Assembly (NCBI GenBank): GCA_949286835.1 | Contig: CASEDP010000002.1 | Location: 1 to 64,000, forward strand | Source: an uncultured Clostridia bacterium | GTDB lineage: Bacteria > Bacillota > Clostridia > Christensenellales > Borkfalkiaceae | Direction of reading: 5' to 3' | DNA length: 64,000 bases | Part shown: positions 1 to 64,000 of the stretch, piece by piece | Layout of the letters: each line of letters starts with the position of its first letter | Numbering within the stretch: position 1 is the stretch's first letter | Notes under the pieces: generated by a model | The model's input: only the letters and a program-made list of their open reading frames with translations | The model's database searches: none | What the model was told of the DNA's origin: nothing | Translations under genes and position numbers: made by a program

Positions 1-8
1 TTTTTCAT
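1..8 (-). CDS. Start of an unidentified gene running off the window
   Basis: On the minus strand an ATG sits at 8-6, followed by AAA, and is preceded at a good distance by a strong SD (AGGAGG, complement of 19-24). An extended -10 box lies upstream. Only two codons are inside the window, so the product cannot be named. The start is placed because promoter, SD and ATG line up. Confidence 0.5.
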
Positions 9-13
9 TTGTT

Positions 14-80
14 AAAAACCTCCTGTTATTTCTAGTGATGCGGTCGCCAAACCTTCACTAATTATAACACGGAGGTTTTT
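14..80 (-). promoter_or_regulatory. Long dyad holding an extended -10 promoter and the SD of the downstream gene
   Basis: An inverted repeat pairs 14-29 with 64-80 (ten bases, one bulged base, then six more), with an inner TAGTGA/TCACTA pair at 33-38 and 55-60. Read on the minus strand, the 3' arm contains AGGAGG followed by TTTTT and the ATG at 8. The 5' arm contains the extended -10 box TGTTATAAT (complement of 61-69). Transcripts read through from yigZ would form a terminator-like hairpin that also hides the SD. Transcripts started at the -10 box would lack the 5' arm. A DNA operator is an alternative reading. Confidence 0.55.
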
Positions 81-105
81 ATTTACTAAAGTGTTTTTTT
101 ATCGT

Positions 106-124
106 CCCCCAGTAGAACTGGGGG
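106..124. repeat. Perfect 8-bp stem-loop
   Basis: CCCCCAGT pairs with ACTGGGGG around a 3-base loop. There is no T-run directly after it on either strand, so it is not a convincing terminator. It lies between the yigZ terminator and the next promoter. Confidence 0.5.
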
Positions 125-150
125 ATTTATCAAGCTAAAGCGCCATTTAA

Positions 151-182
151 AGCCCCGCGGCACTCAGGCGTGCCGCGGGGCT
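151..182 (-). terminator. Terminator of the tyrS-yigZ unit
   Basis: A perfect 13-bp GC-rich stem (151-163 with 170-182) lies 40 bases past the yigZ stop. On the minus strand it is followed only by TTTAAA, so the T-run is weak. Confidence 0.6.
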
Positions 183-221
183 GCATTTTATCGCAATTAT
201 TTTGCCCGCGTTGCGGGAAAT

Positions 222-851
222 TTATATGCCGAACGGATAGAGATATTCGCGCAATTTTACTATGTTCACCCTGCCGTTGAGGCGGTTGACAATAGCGGCG
301 TTGAACTGCTCCTCCTTCTCCTTTCTGACGGCGACGGTGAAGATGACCCTGTCCGAATACTCGCTTCCCTTCACCTGACAGTCGTTCTCACCGAAAAATC
401 GGGTTAAGGCGTCTATCGAGGGATAGTCGACGATATATGAGCTCTCGGCGCAGGGCAGATAGTTGACCTTAGACGCAGAGGCAAGATTTTCGGCAACGCT
501 GCCCGAATATGCGCGGACGAGCCCGCCCGCACCAAGCTTTATGCCGCCGAAATAGCGCGTGACGACGACCGCCGTCTGCCTTAAGTTCTGCGCTTTGAGC
601 ACCTCGAGCATAGGCATACCCGCCGTGCCCTGCGGCTCTCCGTCGTCCGAAAAGCGCAGAAAATTGCCTATGTCGTCGGCGATGTAGGCATAGCAGTTGT
701 GCGTTGCGTCCCTGTACTTAAGCGATATTTCGGCAATGAAGGCGCGCGCCTGCTCTTCGCCCTCGACGTGGCGGGAGGTGGCGATGAAGCGCGACTTCTC
801 TATTGTCTTTTCGGTTACGTGTTCGCCGCTTACGGACAGATATCCCTGCAT
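222..851 (-). CDS. yigZ: YigZ/IMPACT family protein
   Basis: The protein has 209 residues, the usual length for bacterial YigZ (YvyE in Bacillus). The N-terminal UPF0029/IMPACT domain is clear from KSRFIA near residue 20, DATHNCYAY near 48, the GEPQGTAG stretch, and the TRYFGGIKLGAGGLVRAY motif near 100. A DUF1949-type C-terminal domain follows. The family is linked to translation control in eukaryotes, but the bacterial role is unsettled. The ATG at 851 comes one base after the tyrS stop and has only a weak SD, so it is probably translated by coupling to tyrS. Confidence 0.93.
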   Translation of the reverse strand: MQGYLSVSGEHVTEKTIEKSRFIATSRHVEGEEQARAFIAEISLKYRDATHNCYAYIADDIGNFLRFSDDGEPQGTAGMPMLEVLKAQNLRQTAVVVTRYFGGIKLGAGGLVRAYSGSVAENLASASKVNYLPCAESSYIVDYPSIDALTRFFGENDCQVKGSEYSDRVIFTVAVRKEKEEQFNAAIVNRLNGRVNIVKLREYLYPFGI

Positions 852-852
852 T

Positions 853-2040
853 TTATATGAGCTTAACTTTGATGTGTATCTTCTTGCCCTTGTGGAGGAT
901 ATCGCCGCTTGCTACGGGCGCGTTGATATCCGTCACCTTTGCATCGTTCAATGAAACGCCGCCCTGCTGAATGAGCCTCCTCGCCTCGCCGTTGGACGAG
1001 CACAGCTTTGCCCCGACGAGCACGGCTATGACCGTCGGCTGCGCCGCAGACACCTCGGTTTCGGGCAAATCGTCGAACGAGCCGCCGAACGCCGCCTTTG
1101 CCTGCGCCATTGCCGCCTTTGCCCTATCCTCGCCGTGGACGAGCTTTGTCAGCTCGTAAGCGAGAATTTCCTTCTGCTCGTTGACGCGGGACGCCTCCCA
1201 CTTCTCCATCTCCCTGATTTCGTCGAGGGGTATGAAGGTAAGCATCTTTATGCACTTCATAACGTCGGCGTCGTCGACGTTGCGCCAATACTGATAGAAC
1301 TCATAAGGGGTGGTCTTGTTTTCGTCCAGCCAGACAGCGCCCTTCGCCGTCTTGCCCATCTTCTTGCCCTCGCTGTTCAATAGCAGGGTGATGGTCATTG
1401 CATATGCGTCCTTGCCCGTCTTTTTCCTTATCAGCTCCGTCCCGGCGAGCATATTCGACCACTGGTCGTCGCCGCCGAACTGCATATTGCAGCCGTATTC
1501 GCCGTTGAGGTGATAGAAGTCGTACGCCTGCATTATCATATAGTTGAACTCCAGGAAGCTCAACCCCTTTTCCATACGCTGTTTATAGCACTCCGCACGC
1601 AGCATATTGTTTACGGTAAAGCACGCGCCGACATCCCTCAAAAGCTCTATATAGTTGAGCTTTAAAAGCCAATCCGCATTGTTGACCATAATCGCCTTAT
1701 CGTCGCCGAACTCTATGAACCTCTCCATCTGCTTTCTGAAGCAGGCGCAGTTATGTTCGATTATCTCGGGGGTGAGCATAGAGCGCATATCCGTCCTGCC
1801 CGAGGGGTCGCCGACATATCCCGTGCCGCCACCGATGAGAACGACGGGCTTGTTGCCCGCCATCTGCAGCCTCTTCATAAGGCACAGCGCCATAAAGTGC
1901 CCTACGTGCAGGCTGTCTGCCGTGGGGTCAAAGCCGATGTAAAAGCGCGCTCCGCCGCCGTTTATCAGCTCCCTTATCTCCTCTTCGTCCGTGACCTGGG
2001 CAATCAGTCCCCTCTCTTTAAGTTCTTCAAATATTTCCAT
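853..2040 (-). CDS. tyrS: Tyrosyl-tRNA synthetase
   Basis: This class I synthetase charges tRNA-Tyr in the cytosol. It has 395 residues with the family order: YIGFDPTADSLHVGHF carrying the HIGH-type motif HVGH, GYVGDPSGRT, a KMGKT version of KMSKS, and a C-terminal S4 RNA-binding domain. I chose the ATG at 2040 because AAGGTG lies seven bases upstream. A longer reading to 2079 would start inside the promoter. The leader is only about 23 bases, so there is no room for the T-box usual on tyrS in Firmicutes. yigZ follows after one base. Confidence 0.96.
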   Translation of the reverse strand: MEIFEELKERGLIAQVTDEEEIRELINGGGARFYIGFDPTADSLHVGHFMALCLMKRLQMAGNKPVVLIGGGTGYVGDPSGRTDMRSMLTPEIIEHNCACFRKQMERFIEFGDDKAIMVNNADWLLKLNYIELLRDVGACFTVNNMLRAECYKQRMEKGLSFLEFNYMIMQAYDFYHLNGEYGCNMQFGGDDQWSNMLAGTELIRKKTGKDAYAMTITLLLNSEGKKMGKTAKGAVWLDENKTTPYEFYQYWRNVDDADVMKCIKMLTFIPLDEIREMEKWEASRVNEQKEILAYELTKLVHGEDRAKAAMAQAKAAFGGSFDDLPETEVSAAQPTVIAVLVGAKLCSSNGEARRLIQQGGVSLNDAKVTDINAPVASGDILHKGKKIHIKVKLI

Positions 2041-2069
2041 ATCGCACCTTAAAAACATCTGTTGTATTG

Positions 2070-2098
2070 AGTATAGCAACTATTGGCGCATTTTGCAA
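2070..2098 (-). promoter_or_regulatory. Sigma-A type promoter of tyrS
   Basis: The -35 box TTGCAA (2098-2093) and -10 box TATACT (2075-2070) are 17 bases apart. Transcription would begin near 2063. Confidence 0.7.
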
Positions 2099-2108
2099 AT
2101 ATTTGAGG

Positions 2109-2813
2109 TCAATCGGTGAAAAAATCTTCCTTTTTAAGCTCTCTGCGCGCCTTTTCTATCGCCCGCTTTTCAATTCTGGAAACATAAGAACGCGAAATTC
2201 TGAGCCGCTTCGCCACCTCTCTCTGCGGCGTGGGCACGCCGTCGACAAGCCCGTACCTGAGAGTGATAATCGTATATTCACGCGTGTTGAGTATGCCCTT
2301 CAACAGTTCTATGAACTTCTCGCGCTGGATGGCCTTTTCGACGCGACGGAATACGTTTTCCTCCTTTTCGGCGAGCAGATCCATAACCGTCAGTTCGTTT
2401 CCGTCCTTGTCGACGCCGACGGGGTCGGAGAGCGAAACCGTGTTCTTGTATTTTTTGCCCGCACGGATGAGCATTAAAATTTCGTTCTCTATGCACCGCG
2501 CCGTATATGTTGCAAGCTGCGTCCCCTTGCCGTCCTGAAAGGTGTTGATAGCCTTGATGAGCCCTATCGAGCCGACGGAGAGCAAATCGTCCGTCTCCGC
2601 CGCGCCCGCATACTTTTTGACTATGTGCGCGACGAGACGCATATTGTGCTTTACCAGAATATCCCTCGCGTTGGCGTCGCCGGCGCGCGCCAACGCGAGA
2701 TATCTCTTTTCATCCTCGGCAGAGAGCGGCTTGGGAAAAGTACCCTTCTGCCGCACCATACCCGTAAAGATGAAAATTTTGCTTAAAAGCAGCCCCACCA
2801 CATCGAAAAACAT
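2109..2813 (-). CDS. sigK: RNA polymerase sporulation sigma factor SigK (pro-form)
   Basis: The late mother-cell sigma factor has 234 residues from the ATG at 2813, which has AGGGGG upstream. Region 2 shows HNMRLVAHIVKKY and IGLIKAINTF, followed by ATYTARCIENEILM. Region 4 ends in the SigK-like helix ISRSYVSRIEKRAIEKA. The first 20 or so residues (MFFDVVGLLLSKIFIFTG) are hydrophobic, as in the membrane-bound pro-sequence that SpoIVFB removes. The gene is uninterrupted, with no skin-type element. It is transcribed alone, between the ABC exporter terminator and the tyrS promoter. Mother-cell sigma promoters were not convincing upstream. Confidence 0.93.
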   Translation of the reverse strand: MFFDVVGLLLSKIFIFTGMVRQKGTFPKPLSAEDEKRYLALARAGDANARDILVKHNMRLVAHIVKKYAGAAETDDLLSVGSIGLIKAINTFQDGKGTQLATYTARCIENEILMLIRAGKKYKNTVSLSDPVGVDKDGNELTVMDLLAEKEENVFRRVEKAIQREKFIELLKGILNTREYTIITLRYGLVDGVPTPQREVAKRLRISRSYVSRIEKRAIEKARRELKKEDFFTD

Positions 2814-2874
2814 ATTGCCATCCCCCTTGAAGTTGAGTTTAATAGCATATGTCGCCGACGGGTTGTCTGATAAC

Positions 2875-2917
2875 AAAAAAAGGACAAAAAGCGCTTTCTG
2901 CACCTTGTCCTTTTTTT
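2875..2917 (-). terminator. Terminator of the ABC exporter operon
   Basis: A 13-bp stem (2875-2887 with 2905-2917) of GGAC-type core flanked by A- and T-runs gives a near symmetrical hairpin. It would work on the minus strand after the exporter and could stop transcription from either side. Confidence 0.75.
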
Positions 2918-2968
2918 ATATGCACTTTAGTGCGCCGAAGCGCTTCAACGGCGCGCGCGGCGCGCATC

Positions 2969-4891
2969 TTATTCAAGTTCAAACGCGCCGGTGTAGAGCT
3001 GGTAGTACTTGCCCTTCTGCTCGATGAGCTGTTCGTGGCTGCCCCTTTCGATTATCTCGCCGTGTTCGAGCACCATTATCGCCTTGCTGTTCCTTACGGT
3101 GGAGAGCCTGTGGGCGATTACGAATACCGTCCTGCCCTCCATAAGCTTATCCATACCCTGCTCTATGAGCTTTTCGGTACGCGTATCTATGGACGACGTA
3201 GCCTCGTCGAGAATGAGCACGGGACATTCGCTTACCATAGCCCTGGCTATTGCGAGCAACTGGCGCTGACCCTGCGAGAGGTTGCTGCCGTCGCCCCTTA
3301 TCATCGTCTGATATCCTTCGGGGAGATGGACGATGAAGCTGTCCGCATTGGCGAGCTTTGCCGCCTTTATGCACTCCTCGTCGGTGGCGTTCAGCCTGCC
3401 GTAACGGATATTGTCCATAACCGTGCCAGTAAACAGGTGAGTATCCTGCAGCACCACGCCGAGCGAGCGGCGGAGGTCGCTCTTTCTGATGTCCCTTATG
3501 TTGATGCCGTCATAGGTTATTTCGCCCGACTGAATGTTGTAGAAACGGTTTATAAGGTTCGTAATAGTCGTCTTGCCCGCGCCCGTAGAGCCGACGAAGG
3601 CTATCTTCTGCCCGGGCTTAGCGTACAGCGTTATGTGCTTCAATATGACCTTTTCGGGGGTATAGCCGAACACTACGTCGTTGAAACGGATATCGCCCTT
3701 GAGGGGGATATACTCGAACTTGCCGTCGCCGACGGGCTTTTTCCACGCCCATTCACCCTCTGCGCTCTCGCCGTGGGTGAGCGTTATGTCACCGCCCTCG
3801 TCTTCGGGTTCTTCGTCGACCATTTCAAAGATGCGCTCTGCCCCGGCAAGCGCCATAACTATCGCGCTGAACTGCTGCGAAACCTGCATAACGGGCATAT
3901 TGAACTGCCTTGTGAACATCAGGAAGGAGACGAGCATACCCGCCATAACCGCCATTCTGTTGGCTGTTTCCGCGCTCATTACGCTGCAGAATATGGAGAG
4001 CAGCCCCGTTTCGCCGACGAGCGCCATCATCAGCACGCCGACCACCGCTATGAGCACGTACTGCAGATAGCCGAGATTGTTGTTTATGGGCCCCATTATG
4101 AAGGCGTAGGTATTTGCCTTACTGCCCGCCTCGTTGAGCTTGTCGTTGAGCTCCTTGAAGCCCTCTCTTGCCTGCTGCTCGTGGCAGAACACCTTGATGA
4201 CCTTCTGTCCTTCGGTCATCTCTTCGACATAGCCGTTGAGCGCGCCGAGCGCCTTCTGGTTTGCGAGGTAGTACTTTGCCGACCTGCCGCCTATTACCTT
4301 TGTGGCATACGCTATGCCCGCAAGCACTACGAGCACTACGACAAGCAGCGTGAAGCTGTACATTACCATAAATACGAGCACTGCGACGAGCGTGATAATG
4401 GAGGATATCATCTGAGGTATGGTCTGGGTGAGCAACTGCCGCATAGTGTCGACGTCGTTGGTATAGAGGCTCATCAGATCGCCGTGGGTGTGAGAGTCGA
4501 AGTACTTGAGGGGCAGCCCCTGCATCTTGGCAAACATATCGTCGCGCATCTTCTTGAGCGTGCCCTGCGCGATGTACATCATTATTATGTTGTACAGAAA
4601 GGACGTCAGCGAACCGACGAAATATATGCAGCCCATTGCAATTATATTGCCGTAGATGAGCGACATATCGGCATTTGCGCCGTGGTCCATAAGTTCAGTT
4701 ATGATTATTGAAACGCGCGATGCCGCGGTTACGTTTGCGACCGAGGCGAGAAGGACGAACACCACGACGCAAGCCGTTGCGAACTTATTGCGCGAAAAGG
4801 TGTATCTGAGCAGTCTGCCCAGCGTCTTCATAGGGTTCTTTGCCCTTCTTCCGCCCCCCATCTTGCCGTGAGCGTGTGACATATTAGGCAT
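2969..4891 (-). CDS. ABC exporter half-transporter, catalytically complete subunit
   Basis: The protein has 640 residues: a six-TM type IV exporter domain (about 45-350) and a nucleotide-binding domain. The latter carries Walker A GSTGAGKTT, signature LSQGQRQ, Walker B LILDEATSS with the catalytic Glu, and the switch His in IAHRLST. With the upstream gene it should form a heterodimer of the TM287/288 (YheH/YheI) kind that exports drugs, lipids or peptides; the substrate is unknown. The ATG at 4891 has GGAGGTGA upstream and overlaps the stop of the partner by eight bases. About 35 acidic residues before the nucleotide-binding domain are an insert also seen in this subfamily. Confidence 0.92.
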   Translation of the reverse strand: MPNMSHAHGKMGGGRRAKNPMKTLGRLLRYTFSRNKFATACVVVFVLLASVANVTAASRVSIIITELMDHGANADMSLIYGNIIAMGCIYFVGSLTSFLYNIIMMYIAQGTLKKMRDDMFAKMQGLPLKYFDSHTHGDLMSLYTNDVDTMRQLLTQTIPQMISSIITLVAVLVFMVMYSFTLLVVVLVVLAGIAYATKVIGGRSAKYYLANQKALGALNGYVEEMTEGQKVIKVFCHEQQAREGFKELNDKLNEAGSKANTYAFIMGPINNNLGYLQYVLIAVVGVLMMALVGETGLLSIFCSVMSAETANRMAVMAGMLVSFLMFTRQFNMPVMQVSQQFSAIVMALAGAERIFEMVDEEPEDEGGDITLTHGESAEGEWAWKKPVGDGKFEYIPLKGDIRFNDVVFGYTPEKVILKHITLYAKPGQKIAFVGSTGAGKTTITNLINRFYNIQSGEITYDGINIRDIRKSDLRRSLGVVLQDTHLFTGTVMDNIRYGRLNATDEECIKAAKLANADSFIVHLPEGYQTMIRGDGSNLSQGQRQLLAIARAMVSECPVLILDEATSSIDTRTEKLIEQGMDKLMEGRTVFVIAHRLSTVRNSKAIMVLEHGEIIERGSHEQLIEQKGKYYQLYTGAFELE

Positions 4892-6647
4892 TGTCGTCAC
4901 CTCCCTGCATCTGCGACTCGTAGACTTCCCTGTAGATTTCATTGCTCCTGAGCAGTTCTTCGTGGGTGCCTATGCCGTCAATTTTGCCCTCGTCGAGCAC
5001 GATAATCTTGTCGGCTTCCTGAACGGATGCAATGCGCTGGGCAATGATTATCTTGGTAGTTTCGGGGGCGTGCTTTCTTAGTGCCTCCCTTATCATAGCG
5101 TCGGTCTTGGTGTCTACCGCCGACGTGCTGTCGTCGAAGATTATTACCTTAGGTTTCTTTAAAAGCGCCCTCGCTATGCAAAGTCTCTGCTTCTGTCCGC
5201 CGGAGACGTTTACGCCGCCCTGACCGAGGTCATATTCATACCCGCCGGGCAGGTTACGGATAAATTCGTCCGCGCACGCCTGCTTTGCGGCAAACTGTAT
5301 CTCCTCGTCGGTGGCATTCTCGTCGCCCCACCTGAGGTTTTCGGCAATCGTGCCGGAGAAGAGAACGTTCTTCTGGAGCACCATTGCAACTTTGCTCCTG
5401 AGGGTATCGAGATTGTAGTTCCTTACGTCTATGCCGCCGACCTTTACGCAGCCTTCCGCCACGTCGTAGAGCCTGGGAATGAGGCTGACGAGCGACGTCT
5501 TGCCGGAGCCCGTGGCACCGATTATGCCCACCGTTTCGCCGGATTTTATGTGCAGGTTGATTTTTTCAAGCACGGTTACGTCCTTTTTCTGGGAATAGCA
5601 GAAAGAGACGTTGTCGAAATCTACGGTGCCGTCCTTGACCTCGCAGACGGGGTCCTGCGGCTTGGGAAGGGTGGTACGCTCGTTGAGAACCTCGCAGATA
5701 CGGTCTGCAGAGCCCTTGGAAAGGGAAATGAAGTTGAGGCACATTGCCACCATCATTACACCCGTAAGTATCTGAGCCGAATACTGTATGAGCGTCTGTA
5801 TCTCCTTTGGCTCTATATTGCCCGCAAAGTTGCCGATGTACATATTCGAGCCGACGGTAAGGATTATGATGTTGACAATGAACATAACGAGCATAACGCT
5901 GGGCATCATTATGGTGAGTATCCTCTCCGCCTTGACGGAATAGGTATATACCTCCCCGCTCGCCTTCTTCATCTTGGAAATTTCCCTGTCCTCCCTTACG
6001 TAGGACTTTACTACCCTTATCGCCGTCAGGTCCTCCTGAACGACGGAGTTGAGAGTATCGTACTTTTTGAACATCATACGGAAATAGGGCACTACCCTGA
6101 ACATACAGATAGAAACGACTATTCCGAGCGCTATCGCCGCACCCGCGAAGATTACAGCCATAATGGGTTCGATGAGAACGGTCATTATTATTGACGCAAT
6201 GAAGAGCACCGGCGCGCGGACGAGCATCCTTATGCACATCTGATACGCATTCTGCACGTTGGTGACGTCCGTAGTAATCCTTGTTATCAGGCTGGACGTA
6301 GAATAGTTATCGATATTGGCAAAGGAATAGGTCTGAAGATTGTTGTACATATCCTCCCTCAGGTTGTGCGCAAGACCGCAGCTCGCCTGAGCGGCAAGCT
6401 TTCCGCCGAGAGTGCCGAAATAGAGCGCGAGAACGGCACATACAATCATCAGGACGGCAAAAATTGCGATGTTGCCGATGTCGACGCTGCTCTTGACGCC
6501 TTCCGCCACATCCTGAAGTTCACCGACGATGAACGTCATCAAGAAGGGAATGAGTATTTCCATCAATGCCTCGCCTGCCATTAGTATGGGGACGATTATC
6601 GACGGTTTTTTGTATTTCCTCAGGCTTTTAAGTAATGTCTTAATCAT
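4884..6647 (-). CDS. ABC exporter half-transporter, subunit with degenerate ATPase site
   Basis: The protein has 587 residues from the ATG at 6647, which has AGAGG upstream. An in-frame extension to 6935 reads through the promoter and was rejected. Six TM helices are followed by a nucleotide-binding domain with Walker A GATGSGKTS and a good signature VSGGQKQR. However, Walker B reads IIFDDSTSA, with Asp in place of the catalytic Glu, and the switch His is replaced by Gln in IIAQRIAS. These changes mark the non-hydrolysing site of a heterodimeric exporter. The gene is first in a two-gene operon. Confidence 0.92.
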   Translation of the reverse strand: MIKTLLKSLRKYKKPSIIVPILMAGEALMEILIPFLMTFIVGELQDVAEGVKSSVDIGNIAIFAVLMIVCAVLALYFGTLGGKLAAQASCGLAHNLREDMYNNLQTYSFANIDNYSTSSLITRITTDVTNVQNAYQMCIRMLVRAPVLFIASIIMTVLIEPIMAVIFAGAAIALGIVVSICMFRVVPYFRMMFKKYDTLNSVVQEDLTAIRVVKSYVREDREISKMKKASGEVYTYSVKAERILTIMMPSVMLVMFIVNIIILTVGSNMYIGNFAGNIEPKEIQTLIQYSAQILTGVMMVAMCLNFISLSKGSADRICEVLNERTTLPKPQDPVCEVKDGTVDFDNVSFCYSQKKDVTVLEKINLHIKSGETVGIIGATGSGKTSLVSLIPRLYDVAEGCVKVGGIDVRNYNLDTLRSKVAMVLQKNVLFSGTIAENLRWGDENATDEEIQFAAKQACADEFIRNLPGGYEYDLGQGGVNVSGGQKQRLCIARALLKKPKVIIFDDSTSAVDTKTDAMIREALRKHAPETTKIIIAQRIASVQEADKIIVLDEGKIDGIGTHEELLRSNEIYREVYESQMQGGDDNA

Positions 6648-6693
6648 TATTGCCTCTCTGAAATTCTGTCTCCTTATAATATTATACCAATGT

Positions 6694-6721
6694 ATTATAT
6701 CATTTTCGCGGAAATTGTCAA
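6694..6721 (-). promoter_or_regulatory. Promoter of the ABC exporter operon
   Basis: TTGACA (6721-6716) and TATAAT (6699-6694) are 16 bases apart, giving a leader of about 40 bases. The 6722-6928 stretch between this and the divergent tRNA promoter shows no convincing gene. Confidence 0.8.
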
Positions 6722-6928
6722 ACAACAACCGTCGGATAGAGGTCTTGCGAAATGTGAAAAATTTATCACAATTGACCTGCGCACGCCGGACGGAGCAGTC
6801 AGAATGAAAATATTTTTCATTTTTCGGAAGCTCTTCAACCCGTTGACCGCCGGGCGCCATTTCCAAACCGTCCGCGGCAAATAATTTCATTATATGCACA
6901 CAAAATATAATTTTGGCATAAAAAATGC

Positions 6929-6957
6929 TTGCCAACTAAAAAAGCATATGCTATAAT
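6929..6957 (+). promoter_or_regulatory. Promoter of tRNA-Glu
   Basis: TTGCCA and TATAAT are separated by 17 bases, about 57 bases before the tRNA. Confidence 0.8.
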
Positions 6958-7014
6958 CTTTTAGCAACTGGCGCGGGGCGCGGCATTTCGCGGCTCGGCA
7001 GAAAAAATGAGTAT

Positions 7015-7089
7015 GGCCTTGTGGTCAAGCGGTTAAGACGGAGCCCTCTCAAGGCTCAATCCCGGGTTCGATTCCCGGCAGGGTCACCA
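7015..7089 (+). tRNA. tRNA-Glu (anticodon CTC)
   Basis: The cloverleaf folds with acceptor GGCCTTG/CAGGGTC (two wobble pairs), a D-arm, the anticodon stem GAGCC/GGCTC around loop CTCTCAA, the T-arm GGGTTCGATTCCC-type loop and an encoded CCA at 7087-7089. Confidence 0.95.
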
Positions 7090-7091
7090 TT

Positions 7092-7129
7092 AAATGAGCG
7101 GAAGCATATCAGTGCTTCCGCTCATTTTA
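7092..7129 (+). terminator. Terminator of tRNA-Glu
   Basis: A 15-bp stem (7092-7106 with 7113-7127) starts three bases after the CCA and ends in TTTTATT. Confidence 0.85.
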
Positions 7130-7213
7130 TTGCCCTGCCTACTCAACGGTTCAGGTGGTTCGCCCGCCCGAGCGTAGCTCGGTCGCACGGAGCGAAGCGG
7201 AGTATTCCCGCGC

Positions 7214-7255
7214 ATAAAAGCGCGAACGGGCATTTATGTCCGCAAGCGCTTTTAT
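7214..7255. repeat. Inverted repeat between tRNA-Glu and the XRE gene
   Basis: ATAAAAGCGC at 7214-7223 and GCGCTTTTAT at 7246-7255 form a 10-bp pair around a 22-base loop, with a T-run after it on the plus strand. It may be a second terminator for the tRNA transcript. Confidence 0.4.
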
Positions 7256-7274
7256 TTTTTCACATATTATCAGC

Positions 7275-7314
7275 AAAAATTTCTGGCGGGCGCTCCACAT
7301 TCAGAGAGCCCGCC
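7275..7314 (-). terminator. Terminator of the XRE membrane regulator
   Basis: GGCGGGC (7285-7291) pairs with GCCCGCC (7308-7314). On the minus strand the stem is followed by AGAAATTTTTG, 20 bases past the stop. Confidence 0.7.
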
Positions 7315-7333
7315 GTATCTCTTTGTTATTCTG

Positions 7334-8782
7334 TTATGCCGATATCTTTTTGCGGAACGCGCGCTCCCCTCTGACCGTCAGCGGTATTGCAACCGCGAGA
7401 TAAATCACCCCGACCATTCCGACGGCAAAGCCGCTCCAACCGAGGACGTCCGCCCTGAAAACAAGCTCTTCGACATCGCGCTGTTCTTTGAGTGTGGGTG
7501 CAATGTCCAATCTGACAATTACACTGACAAAAGTCGCTCCGTCCTCGTCCTGGTAAGTTCTTGCTTCGGCGACAATTTCGGTTATGCCTCCCTGCCACTC
7601 GGGATTATAAGCGTAAAATTCGTAAATTTCGGCAACGCCGTCAATCGTCGCCTCGTACCTGTATTTGTATATGGTGACAATTGTGCCGTCGGCTGTATGC
7701 TCCGTAAGGTAATAATCTTCCCATCTTTCGGGGAAATTCTTAAACAGATATCTTACCTCATATCTGCCCGTCTCTGACTTATCTTGGGGCTGCTCTTCAT
7801 AGACGAGCGAATATTCGCCGTCCGAAAAGGGTCCGCCGAGGTCGCTGAGCGCGTCGGCATCAATGAATGTGTACGTACCCGCAGGCCAGACAATTTCCGT
7901 CGACGATGCCGAAACGCCAAGCCATATCGCAACTCCTTCGATGATGAACACGGGTAAAATTATTGCAAGAAGTATGCGACTGTAACGCCAGCGGGCGAGG
8001 GCGTTGGCGCTGATTGCCCTTGAACGGACGGCGTCTGCGGACGGCGACGTCTCCGCTACGGCGCGGCTAATCGACTTTTTTCTGTAATGCAGTTCTATGG
8101 GTATGCCTGCAAGCAAAGCGACGAGTAAGCCGACTGCGCCGCATATCAACTGCACTCCTATCCACGACAAGCCGAACGTAAGCCCCGTATGCACGGGCGC
8201 AAAGACGTGCGGAAGTATGAATGCGAATGCGGCGACGTTGGCGCACGATACCCAGAGCAGCGCCCTGCCAAGTGACGCCGAGAGCCTTTCCGCCTCCTCG
8301 CACAGACACTCGTCGCCGAGCGAAAGACGTATGCGCTGAACGGCTACCGCGCAGGTGAGCACGGACGCCACCAAAAATATAGTGCCGACAAAAAAGCCGA
8401 TTAAACTTTCGAGCGCGGCATAGCCGACGAGCAGGGTGAGAATTACCCCGCACGCCGTAAGTCCGCCCGAAATGCAGCATACGGTGGCGAGATTTGTGCG
8501 CTGTCTGCGCAGAATATGTCTTAAAGCCCTGTCGCGTTTTGCCGCGCCGCCCCTCTCTTCGCCGTCCGAAGAAAGGCGCCTGCCGCGCAGAATTTCATCG
8601 CAGGTGACTTCGTACAGTTCGGCTATCACGGGTATGACGGAGATGTCGGGGCAGGAGGCACCCGTCTCCCAACTGCTTACCGTCTTATTGGAAACGCCCA
8701 GCCTTTCGGCAACCTCCTGCTGGGTATATCCCTTAGATTTTCTCAATGCGGCGAGAAATTCGCCAATCTGATTTTCTGACAT
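7334..8782 (-). CDS. Membrane-bound XRE-family regulator
   Basis: The protein has 482 residues. The first 65 form an XRE helix-turn-helix (GYTQQEVAERLGVSNKTVSSWE). The rest is a membrane region: TM helices near 98-121, 127-149, 174-192 and 204-228, another near 270-292, then about 150 polar residues probably outside the cell, and a last TM near 450-470. Such one-component proteins bind DNA from the membrane. The outer segment would be the sensor, but the ligand and target are unknown. The ATG at 8782 has AAAGGAG upstream. A possible promoter (TTGAGT, 17 bases, TAAATT) lies about 30 bases before it. The gene is monocistronic. Confidence 0.85.
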   Translation of the reverse strand: MSENQIGEFLAALRKSKGYTQQEVAERLGVSNKTVSSWETGASCPDISVIPVIAELYEVTCDEILRGRRLSSDGEERGGAAKRDRALRHILRRQRTNLATVCCISGGLTACGVILTLLVGYAALESLIGFFVGTIFLVASVLTCAVAVQRIRLSLGDECLCEEAERLSASLGRALLWVSCANVAAFAFILPHVFAPVHTGLTFGLSWIGVQLICGAVGLLVALLAGIPIELHYRKKSISRAVAETSPSADAVRSRAISANALARWRYSRILLAIILPVFIIEGVAIWLGVSASSTEIVWPAGTYTFIDADALSDLGGPFSDGEYSLVYEEQPQDKSETGRYEVRYLFKNFPERWEDYYLTEHTADGTIVTIYKYRYEATIDGVAEIYEFYAYNPEWQGGITEIVAEARTYQDEDGATFVSVIVRLDIAPTLKEQRDVEELVFRADVLGWSGFAVGMVGVIYLAVAIPLTVRGERAFRKKISA

Positions 8783-8975
8783 TTTTTCTCCTTTCCGATC
8801 GGTGGCTTAAATTTACCATATCGCGGAGTAAAACTCAACGAAAGATATGCCGAAAGAACTCCAAGCTCCTTGGATATTCTCTGAAAAAACGTAAATGCGG
8901 GCAGTTATCCAGCGAAACACGACGCAGACGTTCAGATTGTCCACAGAGCGCAAGGACGGGGGGGGCAAGGCATGG

Positions 8976-9017
8976 AAAAATGCCGCCCGAAGCGGCAAAA
9001 CTGCGGCTTCGGGCGGC
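8976..9017 (-). terminator. Terminator of the HMGL-like gene
   Basis: GCCGCCCGAAGC (8982-8993) pairs perfectly with 9006-9017. On the minus strand ATTTTT follows, a few bases after the stop codon. Confidence 0.8.
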
Positions 9018-9025
9018 GAATGAAA

Positions 9026-10009
9026 TTACCTCTTCTTGCTCTCCGCTATCTCGCCGAGGAAGGCGGCATAGTCATTCCTTCCCGCCTTTAAAAAGTCTAT
9101 GGCGGCATACGGGTGCACGTTTTCGAGCCCAGTGAGAAGGTACGGCACGTCATAGCCCCACTCCACGCCGCTCTCCCTGAGCGGCATCATATGCCCGCGT
9201 ATGAACTTTAAAACGGGCAATATCGAATAGCGGGGATTTCTTAAGTAGCCGATTAGCGCCTCGAGCGGGCAATTGCCCGCCCCTCTGCCCATTCCGCAGA
9301 TTGTTGCGTCGAGATATTCCACCCCAGCGCCGTACGCGGCGAGTGTGTTGGCAAACGCGAGCTGCAGGTTATTGTGCGCGTGTATGCCCAGCTTTTTGCC
9401 GTACTTATACGCGATTTCGCCGTATAGGTCGCACAGCCTTTTTATGTCGTCGGGAGAGAGCGAACCGAAGCTGTCGACGATATAGATGACGTCGGCGGGC
9501 GTGCGGGCGACCGTTTCGAGCGCGGCGCGCACCTCCGATATGTCGTTTTTGGATATCGCCATTATGTTGCAGGTCGTAAAATAGCCCATCTTGCCGGCGT
9601 ATTCTATCATCTCCGCCGCCTCCGCAATCTGGCTGCAATATGCGGCTATGCGGTAGATATCTATGACCGACTGCGACTTTGGCAGCATCTCTTCGCGGAG
9701 GTCTACCCTGCCGACATCCGCCATCACGGCAATCTTGACTGCCGCATCCTTTCCGCCGACGACGGCGCGGATGTCGTCCTCACCGCAGAACTTCCACTTG
9801 CCGAACCCGTCCCTGCCGAACAGTTTTTTTGATACCTTATAGCCGAACTCAATCACGTCGACGCCCGCCGCGACGTCAGCCGCGTAAAGCGCCTCCGCAA
9901 ACCCTTCGGGAAAATAAAAATTATTGACTATTCCGCCGTCGCGCAGGGTTGCGTCCACCACCTTTACGCCGTCTGCGCGGCGCAGGGGGTCTATTATGCC
10001 GTTTGCCAT
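9026..10009 (-). CDS. HMGL-like TIM-barrel aldolase family protein
   Basis: The protein has 327 residues and belongs to the HMG-CoA lyase/DmpG/isopropylmalate synthase superfamily. The metal and substrate motif DATLRDGG is near residue 20 and the metal-binding HAHNN near 218. A GMGRGAGN loop follows, like that of 4-hydroxy-2-oxovalerate aldolases. There is no C-terminal DmpG communication domain and no partner dehydrogenase nearby, so the substrate is unknown. The gene stands alone with its own promoter and terminator. The ATG at 10009 has GAGGATG upstream. Confidence 0.8.
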   Translation of the reverse strand: MANGIIDPLRRADGVKVVDATLRDGGIVNNFYFPEGFAEALYAADVAAGVDVIEFGYKVSKKLFGRDGFGKWKFCGEDDIRAVVGGKDAAVKIAVMADVGRVDLREEMLPKSQSVIDIYRIAAYCSQIAEAAEMIEYAGKMGYFTTCNIMAISKNDISEVRAALETVARTPADVIYIVDSFGSLSPDDIKRLCDLYGEIAYKYGKKLGIHAHNNLQLAFANTLAAYGAGVEYLDATICGMGRGAGNCPLEALIGYLRNPRYSILPVLKFIRGHMMPLRESGVEWGYDVPYLLTGLENVHPYAAIDFLKAGRNDYAAFLGEIAESKKR

Positions 10010-10040
10010 ATGTCATCCTCTTCAATGTAAAATTTCGCCC

Positions 10041-10070
10041 ATTTTACCACAGTCTGCGCCCGTTTGTCAA
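10041..10070 (-). promoter_or_regulatory. Promoter of the HMGL-like gene
   Basis: TTGACA (10070-10065) and TAAAAT (10046-10041) are 18 bases apart, giving a leader of about 25 bases. 10071-10241, up to the divergent promoter, shows nothing I can name. Confidence 0.75.
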
Positions 10071-10241
10071 CTCGGCTTTGTCTGCCGCACTCCCCCTGAC
10101 ATATTATGCCTCCATTACGGCTGTAATATGCCCCTATGACAAAACTATATAATGTAATTTTTTGCCATTATTCAAGCCCGAAACAGTAAAAAAATTTCAC
10201 GCGATTTTCCCATAAGCGACAGAGAAATAATATATTCGATA

Positions 10242-10270
10242 TTGAAAAAAACTCATTGAGATGATATAAT
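10242..10270 (+). promoter_or_regulatory. Promoter of the MacB/FtsX-type ABC pair
   Basis: TTGAAA and TATAAT are separated by 17 bases. The expected start near 10277 leaves a 34-base leader before the ATPase gene. Confidence 0.8.
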
Positions 10271-10310
10271 AAATACTGAAAACAATACCGATGAACGGGG
10301 GGAATATTTT

Positions 10311-11012
10311 ATGAGTTATCTTACCCTTGAAAAAGTTTGTAAACAGTACAAGAGCGGCGACATATGCGTCGACGCACTTAAGGACGTCTCCTTCACGCTC
10401 GAGGACGGGGAATTTGTAGTCGTGCTCGGCTCCAGCGGCGCGGGCAAGACGACGCTTCTGAACCTTTTGGGCGGAATGGACAGCGCGACTTCGGGCAAAA
10501 TAGTGCTTGACGGCAAGGACGTAACCGCACTGAACAAGCGCGGGCTGACCAACTACCGCCGCAACGACGTGGGCTTTGTGTTCCAATTCTACAACCTGAT
10601 GCCCAACCTCACCGCGCTGGAGAACGTGGAGATTGCAATTGAGATATGCAAGGGGGCGCGCAAGCCCAAGGAGGTGCTTGCCGAAGTCGAGCTTGCCGAC
10701 AGGCTTAAGAACTTCCCCTCGCAACTTTCGGGCGGCGAGCAGCAGCGCGTTTCGATTGCGCGCGCGCTTGCCAAAAACCCCAAGCTTTTGCTCTGCGACG
10801 AGCCGACGGGCGCGCTTGACTATGTGACGGGCAAGGTAATACTCAAACTGCTGCACGACGTATCCAAAGGGCAGAAAAAGCCCGTAATCATAGTCACCCA
10901 CAACGCCGCGCTCAAGGATATGGCGGACAAAGTCATACACATTAAGAGCGGGCGCGTAGAATACATAGAGATTAACAAATCGCCCACACCTATTGAGGAG
11001 ATTGAGTGGTGA
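10311..11012 (+). CDS. ABC transporter ATPase, MacB/LolD family
   Basis: The protein has 233 residues and all ATPase motifs: Walker [10 protein letters not shown] near residue 40, a Q-loop in FVFQFYNL, signature [14 protein letters not shown], Walker [13 protein letters not shown] and the switch His in IVTHN. The LNLLGGMD and DEPTGALD stretches are typical of MacB-type ATPases that drive mechanotransmission rather than transport through the membrane domain. The start has GGGGGG upstream. The stop overlaps the permease start, so the two are coupled. Confidence 0.93.
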
Positions 11013-13033
11013 AGACATATCTTAAGACGCTGTGGCGAATGTTTGAACGCCACGTAACGCGACTTGTCTCGATTATTCTCATGGTCGTCGTCAGCGTAGG
11101 GCTTACAGCCGGAATAGGAATGGCGACGGATAAGATCAAGGACTCGCTCGCGGAATATTATGCCGACCGCAACGTCAGCGACATCATCCTAATGAACGAG
11201 GAGGGCGCGTTCACGGATGACGACGTAAAGCTTGTTAAGGAGCGGTACGGCGATGAAAACGTAATCGTCGGCGGACTTATGGAGTTTGAGGTCAAGGACG
11301 GCAAGGCGGAAATCGACGGCTCTTTGCTTACCTTTACGGGCGTGCCCGACGGCATTGTGCGCGTGTACATCTTCGGCGACGGCTCGCCCGAAGAGCTTAC
11401 GCAGAACAGGCCGCAGAACATAGTAAAATACGACACCTCCTCTTCGGAGGGCGCGATAACCGTATATGCCGAAAGGGCGACGACGCAGCTTGCCGAATAC
11501 GAGGAGAGCGCGACCTTTACCCTCTCCACCGTCATTGAGACGACGCAGGAGATAAGCTACGGCCCGATGACGTTCGACGCGGACATAACGCTCAACGTAG
11601 AGCAGAACTATGTGCTGGGCGGAACGCTTCTCAATCCGCTGCATATGGCGACGAGGGACGACCCCAGCTATACCGACGACCCCGCCTCCGACGACGAGGA
11701 CGAAATGCTCGACCTGACGACAATCTTCTACGTGTTCGGCAACCTCATTGACACCACTGCCGACGGCACGGCGGTCATAAAGATGGGCGAAAGAGAGATT
11801 ACGCAGGAAGTGACCGACCAGGAGGTCACGATAGGCGCCGAAGAGCTGGCAAACGAGATATATATCCGCTACAACACCGACGAAGCGCTGTTCTCCCTCT
11901 CCTATGAGGGTGCGCTCGACGACGAGGTCGCCGCGATAGAGGCAATGACCTTTTCGGCGGACACCGAGGTGCTGACGCTGCACGAAAACTTTTCCTTCGA
12001 ATCCTTCAAGGAATACGCCAACAAGATACTCGGCATAGGCTATGTGCTGATGGTGGTATTCCTCTTCGTCACCGTGCTCGTAGTGCTTTCGACCATGACG
12101 AGACTGCTGGACGAGGAGAGAGGGCAGATTGCCTGCCTTATGACGCTGGGATATTCCCCCGCGCTGATAATCTCAAAATACATACTGTTTGCGGCGATAG
12201 GCACGCTGATAGGCGGTTTTGCCGCATACTTCGCGGGGCTGGGGCTGGCGTGGATAATCTATATCAACTTCGAGTGGAACTATGTGCTCCCCCCTTACTC
12301 CTCCAACGTCGTTATGGTGTTCTACATCATAACCTTTGCGATAATACTCGTTTCGACGCTGGTTGCGACGATAATTGCGGGGCACAGACTGACAAGCCAG
12401 CAACCCGCAGAGCTGTTGCGACCCAAGTCGCCCAAGGCGGGCAAGACGGTATTCCTCGAGAGGATGCCGCTCATCTGGAACAGACTTTCGTTCAAGTACA
12501 AGTCGACGATGAGGAATGTTTTAAGGTTCTTCGTGCGCTTCCTTATGACGGTAGTTTCCGTGGCGTTTTCCACCGCGCTGGTGCTTGCGGGACTTGCGGT
12601 GCTTGACTGCTGCCTCTTCCAGGACATCGGCGGCGCGGCGATGATAGGCGTTGCCGTAATAGTGCTGATATTCGCGGCGCTTCTGAATTTCGTAGTCATC
12701 TACACGCTGACGAACATCAACATAAGCGAGCGAGAACGCGAGCTTGCCACCCTTATGGTGCTCGGCTATCACGACGGCGAGGTTGCGGGGTACATCTACC
12801 GCGAGATATACATTACGAGCTTTATAGGCATTCTGTTCGGGCTGCCGCTCGGCTGCCTGCTGTGCCTGCTCATCTTCAAGGTTATGGGGTTCGGCTCGAT
12901 TGCGGGAATGAACTGGTTTGTATGGGTGCTTGCGATAGTGCTCTCCGTAGTGTTCACGATAATAGTGACGCTTATGCTCCGCCGCAAGATCGTGAAGATA
13001 GATATGAACAATTCGCTTAAGGCGATAGAATGA
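11006..13033 (+). CDS. FtsX-like ABC permease with large outer domain
   Basis: The protein has about 675 residues. A first TM helix (about 20-38) is followed by some 300 acidic residues outside the cell. Three TM helices (about 345-460) complete the first FtsX module. A second module of four TM helices without a large outer loop occupies about 510-670. This eight-TM plan resembles two-FtsX permeases of Firmicutes used in efflux or envelope sensing; the substrate is unknown. The GTG at 11006 or the next GTG at 11009 could both start it: GAGGAG lies at 10995-11000, and 11009 gives the common GTGA overlap. Confidence 0.88.
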   Translation: MVKTYLKTLWRMFERHVTRLVSIILMVVVSVGLTAGIGMATDKIKDSLAEYYADRNVSDIILMNEEGAFTDDDVKLVKERYGDENVIVGGLMEFEVKDGKAEIDGSLLTFTGVPDGIVRVYIFGDGSPEELTQNRPQNIVKYDTSSSEGAITVYAERATTQLAEYEESATFTLSTVIETTQEISYGPMTFDADITLNVEQNYVLGGTLLNPLHMATRDDPSYTDDPASDDEDEMLDLTTIFYVFGNLIDTTADGTAVIKMGEREITQEVTDQEVTIGAEELANEIYIRYNTDEALFSLSYEGALDDEVAAIEAMTFSADTEVLTLHENFSFESFKEYANKILGIGYVLMVVFLFVTVLVVLSTMTRLLDEERGQIACLMTLGYSPALIISKYILFAAIGTLIGGFAAYFAGLGLAWIIYINFEWNYVLPPYSSNVVMVFYIITFAIILVSTLVATIIAGHRLTSQQPAELLRPKSPKAGKTVFLERMPLIWNRLSFKYKSTMRNVLRFFVRFLMTVVSVAFSTALVLAGLAVLDCCLFQDIGGAAMIGVAVIVLIFAALLNFVVIYTLTNINISERERELATLMVLGYHDGEVAGYIYREIYITSFIGILFGLPLGCLLCLLIFKVMGFGSIAGMNWFVWVLAIVLSVVFTIIVTLMLRRKIVKIDMNNSLKAIE

Positions 13034-13049
13034 CCGAATGAAAGATTGA

Positions 13050-13088
13050 GGGCGCGGCTGCAATACGCAGCCGCGCCCCTTTTTTTTA
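13050..13088 (+). terminator. Terminator of the ABC pair
   Basis: A perfect 12-bp stem (13050-13061 with 13067-13078) is followed by nine T's. The convergent proS gene ends 16 bases beyond, so it may also help stop that transcript. Confidence 0.9.
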
Positions 13089-13103
13089 TATAAAATTCGG
13101 ATA

Positions 13104-14531
13104 TCAGTATGCCCTTGCGAAGAACACAGTGTGCTTTGCCTTCTTGCCGCAGACGGCGCACGTTTCGTGCTCGAGGTTTTCCGCATACACCCTTGCGGAA
13201 GCCGCGGTCGTCTCCTTGATCTTGTCCTCGCACTCCCTGCAGCCGCACCAACCTGCCTTGACGAAGTTGCCGCCTTCGACGCCCTTCAGTATGCCGTCGA
13301 GGTCGTCTACCTTTACAATTCTTTGGTCCCTTCTTACCCTTGCGCTCTCGAGCATATTCTTCTGAATGTCGCCGAGCAGAGAAACGACGGTCTGCGCGAC
13401 GCCTGCGCGGGGGCTTTCGCCCTTTTCGCACTTGTCCCTGCGGAAGATTACGACGTTGCCCGCCTCCAGATCTCTGGGACCGACTTCAATTCTTACAGGC
13501 ACGCCCTTCATCTCCCATTCGTTGAACTTCCAGCCGGGGGAGTTGTCGGTATTGTCGAACACAACCCTGACGCCCGCCGCCTCGAGCTCTGCCTTTATTT
13601 CGGCGCAAGCTTCTAAAACGCCGCCCTTCTTCGCCGCGATGGGCACGATGACCGCCTGAACGGGCGCAACTTTGGGGGGAAGCACAAGCCCCCTCGCGTC
13701 GCCGTGAGCCATTATTATTGCGCCTATGAGCCTTGTGGAGACGCCCCAGCTCGTCGTATAGCCGTACTTGAGCGCGCCGTCCTTATCGAGGAACTTGATG
13801 TCGAACGCCTTGGAGAAGTTCTGTCCGAGATAGTGCGAGGTGCCTGCCTGAAGGCTCTTGCCGTCCTTCATCATCGCCTCCATTCCGTAGGTTGCGACTG
13901 CGCCCGCAAACTTTTCCTTTTCGGTCTTTCTGCCGCAGATTACGGGAATGGCGAGCACGTTTTCGGCAAACTCCTTATAGACGCCGAGCATCTTCATAGT
14001 CTCCTCTTCCGCCTCATCCTCGGTGGCGTGGACGGTGTGACCTTCCTGCCAGAGGAACTCCGACGTGCGGAGGAAGGGACGCGTAGTCTTTTCCCAGCGC
14101 ATTACGTTTGCCCACTGGTTGATGAGTATGGGCAAATCTCTGTAAGACTGTACCCACTTGGAGTACATATTTCCGATTATCGTTTCGGAAGTGGGACGGA
14201 TTGCAAGAGGTTCGGCAAGCTCTTCGCCGCCCGCGTGGGTGACGACGGCAACTTCCGGCGCGAAACCTTCGACGTGCTCCGCCTCCCTGGTGAAAAAGCT
14301 CATAGGAATGAGCAGGGGAAAATATGCGTTGGTGTGACCCGTCGCCTTGAAGCGCGCGTCGAGCTCTTTCTGGATATTTTCCCAGATTGCATAGCCGTAG
14401 GGGCGGATTACCATTGTGCCCTTCACGGGACCGTAATCGACGAGCTGCGTCTTTTTAACTACATCGGTGTACCACTGCGGAAAGTTGGTCTCTATGTCCG
14501 CAAGATTTTCTACAAAAGTGTCTTTAGCCAT
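13104..14531 (-). CDS. proS: Prolyl-tRNA synthetase, archaeal/eukaryal type
   Basis: This class II synthetase has 475 residues and the short architecture without the editing INS domain. Class II motifs appear as IRPTSET (motif 2 region), FLRTSEFLWQEGHTVHA and a late motif 3 segment. The C-terminal domain contains a Cys4 site (CGCREC, then CAVCGKK) and ends in Tyr, both typical of this type. The ATG at 14531 has a modest SD (AGGGCAG). No T-box leader is present. Confidence 0.95.
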   Translation of the reverse strand: MAKDTFVENLADIETNFPQWYTDVVKKTQLVDYGPVKGTMVIRPYGYAIWENIQKELDARFKATGHTNAYFPLLIPMSFFTREAEHVEGFAPEVAVVTHAGGEELAEPLAIRPTSETIIGNMYSKWVQSYRDLPILINQWANVMRWEKTTRPFLRTSEFLWQEGHTVHATEDEAEEETMKMLGVYKEFAENVLAIPVICGRKTEKEKFAGAVATYGMEAMMKDGKSLQAGTSHYLGQNFSKAFDIKFLDKDGALKYGYTTSWGVSTRLIGAIIMAHGDARGLVLPPKVAPVQAVIVPIAAKKGGVLEACAEIKAELEAAGVRVVFDNTDNSPGWKFNEWEMKGVPVRIEVGPRDLEAGNVVIFRRDKCEKGESPRAGVAQTVVSLLGDIQKNMLESARVRRDQRIVKVDDLDGILKGVEGGNFVKAGWCGCRECEDKIKETTAASARVYAENLEHETCAVCGKKAKHTVFFARAY

Positions 14532-14566
14532 ATTCTGCCCTTTTGATTTTATGATTTTTCTCCAAG

Positions 14567-14575
14567 ATTATAACA
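14567..14575 (-). promoter_or_regulatory. Extended -10 promoter of proS
   Basis: TGTTATAAT on the minus strand gives a start near 14560 and a leader of about 30 bases. No good -35 box is seen. Confidence 0.6.
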
Positions 14576-14660
14576 TACGCCGCCATAAAAATAAAGTGAT
14601 TTGCGCTCGCTTATCAAAAATAAATAACTTGCCGCAAAATCAAAAAGCACCGTCAATTAG

Positions 14661-14689
14661 TTGTAAAGACGGGTAAAATAATGTATAAT
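14661..14689 (+). promoter_or_regulatory. Promoter of the phosphohexomutase gene
   Basis: TTGTAA and TATAAT are separated by 17 bases. Only nine bases lie between the -10 box and the ATG at 14699, so the transcript should start about three bases before the start codon. Confidence 0.75.
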
Positions 14690-14698
14690 AAGAGCACT

Positions 14699-16207
14699 AT
14701 GAGCAATCTTATTTACAGAAACTTAAAGAGCGGAACGGATGTCAGGGGCTATGCCGTAGCCAGCCGCGAGCACGAGGTCACACTGACCAGCGCGGCGGTC
14801 TATGACATCACCGGCGCATTTCTGAAATGGCTTTCCGCAAAGACGGGCAAGACAAAGCTGAAAATTGCCGTAGGTCACGACGTCAGGATTTCCTGCGCGG
14901 ACATACTCTTTTCGCTGAGGCATTCTGCCCTTGACAGCGGCGCAGAGCTTTTGGGCTGCGGGCTGTGTTCTACCCCGTCTATGTTTATGCTGCTCAAAAA
15001 CGGCGGCTACGGGCTGGACGCCACGATTATGATTACTGCCTCTCACCTGCCCTACGACAGAAACGGACTTAAATTCTTTACTCCCGAAGGCGGGCTTGAG
15101 GGCGACGCCGTCTCCGAAATACTTGAGATGGCGGAACGCAGAGAGCGCTTAGAGGGCGGCAAGGGCAGCTACAGGGATATTTCCTATCTCGACGAATACT
15201 GCGACGGACTTGTGGCGCTTGTAAGAAGCGCCTGCAACTCCGACGCGCCCCTCAAGGGCAAGCGCATAATCGTAGACGCCGGCAACGGCGCGGGCGGGTT
15301 CTTCACAGAAAAGGTGTTAAAGCCGCTGGGCGCAGATACTGCGGGCAGCCAGTTTTTAGAGCCCGACGGATATTTCCCCAACCACATACCCAACCCCGAG
15401 GACAGGGACGCTATGGCGAGCCTTAAGAAAGCTGTGCTTGCGACGGGCGCGAACCTCGGAATTATATTCGATACCGACGTCGACAGGGCCGGACTTGTGG
15501 ACAGCGAGGGCAACGAACTCAACAGAAACCGCCTGATAGCGCTTACCGCCGCCACCCTCGATGACGAGAAGGCGAGCATTGTCACCGACAGCGTGACGAG
15601 CGACGGGCTTAAAAAGTTCCTCGACGAGCGCGGATATACCCACATAAGGTTCAAGAGAGGGTACAAAAACGTCATCGGCGAGGCGGTGCGCCGCAACAAA
15701 CTCGGCGAAAACTGCCCCCTCGCTATGGAGACCAGCGGTCACGCGGCGTTCAGGGACAACTACTTCCTCGACGACGGCGCATACCTTGTATGCAGGCTGC
15801 TCATCGCGCTTGCGAAGCAGGCAAAGAAGGGCGAAAGGCTTGTCTCCCTCATCTCCTCCCTCGAGACGCCCAAAGAGGAGAACGAAATACGAATTAAATT
15901 CAGCCCCAAGTCGATTAACTTCCGCGCCGAAGGTCAGAGGGTGATTGACGAAATAACCCATTTTGCAAGGGGTGACGGGCATATTGCCATTGCCCCCGAC
16001 AATTACGAGGGCATAAGACTGAGCTTTGACGAAGAGCACGGCGACGGATGGATGCTTGTGAGAATGAGCGTGCACGACCCCGTGATGCCCGTCAACTTTG
16101 AGAGTATGCAGGAGGGCGGCAACCTGAAGATGGCAAAGTACCTTATGTCCGTTCTCAGGAAATATCCCTTCCTCGACATTTCACCGCTTGAAAAATTTAT
16201 AGGATGA
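14699..16207 (+). CDS. Phosphoglucomutase/phosphomannomutase family protein
   Basis: The protein has 502 residues and the four-domain alpha-D-phosphohexomutase plan. The phosphoserine loop is TASHLPYDRNG near residue 110, the metal loop is DTDVDRAG near 265, and the sugar-binding loop is METSGHAAF near 345. It interconverts hexose 1- and 6-phosphates; whether glucose, mannose or another sugar is unclear. A second, more typical PgcA is at 58700. I start at 14699 because the upstream ATG at 14681 overlaps the -10 box. No SD is visible, in keeping with a nearly leaderless mRNA. tkt follows after 56 bases. Confidence 0.88.
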   Translation: MSNLIYRNLKSGTDVRGYAVASREHEVTLTSAAVYDITGAFLKWLSAKTGKTKLKIAVGHDVRISCADILFSLRHSALDSGAELLGCGLCSTPSMFMLLKNGGYGLDATIMITASHLPYDRNGLKFFTPEGGLEGDAVSEILEMAERRERLEGGKGSYRDISYLDEYCDGLVALVRSACNSDAPLKGKRIIVDAGNGAGGFFTEKVLKPLGADTAGSQFLEPDGYFPNHIPNPEDRDAMASLKKAVLATGANLGIIFDTDVDRAGLVDSEGNELNRNRLIALTAATLDDEKASIVTDSVTSDGLKKFLDERGYTHIRFKRGYKNVIGEAVRRNKLGENCPLAMETSGHAAFRDNYFLDDGAYLVCRLLIALAKQAKKGERLVSLISSLETPKEENEIRIKFSPKSINFRAEGQRVIDEITHFARGDGHIAIAPDNYEGIRLSFDEEHGDGWMLVRMSVHDPVMPVNFESMQEGGNLKMAKYLMSVLRKYPFLDISPLEKFIG

Positions 16208-16263
16208 TACGGAAAGGCGCGGCAAAGCGCCGACCGCACACAATACATTAAGGAGAAACCAAA

Positions 16264-18258
16264 ATGTCAGTTCAGCAGAAAAGCGTTGACGCAATCAGAA
16301 TTCTCTCGGCAGAGGCCATAGAGAAGGCAAAGTCCGGTCACCCCGGAATATGTATGGGCGCGGCTCCCATAGGATACGAGGTGTTTGCGGACTTCCTTAA
16401 GTTCAGCTATAAGAACCCCAAATGGGACAACCGCGACAGGTTTGTGCTTTCGGCAGGTCACGGTTCGGCTATGCTCTACAGCCTATTGCACCTCTTCGGC
16501 TATGACGTAACAAAGGAAGATCTGCAGTCCTTCCGCCAGCTCGGGTCAAGGACGCCCGGCCACCCCGAATACGGCAAGACTGACGGCGTAGAGACCTCTA
16601 CCGGTCCCCTCGGTCAGGGCATTGCAAACGGCGTGGGTATGGCAGTTGCGGAAGCGCACCTTGCCGCACTCTTCAATAAGCCCGGCTATGACGTCGTAGA
16701 CCACTATACCTATGTACTCTGCGGCGACGGCTGCCTGGAGGAGGGCATCGGCTATGAGGCTTGCTCCTTCGCAGGTACGCAGAAGCTGGGAAAACTTATA
16801 CTACTTTACGACAGCAACAACACAACCATAGAGGGCGACATCTCCACAAACTTCAACGAGGACGTCGCCACCCGCTTCATCGCGCAGGGCTGGCAGGTGA
16901 TAAGGGTCGAGGACGCGACCAACCTCGCCGCGCTCCGCATTGCTATAGAGCGCGCAAAGGGCGACCTTACACGCCCCTCCCTCGTAATCTGCAGAACCAA
17001 AATAGGTCACGGCTCCCCCCTCGAGAACAATGCCGCCTGCCACGGCGCGCCCCTCGGCGAGGGCAACCTTGTCAAGGCGAAGGAGACGCTCGGCTGGACG
17101 AGCGAACCCTTCGAGGTGCCCGCAGACGTAAGGGCTCACTGCCTTGCGATTGCAGAGGAAAAGTGCGCGGACGAACAGCGCTGGAACGAGCTGTTTGCCG
17201 CCTATGAGAGCGAATATCCCCTCCTTGCGGCGCAATACAAGCAGTTTATGAGCGGCGCAGCGCCCGACTTTGGCGCAATAGGCGGACTTGATGATTTTAC
17301 CAAGCCCGAGGCTACGAGGAGCTGCGGCGGAAAGATAATAAACCTCATCGCCAAAGTTTCGCCCAACCTTATGTCCGGCTCTGCCGACCTTGCCCCCTCC
17401 ACCAAGACTGAGATTAAGGGCAGCGAGTATTTCTCGCCCGAGCACAGGGAAGGCTGTAACATTCAGTTCGGCATAAGGGAACACGCGATGAGCGCAATCT
17501 GCAACGGCATACAGGTACACGGCGGCTTAAGGGCAATCTGCTCTACCTTCTTCTCCTTCGTCGACTATATGAAGGCGGGCGTGAGGATGAGCGGACTTAT
17601 GAGCCTGCCCGTAATCTACGTTATGACGCACGACAGCATAGGCGTAGGCGAGGACGGTCCTACCCATCAGCCTATGGAACAGCTCGTTATGATGCGCTCC
17701 ATTCCAAACGTAAACGTATTCCGCCCCTGCGACGGCAAGGAGACGGCGGCGGCGTTCATCTCCGCCTTCACCGCAAAGAAGCCCACCGTCATAGTAGAGA
17801 CGAGGCAGAACCTGCCCGCATACGAAAAGACGGGAAAAGCGGCGCTCAAGGGCGCATATGTGCTGGACGACTGCAAGGGCAAGCCCGACGTGCTGCTCAT
17901 TGCGAGCGGCTCCGAAGTAGAACTGTGCGTTGACGCAAAGAGACTGCTCGAAGCAGACGGCGTTAAGGCAAGGGTAATTTCAATGCCCTGTATGGAGCTC
18001 TTCGAGGCGCAGAGCGAGGAATATAAGGACAGCGTAATTCCCAGAGACGTCAAGGCGAGGGTATGCGTAGAGGCGGCAAGCCACTTTGCGTGGTATAAGT
18101 ACTCGAGGGACTATGGCGAGCTCATCACTATGACGGGCTTCGGCACTTCGGGCCCCGCAAAGCAGCTCTTCGATTACTTCGGCTTTACCGCCACCAACGT
18201 TGCGGACAAGGCTAAGCGCTCGATTGAGAACGTCAGGCTGGACAGATACAGCCACTGA
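16264..18258 (+). CDS. tkt: Transketolase
   Basis: This thiamine-diphosphate enzyme of the pentose phosphate pathway has 664 residues, the full family length. Seen are LSAGHGSAMLYSLLHL near 60, the ThDP-binding GDGCLEEG near 155, the pyrimidine domain with FGIREHAM near 405, and TFFSFVDYMK. The ATG has AAGGAG upstream. It could be co-transcribed with the phosphohexomutase. A strong terminator follows. Confidence 0.96.
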   Translation: MSVQQKSVDAIRILSAEAIEKAKSGHPGICMGAAPIGYEVFADFLKFSYKNPKWDNRDRFVLSAGHGSAMLYSLLHLFGYDVTKEDLQSFRQLGSRTPGHPEYGKTDGVETSTGPLGQGIANGVGMAVAEAHLAALFNKPGYDVVDHYTYVLCGDGCLEEGIGYEACSFAGTQKLGKLILLYDSNNTTIEGDISTNFNEDVATRFIAQGWQVIRVEDATNLAALRIAIERAKGDLTRPSLVICRTKIGHGSPLENNAACHGAPLGEGNLVKAKETLGWTSEPFEVPADVRAHCLAIAEEKCADEQRWNELFAAYESEYPLLAAQYKQFMSGAAPDFGAIGGLDDFTKPEATRSCGGKIINLIAKVSPNLMSGSADLAPSTKTEIKGSEYFSPEHREGCNIQFGIREHAMSAICNGIQVHGGLRAICSTFFSFVDYMKAGVRMSGLMSLPVIYVMTHDSIGVGEDGPTHQPMEQLVMMRSIPNVNVFRPCDGKETAAAFISAFTAKKPTVIVETRQNLPAYEKTGKAALKGAYVLDDCKGKPDVLLIASGSEVELCVDAKRLLEADGVKARVISMPCMELFEAQSEEYKDSVIPRDVKARVCVEAASHFAWYKYSRDYGELITMTGFGTSGPAKQLFDYFGFTATNVADKAKRSIENVRLDRYSH

Positions 18259-18288
18259 TGACTGACTGATTTCAACAAGATATATTGC

Positions 18289-18325
18289 GGGCGGCGCGGG
18301 AAATTTTCCCCGCGCCGCCCTTTTT
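18289..18325 (+). terminator. Terminator of tkt
   Basis: GGGCGGCGCGGG (18289-18300) pairs with 18309-18320, then five T's. Confidence 0.9.
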
Positions 18326-18344
18326 GCCGCTCTTTTTTATATTG

Positions 18345-18372
18345 AAAAGCGCCCCGCAATACTGCGGGGCGC
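18345..18372 (-). terminator. Terminator of the maf/MreB-like operon
   Basis: A perfect 10-bp stem (18349-18358 with 18363-18372) is followed on the minus strand by TTTTC. It is convergent with the tkt terminator. Confidence 0.7.
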
Positions 18373-18436
18373 AGGACTTTTTTTATATATTATTCTACTG
18401 CGGCATTTTTCGTACTGCCGCTCTCCCCTCCGCCGT

Positions 18437-19441
18437 TCAGCCGAGGGTGGCAAGCGCCGAGCAGAGCTTGGGCGACGACAGAATTGTACAGCCGCCGAGC
18501 ACGGAAGCGAACACCGGCTCGTCGCTCTGGTTGACGCTTACGCCGAGGTGTTCGGCAAAGTATTCGGCAAACCCGTCGAGGCGGGTGAGCCCGCCCGTGA
18601 GATATATTCCGCCGTGCACCACCGCAGAGGAGACCTCGGCAGGGAGTTCGGCGAGCACCGAACGGGTATATTCGATTATCTTGTCGACATACAGCTTTAT
18701 TACCTCCTCGAGATGAGAGGAATTTATCGCCACCGAGGAGGGCGCGCCGCCGGATGCATCCCTGCCGTCGACGACGGTCATCTTGTTGTCGTCCTTAAGA
18801 AGGCTGCCGACGACGTTTTTGAGCTTTTCCGCCGTGAGCGCGCCTATCTTAATGGAGAAATCTTCATACAGAAGGTCCATAATATGCACGTCTATGTTGC
18901 CGCCGCCGAGATTTATGGAAAAGCCGGAGATCATTCCGTCGAGGGAGAACACGGCAATTTCCGTCTTGCCGTAGCCGACGTCGACGGTGAACACGGGGTG
19001 CGCGGGCGTCAGCCCCACCCCCTGTCCTATCAATGCCGCATATGGCGTGCGTGTGAAGTATATCCTGCCGATATTGAGCTCTTCGGCGATGTTGCGGTAT
19101 ATGTCGAGCAGTTTTTCGGACGCACTGCACGGCACTATGAACATAATCTCGCAGTTCTTTGCCTTGCGGCGCGTGACTTCTACCTTTTCAAGGAAATATG
19201 CGAGCAGGGCGGAGAGCAGCCTGGGCTGGACCACCTCCCCCTCGCACACGGGATTTATTATGCGCGTGTTGTACGCCGCCCTGCCCGAGAGAGAGCGCGC
19301 ATCGTCGCCGAACGACTTGATTGTAACGCCGTCGCCCGCGTCCTGCACGGCGACGCACGTCGCCTCAGAGAGCACGACGCCGCAGCCGAGCATATATATC
19401 TTTGTTGTCCAAGACCCTACGTCAATTATCAATCTTATCAT
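18437..19441 (-). CDS. MreB-like actin-fold protein
   Basis: The protein has 334 residues, the length of MreB, and all three actin-fold nucleotide motifs: phosphate-1 DVGSWTTKIY, phosphate-2 VDVGYGKTEIAVF, and adenosine GGIYLTGGLTRLDGF. MreB forms membrane-bound filaments that guide wall growth. The motifs here differ from standard MreB (for example DVGSWTTK where MreB has DLGTANT). The gene overlaps maf by 20 bases, and maf-mreB is a known Firmicutes neighbourhood. No mreC or mreD follows, so it may be a specialised paralogue. The SD is weak, suggesting coupling to maf. Confidence 0.8.
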   Translation of the reverse strand: MIRLIIDVGSWTTKIYMLGCGVVLSEATCVAVQDAGDGVTIKSFGDDARSLSGRAAYNTRIINPVCEGEVVQPRLLSALLAYFLEKVEVTRRKAKNCEIMFIVPCSASEKLLDIYRNIAEELNIGRIYFTRTPYAALIGQGVGLTPAHPVFTVDVGYGKTEIAVFSLDGMISGFSINLGGGNIDVHIMDLLYEDFSIKIGALTAEKLKNVVGSLLKDDNKMTVVDGRDASGGAPSSVAINSSHLEEVIKLYVDKIIEYTRSVLAELPAEVSSAVVHGGIYLTGGLTRLDGFAEYFAEHLGVSVNQSDEPVFASVLGGCTILSSPKLCSALATLG

Positions 19442-19991
19442 CGCTGAGTACTTCTTCTATCATTTTTCTGACTAGTCCGACGGGCATACCGACGACGTTT
19501 GTGTAACTTCCGTAATATTCCCTGACGACGCCGCCGTCCTGAATGCCGTAGCTGCCAGCCTTGTCCATAGGGGAGCCGCCCGCAACGTATTGCGCGATGA
19601 ACCCCTCCGACAGGCGGTTGAACTTTACTTCCGTCTTTTCGTAGCGGGAGAGTTTTCTGTCGCGGCAGCGCACGCATACCCCCGTGAGGACATAGTGCGT
19701 CTTGCCCGACAGCATTTTCAGCGTCTGCTCTGCTTCCTTCCCGTCTTTAGGCTTGCCGAGTATTTTGCCGCCGTACACGACAATCGTGTCACAGCCGATT
19801 ACAAGCGCTTCGGGGTTGCCCTTAAACACCTCGTCGCACTTTGCCTCCGCAAGAGAGAGGACAATCTGCTCGGGAAAGAGGGATAAATTTATGCACTCTT
19901 CGCCCTTTGCGGGAATGACTTCAAACTTGTTTACGATGCGGGAAAGAAGTTCCCTGCGCCTCGGCGAGGCGCTTGCCAAAATAATCCGCAT
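19422..19991 (-). CDS. maf: Maf nucleoside triphosphate pyrophosphatase
   Basis: The protein has 189 residues. The Maf signature ASASPRRRELL is at the N-terminus, then CDTIVVYGGKILGKP and YGIQDGG. The family hydrolyses dTTP/UTP and modified nucleotides to monophosphates and is linked to septum control in Bacillus. The SD (AAGAAAG) is modest. It is first in an operon with the MreB-like gene. Confidence 0.94.
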   Translation of the reverse strand: MRIILASASPRRRELLSRIVNKFEVIPAKGEECINLSLFPEQIVLSLAEAKCDEVFKGNPEALVIGCDTIVVYGGKILGKPKDGKEAEQTLKMLSGKTHYVLTGVCVRCRDRKLSRYEKTEVKFNRLSEGFIAQYVAGGSPMDKAGSYGIQDGGVVREYYGSYTNVVGMPVGLVRKMIEEVLSDDKIDN

Positions 19992-20004
19992 AGTCAGCTT
20001 TCTT

Positions 20005-20042
20005 AAAAACTCTATGCCGCTTAAACTGAATAAGCGGCATAG
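20005..20042 (-). terminator. Terminator of the Ppx/GppA gene
   Basis: CTATGCCGCTTA (20012-20023) pairs perfectly with 20031-20042. On the minus strand AGTTTTTAAG follows, just before maf. Confidence 0.8.
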
Positions 20043-20055
20043 TCACACTTTAAAA

Positions 20056-21570
20056 TCAGAGAATTTCGAGGTTCTTGCGGAAAGCCTTTCTGAATTCCGG
20101 CCCTGCGCCAAGAGCATCCCTTATCTCGAGCGAACCGTCGCCCTCCACCTCGGTCTTCATAATAACGGAGTCGCCGAGAATGTCGCAGTTGATGCCCTTG
20201 ACCACGCCAGACATAGACCTGTCCAGACTTTCGGCTATGCGGAGCATAACGCCGAGGCGCTTTACAATCTCTATATCGTCATCCTGAAGGATATCGCGGT
20301 ACCTGTTCCAGTCGTAGGCGTTGATGTCCTCCTTCTTGTGGCAGCAGGCTGCGAACGCCGCGAGCACTATCTCCCTGTGGGAGGCGCCGTACAGCGTGGA
20401 GTTGAGTATCATATAGCAACTGTGGCGCTGGTGGTTATAGTACTTTATCCTCATACCGCAGTCGTGAAGGGTTGCGGCAATCTTGAGCACCTTGAGGTAC
20501 TGACGGGGGAACTTGTGCAGCACGCGGAGCTGTTTGAAGAGCTGAACGCTTAAGTTTACCACGTGCTCTACGTGCTTTGCGTCGCAGTCATAGTACTTGA
20601 CGAGCGTCGTGAGCGAGTAGTTCATCACGTCGGATATGGGCTTTTCGAGCGTGGAGGGAAGCGCCTGACCGAACATAAGTCCTTCCCGCAGTCCCGAACC
20701 CGAAATCGTGAAACTTACAAGGTTGAGCTTTGTTATGAACGCCTTTATGATTGCGAGCGCCGCGGGGAGAATGTCCGCACGCTCCTGCGAGAGCCCCTTT
20801 ATCTTCTTTTTCTTGTCGAGGTCGAGCACCTTTATCATCTCGTAGAGGGGCATAAAATCTTCGGTTGCGAGCACGAAGTTGTGCACGGTGTCGAGGGGAT
20901 ATTTATGCACCATCTTGTTTATCTTGAATACGTTGCGGAAGGAACCGCCCACGCCTATCATCTGGACGTCGGGCTCTACTTCGTTGAGCCACTCCAGCCC
21001 GTTGAGCTTGTCGGCAAAGAACTCCTCCATCTTCTGAACCTGTTCTTCGGGACGCATCTCCTTGTCGGCAAACATATCGGTGAGCGTGACCGCGCCGTAG
21101 GGCAGGCTTGCATAGTTGAGCATATTCCTGCGGTTGTAATAGATTACCTTTACAGAACCGCCGCCTATTTCCAGAATTATGCCCTTGGGGATATCCATAG
21201 TGTTGATGACGCCGCGGTAGACGAGCATAGCCTCTTCCTCGGCGGAGAGCACGCGCAGCTTTATGCCGCAGCTCGTCTGAATTTCATCGAGGAACGAACG
21301 CTGGTTCTTCGCCCTGCGCACCGCCTCGGTTGCGACGGCGATTATGTGCGTGACGCCGCTTGCGTCGCACAGGCGCTTGAACATCTTCAAAGTCTTTATG
21401 GTTTCAGCCACGCGCTGCGGCTTCAAAAAGCCGTCCTTTTCCATATCCTGACCGAGACGGACGCTTTCCTTGAGCTCGTCAACGACCATAAAATAGCCGT
21501 CCTCGAACATATTGACGATAACCAATCTCGCTGAATTAGAACCGAGATCTATGATACCTATCTTTTCCAA
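20056..21570 (-). CDS. ppx: Ppx/GppA family phosphatase with HD domain
   Basis: The protein has 504 residues. The N-terminal ASKHA half carries DLGSNSARLVI, ATEAVRRAKN and EIGGGSVKV, the marks of exopolyphosphatase/pppGpp phosphatase. The C-terminal half is an HD-type domain (ATLHDCGMRIKYYNHQRHSCY). It degrades polyphosphate or pppGpp; the sequence does not say which. The start codon is TTG (21570-21568) with AGGAG upstream. It is monocistronic with a leader of about 110 bases that holds a palindrome. Confidence 0.92.
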   Translation of the reverse strand: MEKIGIIDLGSNSARLVIVNMFEDGYFMVVDELKESVRLGQDMEKDGFLKPQRVAETIKTLKMFKRLCDASGVTHIIAVATEAVRRAKNQRSFLDEIQTSCGIKLRVLSAEEEAMLVYRGVINTMDIPKGIILEIGGGSVKVIYYNRRNMLNYASLPYGAVTLTDMFADKEMRPEEQVQKMEEFFADKLNGLEWLNEVEPDVQMIGVGGSFRNVFKINKMVHKYPLDTVHNFVLATEDFMPLYEMIKVLDLDKKKKIKGLSQERADILPAALAIIKAFITKLNLVSFTISGSGLREGLMFGQALPSTLEKPISDVMNYSLTTLVKYYDCDAKHVEHVVNLSVQLFKQLRVLHKFPRQYLKVLKIAATLHDCGMRIKYYNHQRHSCYMILNSTLYGASHREIVLAAFAACCHKKEDINAYDWNRYRDILQDDDIEIVKRLGVMLRIAESLDRSMSGVVKGINCDILGDSVIMKTEVEGDGSLEIRDALGAGPEFRKAFRKNLEIL

Positions 21571-21640
21571 AATAAACTCCTTTGAAAGCCGTTTGAACTT
21601 TTATCCCTCTCATGCAGAAAACCAAAGTAACACGCGCTCC

Positions 21641-21657
21641 CATTTACATTGTAAATG
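21641..21657. promoter_or_regulatory. 17-bp perfect palindrome in the ppx leader
   Basis: CATTTACA and TGTAAATG flank a single T. It lies about 40 bases after the ppx -10 box and 70 before its start, as a repressor operator might. Confidence 0.5.
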
Positions 21658-21686
21658 TAAATTCTGCATTCTTACCACTATGCGAG

Positions 21687-21695
21687 ATTATATCA
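21687..21695 (-). promoter_or_regulatory. Extended -10 promoter of ppx
   Basis: TGATATAAT on the minus strand. The -35 region is weak. Confidence 0.55.
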
Positions 21696-21723
21696 CATTT
21701 GTCCTTTTTTGTATAGATATTTT

Positions 21724-21750
21724 AAAAAAGTTTGTGCAATGTGCACAAAC
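21724..21750 (-). terminator. Terminator of the folate operon
   Basis: GTTTGTGCA and TGCACAAAC (21730-21738, 21742-21750) form a 9-bp stem with a 3-base loop. On the minus strand six T's follow. Confidence 0.85.
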
Positions 21751-21791
21751 TAATAACAAGTTATGGCGCTAAACCGACAATTTATGCAACA

Positions 21792-22583
21792 TCACAGGTC
21801 GGAAATGCGTTTCATAAGTCGCGGACAGACGAAATTTGGCACAATCTGCTTTAACGGAACGAGCACGAACTGTCTGTTCGCGTAGTCGGGATGGGGCACG
21901 CACAGCCCCTCCTCTGCTATTATTTTATTGCCAAAAAATATGATATCTATATCAATCGTCCTGTCGCCCCAGCGCTCTTTTCTCACCCTGCCGAGAGAAT
22001 TTTCCACGGAGTGTATGGCGTCGAGAAGCTGCCTGGGAGAGAGCAGACACTCCGCAAGGCAGGCGCAGTTTAAAAAATCGCCCTTTGCGACACCGCCGTA
22101 GGGCGCAGTTTCGATGTAATCGGATACGGAAATGAGCTTTATTCCGTCGGTTTTTGCAAGCGCGTCTATCGCCGCGTCGAGGGTCGCCTTTCTGTCGCCC
22201 TCGTTGGAACCGAGGGAGAGCACTACCCTTTCCCTGCTGACCGAGCGGGTAAAGCCGATGTCGCCGAAGTCACAGCCGACGGGCGCATTCGGCTTGTGCA
22301 CCGTGACCTGCGCCGCAGTTACGGCGGGGAACGCGTCCATAATGTCGCGGAGCACCGCCTCCGCCAGCCGCTCTATGAGGTTGAAGCTGTTATTCAGGCA
22401 GATATTTTTTACGCGCTCGCACACGTTTGCATAGTTGACAGTGTAGTTTACGTCGTCCGAAGCGCACGCCCCGTCCGCGTTAAAACTGAGCTTTATGTCG
22501 AACGCGAAGGGCTGCGGGTTGACCTTTTCCTCCGCAAGGACGCCGTGGCAGGCGCTGAATGTAAGCCCCTTTATTTCAATCAC
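21792..22583 (-). CDS. folBK: Fused dihydroneopterin aldolase / HPPK
   Basis: The protein has 263 residues. Residues 1-115 are FolB (MIEIKGLTFSACHGV, then NLIERLAEAV), which cleaves dihydroneopterin. Residues 118-263 are FolK (LSLGSNEGDR, RWGDRTIDIDI, VPHPDYANRQFVL), which pyrophosphorylates the product. The fused form, with FolP next to it, is common in Firmicutes. Translation starts at GTG 22583, with GGGAGG upstream, and overlaps folP by eight bases. It is the last gene of the operon. Confidence 0.95.
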   Translation of the reverse strand: MIEIKGLTFSACHGVLAEEKVNPQPFAFDIKLSFNADGACASDDVNYTVNYANVCERVKNICLNNSFNLIERLAEAVLRDIMDAFPAVTAAQVTVHKPNAPVGCDFGDIGFTRSVSRERVVLSLGSNEGDRKATLDAAIDALAKTDGIKLISVSDYIETAPYGGVAKGDFLNCACLAECLLSPRQLLDAIHSVENSLGRVRKERWGDRTIDIDIIFFGNKIIAEEGLCVPHPDYANRQFVLVPLKQIVPNFVCPRLMKRISDL

Positions 22584-23352
22584 CGTAGACCTCCCTTATC
22601 GCCTGAACGTTTTCGGCGACGTCGTGCACCCTTACGAACAGCACGCCCTTTCTCGCTGCGAGGCGGGTGCTCTGCAGTGTTGCGGGCAATCTGTCCTCCG
22701 CCCTGCCGCCGAATAGCGATTTGCGGCTTGTGCCGAGAAGCAGGGGATAGCCGACCTCCTTGAGCCGCTCGTACCCCTCGAGCAGGGCAAAATTCTGCTC
22801 TCTGTCCTTGGCGAAGCCTATGCCGCCGTCGACGCATATCCTGTCCGCGGCTATGCCCGCCCGCCTTGCAATGTCGGCGGAGCGCCTTAAAAAGTCGATG
22901 ACGGGCGGGAACACGTCGCCTTCGAGCTTTTTTTCTGCGTTGTGCATTATGCACACCGATGCCCCGCGCGAGGCGATTATGTCCGCCATATCGCCGTCGC
23001 TGGTAAGTCCCCACACGTCGTTTATCATATCCGCGCCCAATTCCAGAGCCGCCTTTGCGCTCTTAGAAAAGTAGGTATCGACCGAGAGCGGCACGCCGAA
23101 ATTGCGCTTAATCTTTGCGATTGCCCCCTCGAAGCGGGAAATCTCCTCCTCCGCCGAGACCTCCACATAGCCGGGACGGGTGGACTGCGCGCCTATGTCT
23201 ATTAGCGACGCGCCCTCTAAAATTGCCCGTTCGACGCGGAAGAGAACGTCGTCCTCAGTCGCGCGCGAGGAGGCATAAAAGCTGTCCGGCGTGAGGTTAA
23301 TTATCGCCATAACGTATGTGTAGTTTTCAAATATTTTTTCGCCTATCTTCAT
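22576..23352 (-). CDS. folP: Dihydropteroate synthase
   Basis: The protein has 258 residues and joins the pterin to p-aminobenzoate. Motifs are MAIINLTPDSFYASS at the N-terminus, LIDIGAQSTRPG near 55, SVDTYFSK, INDVWGL, and CVDGGIGFAKD near 175. The start overlaps the folE stop as ATGA. Confidence 0.96.
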   Translation of the reverse strand: MKIGEKIFENYTYVMAIINLTPDSFYASSRATEDDVLFRVERAILEGASLIDIGAQSTRPGYVEVSAEEEISRFEGAIAKIKRNFGVPLSVDTYFSKSAKAALELGADMINDVWGLTSDGDMADIIASRGASVCIMHNAEKKLEGDVFPPVIDFLRRSADIARRAGIAADRICVDGGIGFAKDREQNFALLEGYERLKEVGYPLLLGTSRKSLFGGRAEDRLPATLQSTRLAARKGVLFVRVHDVAENVQAIREVYGD

Positions 23353-23894
23353 CTTATGAACGCAAACGCCTCCGCAAGCTTTTCTGCAGGAAAGTTGCCG
23401 AGCACCTTATAAGTCACAGTCTTGGAGCCCGCCTTTTTCACGCCCCTGCACGTCATACAGGTATGCTCTGCCTCGCACCAGACCATAACCGCCTTCGGCG
23501 AGAGGTATTTCATCACCGCCGCGGCTATGTCCGCGGTCATTCGCTCCTGGAGTTGCAGGCGCTTGGCATACACGTCTACGCAGCGCGCCAGCTTGGAGAG
23601 CCCTACCACCTTTTTGTCGGGGATATAGGCTATTGCCACCCGCCCGAAAAAGGGCATAAGGTGGTGTTCGCAGACCGATGAAAAGGCGATGTCCTTTTCG
23701 ACGACCATATCGCCGCCGTCTACCGAGAACGTGCGGGAGAGTATTTCCTCCGCAGACTGCGCGTTGCCGGAGGTAAATTCGGCAAATGCGTCGGCGACGC
23801 GACGGGGCGTATCCTCCAGCCCCTCGCGCGAGACGTCCTCGCCTATCGCGTCAAGAAATTCGCCAATAGCCTTCATAGCTCTTTCTCTATCCAT
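23349..23894 (-). CDS. folE: GTP cyclohydrolase I
   Basis: The protein has 181 residues and is the zinc enzyme that opens folate synthesis. The zinc and active-site residues are seen in CEHHLMPFFG near 75 and in HTCMTCRGV near 145, with GLSKLARCVDVYAKRLQLQE between. The ATG at 23894 has AAGGAGG upstream and was chosen over 23930, which lacks one. The start lies 22 bases inside folC. Confidence 0.95.
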   Translation of the reverse strand: MDRERAMKAIGEFLDAIGEDVSREGLEDTPRRVADAFAEFTSGNAQSAEEILSRTFSVDGGDMVVEKDIAFSSVCEHHLMPFFGRVAIAYIPDKKVVGLSKLARCVDVYAKRLQLQERMTADIAAAVMKYLSPKAVMVWCEAEHTCMTCRGVKKAGSKTVTYKVLGNFPAEKLAEAFAFIR

Positions 23895-25084
23895 TGTCTG
23901 CCCTCCTTGAGCACCGTGAACGAACCGCACAGCACCACCGTCTTTCCCTTCGCCGCAGCCAGAGCCGAAGTTACGTCCGGCGCGAGCGAAATATCTGCAA
24001 TTCTGCCTTTGAACGCCGCATATATGGCGGCGGTATCCATCTTTCTGTAGCTCGACGAGGCGAACAGCACCGCGCTGTCGAAACAGGGCGAGAGCAGGCG
24101 CGCCGCGCCCTCCACGTCCTTGTCAGACAGACAGGAAAAGACGAGCGTCCTCTCCCCGTCCGTCCCTTCGAGCGCCTCGCACAGCGGTGCGAACGACCCG
24201 GGATTGTGCGAGCCGTCGAGTATAAACGTCCTGCCGCCCCTCTCTATGAACTGCACCCTGCCCGCAATCTCCGTCGCGGCGAGCCCCTTTGAGATGCTGT
24301 CCTCGTCTATTCCCAGCACCCTGCACGCCTCCGCCGCAGTCGCCGCATTGTAGCACTGAGCGCTGCCGACAAGCCTTATGTTGTACGTTCTGCCGCCCGA
24401 CCTGAACTTCTGACCGTTCTTTGTGCGGCGTATGTCGGAGATGTCCCCGCCCGCAAACCTTACGCTGAGCGCCGAAAAATACACCTTCCCCTCCGCACTC
24501 TGCAGAGCGGAGACGACGGCGGGGCAATTTCTGATTATTCCCGCCTTGTGGCGGCATATTGCCGCTATGCTGTCGCCGAGAATTGCCGTATGTTCGAGCG
24601 AGACGGATGTTATCACCGCGACTTCCTTGCCGCAGATTGCGTTGGTGGCGTCCTCCAGCCCGCCCAGACCGCATTCGACCACCGCAAATTCGGCGCCGCT
24701 CTCCTTGAAGAGTTTGAGCGCCGCGACGGTCTCCACCTCGAACGCCGTCGGTCTGTCGGCGAACGTCAGAGAGATGTCGTACACCTCTTCAAGGCAACGC
24801 CTCAATTCACGCCCGTCGGGCAGTGAGCCGTCTACGAGGAACTTTTCGGCATAGTCGAACACCGCGGGGGAGGTGAAAGTGCCCACCCGCTTGCCCGCGG
24901 AGAGCAGGATCTGCGTTATATACGCCGCAGTGCTGCCCTTGCCGTTGGAACCCGCTATGTGAATTATGCGAAGAGCTCTGTCGGGCGAGCCGCACGCCTT
25001 TAAGAGGGCGCGGGTACGCTCCAATCCGTATTTGCTGCCCTTGACCTCGCACTTTAAAATTGTATCTATTATATCCCGTGACAT
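23873..25084 (-). CDS. folC: Folylpolyglutamate synthase / dihydrofolate synthase
   Basis: The protein has 403 residues and belongs to the Mur ligase superfamily. The ATP loop GSNGKGSTAAYI is near residue 47, then FTSPAVFDYAEKF, VVECGLGGLEDATN, and LDGSHNPGSF near 290. It adds glutamate to folates. It is the first gene of the fol operon. Its ATG follows directly after the U-run of a regulatory terminator, and its SD AAGGAG (25102-25097) sits inside that hairpin. Confidence 0.95.
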   Translation of the reverse strand: MSRDIIDTILKCEVKGSKYGLERTRALLKACGSPDRALRIIHIAGSNGKGSTAAYITQILLSAGKRVGTFTSPAVFDYAEKFLVDGSLPDGRELRRCLEEVYDISLTFADRPTAFEVETVAALKLFKESGAEFAVVECGLGGLEDATNAICGKEVAVITSVSLEHTAILGDSIAAICRHKAGIIRNCPAVVSALQSAEGKVYFSALSVRFAGGDISDIRRTKNGQKFRSGGRTYNIRLVGSAQCYNAATAAEACRVLGIDEDSISKGLAATEIAGRVQFIERGGRTFILDGSHNPGSFAPLCEALEGTDGERTLVFSCLSDKDVEGAARLLSPCFDSAVLFASSSYRKMDTAAIYAAFKGRIADISLAPDVTSALAAAKGKTVVLCGSFTVLKEGRQWIEKEL

Positions 25085-25217
25085 TTAAAAAGGACGCTCC
25101 TTACGAATGCGTCCCCTCTACGATATTGTGATTATTAGGACGCACGCAGTCACCGCAGGCGATTGCCGCCTTTCGTGCACAGGCTGTCCGACCTGCACCA
25201 CTTTACGCAACTGAGCT
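25085..25217 (-). promoter_or_regulatory. Candidate tetrahydrofolate (THF-I) riboswitch controlling the fol operon
   Basis: The leader contains GCGTAAAGTG, a hairpin whose loop has GGAC, then CACGAAAGGCGG and GCGGTGACTG, ending in GCGTCC at 25143-25138. These fit the THF-I core as I remember it. CAGTT/GACTG gives a P2 helix. The loop GGAC can pair with GTCC of the last segment as the class-defining pseudoknot. Downstream, GGACGC (25114-25109) and GCGTCC (25097-25092) form a terminator followed by TTTTT that also traps the folC SD. The aptamer's own GCGTCC can compete for the same GGACGC, which makes an on/off switch. P1 is short or missing, so the class call is tentative. Confidence 0.7.
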
Positions 25218-25223
25218 ATTATG

Positions 25224-25252
25224 ATTATACCATTGCGGCTTAGTTTTTGCAA
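25224..25252 (-). promoter_or_regulatory. Promoter of the fol operon
   Basis: TTGCAA (25252-25247) and TATAAT (25229-25224) are 17 bases apart. The start near 25217 falls right at the 5' end of the aptamer. Confidence 0.8.
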
Positions 25253-25275
25253 TCATTTTATGCACCGCATATACA
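25247..25275 (+). promoter_or_regulatory. Promoter of the DUF421 gene sharing its -35 box with fol
   Basis: The palindromic TTGCAA at 25247-25252 also reads as a plus-strand -35 box, 17 bases before TATACA at 25270-25275. Confidence 0.5.
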
Positions 25276-25317
25276 TTCGCCGCAAATATTTTGCGCGCGT
25301 ATGCGCATACTTATGTT

Positions 25318-25989
25318 ATGGCACTCATCTTCATAAGGACAGCGATAATATTCATCACCCTGCTCGCCGTGATGCGGCTTATGGGAAAGAGCCAGATTGG
25401 CGAAATGCAGCCCTTTGAATTTGTAATTACGCTGCTCATCGCCGAACTCGCCTGCATACCGATGGCGGACAGCTCCATTCCACTCCTGTACGGCGTCGTC
25501 TCCATACTCGCAATCTTCGTGCTGCACCAGATAGTGTGGCTGATAGACCTGTGGTTCAAGCCGATGAAAAAGGTGTTCTGCGGCAAGCCGTCGCTGGTCA
25601 TCACGCGGGAGGGCGTGGACGGATATCAGCTCCGCCAGAACAACCTGGACGTCACCGACCTCATAGAGAGTATGCGCTCGGCGGGGTATTTCAACCTGGA
25701 CGACGTCTACTACGGACTGTACGAGGCGAACGGCAGCTTTTCCGCCCTTGCCAAAGACGAACTGACGCACACCCTGCCCGTGGTGATTATTGACGGCGGC
25801 AAGGTTGACAAGAAGAATATGCACATCTGCGGAATGGACGAAAAATACCTTGCCGACTTTGTGCGGGCGCAGGGCACGAGGATAAAGAACGTGCTCGTAA
25901 TGACCGTAGACGGCAACGGCAGGGTGTACTTTCAGGAGAATAAAAAGGCGTATAAAATTTTACGCTGCGAGGTGACGGGCGGATGGTAA
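25318..25989 (+). CDS. DUF421 (YetF-like) membrane protein
   Basis: The protein has 223 residues. Three N-terminal TM helices contain the family motif LMGKSQIGEMQPFEFVITL near residue 22, followed by a cytoplasmic alpha/beta domain (KPSLVITREG, LRQNNLDVTDL). DUF421 proteins occur in spore membranes of Bacillus, but their biochemical role is not settled. I start at MALIFIRT, which aligns with family N-termini; no clear SD is visible there or at 25291. The stop overlaps the next gene by seven bases. Confidence 0.85.
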   Translation: MALIFIRTAIIFITLLAVMRLMGKSQIGEMQPFEFVITLLIAELACIPMADSSIPLLYGVVSILAIFVLHQIVWLIDLWFKPMKKVFCGKPSLVITREGVDGYQLRQNNLDVTDLIESMRSAGYFNLDDVYYGLYEANGSFSALAKDELTHTLPVVIIDGGKVDKKNMHICGMDEKYLADFVRAQGTRIKNVLVMTVDGNGRVYFQENKKAYKILRCEVTGGW

Positions 25990-26360
25990 AGTCGATAGTC
26001 TACACCCTTACGGCGCTCGCGCTGTGCATCGGCTTTTTTATCTGGACGCAGAGCTACCTGAACGGACAATTCACGCAGTTCGGCAAAGCCGTGCAGACGC
26101 TGTACGACAAGACCGAACAGGGCTTGTCCAACCGCGAGGACGCGTATGCCGTGAAGAGCCTGTGGGCGGACAAAAAACGCAAATTGCACATCTTCGTGCC
26201 GCACAACGACATCTCTTACGTCGACTGTTGGCTGGGCGAGGCGTGTTCGCTGATATATACGGAGAACTACGAGCTGGCGCTCGGCAAGCTTGAAGTTCTG
26301 AGGGATATCATAGAGAATATGCCGAACGCCTATTCGCTCTCCCTTGAAAACGTATTCTGA
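25983..26360 (+). CDS. DUF4363 family protein
   Basis: The protein has 125 residues with one N-terminal TM helix (about 5-22) and a helical rest. It matches the DUF4363 type that accompanies DUF421 genes in Clostridia. The overlap suggests the two are co-translated. The function is unknown. Confidence 0.75.
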   Translation: MVKSIVYTLTALALCIGFFIWTQSYLNGQFTQFGKAVQTLYDKTEQGLSNREDAYAVKSLWADKKRKLHIFVPHNDISYVDCWLGEACSLIYTENYELALGKLEVLRDIIENMPNAYSLSLENVF

Positions 26361-26401
26361 CCGACGGCACGCATTGCGGGCGCGGAAACCAATAAACCGC
26401 T

Positions 26402-26452
26402 AAAAGGCGGGCTTAATTTGCTTCAATTTTGCGCATTGACCCGCGCCTTTTT
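26402..26452 (+). terminator. Terminator of the DUF421/DUF4363 pair
   Basis: AAAAGGCGGG pairs with CCCGCGCCTTTT, with a short bulge, and five T's end the stem. Confidence 0.6.
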
Positions 26453-26480
26453 CAAGCCCTGATCTGCGCCGAAAATTTGC

Positions 26481-26511
26481 AATTGCCCGCGCAATATGCG
26501 CGATTTAACGC
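26481..26511. repeat. Dispersed intergenic repeat, copy A
   Basis: It carries AATTGCCC, then CGCGCA-ATA-TGCGCG as a perfect inner dyad, then TTTAACGC. It ends at the last base of the ylmC stop codon. Related copies are at 39654, 39711, 39793 and 51557. Confidence 0.65.
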
Positions 26512-26843
26512 TATTCGTACTCGCCGAAATCGCGGCGTCTGTCGGGTGCGCAGCAGTCGGGAACCCTCTCCTCGCGGCAGCGCTCCCTCTTCTTGTCGGG
26601 CGGGCAGTCGCGCTTAGGCTCGCAGCGGACGAGCACGACGTCCTCGCCTATCCGCGATACGTCGGAAACGGGTATGAACATATCCGAGCGGGTAAGTCTG
26701 AACCCCTTGCAGCCGGTGACGTAGAAGCCCTTTACCCTGTTTTCGGGGAAGGTGAACGCGATGTCGAACACCCTGCCCAGATTTTTACCGTCGCTGAGCG
26801 AGATGACGTCCATCTTGCGCAGTTTGCTAAACAAAAACTCCAT
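26511..26843 (-). CDS. ylmC: PRC-barrel protein, YlmC/YmxH family
   Basis: The protein has 110 residues. The first 80 form a PRC barrel of the sporulation-linked YlmC/YmxH family (LRKMDVISLSDGKNLGRVFD). The rest is an unusual charged tail rich in Cys, Arg and Glu (DCPPDKKRERCREE, then DCCAPD). The ATG at 26843 has no SD and is preceded by a hairpin. An upstream start at 26885 would lie within that hairpin. Confidence 0.75.
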   Translation of the reverse strand: MEFLFSKLRKMDVISLSDGKNLGRVFDIAFTFPENRVKGFYVTGCKGFRLTRSDMFIPVSDVSRIGEDVVLVRCEPKRDCPPDKKRERCREERVPDCCAPDRRRDFGEYE

Positions 26844-26855
26844 ATAAATATATAT

Positions 26856-26883
26856 GCGGCGCACAGTAAAATCTGTGCGCCGC
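26856..26883 (-). terminator. Hairpin between the CvpA gene and ylmC
   Basis: GCGGCGCACAG and CTGTGCGCCGC form a perfect 11-bp stem. On the minus strand it is followed by ATATATATTTAT and then the ylmC ATG. It may terminate or reduce readthrough into ylmC. Confidence 0.6.
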
Positions 26884-26906
26884 ACCTGTGGTTTGCAATA
26901 ATATTT

Positions 26907-27509
26907 TTATGCGAGCGAGGGAATTAGTACGCCGCCGAAGTTCTGAGCAGCCTCGCCGAGTTTTTCAAACAGCGCGTTGAGAGGGTTGTTGTCATATACC
27001 CATTCGAGTCGGAAAGTGCCCGTTATGTTCTGCCTGAAGTTTTCCGCAGTTTCGCCGCCGATTGCGTGGACTATCTGGAACACGATTAGCGTGAGTGCGC
27101 ATACCGCCGCCAACATAAACACGAGACCGAAGAACTTGTTTATAGCCTTCATAAGAGGATTGTCTATCTCGACAATGCCCTTGATTATGTTGACTATTAT
27201 AATCCTTATTATCTGCGCGACGATGAAGATTGCCGCATAGAGAATAATCTTTTCGATGCCGATATCCATAAGGAAGTCGACAAAGCCGTTGTCCGCCTCC
27301 ACCATCACGGCGTGCAGTTTGCCCATAAGCTCCTTTACGAAATCCCAGCTTGAGACTATTCCCGTGAAGAAGTAGACGACTACAATCGAAATTATGAACC
27401 CGACGATGCCGCCGGTGAAGAATTTAAGTAATTTTCCGAACCCGAAAAACATACCGAGGATTGCGGATACCGCAAGGACCGCGAGTACTATCCAGTCGAT
27501 AGTGAGCAT
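26907..27509 (-). CDS. CvpA-like membrane protein
   Basis: The protein has 200 residues with about four TM segments (near 5-25, 30-52, 88-112 and 130-150). The pattern resembles the CvpA family (colicin V production/stress-linked). The SD is GAGGAGG, 12 bases before the ATG. No other genes are co-directed upstream, so it begins its own unit. A weak promoter is possible near 27640. Confidence 0.65.
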   Translation of the reverse strand: MLTIDWIVLAVLAVSAILGMFFGFGKLLKFFTGGIVGFIISIVVVYFFTGIVSSWDFVKELMGKLHAVMVEADNGFVDFLMDIGIEKIILYAAIFIVAQIIRIIIVNIIKGIVEIDNPLMKAINKFFGLVFMLAAVCALTLIVFQIVHAIGGETAENFRQNITGTFRLEWVYDNNPLNALFEKLGEAAQNFGGVLIPSLA

Positions 27510-27843
27510 TGTTTTATGTTCCTCCTCTTTGCATTATATCATATTTCCGCACTAAATTCAAGCGCGGCGCAAACATTTTGCCGAGCCGACCTGCGGGCGG
27601 CAAATGTATTCGAGCATATCGCTTTACACGTTTTAGTTTAATATAACCGCGGGCGTCAAGTCAACAAAAATCGGACCGATTTGAATTTTTCCAACTTTTT
27701 ACGGGCATAAACCAAAGCGCCTGCTCGCCGCAGATTTCCTGCCGACCTTGTGCGAGCTGCCCTGCAATTATCGTCAGATTTTATATCTCTTATACCCCGA
27801 AAAGGGCAGTTTAATCGCAATGTAAATCAAAATGGACATATAC
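27510..27843. other. Gene-free stretch
   Basis: It separates the divergent CvpA and small-peptide genes. Apart from possible promoter sequences for the CvpA gene near 27630-27665, I see no coding, RNA or repeat signal. Confidence 0.4.
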
Positions 27844-27873
27844 TTGACAATTTTATGCTGAATATGGTAAAAT
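27844..27873 (+). promoter_or_regulatory. Promoter of the 46-residue peptide gene
   Basis: TTGACA and TAAAAT are 18 bases apart, about 70 bases before the start codon. Confidence 0.75.
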
Positions 27874-27942
27874 TATCTACACTGAAATATGTTTTTCGGA
27901 ACATAAAATTTTACAGGAAACAGACGGCAAGGGTGAAAGCTG

Positions 27943-28083
27943 ATGAAGAAGAAAAGAATTCCTGCATTACTCATACTTGCGGCGGCGCTGATGTGCGCCG
28001 TCGGCGCGTCTGCCTGGGAAATTGAAGGCAGCGACAGCGACAGCGTTATCGTCCCCTGCATTGCCACAGTGTCCGCTGAATAA
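27943..28083 (+). CDS. Small secreted peptide, 46 residues
   Basis: The short frame begins MKKKRIPALLILAAALM and has a clear signal peptide: a positive start, a hydrophobic core, and an AVGASA cleavage region near residue 24. The mature part would be about 22 residues, acidic, with one Cys (EGSDSDS, then VPCIATVSAE). Support comes from AAGGGTG seven bases before the ATG, a strong promoter and a strong terminator, all in order. I recognise no family. It could be a signalling peptide or a small envelope protein. Confidence 0.65.
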   Translation: MKKKRIPALLILAAALMCAVGASAWEIEGSDSDSVIVPCIATVSAE

Positions 28084-28196
28084 ATGTGCCCATACCGCCG
28101 CTTTCGACCGCGGGGCAATATAATCTCACGGCGCGCAGGGCGGTGAGTGGTCTGAATACAACTTAACTATTATTTTCGCAAAACTCATATGAAAGA

Positions 28197-28239
28197 GCGG
28201 CACGCCCGAAGACTTCGGGCGTGCCGCTTTCATTTTTTT
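28197..28239. terminator. Bidirectional terminator between the peptide gene and the lipoprotein
   Basis: A 14-bp perfect stem (28197-28210 with 28214-28227) has a 3-base loop. Seven T's follow on the plus strand and a shorter T/C run on the minus strand. Confidence 0.85.
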
Positions 28240-28263
28240 ACCGCTTAGGCTCTATTCAATTTT

Positions 28264-29361
28264 TCAGCCGACGGGGACAAAATTTGCATACAGCGTCATA
28301 TCCGAAAGCACATAGGTAAGGTTGTCGAACTTGCCGTCGTTGACTGTGGGCGTCGGCGAAGTGTACCAGCCGACGAACTCATACCCCTCCTTTTCGGGCA
28401 GGGGAAGGGATATGCCCGCGGAATAGAAGTTTACGCCGTGGGAGAGCGTCTGCGTACAATAGGTTACGCCGTCCGCAACGAAGCGCACGCTGTGCCTCGC
28501 CTTGCTGTAATCCGAAAAGTCAAAGAGCAAACTCCACCCGCCCTCTGCAGATTTTACGTATATCTTTGCCGCCGAACTGTCGGTATAGTAGTCGCCGACG
28601 TTGCCTAGCGAGGGCGAAGGTTCGCCGCTGCCAGTGTGCCAGCGGTTGACTTTTGGTATTGTCAGGCTCTGGCTGGTGCCGTCGGTAAAACTTATTTCGA
28701 GATATACGTTGTCGGGGTCTATCGCCGTGAGCGCGCTGTCGACGGATATATTCTCTATGCCCGCGCCGTCCTCTCCCGCCTTCCCTCCGGCAACTGTAAA
28801 GGAGCTCTTTTCGCCGTCGTCATATTCGATACAGACCGTCGTTTCGCCCGTTTCGGGGTCTGTCGAAGAGGTTATTCGGGTTATGCGGGAACCGTCCTCC
28901 CCGTCCTTTCCGTCCTCGCCCGCAGGCAGCGTAATGACATAGGGGTCGAGACTGTCATCCGAAAAGTTTATGGTCAAAGTCGTGTCGCCGCTGTCGGCGT
29001 CGACGGAGGAAGAGACGCCGCTTATGAATGTGCCGAAGGGCAATGAAAACACGCTGTCCTCCCTGCCGTCGGTATATTCTATGGTAATCTGTGTGGCGCC
29101 GCCGTTTTCGTCAGGCTTGCTCGTTATGTCGGCAATTCCGGCACCGTCCTTGCCGTCGCTGCCGTCGGGTATTCTGAACATCGTGGGAGCGACGGACGGG
29201 TCGGAATAGATTATGGTCACCTCCGTATAGCCGTCATCCGTGCGCGAGCAGGAAATGCTCTCCACCGAAAGTCCGTTCTGCGCGACGCAGCCGCAGAGCG
29301 GAACGGCGATGACCGCAGCCGAGAGCGCCGCTCCCGCCAAAAATGCGGAAAACCTCTTCAT
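28264..29361 (-). CDS. Lipoprotein with Gly-Lys-Asp-Gly loops and a C-terminal InlB-like repeat
   Basis: The protein has 365 residues. A signal peptide ends in the lipobox VPLCGC, so Cys-24 would be lipidated. About four repeats of some 60 residues follow, each a beta-rich unit with an I-x-Y/F-x-DG core and collagen-like GKDG/GEDG loops. The C-terminus (GYEFVGWYT, then LYANF) resembles the Listeria-Bacteroides (InlB B) repeat. It is the last gene of the SipW/AAA+ operon and overlaps the previous stop as ATGA, with a strong SD (AAGGAGGG). It is probably a surface adhesin or anchor for the exported proteins of this operon. Confidence 0.75.
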   Translation of the reverse strand: MKRFSAFLAGAALSAAVIAVPLCGCVAQNGLSVESISCSRTDDGYTEVTIIYSDPSVAPTMFRIPDGSDGKDGAGIADITSKPDENGGATQITIEYTDGREDSVFSLPFGTFISGVSSSVDADSGDTTLTINFSDDSLDPYVITLPAGEDGKDGEDGSRITRITSSTDPETGETTVCIEYDDGEKSSFTVAGGKAGEDGAGIENISVDSALTAIDPDNVYLEISFTDGTSQSLTIPKVNRWHTGSGEPSPSLGNVGDYYTDSSAAKIYVKSAEGGWSLLFDFSDYSKARHSVRFVADGVTYCTQTLSHGVNFYSAGISLPLPEKEGYEFVGWYTSPTPTVNDGKFDNLTYVLSDMTLYANFVPVG

Positions 29362-30668
29362 CTGTCACCCTCCTTATAGGTTACACCCCGTCCGACCAGC
29401 CACATCGTCCCCTTGCCCAGGGCGTATTCCGTGCCGCAGTCGGCGCATACATACAGCCCGTCTGCGCACCTTACAGACCTGCCGCCGCAGGACGGGCAAA
29501 TTCTTGAATAGACCGCGCCGTCCGCCGCTATCAGCGCCGTTCTCTCCGCTATGTAGCGCGAAACAAGCTCGCCGAAGTCGCGGAACCATTCGGTGCGGCG
29601 GCTCTCCCCGCAGATTTCGGCATATCCGCGCGGCGAGACGAGTGCATAGCGTTGCGGCAAACTCCTGCCGCCCGCCGCGCTCTCCGAACACACATTTTCG
29701 CAGAAGAACACCCTCTCGGTCACGGGATTGAAGGGCGAACGCGCAAAGGCGCGGCAAAAGAAAACAATGTCAGCGCAACCTTCGGCATAGTCGACCTTTA
29801 AGCCGACGGAGAACTTTTCGCCTTCAAACCGGACGGGCGAAGAGAACGCCGAAAATATGCCGAACTCCCCGCCGCTGCGCCGACCTTCGGCGCCGAAACC
29901 GAGCGAGAGCAGCCTTGACGAAAACAGCGCCGAAAAGCAGGCGGCAATCTGCGGGTAAATCTGCGATTGGTCGGCACATATTTGCCGACGAACGCTGTAT
30001 CTGTAACATTTTTTATATCGCGGTTCGTCGAGAAGAACGTTGGTCGGGGAGGGCAATTCAAACTCCTTGAGGCGCGGCGAAAGGCGCAGAAAGAATTGGC
30101 TCTGCATCAGCCTTGCCGCCCTTGAACATACGCCGTCGAGCAGTGCGAATGCACGCCCGAAGAGCGGTGAATTTCCGCCGACCGCGCCGCCGCAATCGAG
30201 CCTCTTTGCCGCCGAGGAATAAATTTCGCGGTATTCGCTGAGCTGAGAGCGGATATCGCAAACGAGGCGGGCAACAAAATAATTTTCGGCGTTTTCAAAG
30301 TCGTCGACAAGGCGCGAAGAGCGGACATATTCGGGCGACATCCCGCCGCGCTTTCTGCGCCACAGCCTGCCGTCCGATACGGTCAGCGCAAAGTCGCGCG
30401 GGGAAAGAGGGCGCGCGCAGGACGCAAGGACAATCTCTTCCTCTCGCCGTACTTCGACATATGGGTCAGAAACTATTTCCGAAACGGCTGCGAGCACTTC
30501 CTCCGCTCCGTCGAAAAAGGCAATATCAGCCGACAGCGGCAGCGTACAGATTTTGCCCGCACGCAGTGCAACTTTTGTGGCGTACTCCCCTTCGTCCGCG
30601 CAGGTCGAGGCGATTTGCGCGAGCTCTTTCAAAGCCCGCGATATCTGCTCAAACAGCTCCTTTGTCAC
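29358..30668 (-). CDS. Zinc-ribbon protein next to McrB-like AAA+ (possible McrC/DUF2357 relative)
   Basis: The protein has 436 residues, no signal peptide and no TM helix. The C-terminus carries a zinc ribbon (CPSCGGRSV, then CADCGTEY). The middle has PTNVLLDEPRYKKCYRYSVRR, followed by helical sequence, which recalls DUF2357 regions of McrC-type partners. I see no PD-(D/E)XK nuclease motif. It starts at GTG 30668, two bases after the AAA+ stop, with GGGAG upstream. I infer that it is an adaptor or activator of the membrane AAA+ protein. The family call is tentative and Arg/Ser-rich stretches blur it. Confidence 0.55.
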   Translation of the reverse strand: MTKELFEQISRALKELAQIASTCADEGEYATKVALRAGKICTLPLSADIAFFDGAEEVLAAVSEIVSDPYVEVRREEEIVLASCARPLSPRDFALTVSDGRLWRRKRGGMSPEYVRSSRLVDDFENAENYFVARLVCDIRSQLSEYREIYSSAAKRLDCGGAVGGNSPLFGRAFALLDGVCSRAARLMQSQFFLRLSPRLKEFELPSPTNVLLDEPRYKKCYRYSVRRQICADQSQIYPQIAACFSALFSSRLLSLGFGAEGRRSGGEFGIFSAFSSPVRFEGEKFSVGLKVDYAEGCADIVFFCRAFARSPFNPVTERVFFCENVCSESAAGGRSLPQRYALVSPRGYAEICGESRRTEWFRDFGELVSRYIAERTALIAADGAVYSRICPSCGGRSVRCADGLYVCADCGTEYALGKGTMWLVGRGVTYKEGDR

Positions 30669-30670
30669 CG

Positions 30671-32437
30671 TCAAAGCTCCCTGGCAAGGCGGTCGATTTC
30701 CCCCTCGCACCGACGGAGAACGCCTCCGCCGTACAGACGGGCAATGAGTTTGCGCAGGTTTCTTAGCGACGCGTCGAAGTGACTGCCGAACCTACCCGCA
30801 AGCTTTACCGCCAGCTTTTGGGAGAGCACGAGGTCGACAAGCGAATTCACCTCGCCGCCGCAGGCGACAAACGCGGGCACCAGCCTTTCGAGACGGTTTG
30901 CAATTCTGTTGCCGAAAGCGACGCCGAAATTTTCATAGAGGAAGTCGCACACTTCAGACAGTTTTGCGCGGTCGGCGTCTGTGAACGCGGCGGCATACTC
31001 TCTCTCCGCCTCCGCAAACATCCTGAAGAGCGCCGAACAGCCGAGCTTTAAGGGCTGTCCGTCCTCTGCGGCGAAGGGCGCGTTGCGCCTTTCAAAGTTG
31101 ATTGTCACCGCGCGGTCGTACACCTTGTCTGATATGGCAAAGGTGGAGCCGTCCTTGTTTGCCGTGCCGACGAAGATGCAGTTGCGGGGTATGGCAAGAC
31201 AGCCGCCGACGAGTTTTTCGGGAGGAACAAAGCCGAGCGGCGGCTGAATAATTCTTATTTTCTGCTCATCTTCGGGATATTCGAGCACCGACAGAAAATC
31301 GGCGAAGTAGTACTCCACGCGGGAGATGTTGAGCTCGTCGAGCACAAAGACATATATGCGCTCGCTGTCATAGTTTGCCTCGTACAGCGCGGCGAGAAAG
31401 TCGGTCTGATTGTATGTACCCGTAAAGTCGTTGACATAGCCGAGTATGTCCGACCTGTCCCTCCACGTGGACTGCACGGCGACGAACACCGACCTGCCGC
31501 CGACATATTCGGCAAAATACCTGGGCAGCGACGACTTGCCCGTGCCGCTAAGCCCCTCCAGCAGAATGATTTCGGAACAGCACAGCGCGCTTATGAACAG
31601 GCGTATGACGTCCTCCTCGTAGTAAAGTCCGCGGCGTGAGGCGAGAAAGTTCCTGAAGCCGCGGCAGAGATATGAAGGTGAGACGTCCGCGCCTTCCGAA
31701 AAGAGAGCGCCGCAGCGCAAGTCAATGCCGTCGTCATCTGAAATATACCCTTCATCGCCCAGATTGGCATAAGCCCTGTCTATCTCGCAGAGCGCGGGGA
31801 AGAGTTTTTCCATGCTCGGCGGGGCGCTTGCCTCGCCGCCAAAGACATCCGAAACAGTGCCGCAATTACATTTTCCCGCCGTATCTCCGCCCTTTGCAAG
31901 CGCGGTTATAAGAAGATATACAAAGAACACCGCAAGACAGAAAACCGCATAGATTATGAGCGACATCGCAAGACATTCGGCGAGAAAGATATACCGCACC
32001 CTGACGAGCTCGCCCGAAGACGAGGGCAGGACGAACGACAGCCCGAGCGAGAGAATGAGACACATAACGACGGTAAAGGCGTATATCGCCGTCTGTCTGC
32101 CGGACAGCGGGTCTTTGCCGCACGCGACGGCGGAGCGTACCTCGCAGACGACTGCAAAGACGCAAACCGTAAAGTAAATTGCGCACAGCAGCACGGTTAT
32201 CATTCCGCCAATGCCCGCGCAAACCTGCGGGAAGCCCATTCCCCACGCAAGTTCGGCAACGGCGTTATTTCTGAACGCAGTGACGGGGTTGGCAAGATAT
32301 GTCTGCCCGTCCGCCGCCCTGACCTCCTCCGTGAGGTTGAGGAGCACCGCCACCGCCGCAAGCGTGACCGAATAAAGCCCCGCAAGCGACAAAACTATCC
32401 TGTTTTTGGGCGTAAACCGCCTGTCAGCCTCTGTCAT
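30671..32437 (-). CDS. Membrane-anchored McrB-like AAA+ NTPase
   Basis: The protein has 588 residues. Four TM helices (about 14-34, 74-100, 116-137 and 149-178) precede an acidic linker and an AAA+ domain. The AAA+ domain has Walker A EGLSGTGKSSLP near 295, Walker B YVFVLDELNISRVE near 364, and a sensor segment IFVGTANKDGS followed by an Arg in KVYDRA. The LDELN and GTANKDGS forms are McrB-like rather than ClpB- or FtsH-like. No restriction domain is fused. The ATG at 32437 has GAGAGG upstream and lies 14 bases inside the signal peptidase gene. A TTG at 32458 is the longer alternative. An McrB-type motor fixed in the membrane is unusual. Confidence 0.8.
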   Translation of the reverse strand: MTEADRRFTPKNRIVLSLAGLYSVTLAAVAVLLNLTEEVRAADGQTYLANPVTAFRNNAVAELAWGMGFPQVCAGIGGMITVLLCAIYFTVCVFAVVCEVRSAVACGKDPLSGRQTAIYAFTVVMCLILSLGLSFVLPSSSGELVRVRYIFLAECLAMSLIIYAVFCLAVFFVYLLITALAKGGDTAGKCNCGTVSDVFGGEASAPPSMEKLFPALCEIDRAYANLGDEGYISDDDGIDLRCGALFSEGADVSPSYLCRGFRNFLASRRGLYYEEDVIRLFISALCCSEIILLEGLSGTGKSSLPRYFAEYVGGRSVFVAVQSTWRDRSDILGYVNDFTGTYNQTDFLAALYEANYDSERIYVFVLDELNISRVEYYFADFLSVLEYPEDEQKIRIIQPPLGFVPPEKLVGGCLAIPRNCIFVGTANKDGSTFAISDKVYDRAVTINFERRNAPFAAEDGQPLKLGCSALFRMFAEAEREYAAAFTDADRAKLSEVCDFLYENFGVAFGNRIANRLERLVPAFVACGGEVNSLVDLVLSQKLAVKLAGRFGSHFDASLRNLRKLIARLYGGGVLRRCEGEIDRLAREL

Positions 32438-33218
32438 TTTCCTCTCCCGCGGGCGCAATCGCTTTGAGGCGCGCCGCCCTGCACTGTTCTATGCGGCGGA
32501 AAGTCCCGTCCCATATCAATATCAGTATTACAAGCCCTGCGACGGTTATCAGACCCGCGCCGGACTGAATGAAGAGCACGACTGCGCCAAGATATTCGAC
32601 GTGGTCGCCGCTGTATTTGCCCAGAACGTCCGAAAAAGCGGGGCGGTAATCGTCGTTTAAACCGTTAGCGTCGCCGCGCATCGTATAGCGCACCCCGTCG
32701 CCGTCGCCATCTATCGCAACGACGCGGTGAATTATAGTAAGTCCGTCGTCATTTTTATATGCGAGAATGTCGTAGAGCTCTATCTCGCACGGGGCGTCGA
32801 CCCTGTCGAGTACGATAATGGAATACTGCCCGAACCCCTCCTCGCTCCAGCTATCGGCGAGGCGGGAGTTTGCGGGATTTATGACGCTCATAGAGCCTGT
32901 GGCTACCGCCATTATGCCCTTGCGTGCGACAAGCCTGCCGCCGTTTATTCGGGTGATGACCAACAGAACGATAAGCGGCACGAAAATTATGACGAGCAGC
33001 CAGAACGCCGCCGTCTTTATGCGTGACCATATTCTGCCCGCCGCCGCGCGGGAATGATCCCTCTTTGCTCCCTCTTTGAGTTCCGCATCCCTTTCGCCGC
33101 CTTCGATTGCCCGTCGTTCGCGCCGCCCGTACATTCGCAGAAACAGTGCGAAAGAGACGACCACCATACCTACGCCGACAAGGGCGAAGAGCGCGGCGAC
33201 TATCTCATACCAATACAT
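32424..33218 (-). CDS. sipW: ER-type signal peptidase I, SipW-like
   Basis: The protein has 264 residues with TM helices near 5-28 and 70-90 and a C-terminal one near 215-235. The catalytic Ser-109 is in ATGSMSV, and the second conserved motif has His-164 (TIIHRVV) in place of the bacterial Lys. That makes it the Ser-His, SipW/eukaryotic-ER type. SipW in Bacillus processes TasA and TapA of the biofilm matrix. Here the two upstream genes encode likely substrates, and the AAA+ gene overlaps its end. A charged loop of about 35 residues follows the first TM helix. Confidence 0.9.
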   Translation of the reverse strand: MYWYEIVAALFALVGVGMVVVSFALFLRMYGRRERRAIEGGERDAELKEGAKRDHSRAAAGRIWSRIKTAAFWLLVIIFVPLIVLLVITRINGGRLVARKGIMAVATGSMSVINPANSRLADSWSEEGFGQYSIIVLDRVDAPCEIELYDILAYKNDDGLTIIHRVVAIDGDGDGVRYTMRGDANGLNDDYRPAFSDVLGKYSGDHVEYLGAVVLFIQSGAGLITVAGLVILILIWDGTFRRIEQCRAARLKAIAPAGEENDRG

Positions 33219-33250
33219 ATAGTTTTATTCTTCCCGTCGGGCAGCCGCAT

Positions 33251-33976
33251 TCAGGCGGTCGCCCTTATAATTATCCTATAATTCTGTTCGCCTGCGGACA
33301 GAAGATACTTGAATTCGGTGAGGGTTTCCATCATCTCCGCGTCGGAGACATATGCGCCTGCATCCTTGTCGACGGCGCCGTCCTCATCGAGGTACACCTT
33401 GTCGTAGTAGATGCTGGGATTATCGCCGCGGAAGCGTTCGCCCCAGCCGAGAGAAATTTCAAAGCTGAAGTCCAGCCACGACACTCCTTCGGCACCTGTT
33501 ACGATGTCTGAAGGCGCGTAATCGACGGCTATTTCCCGAGGAACGCCGCACCCCAAGTCGTAATAAGCAGAGACATCGACATATTCCGCCAGCGCCGCCT
33601 CGATTACGCCCTGCGGCAGAATTACGAAAAAGCTGAGTTCGGAAAGTTTTTCGGCGTTTATCAATCTCCCGCTCACTTCCGCAGTCAGATTTTCGCCGCC
33701 CGTTCCGTCCCAACGGATGCGCCCCTCCTCATCGCCCGCAAGACTGCCGAAAACTATGTCCGCACCTTTGGACACATCGCCGCCGTTCAGCTTGAGGTTT
33801 TCTATCCGCAGAGAGCCGCCTGCAACATATTCTATTGCGACGTTGCCGTGCCTGTCGGCGGCGCTGTCGGCAACGACTATGCACATCACCGTGCCGGTGG
33901 TCACAGCCCCCGTACACATTAAGGCGGCGACCAACTTCAAAAAACTCATTCCGCAGTTGTTATGCGAATTTGCCAT
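33251..33976 (-). CDS. Exported SipW-substrate-like protein 2
   Basis: The protein has 241 residues with a hydrophobic N-terminal segment (FLKLVAALMCTGAVTTGTVM) and no lipobox. The rest is acidic and beta-rich. It shares with its upstream neighbour a late motif GWGE-x-F-x-G-x-NP (here LGWGERFRGDNP) and a C-terminal hydrophobic beta strand. It is probably a TasA/camelysin-like fibre or minor subunit, although sequence identity to TasA is not obvious. The ATG has AGGACGG upstream. Confidence 0.65.
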   Translation of the reverse strand: MANSHNNCGMSFLKLVAALMCTGAVTTGTVMCIVVADSAADRHGNVAIEYVAGGSLRIENLKLNGGDVSKGADIVFGSLAGDEEGRIRWDGTGGENLTAEVSGRLINAEKLSELSFFVILPQGVIEAALAEYVDVSAYYDLGCGVPREIAVDYAPSDIVTGAEGVSWLDFSFEISLGWGERFRGDNPSIYYDKVYLDEDGAVDKDAGAYVSDAEMMETLTEFKYLLSAGEQNYRIIIRATA

Positions 33977-34022
33977 AAATTAAACCGTCCTTAGTGCATT
34001 TAACTATGCGCTTGCCCTGCTT

Positions 34023-34805
34023 TTACTGTTCGGCAGTGAGCGTAAGCACGAAAGTCGCCAAAGAACTGCCATAGTTGGTCAAAGTATTGCTGAGCTTTGA
34101 GAGGACGTCGGTTGCCCACTGCCGCGCGGGCTTGGCGCCGACCCCGTCACCCCTGACCAGAACGCCGTCCGCAGATTTTACCAGCATATCGTCGGGCGAA
34201 AAGGTGTTGAAGAAGATGAGCGGATTGACGCCCGCAAACAGCTCTCCCCAGCCGAATGTGAGCTGAACGTAGATGTCCGTCGCCTGATCGGTTTCGGTCA
34301 AATTTACTATCTTATATTCTCCCGTGCCGAGCTTGTCCGCGCCGAGCGCGACTTCCCCCGCAGGCACATACGGATAGGAAAAGCTTCCGTCCGTCTTGAA
34401 ACTGAGCTGATAATCGGTGATTATGCCGTCGGATATACATTCGTTATATATAGCCGTGATATCCACCCCGTCGCACTCCACGCCGAGGCTGACGTTTATT
34501 GCGCTCACGTCGCCGGAATAGGTCAAAGTCATATTGAACGCAAGCTGCTCGGCAGCGCCGTCGTTTTCCAGCCAGGGCGACTGAACGGCTATGCTTTCCT
34601 CCGGTCTGCCGTAGACGACCGAAGAGCCCTCCTCTACGGTCGCGCTCAGCGTAATTCCGTTCACAACGGTGTCGACATAAATATTTCCGCCCGTTGAAGC
34701 CGCCGTCTGACCGCCTATAACCCACGCGGCAAAACCTATGCCGACCAGCGCAAACCCGCTTACCGCCGCTGCTGCCATTGCGACAATTTTTGACGCATTT
34801 TTCAT
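34023..34805 (-). CDS. Exported SipW-substrate-like protein 1 (TasA/camelysin type)
   Basis: The protein has 260 residues. The N-terminus (MKNASKIVAMAAAAVSGFAL, then GIGFAAWVIGG) is the long, weakly charged signal typical of SipW substrates, with likely cleavage near residue 35. The mature part is beta-rich and Thr/Asp/Val-rich, with FGWGELFAGVNP near 190. It is first in the operon and so probably the most abundant product. The ATG at 34805 has AGGGGGG upstream. It likely forms surface fibres, by analogy to TasA. Confidence 0.75.
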   Translation of the reverse strand: MKNASKIVAMAAAAVSGFALVGIGFAAWVIGGQTAASTGGNIYVDTVVNGITLSATVEEGSSVVYGRPEESIAVQSPWLENDGAAEQLAFNMTLTYSGDVSAINVSLGVECDGVDITAIYNECISDGIITDYQLSFKTDGSFSYPYVPAGEVALGADKLGTGEYKIVNLTETDQATDIYVQLTFGWGELFAGVNPLIFFNTFSPDDMLVKSADGVLVRGDGVGAKPARQWATDVLSKLSNTLTNYGSSLATFVLTLTAEQ

Positions 34806-34855
34806 ATGGCTGCCCCCCTCTTTTCTCAAAAAATGTTAACTTGTGTTTATATTAA

Positions 34856-34867
34856 ACAAATATTTGT
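34856..34867. repeat. Palindrome in the leader of the sip operon
   Basis: ACAAATATTTGT is a perfect 12-bp palindrome 50 bases before the first gene. Nearby TTGTAAA and TTTACAA (about 34863-34890) form a further dyad. The whole leader is AT-rich. Confidence 0.4.
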
Positions 34868-34900
34868 AAAAATAGTTAATTATTTACAATATTTGATGTA

Positions 34901-34929
34901 ATTATACAATATGTAGTTATTTTAGTCAA
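34901..34929 (-). promoter_or_regulatory. Promoter of the six-gene sip/AAA+ operon
   Basis: TTGACT (34929-34924) and TATAAT (34906-34901) are 17 bases apart. The start near 34894 leaves a leader of about 90 bases. It is the only clear promoter for 34805 down to 28264. Confidence 0.8.
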
Positions 34930-34988
34930 GATTTTGTATATATGTTGATGACAAAAAATTGCGAAAAATTAACATCTCACACACTTTA

Positions 34989-35004
34989 TGATGTTGAAAC
35001 ATCA
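34989..35004. promoter_or_regulatory. Dyad upstream of the sip operon promoter
   Basis: TGATGTT and AACATCA flank GA, a DNA dyad with too small a loop for RNA. It lies about 60 bases upstream of the -35 box, where an activator could bind. The surrounding 34930-35115 is AT-rich without a gene. Confidence 0.4.
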
Positions 35005-35115
35005 CAACACGTCTATTTTGACTTATGTTTTGACCACTGCGGCTCGTCAGACTTTCGGCTGCGCCCGAACGCAGGCACGGGATAAAAGGCGGGCGGACGG
35101 ATAAGGCAATAAAAT

Positions 35116-35146
35116 AAAAAAAACAGACCCGATACAATATCGGGTC
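35116..35146 (-). terminator. Terminator of rubrerythrin
   Basis: GACCCGATA and TATCGGGTC (35126-35134, 35138-35146) form a 9-bp stem. On the minus strand TGTTTTTTTTATTTT follows. Confidence 0.85.
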
Positions 35147-35248
35147 CGCATTTTGCATAATTTAATTTACTTCGCGGTTCGGCATATCTTCTCCGTCGGG
35201 AAGGCGACTTTCAATACCGCCGCAACCGCGTGCGGGAAAACGACCTGA

Positions 35249-35785
35249 TCAGTCCTTGAAATATCTCTTGAGAAGCCCTGCAAAGCCTGCGCCGTGACGG
35301 GCCTCGTCCTTTGCCATCTCGTGAACGGTGTCGTGAATTGCATCGTAGCCGAGCTGTTTTGCCCTCTTGGCTATTTCAAGCTTGCCCTCGCAGGCGCCTG
35401 CCTCTGCCGCGGCGCGGAGTTCGAGGTTCTTCTTGGTCGAAGGGGTTACGACTTCGCCGAGAAGCTCTGCAAACTTGGAAGCGTGCTCTGCCTCTTCATA
35501 GGCATATCTCTTGTAAGCCTCTGCAATCTCGGGATAGCCCTCTCTTTCGGCTACCCTTGCCATTGCAAGGTACATACCGACTTCGGTGCACTCGCCCTGG
35601 AAGTGAGCGCGAAGCCCTTCCATAACTTCCTTATCTTCGACTACGCCGTCGCCGACGTGGTGTTCGCAGGCAAAGCCCTTCTTCTCTTCCACGATGGGAA
35701 CAAGCTTATCACCCTTTGCGTGACAAACGGGGCATTCTACTACGTCATCGGCGAGAATTTCGCCGCATACGGAACATCTTTTCAT
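35249..35785 (-). CDS. Reverse-type rubrerythrin
   Basis: The protein has 178 residues. Unlike classical rubrerythrin, the rubredoxin-like FeS4 site (CSVCG, then CPVCH) is at the N-terminus, before a four-helix diiron domain with two E-x-x-H sites ([20 protein letters not shown]). Such proteins reduce peroxide with NAD(P)H-derived electrons in anaerobes. The ATG at 35785 is ten bases after AGGAG. The TTG at 35791 is too close to it. Confidence 0.92.
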
Positions 35786-35887
35786 TTTCAATTAACTCCT
35801 GTTTATTTTAGTGATTTTATTATATCATTTCCCCTCAATTTTTTCAACTGCAACAACGTAAAAATTTGTGAAAATCAAGTAAAATTT

Positions 35888-36538
35888 TTATTCGCATAAG
35901 ACAAGTTTTTCCAGCTCTTCATAGGAGCTTACGAACCGAGTTGCGCCCGCCTTCTGAAGCTGCTCTTTCGTGCGGAACCCCCACAGCACGCTTACCCCGT
36001 CTACGCCGGCATTCTTTGCGGTAAGGACGTCCGTTTCGCCGTCGCCGACGAAAAGACATTCCTCCCTTTTGACGCCCAGCGCTTCAAGCGCTGCAAATAC
36101 TCCGTCGGGGGCGGGCTTCAATGCCATACCCGCCTTCTGCCCCTGCACGAAGTCGAAGCAGAAGTCCTTGAAGAAGAGGTCATATACGTGCTCGGTCGCA
36201 GACTGCGGCTTGTTGGAGAGAATGGCGAGCTTTATGCCCCTCTCCCTGAACGCGCGGAGGGCGTGCTCCTCGCCGCCGTAGATTGTCGCCCGCTCGTTGT
36301 CGCAGGCGGCAAACTCCTTTACGTAATAGCAATTTATCTCGTCCAGCCGCCACTCGTTTTGGCTGCCTATCGCGCGGCGGACAAGCTCGCGCGCGCCGTT
36401 GCCGACATACTTAACCGTATCCTCAAGGCTTACTTTGGGTATGCCGAAGTGTTCCAGCACGTCGTTGAGCACCCCGTTGATATCCCTCGACGTATCTAAG
36501 AGCGTGCCGTCGAGGTCGAAAATTATCGCCTTATACAT
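35888..36538 (-). CDS. HAD-family phosphatase (phosphoglycolate phosphatase-like)
   Basis: The protein has 216 residues. HAD motif I is FDLDGTLLDTS, motif II ILSNK, the motif III Lys is in ALKPAP, and motif IV is VGDGETD. The cap is the small helical type of Gph/PpaX proteins. The substrate is not certain. It starts four bases after the argS stop, with a weak SD, so it is translated with argS. Confidence 0.88.
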   Translation of the reverse strand: MYKAIIFDLDGTLLDTSRDINGVLNDVLEHFGIPKVSLEDTVKYVGNGARELVRRAIGSQNEWRLDEINCYYVKEFAACDNERATIYGGEEHALRAFRERGIKLAILSNKPQSATEHVYDLFFKDFCFDFVQGQKAGMALKPAPDGVFAALEALGVKREECLFVGDGETDVLTAKNAGVDGVSVLWGFRTKEQLQKAGATRFVSSYEELEKLVLCE

Positions 36539-36542
36539 ATAT

Positions 36543-38225
36543 TTACATCTTATCGGGAACGCCGATGCCCAGAAGGGCAAGCGCGTTTTTAAGCGTCAGG
36601 AGGGTTGCGTCGGTCATTGCCAGCCTCTGCGCCCTCACGCCGTCCTCCGCCGTCAAAATCTTGCACTCGAAGTAGAACTTATTGAACTTCTGCGAGAGGT
36701 CGACGGCATATCTCGCTATTATGCTCGGCTCGTACTTTTCCGCCGCGTCCTTTACCGCGTCGGGGAACGACGCCAGCGCCTTGACAAGCTCGAACTCCTC
36801 TGCATTGCAAGTTAAGTTTTCGGGAAGTTCCCTTGACATTCCCTCCGACTTGGAAATTACCGAATTTGCCCTTGCGCAGGTGTACTGGCAATAGACGCCC
36901 GTCTCGCCCTCGAAGCTGAGCACTTTGTCGTAGGAGAACACTATATCCTTGATTTTATTGTTGTAGAGCGCGCCGAAAATGACCGCGCCTACGCCCACCT
37001 TTTCGGCGACAGACCTCTTGTTTTCGAGGTCGGGGTTCTTTTCGTCTATTACCTTGAGCGCCTTTTCGACGCACTTGTTGATGACGTCCTCCAGCCACAC
37101 GACTTTGCCCTTTCGGGTGGACATTGCGCCGTCCTCGAGCGATACCATACCGTATGCGACGTGCACCATATCCTTTGCCCAGTCTTTGCCGAGAAGTTCG
37201 AGCACCTTGAAGAGCTGCTTGAAGTGCAAGTTCTGCTGATATGCCACGACGTAGAGGCACTTGTCAAAGTCGTATGTCGCCTTGCGATAGTATGCGGCGG
37301 CGAGGTCGCGCGTGGCGTAGAGCGACGCCCCGTCCGATCGGAGAATTAAGCAGGGCGGCATACCGTACGGCTCGAGGTCGACGACCTGCGCGCCGTTGCT
37401 CTCTATAAGCAGTCCCTTTTCCTTCAGCTCGTCTATGACGGGCTGCATCTTGTCGGTATAGAAGCGCTCGCCGTTGTAGCTGTCAAACTTCACGCCCAGG
37501 CGGTCATAGATTTTATCGACATATGCAAGCGTGAGCGACTTGAACCAATCGAACAGCTCGTTCGCCTCCCTGTCGCCGTTTTCTATCAGGCGGAAATATT
37601 CCCTTGCCTCCGCCTCCATCTCCTCCGTCGCCTCGTTGTTGAAGCGGACATACAGCTCGTTTACGGCGAATATGCCGCGCTTTTCGACGTCCTCCCTGTC
37701 GCCCCAGCGCTTGTATGCCGAGATGAGCTTGCCGAACTGCGTGCCGTAGTCGCCGAGGTGGTTTATGCCCACGACCTTATAGCCGAGGAAGGAGAATATC
37801 TTATAGAGCGCGCCGCCTATTACGGTAGTCGAAAGATGCCCTATGTGGAAGGGCTTAGCGATGTTGACAGACGAATAGTCTATGCATATCGTCTTGCCGT
37901 TGCCGAGCGAGGACGAGCCGTATGCTGCGCCCTTTTCCCCTATCTGCGCGAGCGTCGTGCGGAGCAGCCCCGACTTATCTATCCTGAAGTTGAGATAGCC
38001 GTTGAGCGAGGATATCTCCGAGATGACGCCGTCGGGGGAGATGCTCTTTGCAAGCTCTTCCGCGATGACTGCGGGCGACTTTTTAAGCGCCTTTGCGAAC
38101 CTGAAGCAGGGCAGGGCATAGTCGCCCATATCCGTGTTGGGGGGAATGGCGATGAGCGCCTCTATGTCGGAGGACGATACGCCCTCCACCTTAATTTTGT
38201 CTGCAATATACTTTTTATAGTCCAT
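36543..38225 (-). CDS. argS: Arginyl-tRNA synthetase
   Basis: This class I enzyme has 560 residues. The N-terminal Add-1 domain is followed by SSVNIAKPFHIGHL with the HIGH motif near 125, and by NHLGDYGTQFGKLI. A C-terminal DALR anticodon domain (RYAVDLSQKFNKFYFE) completes it. The usual Arg-family degenerate KMSKS region holds STRKGKVV. The ATG has AAGG upstream. The leader is only about 15 bases, so no T-box. Confidence 0.96.
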   Translation of the reverse strand: MDYKKYIADKIKVEGVSSSDIEALIAIPPNTDMGDYALPCFRFAKALKKSPAVIAEELAKSISPDGVISEISSLNGYLNFRIDKSGLLRTTLAQIGEKGAAYGSSSLGNGKTICIDYSSVNIAKPFHIGHLSTTVIGGALYKIFSFLGYKVVGINHLGDYGTQFGKLISAYKRWGDREDVEKRGIFAVNELYVRFNNEATEEMEAEAREYFRLIENGDREANELFDWFKSLTLAYVDKIYDRLGVKFDSYNGERFYTDKMQPVIDELKEKGLLIESNGAQVVDLEPYGMPPCLILRSDGASLYATRDLAAAYYRKATYDFDKCLYVVAYQQNLHFKQLFKVLELLGKDWAKDMVHVAYGMVSLEDGAMSTRKGKVVWLEDVINKCVEKALKVIDEKNPDLENKRSVAEKVGVGAVIFGALYNNKIKDIVFSYDKVLSFEGETGVYCQYTCARANSVISKSEGMSRELPENLTCNAEEFELVKALASFPDAVKDAAEKYEPSIIARYAVDLSQKFNKFYFECKILTAEDGVRAQRLAMTDATLLTLKNALALLGIGVPDKM

Positions 38226-38246
38226 AACCTTATTACCTTTGACTAA

Positions 38247-38275
38247 ATTCTATCACACGGCAAAAAATTTGGCAA
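38247..38275 (-). promoter_or_regulatory. Promoter of argS
   Basis: TTGCCA (38275-38270) and TAGAAT (38252-38247) are 17 bases apart, with TG one base before the -10. Confidence 0.75.
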
Positions 38276-38293
38276 CTTATACCTCAAACTCAT

Positions 38294-38321
38294 TTGATTT
38301 TTTTGAAAAATATATTATAAT
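38294..38321 (+). promoter_or_regulatory. Promoter of ychF
   Basis: TTGATT and TATAAT are 16 bases apart, divergent from the argS promoter. Confidence 0.7.
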
Positions 38322-38351
38322 TGTCTTATTAAATTCCGAGGAAGTCACGAT

Positions 38352-39452
38352 ATGAAATTAGGTGTAGTCGGTCTGCCCAATGTGGGAAAATCGACGCTTT
38401 TCAACGCAATAACGCACGCGGGGGCAGAGGCGGCAAACTATCCCTTCTGCACGATTGAACCCAACGTAGGCGTGGTGGCAGTGCCCGACGAGAGGCTGGA
38501 CAAACTTGCCGCGCTGTATTCGAGCAAAAAAGTCACCCCCGCCATCGTCGAATTTGTTGACATTGCGGGGCTTGTAAAGGGCGCGTCGCACGGCGAGGGG
38601 CTGGGAAACAAATTCCTGTCTCACATCAGGGAATGTGACGCCATAGTGCACGTGGTAAGGTGCTTCGAAGATGAGAACGTAACGCACGTCAGCAACAAGA
38701 TCGACCCCGTTGCCGACATAACGACGATAACTTTGGAGCTCATCCTCGCCGACATAGAGACTGTGAACAAGCGCCAGGACAGAATACGCAACACCGCAAA
38801 GGGCGGAGCAAACAAGGAGGCTGCGGCTGAATACGCCTTCCTCGAAAAGCTTGAAAAATTCCTCTCCGAAGAGAAGCCCGCAAGGCTTATGGACTGCACG
38901 GAGGACGAAAGGGCATACCTCGACAACCTCTTCCTGCTCACGGCAAAGCCCGTAATCTATGCGGCGAACATCTCCGAATTCGATATGGGCAAGGACGAGG
39001 ACGAAATACCCCTCGTCGTCAGGGTCAAGCAGTTTGCTCAAAAAGAGGGCAGCGAGGTGATGGTCATATGCGCCAAAACCGAGGAAGAGCTTTCAAAGAT
39101 GCCCCCCGACGAGTGCGCGCTCTTTTTAGAGGAGCTCGGACTTGAGGAGAGCGGACTAAACCGCCTTATTAAGAAGAGCTATCACCTTCTGGGGCTCATC
39201 TCCTACCTCACCGCAGGCGAAAAGGAGACGAGGGCGTGGACGATAAAAAACGGCACCAAGGCGCCCCAGGCGGCGGGAGTTATCCACACCGACTTTGAAA
39301 AGGGCTTTATCCGCGCCGAAGTAGTCGACTATAAGACGCTTCTGGAGTGCGGCGGTCTTGTGGGCGCGCGCGAAAAGGGCAAAGTGAGAAGCGAAGGCAA
39401 GGACTATGTGGTCAAGGATGGCGACGTCATACTCTTCCGCTTCAACGTATAA
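38352..39452 (+). CDS. ychF: Ribosome-associated ATPase YchF
   Basis: The protein has 366 residues and belongs to the Obg-family P-loop proteins that prefer ATP. G1 is GLPNVGKSTLFNAI, G3 is DIAGLVKGASHGEGLGNKFL, and the G4 position lacks NKxD, as expected. The C-terminal TGS-like domain (KAPQAAGVIHTDFEKGFIRAEV) is present. The ATG has GAGGAAG upstream. It is monocistronic with promoter and terminator. Confidence 0.97.
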   Translation: MKLGVVGLPNVGKSTLFNAITHAGAEAANYPFCTIEPNVGVVAVPDERLDKLAALYSSKKVTPAIVEFVDIAGLVKGASHGEGLGNKFLSHIRECDAIVHVVRCFEDENVTHVSNKIDPVADITTITLELILADIETVNKRQDRIRNTAKGGANKEAAAEYAFLEKLEKFLSEEKPARLMDCTEDERAYLDNLFLLTAKPVIYAANISEFDMGKDEDEIPLVVRVKQFAQKEGSEVMVICAKTEEELSKMPPDECALFLEELGLEESGLNRLIKKSYHLLGLISYLTAGEKETRAWTIKNGTKAPQAAGVIHTDFEKGFIRAEVVDYKTLLECGGLVGAREKGKVRSEGKDYVVKDGDVILFRFNV

Positions 39453-39468
39453 ACTCAATTTAATTTGC

Positions 39469-39505
39469 GGCGGCAGGCTTAGAGTTTAAGCCTGCCGCCT
39501 TTTTT
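39469..39505 (+). terminator. Terminator of ychF
   Basis: A perfect 13-bp stem (39469-39481 with 39487-39499) is followed by six T's. Confidence 0.9.
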
Positions 39506-39523
39506 GCGCATATTTTCCCCCCA

Positions 39524-39629
39524 CATTTCGCCGCGCGAGTGTTGAGCTGATTTCAGTCATATTCCGCCGCGCGGGGTATTTAGGATACCCCCGCATATTG
39601 CGTCGCGCGGAGTGTTGAGGATATTTCCG
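39524..39629. repeat. Three degenerate tandem repeats of about 35 bp
   Basis: Units start at 39524, 39558 and 39594. Each opens CAT(A)TT, then has CCGCGCG-like sequence and ends G-GT-TT-AG-like. There are no spacers between them. A minus-strand frame translates them as ARRN-containing repeats, but has no SD. Confidence 0.6.
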
Positions 39630-39653
39630 CCCGCTTTCCAACTGAAACAAGGC

Positions 39654-39686
39654 AATTGCCCCTGCAATATGCCGCAGGCAACGGGG
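39654..39686. repeat. Dispersed intergenic repeat, copy B
   Basis: It contains AATTGCCCC, then TGCAATATGCCGCA, then GGCAACGGGG. CCTGC and GCAGG pair across the centre. Confidence 0.65.
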
Positions 39687-39710
39687 TTTTGGCAAGTTTT
39701 GACAAATTAC

Positions 39711-39743
39711 AATTGCCCCGTACATATGGTGCAGATAACGGAG
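39711..39743. repeat. Dispersed intergenic repeat, copy C
   Basis: It contains AATTGCCCCG, then TACATATGGTGCAG, then ATAACGGAG. It lies 57 bases after copy B in the same orientation. Confidence 0.65.
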
Positions 39744-39792
39744 TTTTTAAGGCGTTTTCAGGCGTTTTTCGGTCGGGCAGCGGCAAGATACA

Positions 39793-39824
39793 GATTGCCC
39801 TGCACATATGCCGCAATTAACGCG
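39793..39824. repeat. Dispersed intergenic repeat, copy D
   Basis: It contains GATTGCCCTG, then CACATATGCCGCA, then ATTAACGCG, 82 bases after copy C. Copies B-D and the tandem repeats fill the whole space between the ychF terminator and the next gene. Confidence 0.65.
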
Positions 39825-39848
39825 GTTTGCGGGGTTTTAATATGCCTG

Positions 39849-39890
39849 AAAAATGCAGGCGGCGGCTGACAAGAAATTGTCAGCCGCCGC
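39849..39890 (-). terminator. Terminator of the dehydratase/activator operon
   Basis: A perfect 14-bp stem (39859-39872 with 39877-39890) with a 4-base loop. On the minus strand CCTGCATTTTTC follows. Confidence 0.75.
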
Positions 39891-39897
39891 TTTTTAT

Positions 39898-41196
39898 TTA
39901 ACTCATAATTAAGTTTTTGCCCTGCTCACCCTGCTTTGCGGCGAGATTTTCTCTCGCGGTGGCGAGCATAAGTTTAATTCTGTTTTCCTGGTTGACCTTT
40001 GTCGCCGACGGGTCGTAGTCGACGGCGACGACGTTTTCGTCCTTATACATATTCTTGAGCGTCCTGATTACGCCCTTGCCCGCAATGTGGTTGGGCAGAC
40101 AGCCGAATGGCTGAGCGCAGACTATGTTCTCTACCCCCGTCTCGGCAAGCGCCGCCATCTCTGCGGGAATTAGCCAGCCTTCGCCCATCTTTACGCCCTG
40201 GTTTATTACCTTGTCGGCGCAATGACGCAGATGCTCGAAGTCGTGCACGGGTTCAAAGGAGCCCTCCTCCTCAAACAGCTCTATTACCCGCTTCTGCCTG
40301 CCGTGCATTATTCTGTACACAAGTCTGTATACCAGCCACGCAAGCCCCTTTCTGCCGTAGAAATAGCCGTCGTTGATGTTGTTTACGACGCAGTAGAGAA
40401 GGAAGTCCATAAGCGCGGGCACCACAGGTTCGCACCCCTCGGAGAGCAGGAATTTTTCGAGGTGGTTGTTGCCGAGATAGGCGTATTTTACATAGATTTC
40501 TCCGACGATGCCGACGCGCACCTTCTTTTCGCTTTTGCGCTCTATGGAGGCGAACCTGCCGATTATAAGTCTTGTCATCTCGTCGAATTTTTTGTACTTC
40601 TTGCCGTCGAAAGAACTTGTTATCTCGGCGACGAGCTCGTCCCTAGCCCTGTCCGCCTCTCCGCTGACGACCTCGTAGGGACGCGTCTGGTTATAGCACC
40701 ACATAAGCGTGTCGCCGTAGAATATGGCATATGCGAGCTTGAGGAGAAGTTTGACCCCTATCTTTATGGAGGAATTTTTTTCCAGACCCGAGAAGTTGAG
40801 GGAGATTACGGGCACGTTGGGGAACTCGTTTCTGAGCGCTTTTCTTATGAGCGGTATGTAGTTTGACGCCCTGCACCCCCCGCCCGACTGAGAGATTAAG
40901 ACGGCGGTATGGTCCAAATCGTACTTGCCGCTCTTGAGCGCGTCGATATACTGCCCGACGACGCACAGACAGGGATAGCAGGTGTCGTTGTGGACGTGCT
41001 TGAGCCCCTCGTCTATTACCGTGCGGGAGGAGTTTTTGAGTATTTCAACGTCGTACCCCTCCTTTCTGAGCAACCCCTCTATTATGGCAAAGTGCCAGGG
41101 AAGCATATCGGGGATGAGTATCTTGTATGTCGACTTATATTCATCTTTCCACACGGGATAGTCATCCGTGTAATCCTTTATCTTCTTTTCTTCCAT
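39898..41196 (-). CDS. 2-hydroxyacyl-CoA dehydratase D-like / double-cubane type FeS protein
   Basis: The protein has 432 residues of the COG3581 kind, related to the HgdB/BcrB superfamily. Cys residues that could bind FeS clusters lie in NDTCYPCLCVVGQY near 70, SQSGGGCRASNY near 105 and CAQPFGCLPNHIAG near 370. Members of this branch work with an ASKHA activator that injects low-potential electrons. The substrate here is unknown. It starts 21 bases after the activator gene, with GGGTGA upstream. In many Clostridia it is fused to the activator, but here it is separate. Confidence 0.8.
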   Translation of the reverse strand: MEEKKIKDYTDDYPVWKDEYKSTYKILIPDMLPWHFAIIEGLLRKEGYDVEILKNSSRTVIDEGLKHVHNDTCYPCLCVVGQYIDALKSGKYDLDHTAVLISQSGGGCRASNYIPLIRKALRNEFPNVPVISLNFSGLEKNSSIKIGVKLLLKLAYAIFYGDTLMWCYNQTRPYEVVSGEADRARDELVAEITSSFDGKKYKKFDEMTRLIIGRFASIERKSEKKVRVGIVGEIYVKYAYLGNNHLEKFLLSEGCEPVVPALMDFLLYCVVNNINDGYFYGRKGLAWLVYRLVYRIMHGRQKRVIELFEEEGSFEPVHDFEHLRHCADKVINQGVKMGEGWLIPAEMAALAETGVENIVCAQPFGCLPNHIAGKGVIRTLKNMYKDENVVAVDYDPSATKVNQENRIKLMLATARENLAAKQGEQGKNLIMS

Positions 41197-41217
41197 AGTA
41201 TTTCACCCGTATGCCGA

Positions 41218-44145
41218 TCACATTTTTCTGCGACCCGCCTCCTCTATGGCGGCGAGCATACTCCTAAGCCTTATCTTGACAACGCCGAGGTTGTTTATTT
41301 CGTCTATCTTTATCTGCGTGTACAGCTTGCCGTTCTTTTCGAGAATGGAGCGCACCTCGTCGGTGGTGATTGCGTCCAGACCGCAACCGAAGGACACAAG
41401 CTGGACAAGGTTGACGTTCTTCTCCTTTGCGCAGAAATCGGCTGCACGGTACAGCCTTGCGTGGTACGTCCACTGGTTGAGCACGTTTACCCTGACTATG
41501 GCGCCGCGCTTATATACGGCGTCCTCCGACAATACCGCCATCCCGAGCGAGGTAAGGAGTTTGTTTATTCCGTGGTTGATTTCGGGGTCGAGGTGATAGG
41601 GTCTGCCCGCCAGCACGATTGACTGTTTGCCCAGCTCCTCCGCTCTCCTCAATATGTAGTCGCCCTTTGCCTCTACGTCCGCGCGATATGCGTCCAGCCG
41701 CGAGAACCCTTCCTTGAGCGCCCGCTTGATTTCGCCCTTTCTGACGCCGTACTTCCTGAATATGCCGTACAGCTTTTCAACAGTGCTCGGCGCGGCGTTG
41801 AGGTCGATGTAGGGCATTATGAAGTTTTGGTCGTTCAACCGCTCGTTATTCGCCTTGAGGAGTTCGGGATAGTATGCGACTATCGGACAGTTGTAGTGAT
41901 TTACGGAGCAGTGCTCGTCTATATTATAGCTCTCGCAGGGCAGGAAGATGAAATCCGCGCCCTTGTCGAGAAGGCTTTCGATATGCCCGTGCATAAGCTT
42001 TGCGGGATAGCAGGCGGTATCGCTTGCGACGGTGTGCTGACCGAGGAAGTAGAGCTGGCGGGTGGACTTGTCGCTTAAGACGACCTCGAAGCCCAGCGTC
42101 TCGAAAAATCCCGCCCACACGGGGAGCTGTTCGTACATTCCGAGCTGGAGGGGAAGCCCGACCCTGCCGCGCCTGCCCTTTGCGCCCGTGACGCACTCCT
42201 CCAGCCTTTTCTGCTTGTATGCGTAGATATCCAGCTCGTCGCCCGCGGGCTTGAGCCCCGCGCCCCTCTCGCACTTGTTGCCGGAGACGAGGCGGCGCCC
42301 GTCGCCGAAAGTTATTATGTTTATGTTGCAGTTGGAAGTACAGCCGCGGCAGTTGGTCGCCATAGACTTATAGCTGAACTCTTCGAGCTCGGCGCGCGTT
42401 ATGGTCGAACTCTCGCCCCGAATGTTCTCCTTGGCGTACAGCGCCGCGCCGAACGCGCCCATAAGCCCCGCTATGCCGGGACGAATGACCTCCTTGCCCG
42501 TCTCCTTTTCAAACGCGCGGAGCACGGCGTCGTTCAAAAACGTGCCGCCCTGCACGACTATGTTGTCGCCCAGCTCTTCGGCGCTTGCCGCCCTTATTAC
42601 CTTATATATGGCGTTCTTGACAATCGACGAGGACAGCCCCGCGGAGATATCCTCCACGCTTGCCCCCTCCTTCTGTGCCTGCTTTACGGCGGAGTTCATA
42701 AATACCGTGCAGCGCGAGCCCAACTCTACGGGGTGAGGAGCATAGAGCCCCTTTTCGGCAAACTCGCCTATCTCCATTCCCATCGCCTTGGCGAAGGTCT
42801 GAATGAACGAGCCGCAGCCCGAAGAGCACGCCTCGTTGAGCATTATGCTGTCGATTGCGCCGTTTTTAATCTTGAAGCACTTGATGTCCTGCCCGCCTAT
42901 GTCGATTATGAAGTCGACGTTGGGATTGAAGTGCATTGCCGCCTTGAAATGCGCGACGGTTTCGACTATGCCGAAATCCGCCTTGATTGCCGCCTTGATG
43001 AGATCCTCGCCATAGCCCGTGGTAGCGCTGCCCAGAATTTTTATCCTGTCGCCGAACCTGGAGAGCACCTCGCTGAGCTTTTCTATCACTATGTCGAGCG
43101 GCTGACCGTTATTCGACTGGTAGTGCGAATAGAGTATCCTGCAATCGGGGGTGATGAGTATTATCTTTGTCGTCGTCGAGCCGCTGTCTATGCCGAGGTA
43201 TGCCCCGCCGACATAATTTTCAATCTCGCAGAATTCGAGATTTTTTGCGCGGTGGCGGGCGACGAACTGCGTATATTCGCGCTTGTCCTTAAAGAGCGGT
43301 TCGCCTGTTATAATCTCGTCGCTGCCCTCGGCGTTCTCTATGCTGGAGATTATGGAGGACAGCTCCTCTTCCTCTGCAGTCGCAGAGTGGAGCGCGCAGC
43401 CGATTGCCATAAAACAGGGGGCGTCGTCGGGGAAGATTGCGTGCTCGTCATCGAGCTTAAGAGTGCGCCTGAACGCCGTACCCAGCCCCTTTATGAAGTG
43501 CAGCGGTCCGCCCAGAAAGAGCACTTTGCCCTTAATCCTCCTTCCCTGCGCAAGCCCCGACACCGTCTGGTCGACTACCGCCTGGAATATGGACGCCGAG
43601 ATGTCCGCCTTGCTTGCGCCCTGATTTATGAGCGGCTGTATGTCCGACTTTGCGAACACGCCGCAGCGCGAGGCTATGGGATAAATTCTCTCCGCAGACT
43701 GCGAGAGTTTGTCCATCTCGTCGACGGTGATATTGAGGAGCGTCGCCATCTGGTCGATGAACGCGCCCGTGCCGCCCGCGCAACTTCCGTTCATTCGCTG
43801 TTCCGTGCCGCCCGTAATGAAGATTATCTTTGCATCCTCGCCGCCGAGTTCGACCGCCGCGTCGGCGTCGGGATAGTACTTGCGTATCGCCGTGAAAGCC
43901 GCCTGAACTTCCTGCACGAACGCCACGCCGCTGCGCTGAGAAAGTCCCAGCCCCGCGCTTCCCGTAATGGACGCGCGGTATCTGCCGGGATACTTTGCGA
44001 GCACGTTTCTGAGTTCGGATATGACCGTTTCCTTTACGCGCGCGTAGTGCCTGACGTAGGATTTATATAATATTTTTCCGCTGCCGTCGATTGCAACCAC
44101 CTTTACGGTGGTAGAGCCGACGTCTATTCCCAAGAGATTTGCCAT
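41218..44145 (-). CDS. Tandem ASKHA acyl-CoA dehydratase activator with DUF2229
   Basis: The protein has 975 residues. It has two BcrA/HgdC-type ATPase domains. The first has LGIDVGSTTVKVVAI, then NGSCAGGTGAFIDQM; the second has YLGIDSGSTTTKIILI, then NEACSSGCGSFIQT. Both CxGGTG/CSSGCG loops can hold a bridging [4Fe-4S] cluster. The C-terminal third is DUF2229/COG3580 (LGMYEQLPVWAGFFETLGF, DTACYPAKLMHGH). ATP hydrolysis would drive electrons into the following FeS protein. The ATG has AAGGTG upstream. The pair is widespread in anaerobes, with unknown substrates. Confidence 0.88.
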   Translation of the reverse strand: MANLLGIDVGSTTVKVVAIDGSGKILYKSYVRHYARVKETVISELRNVLAKYPGRYRASITGSAGLGLSQRSGVAFVQEVQAAFTAIRKYYPDADAAVELGGEDAKIIFITGGTEQRMNGSCAGGTGAFIDQMATLLNITVDEMDKLSQSAERIYPIASRCGVFAKSDIQPLINQGASKADISASIFQAVVDQTVSGLAQGRRIKGKVLFLGGPLHFIKGLGTAFRRTLKLDDEHAIFPDDAPCFMAIGCALHSATAEEEELSSIISSIENAEGSDEIITGEPLFKDKREYTQFVARHRAKNLEFCEIENYVGGAYLGIDSGSTTTKIILITPDCRILYSHYQSNNGQPLDIVIEKLSEVLSRFGDRIKILGSATTGYGEDLIKAAIKADFGIVETVAHFKAAMHFNPNVDFIIDIGGQDIKCFKIKNGAIDSIMLNEACSSGCGSFIQTFAKAMGMEIGEFAEKGLYAPHPVELGSRCTVFMNSAVKQAQKEGASVEDISAGLSSSIVKNAIYKVIRAASAEELGDNIVVQGGTFLNDAVLRAFEKETGKEVIRPGIAGLMGAFGAALYAKENIRGESSTITRAELEEFSYKSMATNCRGCTSNCNINIITFGDGRRLVSGNKCERGAGLKPAGDELDIYAYKQKRLEECVTGAKGRRGRVGLPLQLGMYEQLPVWAGFFETLGFEVVLSDKSTRQLYFLGQHTVASDTACYPAKLMHGHIESLLDKGADFIFLPCESYNIDEHCSVNHYNCPIVAYYPELLKANNERLNDQNFIMPYIDLNAAPSTVEKLYGIFRKYGVRKGEIKRALKEGFSRLDAYRADVEAKGDYILRRAEELGKQSIVLAGRPYHLDPEINHGINKLLTSLGMAVLSEDAVYKRGAIVRVNVLNQWTYHARLYRAADFCAKEKNVNLVQLVSFGCGLDAITTDEVRSILEKNGKLYTQIKIDEINNLGVVKIRLRSMLAAIEEAGRRKM

Positions 44146-44190
44146 ATGTGTATCACCTTTTTCAAGTTACGGGTAGACTGTTCCTTTTAG

Positions 44191-44219
44191 ATTATATCAC
44201 AAACAAATAATCTTTTCAA
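44191..44219 (-). promoter_or_regulatory. Promoter of the activator/dehydratase operon
   Basis: TTGAAA (44219-44214) and TATAAT (44196-44191) are 17 bases apart, with TG before the -10. Confidence 0.8.
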
Positions 44220-44262
44220 TGAGTGCGCGGGCGCAAAAACAACTTAAATTATGAAATTTTTT

Positions 44263-44550
44263 TCATTGTTCCGACGGCGCCCGCCCTGCGGCGAACTTCC
44301 TGCGAGTTGCCATTCCTCCGCGGATGTGCCTCTCCGACAGGTTTTTGTCGAGCACCTTTCTCACCTCTTCGCAGAGTTCTGCGTTAAACGAGCTCAGCCT
44401 CTCGGTGACGTCCTTGTGCACCGTCGACTTGCTCACGTCGAAATGGGCTGCGGCATCTCTGACCGTCGCGCCCGTTTCAATGATATACTCCGCCTCCATC
44501 TTCACCCGCCTTAGTATGTAGTCCCCTTCCGTCTGTCCTTCCCACATCAT
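44263..44550 (-). CDS. spoIIID: Sporulation transcription factor SpoIIID
   Basis: The protein has 95 residues and regulates mother-cell genes after sigma-E, including sigK. The helix-turn-helix DVSKSTVHKDVTERL near residue 38 is the family signature, and RHIRGGMATRRKF follows near 75. Two ATG codons in a row (44550, 44547) are possible starts; GGGGGG lies just upstream. sigK lies 41 kb away in the same window. Confidence 0.94.
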   Translation of the reverse strand: MMWEGQTEGDYILRRVKMEAEYIIETGATVRDAAAHFDVSKSTVHKDVTERLSSFNAELCEEVRKVLDKNLSERHIRGGMATRRKFAAGRAPSEQ

Positions 44551-44579
44551 ATATCCCCCCTGCCTTTTTGCGGTGATAT

Positions 44580-44608
44580 ATACTATGTCGTTTTAGCGCG
44601 ATTTATGC
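44580..44608 (-). promoter_or_regulatory. Candidate sigma-E promoter of spoIIID
   Basis: GCATAAA (44608-44602) and CATAGTAT (44587-44580) are 14 bases apart. They resemble the sigma-E -35 (with ATA core) and -10 (CATA-x-x-x-T). In Bacillus spoIIID is transcribed by sigma-E. Confidence 0.45.
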
Positions 44609-44678
44609 CCCTTTTTGCCGTCGCCTGACCGCATTTGACGCGTTTTGAGGATTTTGGGTATAAATTTTTGTTGAACTA

Positions 44679-44707
44679 TTGACAAACAACCCGTTCTGTG
44701 ATATTAT
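44679..44707 (+). promoter_or_regulatory. Promoter of the SPFH/RHH operon
   Basis: TTGACA and TATTAT are 17 bases apart, about 37 bases before the start. Confidence 0.8.
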
Positions 44708-44743
44708 TTTGATATCAATTAAATATCGGAGGATATGATAATT

Positions 44744-45787
44744 ATGGAAGAAAAACTGCTCAAGGGCAGAAAATGCGGACTTGCGGTGGTCATTCTGGTC
44801 ATTGCCGCATACATCGCCGCGTTCGCGCTGATGTTTTACGGCTTCGTAAACGGCTACGGCGAAGGCGACACGGTGCTGAGTATGCCCCACGCCGTACTTG
44901 CAATAGTCTGCCTGATACTTTTAATGCTGCTGTGGATACCCCTGCTCGGTCTGAAGATTTTAAGACCGCAGGAGGCATATGTTCTCACCCTGTTCGGCAA
45001 GTACTACGGAACGCTTAAGGGCGAGGGCTTTTACTTCGTAAACCCCTTCTGTTCGGCGATCAACCCCGCCTCTGCGACAAAGCTCAACCAGAGCGGAGAC
45101 GTGAACAGCGCGTCCGCCAATATGCAGATTACAAACAAGAACGAGGGAATTAAGTTCGAGTTCGGCGGCAAGGACAAGAGAATATCCTTGAAGATTATGA
45201 CGCTCTCCAACAGCAGGCAGAAGATAAACGACTGTCTGGGCAACCCCATAGAGATAGGCATTGCCGTAATGTGGAAGGTCGTCGACACCGCAAAAGCGGT
45301 GTTCAACGTGGACAACTACAAGGAATATCTCTCCCTCCAGTGCGACAGCGCATTGAGGGACATAGTGAGAATTTACCCCTATGACGTAGCCGAGGGCGTG
45401 GACACGACGGGCGACGGACAGCCGGACGAGGGCAGCCTTAGGGGCAGCAGCGAGCTGGTTGCCGAGCGCATAAGGGAAAAGATACAGTCCAAGGTGAGCG
45501 CCGCCGGACTTGAAATAGTCGAAGCGCGAATTACCTACCTTGCGTACTCCCCCGAAATTGCCGCCGCAATGTTGCAAAGACAGCAGGCATCGGCGATAAT
45601 CGACGCGAGAAAGATGATTGTCGACGGCGCGGTGGGAATGGTCGAAATGGCGCTTGAAAGGCTCAACAGCGGCGGAATGGTGACTTTGGACGACGAGAGA
45701 AAGGCGGCTATGGTGAGCAATCTTTTAGTTGTGCTCTGCGGGAATAAGGACGCGCAGCCCGTTGTAAACAGCGGCAGCCTGTACTGA
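44744..45787 (+). CDS. SPFH/Band-7 membrane protein
   Basis: The protein has 347 residues. Two N-terminal TM helices (about 12-35 and 48-70) precede an SPFH domain (LRPQEAYVLTLFGKYYGTLK, GNPIEIGIAVMWKVVDTAKA) and a helical C-terminus. SPFH proteins form membrane rafts or cages that host proteases and stress factors; the exact role is unknown. I start at 44744, since the ATG at 44735 is only two bases after GGAGG. A small DNA-binding protein follows after ten bases. Confidence 0.88.
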   Translation: MEEKLLKGRKCGLAVVILVIAAYIAAFALMFYGFVNGYGEGDTVLSMPHAVLAIVCLILLMLLWIPLLGLKILRPQEAYVLTLFGKYYGTLKGEGFYFVNPFCSAINPASATKLNQSGDVNSASANMQITNKNEGIKFEFGGKDKRISLKIMTLSNSRQKINDCLGNPIEIGIAVMWKVVDTAKAVFNVDNYKEYLSLQCDSALRDIVRIYPYDVAEGVDTTGDGQPDEGSLRGSSELVAERIREKIQSKVSAAGLEIVEARITYLAYSPEIAAAMLQRQQASAIIDARKMIVDGAVGMVEMALERLNSGGMVTLDDERKAAMVSNLLVVLCGNKDAQPVVNSGSLY

Positions 45788-45797
45788 TAGGTTAGAA

Positions 45798-46001
45798 ATG
45801 GAAAACAAGGACAACAAAAAACAGATACCTTTAAGACTGTCTGCAAAGCTGTACAACGCAATTGCCGCCTGGGCGGAGGACGACTTCCGCTCTGTAAACG
45901 GACAGATAGAATATCTGCTGTCCGAATGCGTTCGCCAGCGCAAAAAGAACGGTAAATACGTCGGCGAGGACATAGACGTTCCTCCCGAACTGGATATCTG
46001 A
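45798..46001 (+). CDS. Small ribbon-helix-helix (Arc-like) protein
   Basis: The protein has 67 residues. A beta strand KQIPLRLSAKLYNAIAAWAE is followed by two helices (VNGQIEYLLSECVRQRKK), the Arc/MetJ fold. It is likely a DNA-binding autoregulator of the SPFH operon. No toxin is adjacent, so it is not a classical antitoxin. Confidence 0.75.
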   Translation: MENKDNKKQIPLRLSAKLYNAIAAWAEDDFRSVNGQIEYLLSECVRQRKKNGKYVGEDIDVPPELDI

Positions 46002-46010
46002 CAATATTAA

Positions 46011-46046
46011 AGGCGTTCGCGCAGGACTGCGCGAACGCCTTTAAAA
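46011..46046 (+). terminator. Terminator of the SPFH/RHH operon
   Basis: AGGCGTTCGCGCA (46011-46023) pairs perfectly with 46028-46040. The T-run is short. Confidence 0.7.
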
Positions 46047-46111
46047 GTCAGGGGGAATTGCTCCGCTACTCACCCCCCCCACGCCCTGTAAAAGGGCGTT
46101 CCGACGCGTAA

Positions 46112-46143
46112 AAGGACCGAAGGTCTGCCCGTCCTCGGTCCTT
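46112..46143 (-). terminator. Terminator of the HAD gene
   Basis: AAGGACCGA (46112-46120) pairs with TCGGTCCTT (46135-46143). On the minus strand TTTTACG follows. A smaller hairpin at 46081-46099 lies beside it. Confidence 0.6.
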
Positions 46144-46147
46144 ATCT

Positions 46148-46807
46148 CTATCCGTTGAGTTTATCCATAAGCGATACAATCTGCATAGGCGAAGTGACGA
46201 TATAGTCGGCGCCCGCCTCTTTAAGCTCTTTTTCGCTGCCGTAGCCGTACAGCACTCCCGCCGACTTAATACCGTTTTCTCTTGCGCCGATTACGTCGTG
46301 TTTTCTGTCGCCTATCATAAGAGCGCGGGCGACGTCGGAGATGCCGAATTTTTCGATTGCATAGGCGATTACGTCCGCCTTTTCCGCTCTGCTGAGGTCT
46401 AACGACGCACCCGCCACCCCGTCGAAATAGTTCATAATGCCGAAGTGCCGAAGTATTCTTTCGGCGAAAATTTCAGGCTTGGAAGTGGCGACAAACAGTC
46501 TGTACCCCTTCCCCTTGAGCGCCCCGAGCGCTTTGCCGATGTCGGGATAGAGCTTATTTTCATACAGCCCGTCCTTTTCATAGTACTTACGATACAAGGT
46601 AACGGCTTTCAGCGCAGTTTCTCTGTCCATTCCGTAATACTCTTCAAACGAATAGTTGAGCGGAGGACCTATGAACGAGCCGAGTTTTTTTCTGTCAGTT
46701 TCCGTAATTCCAAACTGCTTAAGAGCAAAGATTATCGAATTTGTTATGCCCTCGAAAGGGTCTGTAAGCGTACCGTCAAGATCAAAAAGCAACGTATCGT
46801 ATTTCAT
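46148..46807 (-). CDS. HAD-family hydrolase
   Basis: The protein has 219 residues. HAD motif I is FDLDGTLTDPF, motif II VATSK, the motif III Lys is likely in SRAEKAD, and motif IV is IGDRKHD. It has the C1 helical cap of phosphoglycolate phosphatase/beta-phosphoglucomutase relatives. The ATG follows directly after a U6 run and its SD (GGGAG) is in the 3' arm of a hairpin. It is a single gene with its own consensus promoter. Confidence 0.85.
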   Translation of the reverse strand: MKYDTLLFDLDGTLTDPFEGITNSIIFALKQFGITETDRKKLGSFIGPPLNYSFEEYYGMDRETALKAVTLYRKYYEKDGLYENKLYPDIGKALGALKGKGYRLFVATSKPEIFAERILRHFGIMNYFDGVAGASLDLSRAEKADVIAYAIEKFGISDVARALMIGDRKHDVIGARENGIKSAGVLYGYGSEKELKEAGADYIVTSPMQIVSLMDKLNG

Positions 46808-46839
46808 AAAAAACTCCCGTCGGCAAAGGCACCGACGGG
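46808..46839 (-). terminator. Terminator-like hairpin carrying the SD of the HAD gene
   Basis: CCCGTCGG and CCGACGGG (46816-46823, 46832-46839) form an 8-bp stem. On the minus strand AGTTTTTT follows and then the ATG. It can end the upstream lipoprotein transcript and also covers the only SD of the HAD gene. Confidence 0.6.
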
Positions 46840-46842
46840 TAA

Positions 46843-46871
46843 ATTATAGAAAATTTTGCGCCGCGTGTCAA
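46843..46871 (-). promoter_or_regulatory. Consensus promoter of the HAD gene
   Basis: TTGACA (46871-46866) and TATAAT (46848-46843) are 17 bases apart. The start near 46836 lies inside the hairpin's 5' arm. Confidence 0.85.
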
Positions 46872-46938
46872 CAAGGTTGACCTCCGCCGCGCCAAAATTG
46901 TCCCGCGCCGCGCCGTTCGGCGCGGGGCAGATAGAAAT

Positions 46939-47982
46939 TCAGAGCTTTATCATACCCCTGAGAACGTCATAGTCGTAATTTACGGATATAGTACGGGGAT
47001 CTTCGGGCACTTCAAAATTCTCCGCCCTGTCGACTATCGCCGCGTTCTGCGCGGCGAGGCTGTCAATCTCACCTTCAATCCTGTCTATTTCCGAGAGGAC
47101 ATAGTCAAAAACGATATCCCTGATATCCTCATCCCACTTTGAGAATACTCCCTTGAGAGTATATATCGTGACGGAAGAGAGCGAAACCCGAGAGTTCTCG
47201 TCCATAGTGCCGACAGCGGTAACCACGATGCTGTTCACCGCGTCGCAGAAATGATATTCAAACTTCGTGAACTCGCCCGTTTGCTGACTGTAATGCCAGT
47301 TGAGGGTAGTTACGCCCATATCGCCCGTCTGCTCGTCCCAGAAATATTCGAGTTTTGCATTCGTATTGTCGCCGCTGACTTCGTGCATCTGAGCGAGATA
47401 AACCCTGTCGCTATCCATATTTACGCCGACAAACTGCGCCTTTACGGGCTTTACCCTGCTCAAAATGAGCAACATATTCTTCAACTGAATGTCCGTGTAG
47501 TCGTTCGCCTGAATATTTGCGCCCCAATCGACGTTGCTGTAATCGACGTTAAAACTTCCTATGAGCGCTCCACCTTCATATTCTTCGATGAGCGAGAGCT
47601 GTATCTGGCTGTACGAATAGATGTCGGCTATGTAAGTATTGATGAGGCTGACAACATCCGTGCTGGTGTTCGGCAAACGGTCGGCGAGCAGCGCAAGCAC
47701 GTCGTCCAGACTGAGCGCGTCATCTGCCGCCGCACTCAATTTGTGCGCATATGAAAATGCAGACACGTTGTCGCTCAGCCCGTCATAGATTGAATTATAT
47801 ATTTTCTTCGTCTCTTCGTTCTGTGCAACGAACTCCGCAATGTTCCACCTGCCCGACTCGCTGAAATAGCCGCCGTCGCCCTCTTCCGGAGTATCTTCTC
47901 CGCAGCCGCAGAATACGCCCACAGCGCATATCGCCGCCGCACACGCGAGCGCGGCGGACAATCTAAATAACTTGGATTTCAT
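46939..47982 (-). CDS. Lipoprotein of unknown function
   Basis: The protein has 347 residues. A signal peptide ends in the lipobox GVFCGC, followed by an acidic linker (GEDTPEEGDGGYF). The mature part is mixed alpha/beta with no motif I recognise (DYSNVDWGANIQANDYTDIQ, WHYSQQTGEFTKFEYHFCDA) and a coiled-coil-like C-terminus. It probably faces the outside of the membrane. The ATG at 47982 has AGAGGGAG upstream. Dyads at 48019-48055 lie upstream. Confidence 0.75.
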   Translation of the reverse strand: MKSKLFRLSAALACAAAICAVGVFCGCGEDTPEEGDGGYFSESGRWNIAEFVAQNEETKKIYNSIYDGLSDNVSAFSYAHKLSAAADDALSLDDVLALLADRLPNTSTDVVSLINTYIADIYSYSQIQLSLIEEYEGGALIGSFNVDYSNVDWGANIQANDYTDIQLKNMLLILSRVKPVKAQFVGVNMDSDRVYLAQMHEVSGDNTNAKLEYFWDEQTGDMGVTTLNWHYSQQTGEFTKFEYHFCDAVNSIVVTAVGTMDENSRVSLSSVTIYTLKGVFSKWDEDIRDIVFDYVLSEIDRIEGEIDSLAAQNAAIVDRAENFEVPEDPRTISVNYDYDVLRGMIKL

Positions 47983-48018
47983 AGTTTCTCCCTCTGCCAC
48001 AATTCAGATTGGCATAAA

Positions 48019-48055
48019 TGTCATATTAAAAATGACACTTTATCCGACATATGTC
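48019..48055. promoter_or_regulatory. Two dyads upstream of the lipoprotein gene
   Basis: TGTCAT-7-ATGACA (48019-48037) and the perfect GACATATGTC (48046-48055) are nine bases apart, and a TTGACA overlaps the second. This arrangement fits a regulated promoter, though no good -10 box is spaced to it. Confidence 0.45.
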
Positions 48056-48121
48056 AAGCACCTTTTTTTTAATTCAATATCGGCAAACCTGCGGACGGCG
48101 CGGGTCGGACTTCTGGCGGGT

Positions 48122-48664
48122 TCAGAGGCGCGGCGGGAGCTTTGCCCTCATTTCTTCCCTCAAGTTTATCCTTTCCCCGTCGGCAAAAAACGTGCCGTCA
48201 CCCACGGCGTGCAGAATTCGCCTGTCTTTAACGTCCTCATTTTCGACCACCCTGAGTACTTTCAGCACTATAAAGCCGTATTTTTCTATATAGTCGACTA
48301 CCCTGCACTCAAGGCACGACATACATTCGCCGATCATCGGCGCGCCGACAATCTTCGCCCTGATTTTAGTCAGCCCGAATTCTGAAAATTTGTCCGTATC
48401 CTCGCCGCTCACCATACCTATGCCGACGACCGTCCTTGCCATTCCTGCGGGAGGTATGCACACGCAGCACTCCCCCGTGCGCATAAGCGCGCCGAACGAA
48501 TAGTTCCAACTGCCCGTCGTAATTACGATGAGCTGGTCGAAATCGATTGCCATTGTCCAGGATATGGTCATTACGTTATCTCTGTCCCCGTCAGACGTAG
48601 TAACCAGCACTACGGGTCCCGGCTCTATAAAAGTAAGCGCCCTTTCAACCGCTGCTTCCTTCAT
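48122..48664 (-). CDS. Flavin reductase-like (flavoredoxin) domain protein
   Basis: The protein has 180 residues with the FMN-binding split-barrel fold (GPVVLVTTSDGDRDNVMTIS, then CVCIPPAGMARTV). The GECMSCLEC segment has three Cys. Relatives transfer electrons between flavins and partners in anaerobes; the partner is unknown. The ATG has AAGGAGG upstream. Confidence 0.85.
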   Translation of the reverse strand: MKEAAVERALTFIEPGPVVLVTTSDGDRDNVMTISWTMAIDFDQLIVITTGSWNYSFGALMRTGECCVCIPPAGMARTVVGIGMVSGEDTDKFSEFGLTKIRAKIVGAPMIGECMSCLECRVVDYIEKYGFIVLKVLRVVENEDVKDRRILHAVGDGTFFADGERINLREEMRAKLPPRL

Positions 48665-48698
48665 ACTTCGCCTCCTTTTTATGTTATATTTTTACTAT

Positions 48699-48707
48699 AT
48701 TTTAGCA
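48699..48707 (-). promoter_or_regulatory. Extended -10 promoter of the flavin reductase gene
   Basis: TGCTAAAAT on the minus strand, about 35 bases before the start. Confidence 0.45.
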
Positions 48708-48768
48708 CCTTTTATATCTCCCTGCCAGCAAAAGGAGACAAAAAAGTACACACAAAACGGGGGCTATT

Positions 48769-49083
48769 TTATGAATAATATAACTTTCCGTCCAAAATGA
48801 GTATATGACTGCCGATATCGTCGGATAAGTCCAGACCGAATTCGTCAGTCGCCGACAATATATCTTCCTCTGAAATTATGCCGAACAAATCGGCTATATC
48901 TTCAAGCCTCTTTATAAATTTATTATCCGCATCAAAAAAATCAACCCCAAAACTGTAGGCAATTATTCCATACGCCTTGCCGTCTTTGCACTCAATGTCT
49001 ATTTCGGGTTCCCACCCATATCCGATCATCAGATTGACGTTATCTGTGAACCTCTGTCTGTCAAATCTCTTAATTTCATCCAT
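48769..49083 (-). CDS. Small acidic orphan protein
   Basis: The protein has 104 residues and is rich in Asp, Glu and Ile. It has no recognised motif (YGWEPEIDIECKDGKAYGII, EEDILSATDEFGLDL). GAGGTG lies upstream of the ATG and a consensus promoter precedes it, so it is likely real. Its DNA is more AT-rich than its neighbours and it sits beside a partial tRNA copy, both suggesting transfer. Acidic proteins of this size are sometimes immunity proteins, but nothing here proves it. Confidence 0.65.
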   Translation of the reverse strand: MDEIKRFDRQRFTDNVNLMIGYGWEPEIDIECKDGKAYGIIAYSFGVDFFDADNKFIKRLEDIADLFGIISEEDILSATDEFGLDLSDDIGSHILILDGKLYYS

Positions 49084-49110
49084 ATCTTTTACACCTCAAT
49101 TGAACATCAG

Positions 49111-49139
49111 ATAATATCACGGCAAAGTCAGAATGTCAA
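49111..49139 (-). promoter_or_regulatory. Promoter of the acidic orphan gene
   Basis: TTGACA (49139-49134) and TATTAT (49116-49111) are 17 bases apart. Confidence 0.8.
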
Positions 49140-49178
49140 TATGTATTTAATGTTAGTTTAATTCAACATTTACATTTT

Positions 49179-49201
49179 CCACGACCTTATGGTCCCGAAC
49201 C
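49179..49201. repeat. 23-bp copy of part of tRNA-Pro
   Basis: It is identical to 49414-49436 and in the same orientation. The copied part runs from the anticodon arm into the T-stem. The DNA between (49202-49354) codes for nothing I can recognise. Confidence 0.85.
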
Positions 49202-49354
49202 TCGTCGGCGTGCGCTTGCCTTACGAGAGCTTTTCTTTCGTAAACCTCTCCCCTGCCGCGACGCCTCCTCTTCCCAAAAAAGTACTTCGTCCTTTTTCGG
49301 GAGCCCCTCTTTTCCTTAGCGCGTATGGCATCGGGACGTTTTCCGTTCACCCGC

Positions 49355-49390
49355 AAAAAAAGAGAAGGGCAATAACCCTTCTCTTTTTTT
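49355..49390 (-). terminator. Terminator of tRNA-Pro
   Basis: A 15-bp stem of AAAAAAAGAGAAGGG and its complement (49376-49390) starts at the CCA end. Seven T's follow the GC part on the minus strand. Confidence 0.85.
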
Positions 49391-49465
49391 GGTCGAGGCG
49401 ACGGGATTCGAACCCACGACCTTATGGTCCCGAACCATACGCGCTACCAACTGCGCTACGCCTCG
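49390..49465 (-). tRNA. tRNA-Pro (anticodon CGG)
   Basis: Acceptor CGAGGCG/CGCCTCG, a D-arm with TAGCGCAG, anticodon stem TATGG/CCATA around loop TTCGGGA, T-arm GTGGG-TTCGAAT-CCCGT-type, discriminator A and an encoded CCA. Confidence 0.93.
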
Positions 49466-49476
49466 ATTGCTAAATA

Positions 49477-49505
49477 ATTATATATTTATTTGCCCGTCCC
49501 GTCAA
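49477..49505 (-). promoter_or_regulatory. Promoter of tRNA-Pro
   Basis: TTGACG (49505-49500) and TATAAT (49482-49477) are 17 bases apart, just upstream of the tRNA. Confidence 0.8.
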
Positions 49506-49553
49506 ACAAATTGACTTGATATAACAAAAAATTGTTCCGCTCCCGGCGCAGGA

Positions 49554-49586
49554 CAAAGACCTGCACGGCAATTTGCCGCACAGGTC
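49554..49586 (-). terminator. Terminator of the collagen-like gene
   Basis: GACCTG and CAGGTC enclose a further pairing GGCAA/TTGCC. On the minus strand TTTG follows. Confidence 0.65.
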
Positions 49587-49613
49587 CTGCCCACAGGAGA
49601 CGATAAGCCCCCG

Positions 49614-51444
<1,831 letters not shown>

Positions 51445-51556
51445 ATTCAAAGAGTTAATACAGTATATGCCGCCCCCGTCGCCGCCGTTACCAATAGGGC
51501 TGAAAACTCAATGAAAAAGGCGGGCATACTGCCCGCCGAAAATGCCAAGATATTTT

Positions 51557-51590
51557 AAATTGCCCCGCACATATGCCGAAGTTAAGCGCG
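51557..51590. repeat. Dispersed intergenic repeat, copy E
   Basis: It contains AATTGCCCCG, then CACATATGCCGAA, then GTTAAGCGCG. The fabZ stop codon (51584-51582) is inside it. Confidence 0.65.
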
Positions 51591-52016
51591 CGAAGCGTCG
51601 ACCACCGCAAAGGAAAAATCGCCCTTTACGCACAGCTTGTCGCCGACATAGAGCTCGCCGTGAATGAAGTAAAAGCACGCCTTTTTGCCCGTCAGCGTGA
51701 CGACCGTCCTCACCCTGTCGCCCGGGCGCACCTGAGAGCGGAAACGCACGTTGTCTATACCCGTGTAGAATGGCGTCTTGCCAGCCATATCGCCGACATC
51801 GCCCTGCAGCAGAACGCACGCCGACTGCGCAATCATCTCGCACAGAATGACGCCGGGCACGACGGGATAGTCGGGAAAGTGCCCGCGGAGGAAGAATTCG
51901 TCGCCGCGGACGGTATAGAACGCCTCTGCACTGCCGTCCTCCTTTCTGTACGCCTCCTCTATGAGCAGCATATCCTCCCTGTGGGGCAGCAATGCCGTTA
52001 TCTCTTCTCTGTTCAT
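51582..52016 (-). CDS. fabZ: FabZ-like 3-hydroxyacyl-ACP dehydratase
   Basis: The protein has 144 residues with the hot-dog fold. The active-site helix region RGHFPDYPVVPGVILCEMIAQ (split here by length) carries the His and Glu. LPHREDMLLIE at the start is typical. It acts in fatty-acid elongation. The ATG has GGAGG upstream, 13 bases after fabK. The last residues (DASRA) are encoded within the dispersed repeat. Confidence 0.9.
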   Translation of the reverse strand: MNREEITALLPHREDMLLIEEAYRKEDGSAEAFYTVRGDEFFLRGHFPDYPVVPGVILCEMIAQSACVLLQGDVGDMAGKTPFYTGIDNVRFRSQVRPGDRVRTVVTLTGKKACFYFIHGELYVGDKLCVKGDFSFAVVDASRA

Positions 52017-52029
52017 AGTTCCTTCCTCC

Positions 52030-52977
52030 TCATCTGACCCTGGCGGCGGCGCCCTTAAGAAGCTCCTCCGCCTCCGCGCACATCTCGGTAATTATTTCCG
52101 CCGCGCTCTGCCTTTTGGTGACCAGCCCCGCAATCTCGCCGCAGAGGAAAGAGCCGTTTTCGACGTCGCCCTCCCTCGCCGCGCGGTACAGCGCGCCCTT
52201 GCCGAGGTTTTCAAGCTCTTCGTCGGTGACGGTACTGTCGCTCTCCTTTGCCTTGAAGAGGTTGGCGAGCGGCGTTTTGAGCGCCCTTACGGGATGCCCG
52301 AGGCGTCTGCCGGTGACTATTGTTTCCCTGTCGCCTGCCTTCAGCACGAGCTGTTTGTAGTTTTCGTGAACGGTACATTCGTCAGCCACGAGGAAGCGCG
52401 TGCCCACCTGAACGGCGCAGGCGCCCAGCATAAACGCCGCGGCAACTCCCCTGCCGTCGGCGATGCCGCCCGCAGCTATGACGGGTATCTTTACAGCCGA
52501 GCATACCTGCGGCACTAGCGCCATCGTAGACAGTTCGCCTATGTGCCCGCCGGACTCGCCGCCTTCCGCCACGACGGCATATGCGCCCCTCTTTTCCATC
52601 ATTCTGGCAAGGGCGACGCTTGCGACGACGGGAATGACCTTAATGCCCGCCGCGAGCCAGTCCTTCATATATATTCCGGGGTTGCCCGCGCCCGTCGTGA
52701 TGACGGGTATCTTCTCGTCTGTTACCACCTTTGCCACCTCTGCGGCGTAGGGGCTCATCAGCATAATGTTGACGCCGAAGGGCTTGTCCGTCAGCGCCCG
52801 CACCCTGCGTATCTCCTCGCGGAGCTGTTCGCCGTTCATATTCATTCCCGCGATTATGCCAAGCCCGCCCGCTTCGGACACGGCCGAGGCGAGAGAGGCA
52901 TCCGCAACCCACGCCATTCCGCCCTGAATTACGGGGTAGCGTATTCCCAACTCTTCGCAAATCTTACTTACTATCAT
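52030..52977 (-). CDS. fabK: Enoyl-ACP reductase II (FabK)
   Basis: The protein has 315 residues and the FMN-dependent TIM-barrel family. Motifs are YPVIQGGMAWVADASLA, GGLGIIAG, AEGGESGGHIG near 145 and AAGGIADGRG near 170. It reduces enoyl-ACP with NAD(P)H. I start at 52977, six bases after AGGAG; the ATG at 52983 touches it. It is the first gene of fabK-fabZ. No other fab genes lie nearby. Confidence 0.94.
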   Translation of the reverse strand: MIVSKICEELGIRYPVIQGGMAWVADASLASAVSEAGGLGIIAGMNMNGEQLREEIRRVRALTDKPFGVNIMLMSPYAAEVAKVVTDEKIPVITTGAGNPGIYMKDWLAAGIKVIPVVASVALARMMEKRGAYAVVAEGGESGGHIGELSTMALVPQVCSAVKIPVIAAGGIADGRGVAAAFMLGACAVQVGTRFLVADECTVHENYKQLVLKAGDRETIVTGRRLGHPVRALKTPLANLFKAKESDSTVTDEELENLGKGALYRAAREGDVENGSFLCGEIAGLVTKRQSAAEIITEMCAEAEELLKGAAARVR

Positions 52978-53078
52978 ATGCATCTCCTAAATCGCGCGCA
53001 TATGCGCGCATCCTTGCGCCGCCTGCAAGGCAGCGACGAAATTCGGTGAAGCGGGCGATTTCTGCCCGCGCGTTACAC

Positions 53079-53092
53079 TGCTATTTATAGCA
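53079..53092. promoter_or_regulatory. Palindrome over the fabK -10 box
   Basis: TGCTATTTATAGCA is a perfect 14-bp palindrome that contains the -10 box, where a repressor would block transcription. Confidence 0.5.
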
Positions 53093-53113
53093 TAACTTAC
53101 CCCACCTTGTCAA
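53084..53113 (-). promoter_or_regulatory. Promoter of fabK-fabZ
   Basis: TTGACA (53113-53108) and TATAAA (53089-53084) are 18 bases apart, with TG one base before the -10. The leader of about 100 bases holds a GC-rich palindrome at 52994-53009 and a CCTTGC/GCAAGG hairpin. Confidence 0.75.
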
Positions 53114-53600
53114 ATAGTGTGAAGCCTCTTCGGCAAAACGCGTGAACCGCTACCGTCAAAATATTTTCGGCAACTGCATAACTATGTTTCATTATTTTCA
53201 GAATATTATTTCAGAAGAGCCAAATCAATAATTTCTCTCAATCCGTGGCAATATTCAGGTATGAATATTATCCGCAGTCGAAACACGGGTTTCAGAGAAT
53301 ACGATTTTTAATTGCTGAGCGCATCGCCATATTTTTCGATGTAAATACCGGCTATCTGCTCCAGTTAAGGGATTAACCTTTAACGGTTGCCTGCTTCCGC
53401 ACGAAAAGCAAAAGAACCGAGCAAGGGAAATACCTTACTCGGCTCTCGATTCGTTTCTATGGGTGTTTTCAGCGACGATTTTGCGGCCGTTGACGTCCGC
53501 GAGGAACTATGCTACCATAGCCGACCGAAAAAGCACAAATTCAGATGGCTGGAAAAGGTAATCATTCAAATCGGACGATTATGCCAAAGAAATCGCGGGT
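53114..53600. other. Gene-free stretch between the fabK promoter and the tRNA cluster
   Basis: It is less GC-rich than its surroundings. One plus-strand frame (53387-53602, 71 residues) has no good SD and no recognised domain. I see no RNA gene, mobile element or array. Decayed coding sequence is possible. Confidence 0.4.
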
Positions 53601-53645
53601 AAAAAATAATCCGGACTTCGGATATGTTCCGAGGTTCGGATTATT
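53601..53645 (-). terminator. Terminator of the tRNA cluster
   Basis: AATAATCCG (53605-53613) pairs with CGGATTATT (53637-53645). On the minus strand a run of six T's follows. Confidence 0.75.
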
Positions 53646-53651
53646 CTGGTG

Positions 53652-53726
53652 TGGTGACCCCTACGGGAATCGAACCCATGATACCACCGTGAAAGGGTGA
53701 TGTCTTAACCGCTTGACCAAGGGGCC
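53652..53726 (-). tRNA. tRNA-Glu (anticodon TTC)
   Basis: Acceptor GGCCCCT/AGGGGTC, anticodon stem TCACC/GGTGG around loop CTTTCAC, T-arm GGGTTCGATTCCC-type, CCA encoded. It is the last tRNA of the cluster. Confidence 0.94.
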
Positions 53727-53765
53727 TTATATGTAAACGCCGAATTATCGACGCCGTTGTTGTTT

Positions 53766-53843
53766 TGGTAGCGACGGGTGGATTCGAACCGCCGACCTGC
53801 CGGGTATGAACCGGCCGCTATAGACCAACTAAGCTACGTCGCC
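53766..53843 (-). tRNA. tRNA-Met (anticodon CAT, elongator type)
   Basis: Acceptor GGCGACG/CGTCGCT, anticodon stem GCCGG/CCGGC around loop TTCATAC, T-loop TTCGAAT, CCA encoded. It lacks initiator features. A tRNA-Ile with modified CAT cannot be fully excluded. Confidence 0.88.
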
Positions 53844-53868
53844 ATATGCTGTTGCGAAAGCGGCGGTT

Positions 53869-53946
<78 letters not shown>

Positions 53947-53977
53947 ATAAGCTGTACCGCTTTCGCTAAGCTTTATC

Positions 53978-54006
53978 ATTCTATTAGATAATGGGCTTTT
54001 TGTCAA
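53978..54006 (-). promoter_or_regulatory. Promoter of the fMet-Met-Glu tRNA cluster
   Basis: TTGACA (54006-54001) and TAGAAT (53983-53978) are 17 bases apart. Confidence 0.8.
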
Positions 54007-54057
54007 TCGTTTTTACAGCTTTTTTTTATTTTTTTATGATTTTTTTTGCGCATTATT

Positions 54058-55776
54058 TCACTGCGCGTCGACGCTTACATAGCTCTTTACGGAGTTGGCG
54101 ATATTGAACATATGGTCGCCTATACGCTCCATATTGACGGCAAGCTGAAGGAATACGGAGCCCGCCTCCGGCGAACATCTGCCCTCGTTGGTGCGGCGAA
54201 TATGCGACTGCTGCATCTTCCTGCACATTGCGTCCGTGGCGTTTTCCGCATTCTCGATATTCTGCATATAGCTGAGATTATGCCCCGCAAACGCGAGCTC
54301 GACATATTTGTAGAGTTCCGACAGGTCTGCGTCCATCTCCCTTATCTCCTCTACGGCGTGGTCGGAGAACTTCGTATTGCTGTCTATCAGCGTCTGGGCA
54401 TATTCGGTAATATTTTCCGCATAGTCGCCTATACGCTCTAGGTCGGAGGTGACGTGATAGAACGACGAAACCTTCCTTTCGTCCGTTTCGGATATCTCCT
54501 GCGAGGACAGCTTTATGAGGAACTGCGTTATGTACTTGTTGAGCGCGTCGATTTCCTTTTCGGTATTGTCGAACTCGTCCTTCCCCTCCATCGAGCCGCT
54601 GAGCAGCATATTGAGCGAACGCTTGTAGTTGGCGAACGCGAGCTGACCCATCTTGACGATTTCCTGCCTTGCCTGTCCGACGGCGATGGCGGGCGTCTTT
54701 AGAATACGTTCGTCAAGTATCTGGTTGGGAGTGATCTTGCTTGCGCCCGTCTTTTTGTCGGGTACGATGAGGCAGGCGAGCTTTACGAGATAGTCGAGGA
54801 ACCAGACCAAAATAAAAGTCGTTGTGACATTGAAGAAGAGATGGAATATGGCTATCTGCCATTCGGTGTTGGGTATTATGCTGGAAATTAAGCCGGCAAT
54901 CTGCTTGCCCCAGAATGCGACGGGGCAGATGAACACGAGGCAGCCGAATATGTTGAACATGAGATGCACGCAAGCCGTGCGCTTTGCGTTCGTAGTTGTG
55001 CCTATCGAGGAGATGACCGCCGTGACGCAGGTGCCGACGTTGGTGCCGAGCACGACGCACATTGCCATCTGCAGGCTCATAAGTCCCGCCGACGCAAGGG
55101 AGATTATTATTGCCGTTATCGCCGATGACGACTGCATAATTCCCGTGAGCACCAGACCTATGAGGAAGAGCACGGGAACTTCCCACGTGAGGTTTCCGGC
55201 GGAGTTGTTGCCGAGACTTGCAAAGAGCGACCTTATCGCGTCGCCGACCTCGCTGCCCTCTGCAGTGAGCTCGTTAACCGAGACGGACATTACGTTCAGT
55301 CCTATGAAAATCATACCCAACCCGGAAAGTATGCTGCCTATGCGCTTGTTTCTGTCCGTCTTGGAAGTCATTGTCACGAGTATTCCGACAAATGCCACAA
55401 AGGCGAATATTGCCGCAATTTTCAGCTCTGCGCCGCCGGATGACAGCGCAGATATGAACGCCGAAATCGTCGTGCCGATATTTGCGCCCATTATGACCGA
55501 TGTCGCCTGCGCAAGCGTCATAAGTCCGACGTTGACGAAGCCGACAAGCATAACCGTCGTCGCAGACGAGGACTGGATGAGTGCCGTTATCGCCGCGCCC
55601 GTACCTATGCCCGCAAAGCGATTTGCCGTCGCCTTGCCCATAAGAGTACGGATATTTCTGCCGGCAGCCTTTTCGAGGTTGGCGCCCATCATATCCATAC
55701 CTATCATAAATATGGCAATGCCGCCGAGCACCAGGCAGAAATTATTGATTATTAGCATTACTCCCTCTATACTCAT
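54058..55776 (-). CDS. Na+/phosphate cotransporter with PhoU-like domain
   Basis: The protein has 572 residues of the NptA/YjbB family. The two repeated QSSSAT motifs of the substrate site (ALIQSSSATTVM near 65, GIMQSSSAITAI near 215) and about eight TM helices fill the first 340 residues. A cytoplasmic PhoU-like helical domain (SDLERIGDYAENI, NMERIGDHMFNIANSV) follows. It imports phosphate with sodium, and the PhoU part may gate it. The ATG has AAGGGAAG upstream. No clear terminator follows; the 3' side is only T- and A-rich. Confidence 0.92.
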   Translation of the reverse strand: MSIEGVMLIINNFCLVLGGIAIFMIGMDMMGANLEKAAGRNIRTLMGKATANRFAGIGTGAAITALIQSSSATTVMLVGFVNVGLMTLAQATSVIMGANIGTTISAFISALSSGGAELKIAAIFAFVAFVGILVTMTSKTDRNKRIGSILSGLGMIFIGLNVMSVSVNELTAEGSEVGDAIRSLFASLGNNSAGNLTWEVPVLFLIGLVLTGIMQSSSAITAIIISLASAGLMSLQMAMCVVLGTNVGTCVTAVISSIGTTTNAKRTACVHLMFNIFGCLVFICPVAFWGKQIAGLISSIIPNTEWQIAIFHLFFNVTTTFILVWFLDYLVKLACLIVPDKKTGASKITPNQILDERILKTPAIAVGQARQEIVKMGQLAFANYKRSLNMLLSGSMEGKDEFDNTEKEIDALNKYITQFLIKLSSQEISETDERKVSSFYHVTSDLERIGDYAENITEYAQTLIDSNTKFSDHAVEEIREMDADLSELYKYVELAFAGHNLSYMQNIENAENATDAMCRKMQQSHIRRTNEGRCSPEAGSVFLQLAVNMERIGDHMFNIANSVKSYVSVDAQ

Positions 55777-55849
55777 ATTCTTCCCTTCCGAAAAATTTTT
55801 ACATAAGTATTACTTAAATCAGACAAGCAGCCAAACAGACTGCAATTTT

Positions 55850-55879
55850 ATTATATCTGTAAAAAAGATATTTTGTCAA
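55850..55879 (-). promoter_or_regulatory. Promoter of the Na/Pi cotransporter
   Basis: TTGACA (55879-55874) and TATAAT (55855-55850) are 18 bases apart. No pho-box-like repeats were seen. Confidence 0.8.
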
Positions 55880-55911
55880 TCAAATGATACAAATTTCCCG
55901 CGCCAATTATG

Positions 55912-55940
55912 TTGACATACGGCGCGCGCGGGTATAAAAT
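55912..55940 (+). promoter_or_regulatory. Promoter of trmL
   Basis: TTGACA and TAAAAT are 17 bases apart, divergent from the Na/Pi promoter. Confidence 0.75.
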
Positions 55941-55962
55941 CAATCAAAAAAACGGTGATTAT

Positions 55963-56463
55963 ATGTTTAATATTGTGCTTGTAGAGCCAGAAATTCCGCA
56001 GAATACGGGCAATATTGCAAGAACCTGCGCCGCGACGGGGTGCAGACTGCACCTTGTAAAACCGCTGGGATTTGAGATAAACGACAGATATTTAAAGCGC
56101 GCGGGGCTCGATTACTGGCAATACCTCGACGTGAAAATATGGGAAAATCTTGACGAGTTTTTTGCCGCAAACGGCGACGCCAAATTTTACTTTTTCACGA
56201 CGAAAGGCAGAAAGCGGCATATTGACGCGCGCTTTAACGAGGGCGACTTCCTCGTGTTCGGCAAGGAGACAAAGGGACTGCCCGAAAGTCTGCTTAAGGC
56301 TCACCCGGACAGTTGTCTGCGCATACCTATGCTGGGCGACCTGCGCTCTTTAAACCTTTCCAACTCGGTGGCGATAGCCGTGTACGAAGGTCTCCGGCAG
56401 TCCGACTTTGCCGGCTTCAACGTATCGGGGCAGCTCCACACTATGCGCTGGGAAGATATGTGA
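55963..56463 (+). CDS. trmL: tRNA (cytidine/uridine-34 2'-O)-methyltransferase
   Basis: The protein has 166 residues of the SPOUT fold. EPEIPQNTGNIARTCAATG at the N-terminus, DYWQYLDV near 50, FGKETKGLPESLL near 95, and the knot IPMLGDLRSLNLSNSVAIA near 120 match TrmL (CspR). It methylates the wobble base of certain leucine tRNAs. The ATG at 55963 has GGTGA upstream; earlier frame codons lie in the promoter. Confidence 0.95.
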   Translation: MFNIVLVEPEIPQNTGNIARTCAATGCRLHLVKPLGFEINDRYLKRAGLDYWQYLDVKIWENLDEFFAANGDAKFYFFTTKGRKRHIDARFNEGDFLVFGKETKGLPESLLKAHPDSCLRIPMLGDLRSLNLSNSVAIAVYEGLRQSDFAGFNVSGQLHTMRWEDM

Positions 56464-56500
56464 GGGGAAATTTGACTTCGCCCCTTTACTTTTTGTCTTT
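56462..56500 (+). terminator. Terminator of trmL overlapping the rdgB promoter
   Basis: AGGGG and CCCCT enclose 13 bases, followed by TTACTTTTTGTCTTTT. The rdgB -35 box is within this tail. Confidence 0.5.
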
Positions 56501-56513
56501 TATACTGTATAAT
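56485..56513 (+). promoter_or_regulatory. Promoter of rdgB-yfcE
   Basis: TTTACT and TATAAT are 17 bases apart. Eleven bases separate the -10 box from the ATG, so the leader is about five bases. Confidence 0.65.
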
Positions 56514-56524
56514 GATATACGATT

Positions 56525-57100
56525 ATGAGAACTTTGCCGAAAAAGATTGTCGTGGCAAGCGGCAACGTGCATAAAATTGAAGAGATTAAGCGCATATTCA
56601 GCGACGCGGAGATAATTTCTATGCGCGAGGCGGGCTTTAAGGGCGACATAGAGGAGAGCGGAAAGACATTCAGGGAGAACGCGTACATCAAGGCAAAGGC
56701 GGTATGCGACTGCGTCAAGGCTCCCGTTCTCGCCGACGACAGCGGGCTGTGCGTGGACGCGCTCGACGGCGCGCCCGGCGTTTATTCCGCGCGCTTTTCG
56801 GGCGGCAATTCCGCCGACAACAGGGCGCTTTTATTGAAGAGAATGGAGGGTATTTCCCACCGCGCCGCCAGCTTTGCCTGTGCGGTATGCCTTATTTACC
56901 CCGACGGCAACGCGCTGTTCGGCGAGGGATATACGCGGGGCAAAATACTCTTCGAGGAAAAGGGAAACTGCGGTTTCGGTTATGACAGCATATTCTATTC
57001 GGATGACCTTAAAAAGTCCTTCGGCGAGGCGACGGAAGAGCAAAAGAACTCCGTCTCCCACCGCTACCGCGCGCTGGAAGATTTACGGAGCAAACTGTGA
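56525..57100 (+). CDS. rdgB: XTP/dITP pyrophosphatase (RdgB/HAM1)
   Basis: The protein has 191 residues. VVASGNVHKIEEIKRIF, ADDSGLCVDALDGAPGVYSA and GFGYDSIFY near 145 are the family motifs. It removes inosine- and xanthosine-type nucleotides from the pool. No SD is visible and the -10 box is very close, pointing to an almost leaderless mRNA. The stop overlaps yfcE as GTGA. Confidence 0.95.
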   Translation: MRTLPKKIVVASGNVHKIEEIKRIFSDAEIISMREAGFKGDIEESGKTFRENAYIKAKAVCDCVKAPVLADDSGLCVDALDGAPGVYSARFSGGNSADNRALLLKRMEGISHRAASFACAVCLIYPDGNALFGEGYTRGKILFEEKGNCGFGYDSIFYSDDLKKSFGEATEEQKNSVSHRYRALEDLRSKL

Positions 57101-57579
57101 AGACATTCATCGTAGTTAGCGATACTCACGGCAACAGGGCGGCTTTGGATAAGCTTGACCCCCTCTTTGCCGAAAACGACTATATAATACACCTGGGCGA
57201 CACTTCGGGCGACGGCGCTGCGATTGCGAGGCGCTATCCCGACAAGACATACCTTCTGAACGGCAACTGCGACATTATGCGCTGCGGCGAAAGCGAGACG
57301 ATAATTGACGCCGAAGGCGTAAAGATTTTTGCCTGCCACGGCGACAGGTACGGCGTCAAGCACACGTACGAGCGAATTGCCGACAAGGCAAGGCAGGAGG
57401 GCTGCGCGGCGGCGCTCTTCGGACACACGCACCGCGCCTGCGAGGAAGAGATGTACGGCGTTAAGCTGTTTAACCCCGGCACTCTCTCCAGATATTCACA
57501 CAAGAGCTACCTCTACCTGGTCGTCTCCGACGGCAGGGTGACGGGCAAAATCGTCGACGCTGACGGTTTAATACAATAA
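57097..57579 (+). CDS. yfcE: YfcE/MJ0936-type metallophosphoesterase
   Basis: The protein has 160 residues. The metal motifs VVSDTHGN, HLGDTSGD, GNCD, CHGD and FGHTHRA are in order. Relatives cleave phosphodiesters in vitro; the natural substrate is unknown. GTG is the start. rdgB-yfcE is a common Firmicutes pair. Confidence 0.93.
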   Translation: MKTFIVVSDTHGNRAALDKLDPLFAENDYIIHLGDTSGDGAAIARRYPDKTYLLNGNCDIMRCGESETIIDAEGVKIFACHGDRYGVKHTYERIADKARQEGCAAALFGHTHRACEEEMYGVKLFNPGTLSRYSHKSYLYLVVSDGRVTGKIVDADGLIQ

Positions 57580-57591
57580 CGAGAGGCAAAT

Positions 57592-58545
57592 ATGAAATTC
57601 AAACACACATTTCAGGTCTTTATCGACAACTTCTCAACGACGTATAAGCTGCTTTTGTACAAGCTGATAGTGACGCTGATCACCGTCGGGCTGTGCTGCG
57701 CCATTATACTCCCCACGCTCAGCCACATAACCGACACGGGCGAATACATAGCACTCAAGGACGCCGCAATCGAACTTTGGAACTCGCTGATAAACCTCGA
57801 CACCAACCTGCTGCACGGCAATCTGGTTGCGCTGAGAGAGGCGCTTGACACCTTCCTCGAGATGCTTGGCACCAAGACGGGCGACTTTGCGCTTTGCGCA
57901 ACCCTGCTCGTCGTGGTATACCTCATCAACCGCTTCCTTTCGGGAATAGGCACATACACGACGGGTTCGCTCATCAACGACAGAATGGCGCTGAGAACAA
58001 ACTCCGCGTTCATCTACACGATGACGAAAAACCTTGCAAAGTCCAGCCTGTTCAGCGTCATTTACGTGCCCGTATGCTTTGTATACGACCTCATATGCGC
58101 GCTAATATGCTTCGGTATAGTCACCGTTTCGCCGATGCTCATCAAGATATTCGCGCTGACGACGCTGCTCATTCTGTTCGCGGCGCTCAAGAACACATTT
58201 GTATGCGACTGGCTGCCCTCCATAATTCACGGCAAGATGTCCAACAAGGAAGCCATCATATATGCCGTTTCGAGGACGGGCAAAAAGACGGCATTCATCT
58301 TTTCCAACCTGCTGATAATTCAGCTTATAATAGTTGCGATGAACGTTGCGGCGTTCATACTTACTTTCGGCGCAGGACTTCTGATAACGCTGCCCGCCTC
58401 CTACATCATTTTAAACTGCTTCCAGTTCGTGAACTACTACGACGGAAACTCGATAAGGTACTTCCTCGACGAGAACACCATTATAGGTCCCGAGCGCGAC
58501 AGACCTCTTACGAGGGAGGAATTCTTCCGCGGCGAAGAGGAATGA
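57592..58545 (+). CDS. Polytopic membrane protein of unknown function
   Basis: The protein has 317 residues with about six TM helices (near 22-45, 100-125, 150-175, 178-205, 228-255 and 258-285). It ends in a charged acidic tail. I recognise no family. The ATG has GAGAGG upstream, 12 bases after yfcE, so it belongs to the rdgB operon. Confidence 0.75.
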   Translation: MKFKHTFQVFIDNFSTTYKLLLYKLIVTLITVGLCCAIILPTLSHITDTGEYIALKDAAIELWNSLINLDTNLLHGNLVALREALDTFLEMLGTKTGDFALCATLLVVVYLINRFLSGIGTYTTGSLINDRMALRTNSAFIYTMTKNLAKSSLFSVIYVPVCFVYDLICALICFGIVTVSPMLIKIFALTTLLILFAALKNTFVCDWLPSIIHGKMSNKEAIIYAVSRTGKKTAFIFSNLLIIQLIIVAMNVAAFILTFGAGLLITLPASYIILNCFQFVNYYDGNSIRYFLDENTIIGPERDRPLTREEFFRGEEE

Positions 58546-58594
58546 TGCATTTTGCCGCATAAATTATCACAAATTTTATGACAAATTTAAATTT

Positions 58595-58621
58595 CCCCCT
58601 TTACAAAGGGGGATTTTTTTT
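58595..58621 (+). terminator. Terminator of the rdgB operon
   Basis: CCCCCTT (58595-58601) pairs with AAGGGGG (58606-58612), then eight or more T's. The next promoter overlaps it. Confidence 0.8.
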
Positions 58622-58628
58622 ATATAAT
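58600..58628 (+). promoter_or_regulatory. Promoter of phosphoglucomutase inside the preceding terminator
   Basis: TTTACA (58600-58605, in the terminator loop) and TATAAT (58623-58628) are 17 bases apart. The spacer is the 3' arm plus the T-run. Confidence 0.65.
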
Positions 58629-58699
58629 TATCTATGACGATAAGTCATATCATATAATTGCGCAAGAGATATACTGCTTGCGGTGGTAAGGAGGACAAG

Positions 58700-60430
58700 A
58701 TGGACTATAAAAAGGCTTATGAAAGCTGGCTTGCCGATGCGAGGCTTAATGCCGAGGCAAAACAGGAACTCAGCGCTATTGCCACTGACGAAAAGGAAAT
58801 AGAGTACAGCTTCGGCGCCGAACTCGAGTTCGGCACTGCGGGAATGAGAGGAATTATAGGATACGGCACCAACAAGATGAACGTATATACCGTGTCCCGC
58901 GCGACGATGGGTCTGAGCGAGTTTATAAAGGGTCTCGGACAGGAGGCTATGGACAGGGGCGTAGCGATTTCCTACGATACCCGTCTGAAGAGCGACGTGT
59001 TCGCGCGCGCGGCGGCCGACGTGCTTGCAGCAAACGGCATCAGGGCATACGTATTCTCCGACGTGCACCCCGTACCTATGCTGTCCTTCGCGGTCAGGGA
59101 TTTAGGTACGATTGCGGGCATTATGATTACCGCATCGCACAACCCCAAGCAGTACAACGGATATAAGGTCTATGGCGCGGACGGCGCACAGATGAGCCCC
59201 GAGGACACCAAGGTGGTGGTAAACAGCATACAGAAGATTACCGACTACCTCTCCGCCCCCGTTCCCACGGCAGAACAGCGCAAAAAGTACATCAGCGAAG
59301 TTCCCGCCAAAGTGGACAAGAACTATTATAAAGAGCTGACGAAGCTGACGCTCTCCAAGAAAGCCGTAAAAGCCTGCGGCAAGGACCTCAAGCTCGTCTA
59401 TACCCCCGTACACGGCTCCGGCTATGTACCCGTTACCACCATATTGAAGAAGATAGGCATCAACGCCACCGTAGTTCAGGAACAGGTCGCAAAGGACCCC
59501 GAGTTCAGCACGGTAAAGGTTCCCAACCCCGAATATAAGGAGACGCTGACGATGGGCATCAAGCTCGCCGAAAAGATCGGCGCGACCGTCGTATTCGGCA
59601 CCGACCCAGACAGCGACCGCCTCGGCGTTGCGGTAAAGAACGACAAGGGCGAATTTGAAGCTCTTTCCGGCAACCAGGTGGGCATACTCCTCCTCGACTA
59701 CATACTCACCCGCCTCGAAGAGGACGGCGACCTGCCCAAAAATGCGGCGGTAGTCAAGTCATTCGTTACGACGGGTATGGCAAAGCCCATCTGCCAGAAG
59801 TTCGGCGTAACGCTGTTTGAAGTGCCCGTCGGCTTCAAGTTCATCGGCGAAAAGATAAAGCTCTGGGAGAGGGACCACTCCCACACCTTTGTGTTCGGCT
59901 TCGAGGAGAGCTGCGGCTACCTCCGCGGCACGCACGCAAGGGACAAGGACGCCGTGGTTGCCTCTATGCTCTGCGCGGAGATGGTATGCTATTACACCTA
60001 TAAGGGCAAGACGGTCTTCGACAGGCTCAACGAGATATATAAGACATACGGCTATGTGCTCGACTGCAACGTATCGATACAGTATCAGGGTCTGAACGCG
60101 ATGAAGGAGATGAACGCCGTCGTAGACGCCCTCAAGGTTGCACCCGTAAAGCACTTTGACATCTACGAGGTATCTTCATTCAGAGACTATTCCAGGGACG
60201 AAAAGACCGACCTCGTGACGGGCGAAAAGTCGCCTATCGGCTCGCCCAAGACCAACTGCGTATACTATGAACTAAAGAACGGCAGCTTTGTCTGCGTGCG
60301 TCCTTCGGGAACCGAGCCCAAGCTCAAGATTTACTACTCCGTAAAGGCAAACAACAAGGCAGATGCCGAGGTTACGCTCGGCAAGCTCCAGACCGCCGTC
60401 GAGGAGATGCTTGCAAAGGCAAAGAAGTAA
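58700..60430 (+). CDS. pgcA: Phosphoglucomutase (PgcA type)
   Basis: The protein has 576 residues. The phosphoserine loop MITASHNPKQYNGYK is near 145, the metal loop DPDSDRLG near 300, the sugar loop GFEESCGYL near 405, and the phosphate loop RPSGTEPKLKIY near 540. It links glucose 6-phosphate and glucose 1-phosphate for wall polymers and glycogen. The ATG at 58700 has AAGGAGG upstream; the in-frame ATG at 58658 does not. Confidence 0.95.
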   Translation: MDYKKAYESWLADARLNAEAKQELSAIATDEKEIEYSFGAELEFGTAGMRGIIGYGTNKMNVYTVSRATMGLSEFIKGLGQEAMDRGVAISYDTRLKSDVFARAAADVLAANGIRAYVFSDVHPVPMLSFAVRDLGTIAGIMITASHNPKQYNGYKVYGADGAQMSPEDTKVVVNSIQKITDYLSAPVPTAEQRKKYISEVPAKVDKNYYKELTKLTLSKKAVKACGKDLKLVYTPVHGSGYVPVTTILKKIGINATVVQEQVAKDPEFSTVKVPNPEYKETLTMGIKLAEKIGATVVFGTDPDSDRLGVAVKNDKGEFEALSGNQVGILLLDYILTRLEEDGDLPKNAAVVKSFVTTGMAKPICQKFGVTLFEVPVGFKFIGEKIKLWERDHSHTFVFGFEESCGYLRGTHARDKDAVVASMLCAEMVCYYTYKGKTVFDRLNEIYKTYGYVLDCNVSIQYQGLNAMKEMNAVVDALKVAPVKHFDIYEVSSFRDYSRDEKTDLVTGEKSPIGSPKTNCVYYELKNGSFVCVRPSGTEPKLKIYYSVKANNKADAEVTLGKLQTAVEEMLAKAKK

Positions 60431-60449
60431 TTATTTTATAGAATAGTGC

Positions 60450-60489
60450 GCCGCCCCGCGCGATAGACTATCGCGCGGGGCGGCTTTTT
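60450..60489 (+). terminator. Terminator of pgcA
   Basis: A perfect 15-bp GC-rich stem (60450-60464 with 60470-60484) is followed by five T's. Confidence 0.9.
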
Positions 60490-60586
60490 CTGTGTACTGA
60501 AATTTTGCGCTGTATATGGCAGGGCGGGCGCCGTAATGCGGCGCAGGGCGGTTTTGTCGCCCCGACATTGCCCCTCAATATGGCAG

Positions 60587-60622
60587 GGGCGTGCGCCGTT
60601 CTTCGGCGCACGCCCAATATTT
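60587..60622. terminator. Hairpin before the convergent MBL-fold gene
   Basis: GGGCGTGCGCCG (60587-60598) pairs with 60604-60615 and AATATTTTTATT follows on the plus strand. A degenerate, partial copy of the dispersed repeat (ATTGCCCC, then CAATATGGCAGGGG) overlaps its left side at 60567-60590. Confidence 0.55.
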
Positions 60623-60654
60623 TTATTGTCGTTTAAGCAAAAGGATAGCCGCCG

Positions 60655-61917
60655 CTAATCCGTCCAGCCCGTACGGTTCGCCTTGAACCATTCGGTATCC
60701 TTTAGCTTTGTGGTATTGTTGCTGCACCAGAGCTTGAGCTGGTTTTCGTCGATATAGAACACTATGTCGCCGTTCATAGGCTCGAACGTGCCCGCGTCGT
60801 AGTCTATGCACATAGTCGTTACGTAGACGTTTTCGGTGTACTTGCTTACCCTGTCAATGAACGCCTGCGTGGGGAAGGTGTTGTCGGGGTTGTCGGTGTA
60901 TTCGGTTGCGCCTGCGCAGCAGCATACGGCTATGTTTTCAGGCTGAATTACCGAAAGCAGCTTATCCGTCGTGGAGGTCTTGCTGCCGTGGTGACCGCCC
61001 TTGAAGAGCTTTACCTTAGGGAGCTGGTTGTCGTCTACGAGGTGGCTCTCGCCGTCGCCCTCGAGGTCGCCCGTGAAGAGATAGTGGCTCGCCTCGCCCT
61101 CAGCGGGAGTATAGCTGAGGAGAACGCATACGGAATAGTCGTTTTCGTCCGCCGTCTCGTTTTCGTAATAGTAGTTATACAGCACGTTGAGAGTAAGCGT
61201 TCCGTCGTCGTTGAGGGCATAGCTTTTGGACGCGCCGTCCCTTTCATACCAGCACTGGGTCGCAGTATAGACGGTTGCGCCCCTTTCCTCCGCAAATTCG
61301 GTTGCGGCGACATAGTCCTTATAAATCTGGCTGTCGGTGTTGTGACCGGAGAACTCAATTATAGTACCTATGTTATACCTGTAGAGTATGCCCGTCTTTG
61401 TGCCGCCGTCGGAGTTGCCGACAAAGCCTGCTATGTGGTCCTGGTGCGCGTGTGTGGCAATGACGTATTCGAGAGTACCGTCCGTGCAGTACTGGTCTAT
61501 GTATGCGCTTATCGTGCTGGCGCTGCTCTTCCTCGAGCCGGCATCTATAAGTACTTCGGTATCGCCGCACTTTATTAAAGTGCTGTCGCCCGTGTACTTA
61601 TTGCCGAGCTGAAGAAAATGAATGGAGAACTGCGACGTTGCAATGTCCGCGAGCTCGCCTTCGGGTACGGGCTGAGAATTTACCCCCTCCGTGCCCTCAG
61701 GGTCGTCGTCATCGCTGTCGTAATAGAGCGTCTTGGTGTATTCGAGGTATGCCGCCTTAGCCTTGTCGTAGAGCTTGTAGAACGTTTCGGGGAAGAAGAA
61801 ATAGAGCACCAGAGCCGCTATTACAAGCAGCAATATTATGGTGACTATGACCGCCGCAACGCGCGCAATGAACCTCTTTTTCTTTGCAGAAGTTCTGCCT
61901 TTCTTTTTTGTTGCCAT
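60655..61917 (-). CDS. Membrane-anchored metallo-beta-lactamase-fold protein (ComEC-C-like)
   Basis: The protein has 420 residues. A Lys-rich start and one TM helix (about 17-42) are followed by an acidic linker, so the catalytic part is outside. The MBL domain has THAHQDHIAGF near 155 and later YLFTGDLEGDGE and KGGHHGSKTST, close to the ComEC C-terminal nuclease/lactamase domain. It may act on extracellular DNA or nucleotides. The ATG has GAGGAAAA upstream. It follows valS after about 50 bases that include a GC hairpin, and no promoter is seen, so it is probably read from valS. Confidence 0.85.
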   Translation of the reverse strand: MATKKKGRTSAKKKRFIARVAAVIVTIILLLVIAALVLYFFFPETFYKLYDKAKAAYLEYTKTLYYDSDDDDPEGTEGVNSQPVPEGELADIATSQFSIHFLQLGNKYTGDSTLIKCGDTEVLIDAGSRKSSASTISAYIDQYCTDGTLEYVIATHAHQDHIAGFVGNSDGGTKTGILYRYNIGTIIEFSGHNTDSQIYKDYVAATEFAEERGATVYTATQCWYERDGASKSYALNDDGTLTLNVLYNYYYENETADENDYSVCVLLSYTPAEGEASHYLFTGDLEGDGESHLVDDNQLPKVKLFKGGHHGSKTSTTDKLLSVIQPENIAVCCCAGATEYTDNPDNTFPTQAFIDRVSKYTENVYVTTMCIDYDAGTFEPMNGDIVFYIDENQLKLWCSNNTTKLKDTEWFKANRTGWTD

Positions 61918-61970
61918 ATTTTCCTCAATATGCCCGTCGGCGCAACGAATGCGCCGAACGGTAGATTATC

Positions 61971-64000
61971 TTATAGATTTTTGAGCTGATTGAGTATCTT
62001 ATCCCTCATCTCGATGAACTTGTTGAGCTTTTCCCTCTCCGCATCCACCAGCTTTTTGGGCGCCTTGGAGATGAACCCGTGATTGTTGAGCTTGCCGTCG
62101 GCGCGCTTGATTTCGCCCATCACCCTGTCGAGTTCGGCATTGAGCCTCGCCCTCTCCTTTTCGGCGTCGACGAGCTCGCCCATAGGGATATACAGCGTGC
62201 CTATGCCCGTCACCTTGGTTATGAGCTTTTCGCCCGCCTCCTCCTGCGAGGAGATGACCTTTATGCCCTCCGCCCCCGCGAGCTTGCATATGCACTCCGC
62301 ATTGGTCTGAATGAGGCGCTTTGCGTCGGTGACGAGATAGACGTTGACCTTCTTGGAAGGCGCACAGCCCGTCTCTACCTTGACTTCCCTTATCGCCTTG
62401 ATTACGTCCATCACGCCGACGAAGGCAGCAGCCTCCTTCTTATATGCGAGCTTGGAGTTGTATCTGGGGAAGGGCGCGACCATTATGTAGCCCTCCGTCC
62501 CCGGCAAATTCCGATATATCTCCTCCGTGATATAGGGCACGAAGGGGTGAAGCAGCCTGAGCGCGTTGTCGAGCACGAAGTAGAGCACGCTGACCGCGCC
62601 GTCCTTCCTTGCGTCGTCGTCCGACCACAGCGCGGGCTTGGTGAGTTCTATATACCAGTCGCAGAAGTCCGACCACATAAAGTCGTACATTATCTGGCAG
62701 GCAATTCCCAGCTCGAACTTGTTGAGCATAAGCGTCACGTCGCGTATTGCAGACTGCAGACGGGAGATTATCCACTTATCCGCAGGGGTGAGCTTTATCT
62801 CCGTGACGGGCTTGATGTTCCTGCCCTCGCAGTTCATAATGACGTAGCGGCTGGCGTTCCAGACTTTGTTCATAAAGTTGCGGCACGCCTCTGCCTTGCC
62901 GTCAGAGTATCTGGTATCGTTGCCCGGCGCAACGCCCTGCAACAGGGAGAACCTGAGGCTGTCCGCGCCGTATTTGTCGATTACCTCGAGCGGGTCAATG
63001 CCGTTGCCCAGCGACTTGGACATCTTCCTGCCCTGTTCGTCCCTGACCAGCCCGTGAATGAGCACGTCGCGGAAGGGAACTTTGCGCATATGCTCCAGCC
63101 CGGAGAATATCATTCTGGCAACCCAGAAGAAGATTATGTCGTATCCCGTGACCAGAACGTCTGTGGGATAGAAATATTCGAGGTCGGAGGTATCGTCGGG
63201 ATAGCCGAGCGTTGAGAACGGCCACAGCGCCGAGGAGAACCAGGTGTCGAGCACGTCCTCGTCCTGATATATCTTCGTGCTGCCGCAGTCGGGACAACAA
63301 TCGGGGTCGGTCTTGGAGCAGATGACCTTGCCGCAGTCGGGGCAATACCACACGGGTATTCTGTGACCCCACCAGAGCTGACGGGAGATGCACCAGTCCT
63401 TGACGTTTTCCATCCAGTTGTAGTAAATCTTTGCAAACCTTTCGGGCACGAAAGTCGTCTTTTTGTCGGTGACAGCCGCGATTGCGGGCTTTGCGAGCGG
63501 CTCCATCTTTACGAACCACTGCTTTGAGACAATGGGCTCTACCGACGTATGGCAGCGGTAGCAATGCCCTACGTTGTGGCTGTGCGGCTCTATCTTTACG
63601 AGATTGCCGCGCTCCTTAAGCTCCTCTACGACCGCCTTTCTGCACTCGTAGCGGTCCATACCGACATATTTTCCCGCAAGTTCGTTCATAGTGCCGTCGT
63701 CGTTCATCACCTTTACGACGGGCAGGTTGTGCCTTAAGCCGACCTCGAAGTCGTTGGGGTCGTGCGCGGGTGTAATCTTGACGCAGCCCGTGCCGAAGGT
63801 CATATCCGCGTGCTCGTCTGCGACGACGGGAATGGGCTTGTTGATTATGGGCAGAATGACGTTCTTGCCGATGTATGCCTTATACCTCTCGTCGGCGGGG
63901 TTGACGGCGACAGCCGTGTCGCCGAACATAGTCTCGGGGCGGGTGGTGGCAACTACGACGCCCTCCGTATCCGACCCCTCGAGGAAGTACTTGAGGTGCC
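61971..64000 (-). CDS. valS: Valyl-tRNA synthetase (3' part; start beyond the window)
   Basis: The frame is open to the right edge and reads TTRPETMFGDTAVAVNP just upstream of the first internal ATG at 63929, so the gene continues. Seen are the editing-domain end, the CISRQLWWGHRIPVWYC segment, a zinc site (CPDCGKV, then CPDCGSTKIY), KMSKSLGNGIDPLE as the KMSKS loop, the anticodon domain and the C-terminal coiled coil (ELVDAEKERARLNAELDRV) typical of ValRS. Only the N-terminal HIGH region is missing. Confidence 0.97.
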   Translation of the reverse strand, partial: HLKYFLEGSDTEGVVVATTRPETMFGDTAVAVNPADERYKAYIGKNVILPIINKPIPVVADEHADMTFGTGCVKITPAHDPNDFEVGLRHNLPVVKVMNDDGTMNELAGKYVGMDRYECRKAVVEELKERGNLVKIEPHSHNVGHCYRCHTSVEPIVSKQWFVKMEPLAKPAIAAVTDKKTTFVPERFAKIYYNWMENVKDWCISRQLWWGHRIPVWYCPDCGKVICSKTDPDCCPDCGSTKIYQDEDVLDTWFSSALWPFSTLGYPDDTSDLEYFYPTDVLVTGYDIIFFWVARMIFSGLEHMRKVPFRDVLIHGLVRDEQGRKMSKSLGNGIDPLEVIDKYGADSLRFSLLQGVAPGNDTRYSDGKAEACRNFMNKVWNASRYVIMNCEGRNIKPVTEIKLTPADKWIISRLQSAIRDVTLMLNKFELGIACQIMYDFMWSDFCDWYIELTKPALWSDDDARKDGAVSVLYFVLDNALRLLHPFVPYITEEIYRNLPGTEGYIMVAPFPRYNSKLAYKKEAAAFVGVMDVIKAIREVKVETGCAPSKKVNVYLVTDAKRLIQTNAECICKLAGAEGIKVISSQEEAGEKLITKVTGIGTLYIPMGELVDAEKERARLNAELDRVMGEIKRADGKLNNHGFISKAPKKLVDAEREKLNKFIEMRDKILNQLKNL

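Follow-up and report, generated by a model that had tools for sequence, protein, structure and literature searches.

Why should an operon for exported proteins encode a membrane-bound relative of a restriction enzyme? The question is raised by a 64,000-nt stretch of DNA (the window) from a Clostridia-like gut bacterium, in which six co-directional, tightly packed genes on the minus strand (34808-28264) join a SipW-type signal peptidase and two exported proteins to an McrB-like AAA+ NTPase. We know of no NTPase motor for SipW-dependent surface proteins. The reading we favor, at a probability of roughly 0.55, is that the operon is a dedicated system for export and assembly of surface proteins with a membrane-anchored McrBC-type NTPase, in which the AAA+/McrC pair probably acts as a motor or switch for a surface structure and not as a DNA-cutting system. 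An original prediction for this locus had proposed surface-fibre assembly or quality control; surface assembly is now backed by six related pairs linked to type IV pili, with quality control and defence as less probable rivals.

Architecture and exported products of the operon

All six open reading frames were present in the window, as predicted. Their coordinates are listed below together with the predicted expression signals.

34901..34929, minus strand: promoter-like site TTGACT-17-TATAAT (predicted by consensus scan, 11/12 matches)
34023..34808, minus strand: exported protein 1, 261 aa; signal peptide end GFAAW; WGxxF..NP motif
33251..33976, minus strand: exported protein 2, 241 aa; family of exported protein 1; degenerate signal end, no FAxW
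32424..33218, minus strand: SipW-type (ER-type) signal peptidase; NF046067 and TIGR02228 matches
30671..32437 (about), minus strand: membrane McrB-like AAA+ NTPase; about four TM helices; NxD motif GTANKDG
29358..30668, minus strand: McrC-like zinc-ribbon protein; DUF2357 domain and C-terminal zinc ribbon; GTG start
28264..29361, minus strand: lipoprotein; one Listeria-Bacteroides (Flg_new) repeat (PF09479, 5.8e-10)
28194..28230, no strand assigned: strong terminator-like hairpin 3' of the operon

Gaps of 46 nt (exported 1/exported 2) and 32 nt (exported 2/sipW) precede a 14-nt overlap between sipW and the AAA+ gene, a gap of about 2 nt between the AAA+ and zinc-ribbon genes, and an ATGA overlap containing the lipoprotein start; the last four genes overlap or nearly touch, as had been claimed. 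The AAA+ gene was assigned an ATG start at 32437 (alternative start: TTG at 32458), and the McrC-like gene has an alternative start at 30710. The same six genes in the same order, followed by the same downstream flank genes, were found in a congener (genome G688, locus L141) at 40-71% protein identity, on a contig that stops just upstream of the operon. Because frame is kept in all six genes between the window and L141, with pN/pS values of 0.32-0.56, we consider the six genes real and constrained. The one clear promoter of the original prediction fared less well: the TTGACT-17-TATAAT site exists at 34929-34901 and resembles a TTGACT-18-TATAAT site upstream of the L141 operon, but a regional scan returned 21 promoter-like sites against 7.2 expected by chance (about a threefold excess), so any single site is little proof, and this one is a plausible operon promoter as judged from its sequence. 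Just past the operon terminator and facing the operon, positions 27943-28083 (plus strand) hold a possible exported micropeptide of 46 aa (beginning MKKKRIPALLILAAALMCAVGASAWEIEG), for which a separate TTGACA-18-TAAAAT site lies at 27844.

The signal peptidase matched NF046067 (E 4.6e-15) and TIGR02228 (1.4e-12), both below the curated cut-off. It has an extra N-terminal TM segment and a conserved cytoplasmic loop, and most orthologues also have a long C-terminal tail that is missing from the window protein. The two exported proteins form one unnamed family, confined in the window genome to the six-gene operon, with the consensus FAxW at the signal-peptide end and a C-terminal WGxxF..NPxxYY motif; exported protein 2 of the window has lost the FAxW end usual in its relatives. 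The consensus agrees with B. subtilis TasA, in which an aromatic residue occupies P2' of the SipW site (PMC10269814). Pfam and NCBIfam searches returned no meaningful match for this family or for an ~800-aa surface protein encoded at related loci. The AlphaFold2 model of exported protein 2 (pLDDT 84) is beta-sandwich-like; in fold comparison, unrelated folds scored highest (Z 5.0) and chaperone-usher pilins reached about Z 4, values to which we attach no weight. The fold search gave no significant match to known fibre subunits, a result compatible with a distant relation to TasA or TapA.

In common with tapA-sipW-tasA of Bacillus and other SipW loci, the operon encodes a dedicated signal peptidase of the ER type together with exported proteins in which the signal ends in an aromatic residue near the cut. 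It differs in its unnamed substrate family and in the addition of the AAA+/McrC pair and, usually in relatives, of an ABC transporter; judged by recognisable substrates, it would not count as a TasA operon. A second sipW in the window genome (L134, G000:C3:20000-34000) adjoins exported proteins of TasA-like appearance and has no AAA+ gene beside it.

The membrane AAA+ protein and its McrC-like partner

Residues 274-445 of the AAA+ protein matched E. coli McrB structures (E about 1e-3). The Walker A sequence of the protein is GLSGTGKS and its Walker B VLDELN, and its signature GTANKDG has the NxD form that was found in 116 of 122 AAA+ relatives. The four-TM McrB-like protein of the original prediction is well founded: 4-5 hydrophobic segments precede Walker A, from which about four TM helices are predicted. 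This hydrophobicity, together with a weak charge bias of the loops toward an N-in, C-in topology, would place the AAA+ core on the cytoplasmic side.

The zinc-ribbon protein had been recognised as such, and its homology to McrC had been missed. The N-terminal domain of McrC, DUF2357, identifies it as a homologue of that protein: the domain was detected in 30 of 43 orthologues (McrC-Zn) at E <0.01 (best 2e-11), with the window protein reaching E 0.004 only, under the cut-off. Alignment of its AlphaFold2 model (pLDDT 82) gave Z 9.2 against T. gammatolerans McrC (139 residues) and Z 7.8-8.1 against E. coli McrC, placing McrC among the top structural matches; since unrelated helical proteins also scored Z 7-9, the assignment rests on the family-wide sequence match. 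Foldseek by itself was not significant for McrC-Zn (E 0.46); the McrC assignment is carried by the DUF2357 matches and VIA. In the predicted structure, the long helices belong to the DUF2357 region, and a zinc ribbon forms the C-terminus. All four zinc cysteines are invariant in McrC-Zn, while conserved acidic and lysine columns of a catalytic D...(D/E)xK set were looked for in residues 232-385 and none were found, so the protein is probably not a nuclease.

The pair shares its AAA+ core and DUF2357 activator with canonical McrBC of E. coli K-12. It has NxD in place of NxxD, TM helices in place of the DNA-binding domain, no conserved nuclease residues and a context of export genes. With differences in motif, nuclease and N-terminal domain alike, the pair does not belong to canonical McrBC.

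To our knowledge, every characterised McrBC system is a restriction system, which speaks for a function in defence or conflict, in which a membrane McrBC would sense phage whose receptor is the fibre or the pilus and respond by export shutdown or a surface change. The AAA+ core does match PDC-M26A (3.6e-39), a PADLOC model of the candidate phage defence system PDC-M26, although none of the other operon components matched a PADLOC model at E 0.001 or better. The patchy distribution of the operon and its lower conservation (40-71% identity) than most flanking genes would also suit defence. We nevertheless consider this reading unlikely, given the absence of conserved nuclease residues from McrC-Zn, the lack of a HEPN or other nuclease in the operon, a viral-contig search in which 94 pattern matches yielded no confirmed relative, and the position of the pair among structural and export genes. 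Were it correct, the pair would guard surface appendages.

Gene contexts of the pair and a proposed mechanism

To place the pair in its gene contexts, we searched one genome per species and kept the best 80 matches, ordered by similarity to the AAA+ protein of the window. These gave at least 79 loci in Clostridia and Bacilli, and 60 distinct McrB-4TM/McrC-Zn pairs were scored from the listed loci and those of sampled genomes. Among these listed matches and sampled genomes, sipW lay just upstream in 41 of 60 pairs; the remainder ended a type IV pilus operon (6), stood alone (6; L032, L033, L075, L089, L098 and L140) or were cut by contig ends (7). Between one and seven copies of the exported family were present upstream in 39 of the 41 sipW-linked loci, while little upstream sequence was available for the remaining two, and a lipoprotein orthologue lay downstream in 38; missing cases of either were mostly due to contig ends. 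The expected co-occurrence of sipW, exported proteins and AAA+/zinc-ribbon pair is thus borne out, with the exported family in every sipW-linked locus that has enough upstream sequence. Overlooked by the original prediction was a block of ABC permease and/or ~800-aa surface-protein genes, which lies downstream in 37/41 loci and is absent from the window and G688 operons; the ~800-aa protein was also not found elsewhere in the window genome (a weak test with a single divergent query). Spacing was tight, with sipW-AAA+ gaps of ≤60 nt in 38/40 cases and AAA+-McrC gaps of ≤60 nt in 58/60 (one duplicate contig is included twice in these counts).

Phylum-wide sampling returned almost no further carriers, and sampling was therefore done at the level of the order. 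Across 396 genomes of the window's order, full-length McrC-Zn was found in 16, strong exported-family matches in 13, and both together in 11, against about 0.5 expected (p 4e-16, uncorrected for relatedness). Since the exported-family profile was built from such operon loci and species kinship was uncorrected, this co-occurrence gauges exclusivity and is not an independent discovery.

SipW export is not strictly dependent on the motor, as exported-sipW genes occur without an adjacent pair in genomes G028 and G637 (loci of this kind: L151 and L153). In G028, the chromosomal site equivalent to the window's holds one exported gene and sipW only (L153:8400-11600, G028:C13), with AAA+, McrC and lipoprotein genes absent from the site and a different AAA+/McrC-Zn pair on another contig. 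Such loci, and the lone pairs, would fit genes that are neighbours by chance or by hitchhiking in a mobile cluster and are not functionally coupled. That explanation strikes us as highly improbable: across 41 distinct loci that have diverged strongly, the pair keeps its place after sipW and before the downstream genes, and reading frames often overlap; context also tracks clade in the AAA+ tree.

The six pairs of the second context have no sipW; each closes a type IV pilus operon and lies directly 3' of pilB (L082, L083, L085, L086, L137 and L138, with L083 truncated). Pfam matches confirmed both PilC and PilB in L082 and L085 (for L085, T2SSF 7e-60 and T2SSE 1e-128) and PilB in L086; PilD, PilM-like and prepilin-like genes 5' of these pairs were assigned with our own profiles and by eye. 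No mention of a link between an McrBC-like pair and type IV pili was found in the parts of the literature searched. The use of one AAA+/McrC pair by two unrelated export systems is the strongest evidence for a role in surface structures; it is independent support for that role and makes a motor or switch probable, not a DNA cutter. A separate idea, that the pair substitutes for the retraction ATPase PilT, was rejected: in the five pilus-linked genomes tested, a single full PilB-type ATPase was present and PilT did not pass the cut-off, but the same picture was seen in G784 and G014, which carry sipW-linked pairs, so the pattern does not discriminate.

In the mechanism we propose, two related precursors would be exported by Sec, stay anchored through an N-terminal TM segment, and be cut beside the aromatic residue by the dedicated SipW, as in TasA. 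The McrB-like protein would form an AAA+ ring at the inner membrane face, held by about four TM helices and activated by the McrC-like protein through its DUF2357 stalk, with a zinc ribbon in place of a working nuclease. Nucleotide-driven movement may then drive or gate a step in which membrane-anchored subunits are released or polymerise into a surface structure; the lipoprotein would sit at the outer face, and type IV pili, whose subunits are likewise N-terminally membrane-anchored, may reuse the same pair. Ring formation, use of GTP and contact with SipW are inferred from McrBC, as parts of a mechanical role that is itself putative.

The same parts could instead serve membrane quality control, with the pair extracting stalled or misprocessed N-terminally anchored precursors in an FtsH- or Msp1-like manner. 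FtsH has a TM-anchored AAA+ layout that resembles the one predicted here, and both contexts involve N-terminally anchored subunits (SipW substrates and prepilins). The operon has no protease domain or partner, however, exported-sipW genes occur without the pair, and we know of no polypeptide translocation through McrB pores. Although an uncleavable TasA precursor blocks Sec in E. coli (PMC10269814), which speaks for this reading, we hold quality control to be doubtful.

Relation to CoCoPALM and other described McrBC lineages

The original prediction had found no described equivalent and had taken known McrB proteins to be soluble. Both statements are superseded by CoCoPALM, a group of NxD McrBC systems with a membrane segment and linkage to signal peptidases that was named in a 2024 eLife census (PMC11090510), which in its passages on the group defers their analysis. 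As outlined there, the GTPases of CoCoPALM have an FtsB-like TM/coiled-coil domain, and their McrC proteins contain coiled coils (PMC11090510). The NxD McrB-like GTPase, membrane segment, McrC homologue and signal-peptidase neighbour are common to CoCoPALM and the window, as is the surface-assembly context proposed for the former. In contrast to CoCoPALM so described, the window lineage has about four TM helices in place of such a coiled coil in the AAA+ protein, a C-terminal zinc ribbon and a clade of its own. Its loci add an exported family that is defined here and a lipoprotein, as a rule also an ABC transporter, while six pairs belong to a type IV pilus operon.

A maximum-likelihood tree of 122 AAA+ domains (quick search, unrooted, with a long window branch) gathered all zinc-ribbon pairs but one in a single group (support 97), outside which fell the coiled-coil SipW-linked loci and those with a tandem McrB-McrC-McrB arrangement (96); the one zinc-ribbon pair outside the group, L080:106-2877, sits on a very long branch. 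Judged by alignment, the window lineage shows a gap where coiled-coil-type relatives have their coiled-coil stretch, and it carries about four TM helices instead. Coiled-coil loci of the window's genus and order (e.g. L038, L043, L046-L048 and L050) fit CoCoPALM as outlined in the census. Since NxD and the signal peptidase are common but the coiled coil is absent, the window lineage is not filed as CoCoPALM; by that outline and our own tree, it looks like a sister variant and not CoCoPALM proper.

CoCoNuT systems, as far as the census describes them (PMC11090510), also belong to the NxD branch and have McrC homologues with zinc ribbons, and the inactivated PD-(D/E)xK folds in McrC of Type II CoCoNuT compare with the window McrC and its lack of nuclease residues. 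They differ in their coiled-coil architectures, predicted RNA binding and accompanying nucleases, and export genes are not part of that description. What the present analysis adds is the concrete architecture of a related lineage, its defined exported family and the unexpected type IV pilus context. The odds seem to us evenly balanced that an McrBC lineage has given up nucleic-acid restriction and now serves as a membrane-anchored motor or switch for N-terminally anchored subunits in at least two unrelated surface-filament or export machines; if such a filament motor exists, evolution has made cell-envelope machinery out of a restriction enzyme.

Two further arrangements were seen among the relatives. 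At L080:106-4451, an extra AAA+ gene (923 aa, about 11 hydrophobic segments) and McrC-Zn lie just upstream of an ordinary sipW-linked locus. The tandem McrB-McrC-McrB loci (L037, L039, L040, L042, L101, L114, L121, L123 and L127) have a large protein of ~1100-1200 aa encoded upstream; the copy in L037 contains a GH3 C-terminal domain and is followed by a repeat protein rich in (W)xxMPEDFDWNNxPW.
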